DNA from: Limisphaerales bacterium
GTDB taxonomy: Bacteria; Verrucomicrobiota; Verrucomicrobiae; Limisphaerales; UBA11358
DNA: 9,906 nt
Direction: 5' to 3'
Assembly (NCBI GenBank): GCA_003152145.1
Contig: PLZL01000147.1
Coordinates: forward strand, 21,400 to 31,305
The position numbers were made by a program, and so were the translations under genes. Positions 1-9,906 of this stretch are shown here, in pieces. The notes under the pieces were generated by a model that saw only the letters and a program-made list of their open reading frames with translations, had not been told where the DNA came from and did not search any database. Each line of letters opens with the position of its first letter. Positions within the stretch are counted from its first letter, which is position 1.

Positions 1-495
1 CGTATGCCATGCTGGTAATTCCAGCAGGGCTATTTGTTAGAACCGGATTCCAAGAAGTGAGAGGGTCGGCGTGACAGCGATCAAAGTGCGAGTCCATCGC
101 GCAAAAAATGAAAAATGCGATAATCCGCACCCAACATGATAAAATTGTTTTCATCCTGACTGTTTTAAGGCGGCTTCGTTATGCGCCAAGCCGCCGGGGG
201 ATGCAAGCAATTTGCGTCATCGGCGTTCGTCGGCGATAATGGCGGCGTGAGTAAATCGAAGTCAGTTCCCGGCTGCTCTGAACCAACTCCCTACGAATTG
301 GCAAAGCTCACGGTAGCACTGTCGCATGCATTTGATGCAGCGGCAACTTGAGCCAGCCTGTTACGGTGATTCCGACCCTGCCGCGGAGCTTTTATCTATT
401 GCACGTGTATTGGCAAAAGCCAGCATGGCTGTGGAGTTAAAAATAAGGAAGCCCTGCTGAAATGCGGGGCACCTTCTAATTAAGTGAAGTATGTA
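1..495. other. Gene-less 5' region with small inverted repeats
   Basis: No convincing coding region was found on either strand. The longest plus-strand reading I followed is a 43-codon ORF at 108-239 with no ribosome binding site and no recognisable product. The region holds a perfect 8-bp inverted repeat (169-176 with 188-195, 11-nt loop) whose role is unknown. It also holds a hairpin at 451-470 that is listed separately. No tRNA, rRNA or insertion-sequence end was recognised. Confidence 0.5.
451..470 (-). terminator. Hairpin, possible terminator
   Basis: A 7-bp stem (451-457 with 464-470, one T-G wobble) closes a 6-nt loop. Read on the minus strand it is followed by a T-rich tract (complement of 435-450). 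Read on the plus strand the following bases are only weakly T-rich. No minus-strand gene ends here, so its role as a terminator is uncertain. Confidence 0.3.
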
Positions 496-512
496 TCACA
501 CAAATTTGCCGG

Positions 513-541
513 TTGACAACAATGCCAAGAGTGGGTAATGT
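513..541 (+). promoter_or_regulatory. Housekeeping-like promoter of first prepilin gene
   Basis: A perfect TTGACA at 513-518 is followed after 17 bp by TAATGT at 536-541. The -35 is excellent and the -10 is weak (3 of 6). Initiation would fall near 549, giving a leader of about 20 nt before the ATG at 569. The second prepilin gene has the same arrangement (TTGACA-N17-TAAT). Confidence 0.4.
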
Positions 542-568
542 GGCACTGGCTGAAAATCAGGAAATCCA

Positions 569-1399
569 ATGAAGATAAAAAGAACAACCGGATTTACGTT
601 GATTGAACTGCTCGTCGTCATCGCCATCATCGCGATTTTGGCGGCGCTGCTCCTGCCCGTTTTGACTTTGGCCAAGGAAAAGGCCAAGCGTGCCGCTTGC
701 ATGTCAAACGTCAGGCAGCTTGGAATAGCGATGATGGCTTACGCCGCTGAAAATATGGATTATTATCCGGAGGCCCCGGATCCAAACACGGGCGGAAATG
801 TTGCGAATGCGGCCACTGCGGGCGCCGACCTTTGGGATCTGCCCAACTCTATCGCCTGGTCAATCATCAAGAATGCCGGCAAGAAGCGGGAGCTTATGTT
901 TTGCCCCAGCAGTTTCGCCTCCCGGGATCCAAACAACCCCATCATTTTGAATTATTTTTGGAACTTTGGCTCAGCGGATACGATTAATTATTCGACCGAA
1001 GGCAAATACAAATCACTCGGTTATTGGTGGATGATCAAGCGAAATGATGCCGCCAACCCCACCAAACCCAACATGAATCCGAATCCGAACCGGCCGCGGA
1101 TGCTCATCGCCAAGACAACGACCATTGCCACCAACCTGAGCTTGACCGAAACGGAAATCATCGCCGACATCACCATCTCCACGGGTTCTGGAAACAAAGA
1201 CACCGACCAATTTGCCAATGTGCCCAGCACCGCGCCGCCCGCCATACTTCCGGCTGGTTACCGGGCCAGTCACTTGAGCAGCGGCAATCGGCCGGCGGGC
1301 GGCGACATTTTATTTCAGGACAACCACGTTGAATGGCGTCTGTTTCAGGACATGGACTGGATCACCACCGACAGCCAGAATCGCTACGAGTGGTTCTAA
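569..1399 (+). CDS. Prepilin-type (type II secretion/pseudopilin-like) protein
   Basis: This 276-residue protein begins with a short basic leader, then [10 protein letters not shown], the classical type IV prepilin signal. A prepilin peptidase would cut between Gly8 and Phe9, and Glu13 is the conserved +5 acid. Residues 9-33 form one hydrophobic helix that would anchor the protein in the inner membrane or pack it into a pseudopilus. The C terminus has a degenerate form of the H-X9-DG motif usual in Planctomycetes and Verrucomicrobia: His235, then LFQDNHVEW at 248-256, with Asn in place of the expected Gly. The start is supported by AGGA at 559-562, six bases before the ATG. No secretion or pilus assembly genes are nearby, so this is an orphan member of a family that is usually present in many copies. 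The substrate and partners are unknown. Confidence 0.85.
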
Positions 1400-1437
1400 A
1401 CCCTGAATCCATGGGGGAAAATCCCATCATATAGAAA

Positions 1438-1605
1438 ACAGGTGGATTTGAGTTGATCGAACTGCTCGTCGTCATCGCCATCATCGCAATTTTGTCGGCT
1501 TGCTCTCGCCCGTTTTGACTGTGGCCAAGAAAAAGACCAAGCGCATCAGTTGACTGTCAAACCGCAGGCAGCCTGGAATAGCGATGATGGTTTGCGGCAG
1601 GAAAA
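1438..1605 (+). pseudogene. Degenerate partial copy of the prepilin 5' end
   Basis: This stretch aligns almost throughout with positions 583-751 of the preceding prepilin gene, at high identity. It reads [17 protein letters not shown] at first. A 1-bp deletion around 1498-1510 then shifts the frame into a stop (TGA at about 1517-1519). After the deletion, 70 bases align without gaps (1520-1589). No start codon in frame precedes it, since the nearest upstream ATG (1411) meets a stop after seven codons. It ends abruptly near 1605 and lacks the rest of the gene. The copy is best explained as a tandem partial duplication that then decayed. The alternative is decay of an independent prepilin gene that shared the conserved N terminus, but the synonymous sites also match closely. 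Confidence 0.8.
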
Positions 1606-1673
1606 ATCACTGGTTCGAGCCAGTTGAAAGAGAAACACCATTCCACCAGCTTGATGTGTCTTTGCGCAAAATT

Positions 1674-1692
1674 GCCTCATTTTAAATGAGGC
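1674..1692. repeat. Perfect 19-bp palindrome (9-1-9)
   Basis: GCCTCATTT at 1674-1682 and AAATGAGGC at 1684-1692 are exact reverse complements around a single central T. There is no T-run on the plus strand, so this is not a good terminator. Its symmetry resembles a dimeric regulator's operator. It lies about 50 bp before a candidate ECF-type promoter of the cytochrome gene. Confidence 0.6.
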
Positions 1693-1740
1693 CGAAAATA
1701 GCGAAAAGATCTGAAATTAGAGAGTCCCAGTATTCTCGCA

Positions 1741-1768
1741 GGAACTTTTCGTGTCTTCGTTCCTCTTC
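1741..1768 (+). promoter_or_regulatory. Candidate ECF-type promoter before the cytochrome gene
   Basis: GGAACTTTT at 1741-1749 matches the sigma-E-type -35 element, and TCTTC follows at 1764-1768. The spacing GGAAC-N18-TC is the same as at four other intergenic sites in this window. The downstream region is pyrimidine-rich, so a TC at the right place is weaker evidence here. The start codons at 1818 or 1854 would have leaders of about 45 or 80 nt. Confidence 0.4.
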
Positions 1769-1853
1769 CTCTTATTGATGGATAACAAAACGGGCGCATC
1801 TCAGATAGCCAGATCGAATGCTGACGGCATATCCAACACTGAAAGTCAATATA

Positions 1854-2618
1854 ATGAACCGAGTTCGTGTGGCAATTTTTAACGACCGGGCCAAGGCTGA
1901 GCCAATTCAGGTGCGTCTGCAACAAGCTGGTATTCCGGCCGAAATCCACGTCGAACTTGGTCTTGCAAGGCTCTGGTTCATATCGAAACGTTCTGCGTGC
2001 GTGCGTGTTGAAGTGCCCGCTCAACTATCGGAAATAGCCCAACAGCTTTTGATCTCCTGGGGCGACGAGGCATTGTCCGCTGCGATTTACTGTCCGGAAT
2101 GCAAGTCCTTACGGGTGGACTACCCCCAGGTCACGCAAAAGTTCTTTTTCCCCAATTTGGCCATTGGCCTCATGTCCGGACTTGGACTTGTGGAGAAAGA
2201 CTACTATTGCGAGGGTTGTCATAACATGTGGCCGAAACCGCGAGTCAGCAGCGGTCCACCTGCGATAAAACCGGCACGCTTCCATCGGCTCAAGCTGTGG
2301 AAAAAAGATCTGAGCATGGCCGCCAGCCTTGGCGGAGTGCTGCTACTCGGGAACGGCCCCATGTTTGCCGAATCTTCCAGCCCAGGCTTTCCAGAGGTTA
2401 CAGGCGTAAAAGCCGAAGTGCAAAGTTCCATCCCAGCCGGAAACCAAGATTTAGCCCGCTCAGAATTGCCCACCTACCTTCGCGATATCCTGCCGATCTT
2501 CATGGGGAATTGCTCTCGCTGCCACAATCAGCAGACCCGGTTCCTCTACAACTGGCTGGACTATAAAACCGCCTACGCCGACCGCTGGGAAATCCGGCGG
2601 CGGATATGGGACAGTTGA
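1854..2618 (+). CDS. DUF2007/zinc-ribbon-like module joined to N-terminal part of a c-type cytochrome, ended by a premature TGA
   Basis: I chose the ATG at 1854 (MNRVRVAIF) because the conserved-looking domain starts there; an ATG at 1818 adds 12 residues. Residues below count from 1818. Residues 13-90 resemble the DUF2007 (putative signal transducing) fold. Cys92-x2-Cys95 and Cys131-x2-Cys134 look like a zinc ribbon. Residues 158-184 (basic stretch, then MAASLGGVLLLGNGPMFA) look like a signal peptide, normally found at a protein's N terminus. Residues 218-266 begin a cytochrome domain with the heme-binding motif CSRCH at 232-236. Translation stops at TGA 2616-2618, but the same frame continues with cytochrome sequence, and family members as I recall them have Trp there (WDSWKGSYYKESMP). 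The joining of a cytoplasmic-type module to an exported cytochrome suggests fusion of two neighbouring genes. This is probably a broken gene, unless the TGA is read through or is an error. Confidence 0.7.
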   Translation: MNRVRVAIFNDRAKAEPIQVRLQQAGIPAEIHVELGLARLWFISKRSACVRVEVPAQLSEIAQQLLISWGDEALSAAIYCPECKSLRVDYPQVTQKFFFPNLAIGLMSGLGLVEKDYYCEGCHNMWPKPRVSSGPPAIKPARFHRLKLWKKDLSMAASLGGVLLLGNGPMFAESSSPGFPEVTGVKAEVQSSIPAGNQDLARSELPTYLRDILPIFMGNCSRCHNQQTRFLYNWLDYKTAYADRWEIRRRIWDS

Positions 2619-2642
2619 AAAGGCTCGTATTACAAGGAGTCC

Positions 2643-3140
2643 ATGCCCATCGCCAACAGCCCGGAATCACTCGCGCTCACCGACGAGGAACGTTTGACCA
2701 TCCGCAATTGGGTGGACCACGGCGGCCTGCGGGGTGTGGCACCGTCGCCGGACGGCCCCAAATCGAAAACCGAGCGGATCGAACTGGGGCGGCGGCTGTT
2801 CACTTCCCTTTGCGCGGCGTGTCACCAGCCCACGGGCAAGGGACTCCCGAACATGTTTCCACCGTTGGCGGGATCCGATTTCTTGAATGCCGACAAGAGC
2901 CGGGCCATCAAGATTGTCATCTTTGGCCGGCAGGGGGAAGTGGTGGTGAACGGGATGAAATTTAACAACAATATGCCTTCGCTCCCATTAAGCGACCAGG
3001 ACATCGCGAATATTCTGATGTTTGTCTACAATTCATTCGGAAACTCCGGACTTGAGGTTACGCCGGAAGAAGTAAAAGTTCTCCGCACCCAGCCACCAGC
3101 CCCATCTGCAACGCCCGCAGCAAAAAACATCTTTGAGTGA
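2643..3140 (+). CDS. C-terminal cytochrome c domain, in frame with the preceding ORF
   Basis: This is the continuation of the preceding frame beyond the TGA at 2616-2618, with no shift. Starting at ATG 2643 gives 165 residues and no signal peptide, so on its own it could not be exported for heme attachment. Residues 42-133 form a class I cytochrome c domain. CAACH at 57-61 binds heme, and Met111 in the NNNMPSL segment (or Met105) is the likely axial ligand. The stretch FPPLAGSDFLNADK followed by an NGMKFNNNMP loop resembles the cytochrome domains found with copper nitrite reductases; I infer electron transfer in the periplasm but see no reductase here. The tail is Pro/Ala-rich. The whole frame 1854-3140 would encode about 429 codons carrying two CxxCH motifs. 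Confidence 0.8.
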   Translation: MPIANSPESLALTDEERLTIRNWVDHGGLRGVAPSPDGPKSKTERIELGRRLFTSLCAACHQPTGKGLPNMFPPLAGSDFLNADKSRAIKIVIFGRQGEVVVNGMKFNNNMPSLPLSDQDIANILMFVYNSFGNSGLEVTPEEVKVLRTQPPAPSATPAAKNIFE

Positions 3141-3173
3141 AGCTGGATGAGTGGGCGCAAAATTCGTTTGTTG

Positions 3174-3201
3174 GGAACCTTTTCGGGATTCGGCCCTCTT
3201 A
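3174..3201 (+). promoter_or_regulatory. Candidate ECF-type promoter before the propeller gene
   Basis: GGAACC at 3174-3179 and TCTTA at 3197-3201 give GGAAC-N18-TC, the spacing shared by five intergenic sites here. The ATG at 3260 would have a leader of about 50 nt. The site lies in the 119-bp gap after the cytochrome stop codon. Confidence 0.45.
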
Positions 3202-3219
3202 CTAATCGAATAACCGGCA

Positions 3220-3255
3220 CAAACCAAAGAGAAATAGCAAACCAAAGAAAAATAG
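3220..3255 (+). repeat. Two tandem 18-bp direct repeats in the propeller leader
   Basis: Unit one (3220-3237) is caaaccaaagagaaatag and unit two (3238-3255) differs by a single base (g to a). The pair ends four bases before the ATG at 3260. It is A-rich and unstructured. The first copy contains a weak AGAGA purine tract, but neither copy gives a good Shine-Dalgarno site. Its function is unknown. Confidence 0.7.
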
Positions 3256-3259
3256 TCCT

Positions 3260-4375
3260 ATGAAAATGAAACTAAATCGAATTCTGACATCCAGCGGGGC
3301 TTGGTGCTCCATTCTCACGATCATTGGCGTCATGGGGATCACGGGCGCGGCTTCGGCTGACAACATGAATCACAAATTCAACGCACGCGGCAACATTCTG
3401 ATCTCCGATCAGTTTAACAATCGTGTCATCGAGATTGACCCATCGGGCAAAATCGTTTGGTCGTTCGGGCGCGGCCCGAATGACTTCACAGCCAAGTCGG
3501 TCATCGGCGTCAACGACGCCCAGCGCGTTGGAGACTTTACCCTGATGGCCGGCACCGGCACACCCGCCGGGGTGATCCCGCAGGCGCCTGACGGCGCGGC
3601 GGACAATCGAGTCTTGTTGGTGGACCCGTCCGGCAAAATCGTCTGGCAATACGGCCAGTTCGGACAAACTGGTTCGGGGCCAAACCTGCTGGATACACCG
3701 GTGCAGAGCACGTGGCTCCCAAACATGCACGTCCTCATCACCGACCAGGCCAACAATCGGATCATCGAGGTGAACATGGCGAAGAAAATCGTCTGGCAGT
3801 ATCCGGGCTCGAACACGACCGACGCCGACCAGCTTGTTGGCCCGAACTCCGCCGAGTTGCTTGAGAACGGCCACATCCTGATTGCCGACCAGGGCAACAA
3901 CCGGGCAATTGAAGTCACGCGCGGCGACAAAATTGTCAGGACGTTCACCGCCGGTGGCACTGCCAATACTGTTGCGTTCGCCAGCCGACTCGACAACGGT
4001 GACACGCTGTTGACCGATGCCGGCAACTCCCGCGCCGTCGAAGTGGATGCCAACGACAACGTGGTCTGGCAATATTTCACTGACACCGATCCGAACAGCG
4101 TTCCCGCCCCGTTGCCAACCCGCGCGGTGCGGCTCAAGAACGGCGACACGTTGATCAGCGACCAGTTCAACAATCGCGTCATCCGCGTCAATCACGCCGG
4201 GGCGATTGTTGCCAACTACGGACTTCCGCTCGCGGGCGGCGATCCCATCGGGAACAACGCCGACTACGACACCCACACGTCGCAGAATGGATTGTATTCC
4301 CCCTACGATGCGAAAGTGGTGGGCGATTACACCGGGCTGACGCCGCCGGGTGATTTCGAACAGACACGCTGGTGA
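3260..4375 (+). CDS. Exported six-blade beta-propeller protein (NHL/PQQ-like repeats)
   Basis: This 371-residue protein has a signal peptide (basic MKMKLNR, hydrophobic core to about 30, likely cut after Ala-Ser-Ala33). Six repeats follow, each of the form ILISDQFNNRVIEID..GKIVW. They lie at about 46-69, 118-131, 158-181, 206-229, 248-272 and 297-320. The Asp-Gln-x-Asn-Asn-Arg turn and the closing Lys-Ile-Val-Trp-Gln strand are typical of NHL-like or PQQ-type propellers. No catalytic residues can be assigned; such propellers often serve as binding scaffolds, and some PQQ-type ones are dehydrogenases. It lies 119 bp after the cytochrome with its own candidate ECF-type promoter, so a redox partner role is possible but unproven. 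A long ORF on the opposite strand is a codon-bias shadow. Confidence 0.8.
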   Translation: MKMKLNRILTSSGAWCSILTIIGVMGITGAASADNMNHKFNARGNILISDQFNNRVIEIDPSGKIVWSFGRGPNDFTAKSVIGVNDAQRVGDFTLMAGTGTPAGVIPQAPDGAADNRVLLVDPSGKIVWQYGQFGQTGSGPNLLDTPVQSTWLPNMHVLITDQANNRIIEVNMAKKIVWQYPGSNTTDADQLVGPNSAELLENGHILIADQGNNRAIEVTRGDKIVRTFTAGGTANTVAFASRLDNGDTLLTDAGNSRAVEVDANDNVVWQYFTDTDPNSVPAPLPTRAVRLKNGDTLISDQFNNRVIRVNHAGAIVANYGLPLAGGDPIGNNADYDTHTSQNGLYSPYDAKVVGDYTGLTPPGDFEQTRW

Positions 4376-4400
4376 CAAATAAGCGTTGGAAGAAAAAGTG

Positions 4401-4421
4401 AGAACGGGCCATGCTCGTTCT
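4401..4421 (+). terminator. Upstream hairpin of a tandem terminator
   Basis: An 8-bp stem (4401-4408 with 4414-4421, one G-T wobble) with a 5-nt loop, followed by TTAAAT. It sits 25 bp after the propeller stop codon and just before a stronger hairpin. Confidence 0.45.
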
Positions 4422-4427
4422 TAAATC

Positions 4428-4462
4428 GGGGCGGCGCGAAAGTGCCGCCCCATTTCGTTTTC
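4428..4462 (+). terminator. Rho-independent terminator of the propeller gene
   Basis: GGGGCGGC at 4428-4435 pairs with GCCGCCCC at 4444-4451. Two further inner pairs close a GAAA tetraloop at 4438-4441, for a 10-bp GC-rich stem. The T-rich tail ATTTCGTTTTC follows. This is the best terminator in the window and separates the propeller from the second prepilin gene. Confidence 0.8.
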
Positions 4463-4675
4463 ACTCGTCGCCAACGATCAAATCCTGCTGATGTGGAGGG
4501 AAATCACCGCCGGCAAGGCCGCCGCAACCAAGGTGCCGGGGGCAGGCAGCCCGGCGGCAAAAACAAAAATCAGCCGGTCCAAAAAAGTGAAGCCGCACCG
4601 CCGGTTTCACGCGGGTGTTTCAATGTTCTCGCAAGCTTGCTTTTGGACCGTCCAACCCTGAATTTTCTTTTCCAC
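4463..4675 (+). other. Intergenic stretch, no supported gene
   Basis: Two overlapping plus-strand frames are open here. One of them, 4491-4661, would give a 56-residue Lys/Arg/Ala-rich peptide. Neither has a ribosome binding site, a recognisable domain or a promoter, and the stretch follows directly after a strong terminator. It may be a remnant of a longer gene. I do not call a gene. Confidence 0.4.
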
Positions 4676-4704
4676 TTGACAATAACGGATAATAATTGTA
4701 ATTA
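4676..4704 (+). promoter_or_regulatory. Housekeeping-like promoter of second prepilin gene
   Basis: A perfect TTGACA at 4676-4681 is followed after 17 bp by TAATTA at 4699-4704, preceded by TG (4697-4698) as in an imperfect extended -10. The predicted start near 4711 leaves a leader of about 34 nt. The -10 is a poor match, so confidence is moderate. Confidence 0.4.
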
Positions 4705-4707
4705 AGT

Positions 4708-4741
4708 TTTTGAATTGCCGTGGAACCGGCATTTTTCAAAA
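4708..4741 (+). promoter_or_regulatory. Stem-loop immediately before the second prepilin start codon
   Basis: TTTTGAA (4708-4714) pairs with TTCAAAA (4735-4741), and TGCCG (4716-4720) pairs with CGGCA (4727-4731). A 1-by-3 internal loop separates the two helices and the apical loop has 6 nt. The structure ends three bases before ATG 4745, where a ribosome would bind, and no Shine-Dalgarno site is visible. It could modulate translation, or be a DNA dyad for a regulator. Confidence 0.45.
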
Positions 4742-4744
4742 GCC

Positions 4745-5641
4745 ATGAACCGATCGCACTTTTCAAAAAAGCCGCCGGCGTCCCGCAAAACGGGCGCGAC
4801 GGGTTTTACGTTGGTTGAGCTGCTGACGGTGATCGCCATCATCGCCGTGCTGGCGGCGCTTGTATTGCCGGCGCTTTCCCGGGCGCGCGAACGGGCGGGG
4901 GCCATCCTCTGCCTGAACAACACCCGGCAGCTTGGCCTGGCCTGGCAGATTTATGCCGGCGACAATGACGAAAGGCTCCCTTACAACCTGGGCATGGCCG
5001 GCTCGTCGTTCCGCACCGGCCTCAACTGGGTCAACAACGTCATGACCTGGGACTTGAGTTCCGACAACACCAATCTCGCCACGCTGACGGGCGCGAGTCT
5101 TGGTCGTTTTGTCAGCGGCAACACGAGCGTCTATCGCTGCCCATCCGATGCGGCGTTGAGTTCGGTGCAAAGGGCCGCCGGATGGACGGCACGCATCCGC
5201 AGTTACTCGATGAATGCCATGGTCGGCGATGCGGGCGATTTTACCGCCAACGGTTTCAACGTCAACAATCCGGGCTACACGCAGTTTTTCAAGACGACCC
5301 AGATTCCGCAGCCGACTGACATTTTTGTGTTCCTTGACGAACATCCCGACAGCATTGACGATGGTTACTTTCTCGATAAGTCACCGGAAAATGGCGGCGG
5401 ATCTGGCGGTTCCTACCACAGCGCCCAATGGACGGATTTGCCGGCCTCATACCACAACGGCGCCACTGCATTTTCGTTTGCCGATGGCCACAGCTCGCTC
5501 CACCGCTGGCTGCAGCCAAACACGATCCGCCCGCCCCTGCCCAATGCCGCCAATCTTCCCATTCCAATTCCTTCCAGCCCCGCCGCCGCGCTTGCGGATT
5601 TCGATTGGGTGATGGATCACATGAGTGTTGACAAGAACTGA
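4745..5641 (+). CDS. Prepilin-type protein with H-X9-DG C-terminal motif
   Basis: This 298-residue protein starts at ATG 4745. A TTG start at 4715 would add 10 residues but lies inside a stem-loop. A 20-residue basic leader precedes the prepilin motif [10 protein letters not shown], with predicted cleavage between Gly20 and Phe21 and the conserved Glu25. The hydrophobic helix runs from about 21 to 44. The conserved C-terminal processing-associated motif is exact: His237, nine residues, then Asp247-Gly248. Cys56 and Cys132 lie in the globular part. This architecture is the large multi-copy Planctomycetes/Verrucomicrobia pseudopilin-like family. The protein is expected at the inner membrane or in a pseudopilus, but no secretion genes are present. 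It converges on the anti-sigma gene with only 30 bp between. Confidence 0.85.
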
Positions 5642-5668
5642 CGGGCGCGCGAAGCCCGCAGATTTTCG
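5642..5668 (+). terminator. Weak hairpin between convergent genes
   Basis: CGGGC at 5642-5646 pairs with GCCCG at 5654-5658 across a 7-nt loop, with GATTTT shortly after. It begins directly after the prepilin stop codon. The stem is short and the T-run is four bases, so termination is plausible but weak. Confidence 0.35.
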
Positions 5669-5671
5669 GAA

Positions 5672-6427
5672 TCAAAGGAATTTCCGGATCGTTGACTCGT
5701 CGCCTTCCGTTCCCAGCAGATAAACTTTGTCGCCCTGCGCCCAGGCAGCCGTGATGAGTCCCTTGACGGCAGCGAACCGGGGCTGGCCGATTTCTGGCGC
5801 ATCTTTCACCGAAGCGCGATCCACCACGAACAACCACAGGTCACTCGACTGGTTTGGCGGAAGTGGCCGACCGGTGCGAAAACAGATCATCGAAACTTTC
5901 ACATTCTGCCAGCCCTCGACGGCGCAGCCGGTGATGGCGGCTTTTTGCAGCGCCGCTGGCAAAACATAATCCGCCGGCGCCTGTTTTGTGGCAAGGTAGG
6001 CGCGGATTTGTTCCGAATCGTTTGTCGTCAAATCCATTCCGTAGGGGTTCAGCGCAATCCTCACCATCTGGTTCTGGTAAATGGCCAGCGTGTCGTCGCT
6101 CGGACGCCGCGGGAGCCAGAGCGTCGCCAGAAAGGCCAATAGAACGAGGGCAGCCACCGCCGCCAGCGCGATGCGCGGACGCCAGTAAATCTTCCTCTCC
6201 TGCACGGCCTGTTCGGAGATGATTTGTTCCTTCAGCCCGGCAGGCACGGTGATTTGGCGGAATTTGGCGCGCAAAGCCTCCTGTCGCGCGCAATGCTCCT
6301 CCAGCCAGCGCGCCAGTTCCGGCTCCCGTTTCGCCAGCGCCAGCGCCCCGGCGATTTGCGGGTCTTCCGCGTCCGCCGTTCCGGGCCGGTAAAGCAGCAA
6401 AATGGTTTTGGCTTCGTTGAGTTTCAC
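5672..6427 (-). CDS. Membrane anti-sigma factor-like protein
   Basis: This 251-residue protein is translated from a GTG start that overlaps the sigma factor's TGA by four bases (GTGA, 6424-6427), so the two are probably translationally coupled. Residues 1-80 form a charged cytoplasmic region (LARWLEEHCARQEALRAKF at 38-56), expected to bind the sigma factor. One transmembrane helix lies at about 85-105, followed by Arg-Arg-Pro. Residues 110-251 form an extracytoplasmic domain with two cysteines (Cys168, Cys182) that could sense redox state or a metal. The canonical zinc anti-sigma motif (H-x3-C-x2-C) is absent; only His45-Cys46 occur. The assignment rests mainly on operon position and topology. 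The sensory ligand is unknown. Confidence 0.7.
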   Translation of the reverse strand: MKLNEAKTILLLYRPGTADAEDPQIAGALALAKREPELARWLEEHCARQEALRAKFRQITVPAGLKEQIISEQAVQERKIYWRPRIALAAVAALVLLAFLATLWLPRRPSDDTLAIYQNQMVRIALNPYGMDLTTNDSEQIRAYLATKQAPADYVLPAALQKAAITGCAVEGWQNVKVSMICFRTGRPLPPNQSSDLWLFVVDRASVKDAPEIGQPRFAAVKGLITAAWAQGDKVYLLGTEGDESTIRKFL

Positions 6428-6948
6428 AAAGGGGTTTGTTCCGGGCGCGGCCCCGCAGTTTCATCGGCGAGCAATTCCTGCAGCCGGCCGATGCCGCGGG
6501 AAAGCCGTGATTTGACCGTGCCCAGCGGCACTTGAAGGATTTCCGCAATTTCGTTGTAGGAGCAATCCTGCAAGTAAAACAGCGCGACGGGCGCCTGATA
6601 AATTTCATCCAGCCGCGCCAGCTCCGCGAGCACCCGCGCCGTGTCGTGGCGGCTGATTGCAGCCGGCGACACGACGGGCAGTTCCGGCTCGGCCTGCTCC
6701 AGTTCGACGTGCGGAAAGCGGGTTTGCCTTCGCCGCGAGCCGAGAAACTCGCGATGGAGCGTGGTGAACAGCCAGGTTTTCACTTTGGATGCGTCGCGCA
6801 GTTGGTGGCCTTTGACCGCCCAAATGCAAAAAGTTTGTTGTGTGAGGTCACATGCGTCCGACTCATCGCGGGCGAGGCTGAACGCGAATTGATAGAGCGG
6901 CTCGTAATAACGAGCCACCAGACCTTCAAATTCCACGTTGTCAGCCAT
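6424..6948 (-). CDS. ECF-family RNA polymerase sigma factor
   Basis: This 174-residue protein has the standard two-domain ECF layout. Region 2 spans about 8-75, with YYEPLYQFAFSLARDESDA, the DLTQQTFCIW segment for core binding, and KVKTWLFTTLHREFL for -10 recognition. Region 4 spans about 103-160; its helix-turn-helix (YNEIAEILQVPLGTVKSRLSRG) binds the -35 element. The linker at 76-102 is Pro-rich. The ATG at 6946-6948 has no good Shine-Dalgarno site. A candidate ECF-type promoter at 6965-6992 on the same strand would leave a short leader and suggests autoregulation. The gene diverges from an exported Ig-domain protein. The family is clear, but the exact ECF group cannot be assigned by eye. 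Confidence 0.92.
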   Translation of the reverse strand: MADNVEFEGLVARYYEPLYQFAFSLARDESDACDLTQQTFCIWAVKGHQLRDASKVKTWLFTTLHREFLGSRRRQTRFPHVELEQAEPELPVVSPAAISRHDTARVLAELARLDEIYQAPVALFYLQDCSYNEIAEILQVPLGTVKSRLSRGIGRLQELLADETAGPRPEQTPL

Positions 6949-6964
6949 GCCAAGTCATCAATGG

Positions 6965-6992
6965 TTGGAGGAAGTAATGCAACATTTGTTCC
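6965..6992 (-). promoter_or_regulatory. Candidate autoregulated ECF promoter of the sigma gene
   Basis: On the minus strand GGAAC (6992-6988) is followed by 18 bases and then TCCAA (6969-6965). Transcription would start a few bases later, giving a leader of about 10-15 nt before ATG 6948. The -35 element lies within the left arm of an inverted repeat. Confidence 0.45.
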
Positions 6993-7026
6993 CGGAAAAA
7001 GCGAGCTTGAAGTTCTCGGGAACAAA
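6985..7026. repeat. Perfect 10-bp inverted repeat between divergent genes
   Basis: TTTGTTCCCG at 6985-6994 is the exact reverse complement of CGGGAACAAA at 7017-7026, with a 22-bp spacer. Each arm carries a GGGAACAAA that would serve as an outward-facing ECF -35 element. The dyad could therefore be two back-to-back promoters, an operator, or both. Confidence 0.7.
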
Positions 7027-7046
7027 ATCCGGCTTCATCGCTCTCA
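7019..7046 (+). promoter_or_regulatory. Candidate ECF-type promoter of the exported Ig-domain gene
   Basis: GGAACA at 7019-7024 and TCTCA at 7042-7046 give GGAAC-N18-TC, close to the sigma-E pattern. The leader to ATG 7180 would be about 125 nt and contains a small dyad (GTTTAA 7072-7077 with TTAAAC 7084-7089). Confidence 0.5.
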
Positions 7047-7179
7047 CTGAATGAAGCGCGCAGTGCCGGGCGTTTAAGGCAGATTAAACACGGTAAAGAC
7101 TGTTATCCGTTTGAACCAAACCATTGACCATATCGAGCCTGTGAAATCAGAAAATATCGTTCATGAAAACTCATCCGTG

Positions 7180-8181
7180 ATGATTCGATCACTCCGATCT
7201 GGCAGCCTCGGGCGTGCCCCACGCTGGCCCATGCTCTTTTTGCTGGCCGTTCTGGCTGCGCCGGTGGCGACGGAAGCCGCCACAGTTTGGACGGGGCCGA
7301 CCCTATCCTTTATCAATCACTCGGTGTCCGACGTGGATCAAATCACTCCCAATGTCTGGCTGACACGCGGTGGTGTTCAGGGCATCTACAACGCCAAGAC
7401 GGAGTCGTTATTCACACACAATTTCAGTCCAGCCGATACCGAGTGGGCCAATGGAACCACCGCCAACTATGCTTCGCTTTCTTACACGGATTGGAACACA
7501 TGGGCTGACGGGGTAAATCCCGGCCCGCCGAGCACAGTTGGCGTTAATGCCGTCATGCATCTCATCTCGGAAGATATTTATTTGGATATCACATTCACCT
7601 CCTGGCCTAATGGACACAGTGGCAACACCGGCTTTTCTTACAATCGCTCCACTCCGGCGGTCGCCAATAATCCTCCATCGGTCACTATCACGAATCCCGC
7701 CGATGGAGCGGTCTTCGCCGCACCGGCCAACATCACCATTCAAGCCTCGGCCTCGGATCCGGACACGGGCGACAGTGTCACGAACGTCCAGTTCCTCGTC
7801 GGCTCGACGGTTCTGACCAACGAGGCCACCGATCCCTTTATCGCAGTCACCAACAACCTGCCAGCGGGCAACTATACACTCTCCACTATCGCTTCGGATG
7901 ACAGCGGCGCAACGTCCACCAACTCCTTGAACATCAGCGTCATCAAGCCGGTGCCGGTCGTCATCAGTTCGCCGTCGCGGCCATCAAGCACAAATTTTCA
8001 ATTCAGCTACACGGCAGACGTCGGGCTTGGTTACATCGTCCAATGGTCAACCAATTTGCTTTCGACCGACTGGATTACGCTCGTCACAAACACGGCGGCG
8101 GCCAGCCTGGTGAATTTTTCCGATACAAACGCGACGGCAAGCCCCGGATTTTACAGGGTCGGTCGCCTGCCGAATCCGTGA
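7180..8181 (+). CDS. Exported protein with unrecognised N-terminal domain and one bacterial Ig-like domain
   Basis: I chose ATG 7180 (333 residues) because a signal peptide follows at once: MIRSLRSGSLGRAPRW, the hydrophobic MLFLLAVLAAPVA, then a likely cut after Thr-Glu-Ala. Upstream in-frame TTG (7111) and GTG (7141, 7177) codons are alternatives. After the signal, about 130 residues (TVWTGPTLSFINH to FSYNRSTP) look like a beta-rich domain rich in Trp, Asp and Asn. I recognise the style from other environmental bacteria but cannot assign a function. About 7672-7950 encode one Big_7-type Ig repeat (PPSVTITNPADG to NSLNISV). The final 75 residues (FQFSYTADVGLGYIVQWSTNL ending FYRV) resemble a C-terminal domain common in verrucomicrobial secreted proteins. 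An adhesin-like or surface role is inferred. Confidence 0.7.
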   Translation: MIRSLRSGSLGRAPRWPMLFLLAVLAAPVATEAATVWTGPTLSFINHSVSDVDQITPNVWLTRGGVQGIYNAKTESLFTHNFSPADTEWANGTTANYASLSYTDWNTWADGVNPGPPSTVGVNAVMHLISEDIYLDITFTSWPNGHSGNTGFSYNRSTPAVANNPPSVTITNPADGAVFAAPANITIQASASDPDTGDSVTNVQFLVGSTVLTNEATDPFIAVTNNLPAGNYTLSTIASDDSGATSTNSLNISVIKPVPVVISSPSRPSSTNFQFSYTADVGLGYIVQWSTNLLSTDWITLVTNTAAASLVNFSDTNATASPGFYRVGRLPNP

Positions 8182-8238
8182 TTTGCCGGTAACGAACATC
8201 AATTTGCCGTTCGATGGCAGGAGTTATGGACAAGAAAT

Positions 8239-8502
8239 ATGAGGGTATGGCGATTATTCACCAGCGCATTGCCATTCGGTTTGTGGATGTTGATTCTGTT
8301 TGCTGTCCCATCCGCCAAATCGCTGCCGCCAGCCACCAGCGAGACCGCCCGCCTGCAGATCTTCTCAATCAAAGGCGTGGTGCACTCCATCAACCGCGAC
8401 GAACGTCAACTCGTCATCCGTCACGAGGCCATTTCCAATTACATGGCGGCCCTGGCCATGCCGTTCGATGCAAAAACCGCTGGCCTGCTGGCGGATCTGT
8501 AG
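8239..8502 (+). CDS. Truncated CusF-like periplasmic copper-binding protein
   Basis: The 87-residue reading frame has a signal peptide (MRVWRLF, a hydrophobic core through about 26, likely cut after Pro-Ser-Ala-Lys-Ser). It then has a CusF-type fold start: IKGVVHSINRDERQLVIRHE, followed by ISNYMAALAMPFDAKT. The HE-I-x-x-YM-x-A-x-x-MPF pattern is the signature of CusF/SCO-associated copper-binding domains, where Met and His ligate copper. It ends at TAG 8500-8502 in the middle of the domain, while the same frame continues with the expected remaining strands. A truncated product would lack the closing strands and probably not fold. No good ribosome binding site lies at the ATG; AGGAG at 8219-8223 is 15 nt away. 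Confidence 0.65.
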   Translation: MRVWRLFTSALPFGLWMLILFAVPSAKSLPPATSETARLQIFSIKGVVHSINRDERQLVIRHEAISNYMAALAMPFDAKTAGLLADL

Positions 8503-8682
8503 GATGGCGATGAAATATCGTTTCAACTTCACGTCACCGAAACGAAAGGCTGGGTGGATTAAATCGTCAAAACCGGAACGGCCTCACCGCCACCGCCGGC
8601 AGTGTCGGCAGCGCCAGCAGCGCCGGCAGATTTCCTGGAACAAATCTGTCGGCCATTCATCCCACACGCAAGAGTGATATGA
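8503..8682 (+). pseudogene. Remnant of the CusF-like gene's 3' end
   Basis: In the same frame as 8239-8502, this reads DGDEISFQLHVTETKGWVD, which is the expected CusF C-terminal half, then a second stop (TAA 8560-8562), then IVKTG and a Pro/Ala-rich linker. The frame finally stops at TGA 8680-8682, overlapping the next gene's ATG (8679-8681) as ATGA. Frame and motif conservation across two stops shows decay by point substitutions. In related bacteria as I recall, such a linker leads into a SCO1 thioredoxin-like domain. None is present here, so the SCO part may have been lost. Confidence 0.7.
8637..8664 (+). promoter_or_regulatory. Candidate ECF-type promoter of the cupredoxin gene
   Basis: GGAACA at 8637-8642 and TCCCA at 8660-8664 again give GGAAC-N18-TC. 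The ATG at 8679 would have a very short leader (under 15 nt). The site lies inside the decayed CusF frame. Confidence 0.4.
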
Positions 8683-9906
8683 AATCTTTGTCTAAAATTT
8701 TTCCGGGCGTTGCCGCGGCGGCTCTATTGTGCCTTGGCTGCCCGCTATCCGGCCTTGCCGCCAGCGCCGGCGTGACGGTCGGAAGCCCCCTTGACCGCTT
8801 CTCACCCGCTGTTGTCACCATCGCGGCCGGCGATCAGGTGATATGGACCTGGGCTGCCGGCAACCACTCCACAAGCAGCGGCACCAACGGAGTGGCTGGC
8901 GATGATAATGGCGTGCCGAGCGGACTTTGGAATTCGGGCACCATCATCACCCTCCCACACACTTTCACCAACACGTTCCCTTCAGCGGGCAATTTCTCGT
9001 ATTTTTGTCAGGTGCATTTTAGCCTGGGGATGACCGGCGCAGTCATTGTCACCAACGTCAATGTCGCGCCGACCGTTTCCATCACTAATCCGGCAACGGG
9101 CACGTTGTTCGTTGCGCCGGCCAACGTGACCATCCAGGCGGCGGTCACCAACGGCAGCGGCACGGTGACGAACGTGCAATTCCGAATCGGCTCGACCGTT
9201 TTGACCAACGACAATGCCGCGCCGTTTTCCGGCACGACCAACAACCTTGCCGCCGGCAGTTACACACTCACGGCCATCGCCTCGGACAACAATGGCTTGA
9301 AGGCGACCAATTCGGTGAACATCACCGTGGACACGCCGCCGACCGTGACCATCACCAATCCGTTGTCCGGCACGGTATTCATTGCGCCCGCGAACCTGAC
9401 GATTCAAGCCTCGGCTTCAGATTTGGACGCGGGCGGCAGTGTCACGAACGTCCAGTTCCTCGTCGGCTCGACGGTTTTGACCAACCAAACCTCCGCCCCG
9501 TTTTCCGCCACGACAAATAATCTGGCGGCTGGAAGTTATACGCTTTCCGCCGTCGCTTCAGACAATCTCGGCGTGAAAACGACGAATTCCGTGAACATCG
9601 TCGTGGACACGCCGCCGACCGTGAGCATCACCAATCCGCTGAACAACGCCACGTTGAGCGCGCCGGCCAACGTGACCATTCAAGCTTCGGCCTCGGATAC
9701 GGACGCGGGCCGCAGCGTTACGAACGTCCAGTTCCTCGTCGGCTCGACGGTTTTGACCAACGAAACCACCGCCCCATTTTCCGCTGCGACCAACAATCTC
9801 GCAGCGGGCAGTTACACACTCACAGCCATCGCCTCGGACAACAATGGCGTGAAAAATACGAATGCAGTCACCATCAACGTCGTCACGCCAGTGCAGACCA
9901 CTTTGA
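8679..9906 (+). CDS. Exported cupredoxin with at least three Ig-like repeats, 3' end outside window
   Basis: The frame is open from ATG 8679 to the window end (409 codons, partial). A signal peptide covers about 1-29, ending GLAASA; there is no proper lipobox around Cys18/Cys21. Residues 30-125 form a plastocyanin-like cupredoxin. The type 1 copper ligands are His63 (GNHS), Cys110 and His113 (YFCQVH) and Met118 (LGMTG). The domain should carry electrons outside the cytoplasm. From 9066, three Big_7-type Ig repeats of about 90-92 residues follow (starting near 9066, 9336 and 9612), each with the pattern PPTVSITNP, PANVTIQASASD, VTNVQFLVGSTVLTN and NNLAAGSYTLTAIASDN. A cupredoxin carried on an Ig stalk suggests display away from the membrane. 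The ATG overlaps the stop of the decayed copper-binding gene. The C-terminal end is unknown. Confidence 0.85.
   Translation, partial: MKSLSKIFPGVAAAALLCLGCPLSGLAASAGVTVGSPLDRFSPAVVTIAAGDQVIWTWAAGNHSTSSGTNGVAGDDNGVPSGLWNSGTIITLPHTFTNTFPSAGNFSYFCQVHFSLGMTGAVIVTNVNVAPTVSITNPATGTLFVAPANVTIQAAVTNGSGTVTNVQFRIGSTVLTNDNAAPFSGTTNNLAAGSYTLTAIASDNNGLKATNSVNITVDTPPTVTITNPLSGTVFIAPANLTIQASASDLDAGGSVTNVQFLVGSTVLTNQTSAPFSATTNNLAAGSYTLSAVASDNLGVKTTNSVNIVVDTPPTVSITNPLNNATLSAPANVTIQASASDTDAGRSVTNVQFLVGSTVLTNETTAPFSAATNNLAAGSYTLTAIASDNNGVKNTNAVTINVVTPVQTTL
9066..9887 (+). repeat. Three tandem Ig-domain coding repeats
   Basis: Units begin at about 9066, 9336 and 9612, with periods of 270 and 276 bp. Conservation is visible at nucleotide level, strongest over the VTNVQFLVGSTVLTN segment. 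The unit in the upstream gene (about 7672-7950) belongs to the same set. Confidence 0.85.

Follow-up and report, generated by a model that had tools for sequence, protein, structure and literature searches.

Genes and sites in the window

The window, which is the whole stretch of DNA that we have analyzed (9,906 nt), comes from a little-studied soil bacterium. Its genes are, in this order, a pilin-like gene, an interrupted cytochrome gene, a propeller gene, a second pilin-like gene, two genes on the reverse strand which code for a putative anti-sigma factor and for an ECF sigma factor, and then genes for an Ig-domain protein, a CusF-like fragment and a cupredoxin with Ig domains. The features of interest are collected in Table 1. 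An ECF sigma gene had been predicted in this window, and both Pfam and NCBIfam agree: The product is above the cut-off of the NCBIfam model sigma70-ECF, and its only domains are sigma2 and sigma4 (Pfam r2 at residues 10–77, r4_2 at 105–155 of 174). Very close relatives of this sigma factor exist, one of them (P0001, 99%) on a metagenome contig of 213 kb.

Table 1. Genes and promoter-like sites in the window.
Feature	Position	Strand	Evidence and remarks
Weak site before the cytochrome gene	1741..1768	+	Matrix score 15.4; found in 0/20 homologous loci
Small N-terminal domain joined to cytochrome c	1818..3140	+	In-frame stop at 2616–2618; unsupported as a target
Promoter-like site, propeller gene	3174..3201	+	Matrix score 27.3; 6/6 close orthologs have the site
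Exported beta-propeller, ScyF-like but below the cut-off of that model	3260..4375	+	Profile match; orthologs
Putative membrane anti-sigma factor, 251 aa	5672..6427	-	A single transmembrane helix predicted; gene overlaps that of sigma by 4 bp
ECF sigma factor, 174 aa	6424..6948	-	Pfam Sigma70_r2, r4_2; K146 in the recognition helix
Promoter-like site, sigma gene (predicted autoregulation)	6965..6992	-	Matrix score 26.8; kept in related loci
Divergent promoter-like site, Ig-domain gene	7019..7046	+	Matrix score 25.3; divergent site with a score of 14 or more in only 24/50 related loci
Exported Ig-domain (Big_7) protein	7111..8181	+	Pfam Big_7; translation may really begin with the ATG at 7180
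Promoter-like site, cupredoxin/Ig gene	8637..8664	+	Matrix score 14.9; Ig-bearing cupredoxin homologues
Exported cupredoxin with Big_7 Ig domains	8679..9906 (past the window end)	+	Pfam Copper-bind, Big_7

An exact scan of both strands of the window finds the word GGAAC-N18-TC seven times, against 1.55 expected, and none of 200 shuffled windows reaches this number. Five of these words are intergenic and lie where the original prediction had placed them: 1741(+), 3174(+), 6992(-), 7019(+) and 8637(+). The other two are found within genes: 2350(+), which had been taken as the only in-gene fit, and 7795(-), which had been missed. The two strands contain 33 GGAAC words, and the N18-TC spacing is kept in five of the nine intergenic ones and in two of the 24 coding ones (Fisher p 0.009), a test which is partly circular because the rule was derived from sites 6992 and 7019. 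Some intergenic words do not follow the rule: One of them had been cited at 8576, its real position is 8575, and two more, 1763(-) and 269(-), were absent from the earlier list.

The same sites are detected by a matrix obtained from other genomes. The comparison used 80 related sigma loci, the best of 137, taken from titled genome records mostly labelled Verrucomicrobiota. The matrix contains 38 dereplicated sites, out of 44 found upstream of related sigma genes, and excludes the sites in the window. Its consensus is T..cGGGAACAATT-N13-CTCTTA. The five intergenic sites outrank all other positions in the window (the next best scores 8.8), and the in-gene words 2350 and 7795 are rejected with scores below 5. 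This test is not circular. Among 1000 column-permuted matrices, none gives five matches of at least 14 in the window (mean 0.027, largest 3).

Distribution of the motif in related genomes

The motif, its conservation, its linkage to sigma genes and the classes of its targets are results of computation. The site of the sigma gene itself is well conserved. Of the 51 loci with a sigma identity of at least 60%, 44 have GGAAC-N18-TC no more than 90 bp from the start of the sigma gene, mostly 42–49 bp before it. In these same loci, a spacing of N17 is never found and N19 is found once. Of the seven loci which lack the motif, L042, L046 and L048 fall in the GGAAT group described below. At sigma identities below 60%, the motif is absent upstream of the sigma gene in all 29 loci.

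A scan for genome-wide enrichment had been proposed as a check of the prediction. We have run it on 23 genomes of relatives, using spacers one base shorter or longer as controls. Enrichment at the exact spacing is indeed found: There are 65 strict matches, against 26 and 27 when the spacer is shortened or lengthened by one base. Sigma-bearing contigs contain 37 of the 65, as tallied from the listed matches, against 1 of 26 and 1 of 27 in the controls. These 37 matches are made up of 18 which are the sigma genes' own sites, the basis of the pattern itself, and 19 others. Away from sigma-bearing contigs the 28 matches are hardly more than the 25 and 26 found in the controls. Since the excess sits on sigma-bearing contigs and the remainder is near the control level, the regulon appears to be small and mostly local, as had been suggested. 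It also follows that targets which are not linked to the sigma gene rest mainly on the propeller orthologs. Read backwards, as in the built-in control of the search tool, the pattern has 40 matches in these genomes (18 and 26 at the two altered spacings), compared with 65 in the forward direction. This contrast is poorer, and less convincing alone than that of the spacing controls.

Genes found under the sites

Close orthologs of the propeller gene (E up to 1e-60, 74–82% identity) are found in 6 of 35 genomes, and their upstream sites have matrix scores of 21.8–27.5. The ortholog and the sigma gene are on one contig in two genomes, about 5 kb apart in G002 and about 38 kb apart in G016. The remaining four orthologs are on contigs other than that of the matched sigma gene, so the site follows the propeller gene, not its place.

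The site before the cupredoxin gene is weak when taken alone. We have compared 30 cupredoxin loci, out of 42 matches: The site is present in 7 of the 10 with Ig domains and in 1 of the 20 without them. All seven Ig-bearing cupredoxins with a site are on sigma-bearing contigs, so sigma linkage and Ig class are confounded. The conservation in relatives which had been expected is seen in three cases, the sigma gene's own site, the propeller and the Ig-bearing cupredoxins.

An exported protein had been proposed after each site in the window. This holds for 3174, 7019 and 8637; the gene after 1741 has no plain signal peptide at its start. In the predicted targets as a whole, signal-like N-termini are present in 30 of 39 ORFs, against 206 of 607 called genes. 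The 39 include the four window targets, some spurious ORFs, which were left in, and one gene that appears twice, once for each of two sites. A domain scan covered 10 of these 39 ORFs. Other genes found under sites code for longer Ig proteins with a glucose/sorbosone-dehydrogenase domain and for CHRD, ferritin-like and CBM96 proteins.

The original prediction included all five sites in one regulon, formed by the cytochrome, the propeller, the Ig protein and the cupredoxin. Word and spacing are exact at site 1741, and the score there tops every position which is not a site, but its -10 element does not have the A conserved in CTCTTA. Upstream of homologues of the cytochrome gene the matrix finds no site in any of 20 loci (of 24 matches), which is an imperfect test because each locus matches only one or the other part of the fused gene. 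The cytochrome gene in the window also has an in-frame stop, and at this position the frame is uninterrupted in 8 of the 9 relatives looked at (the ninth gave no line). A regulon with all five sites is thus unlikely. Site 1741 is probably a chance match or a decayed site, and the cytochrome is not counted as a member. The links to the propeller, the Ig protein and the cupredoxin are supported, most of all that to the propeller: The sigma gene, the Ig protein and the propeller are the best-supported members, and the cupredoxin/Ig gene is a likely one.

The presence of a cupredoxin and a CusF-like ORF in the window, and the recurrence of cupredoxins among the targets, might point to a copper-homeostasis switch similar to CorE of Myxococcus xanthus, a copper-dependent ECF sigma factor which also has copper-protein targets. 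CorE is described as being controlled by a cysteine-rich C-terminal tail (PMC3107203). The sigma factor in the window, however, ends at residue 174 without such a tail and contains no cysteine beyond residue 129, its gene is accompanied by that of a membrane partner, and 19 of the 20 cupredoxins without Ig domains lack the site. A switch of the CorE kind therefore appears to be improbable.

The sigma factor and its probable -35 element

The site upstream of the sigma gene has an AAC-type -35 element, GGAAC, which is the type expected before the gene of an ECF (group IV) sigma factor. A CGT-type -10 element is not found, the consensus here is CTCTTA. According to the account in PMC8103513, CGT is typical of ECF promoters in the original definition and is not required by later ones.

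The recognition helix of these sigma factors has the form GTVxSR. The variable residue is K in 44 of the 80 sigma factors, Q in 5 and M in 30, with one unread. GGAAC-N18-TC is found with 45 of the 49 K or Q sigma factors and with none of the 30 M sigma factors. The opposite is true of GGAAT-N19-TC, which is found with 14 of the 30 and none of the 49; the shorter word GGAATAA is present within 120 bp in 22 of the 30. A single branch of the sigma tree (support 100/98) separates the M group from the others, so the split between K and M is a single event, not many. This pairing agrees with published work on the same residue in C. glutamicum, where M170 of sigma-H is reported to interact with base -31, the fifth base of GGAAT in the -35 element (PMC11588781). 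The equivalence of M170 to the position in the window's recognition helix rests on the common GTVMSR of SigH.

Other proteins could bind GGAAC-type words, and the motif might be the operator of another DNA-binding regulator, found near the sigma gene by co-location. Such an operator is highly improbable: The motif is formed by two blocks with a rigid spacing and the look of -35 and -10 elements, and inspection shows that neither block is an inverted copy of the other. Its first block varies with the recognition-helix residue of the sigma factor, in one change on the tree, and the varying residue matches the contact reported for sigma-H. The possibility that the sites are chance matches to a post hoc rule, taken by eye from two of the five, is practically negligible in view of the foreign matrix, the permuted-matrix control and the conservation in orthologs, except for 1741. 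Judging from these sequence comparisons, it is very probable that the ECF sigma factor found in the window uses the motif as its promoter.

Sigma factors of the SigH/SigR type deserve comparison. In profile comparisons, the nearest sequences with a solved structure include mycobacterial SigH and SigE, and the distant M-type relatives have GTVMSR and GGAAT in common with this type. In contrast, the sigma factor in the window has K at the M position and GGAAC upstream, and its partner is a predicted membrane protein in which inspection shows no Hx3Cx2C motif.

The putative membrane partner

Behind the sigma gene, 46 of 51 loci have an ORF of about 250 aa, for which one membrane helix is predicted. 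This count leaves out L016, where the ORF is longer. Such co-encoding with the sigma factor, here with overlapping genes, is a feature of class I anti-sigma factors (RseA/MucA type). The partner is probably an anti-sigma factor, which would hold the sigma factor in check until an outside signal arrives. Beyond the membrane helix it has about 145 residues, and its rows in the alignment with RseB correspond to RseB 212–309. The N-terminal lipid-binding domain of RseB, given as residues 25–208 (PMC7400510), is absent from the partner, and we have not placed it in the RseB/MucB family. Two of its cysteines, C168 and C182, are both kept in 36 of 41 aligned sequences, including the window.

There are clear differences from the sigma-E (RpoE)/RseA/RseB system of E. 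coli and the AlgU/MucA/MucB system of P. aeruginosa. A single partner protein is present here, while those systems have two, and we have found no sequence match of the partner to RseA/RseB or MucA/MucB systems. The targets here, exported proteins of the Ig, cupredoxin and propeller kinds, are few and mostly local, and the -10 element is CTCTTA.

A probable autoregulated switch

We propose that the motif is a promoter read by the ECF sigma factor of the window, and we assign a probability of about 0.87 to this reading together with the following mode of action. The partner would bind the sigma factor on the inner face of the membrane. The outer half of the partner, which may resemble the RseB/MucB C-terminal domain in its fold, would receive or gate a signal from the envelope. 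We infer that cleavage or release of the partner would free the sigma factor, which would then transcribe its own operon from 6992, as well as the Ig-domain gene (7019), the propeller gene (3174) and the cupredoxin/Ig gene (8637).

A more specific reading is tentative, possible rather than probable: The Limisphaerales may have an RseA/RseB (MucA/MucB) envelope sensor made of one protein. On the inner side, a single membrane anti-sigma factor would hold a sigma-E-like factor. On the outer side, the RseB-C-terminal-like half with its two cysteines would sense the redox or metal state of the envelope. In response, a compact group of secreted proteins (cupredoxin, Ig and propeller) would be switched on.

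Autoregulated ECF switches with an anti-sigma partner are already familiar, and what sets the proposed one apart is its -10 element, the build of the partner and the set of targets. Little is known of gene regulation in these bacteria, because almost all of their genomes in the collection we have searched are metagenome-assembled. In summary, this work provides a promoter matrix which can be tested, a pair formed by a sigma factor and its putative partner, and a short list of targets. It places secreted proteins of unknown role under one shared control, and the build of the partner suggests a way in which RseA and RseB could be joined in a single sensor protein.

Apparently interrupted and incomplete genes

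The cytochrome c gene is split by an in-frame stop, beyond which lies its downstream half (2643-3140). In eight relatives the frame is unbroken at the same place. The stop reflects either a broken gene or a sequence error. The CusF-like ORF looks truncated, its match covering positions 4-48 of the 72 in the domain profile. A degenerate piece (1441-1560) resembles the beginning of the pilin-like gene at 569.

Apparently interrupted or incomplete features of the window
Feature	Position	Remark
In-frame stop	2616-2618	Within cytochrome c gene
CusF-like ORF	8239-8502	Ends within domain

The sigma gene and its neighbor

Among the related sigma loci, the sigma gene's own site mostly lies 42-49 bp ahead of the start codon, a distance from which we infer a short transcript leader, only about ten bases long. 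In one locus, L001, there appears to be a second sigma-type site, accompanied by a divergent site, at about 4933-4949, upstream of a cupredoxin/Ig-domain gene. This arrangement suggests that the module has been duplicated, with a putative second sigma gene. Four other loci (L026, L042, L055 and L058) are labeled Acidobacteria, Klebsiella, Proteobacteria and Blastochloris, respectively. Their sigma genes cluster with those of Verrucomicrobiota in the sigma tree, these records are probably misassigned bins.

The putative anti-sigma factor (5672-6427) has cysteines at residues 168 and 182, both kept in 36 of the 41 aligned sequences. They lie within the predicted outer domain, on adjacent strands of the structural model, and may form a disulfide or a metal site.
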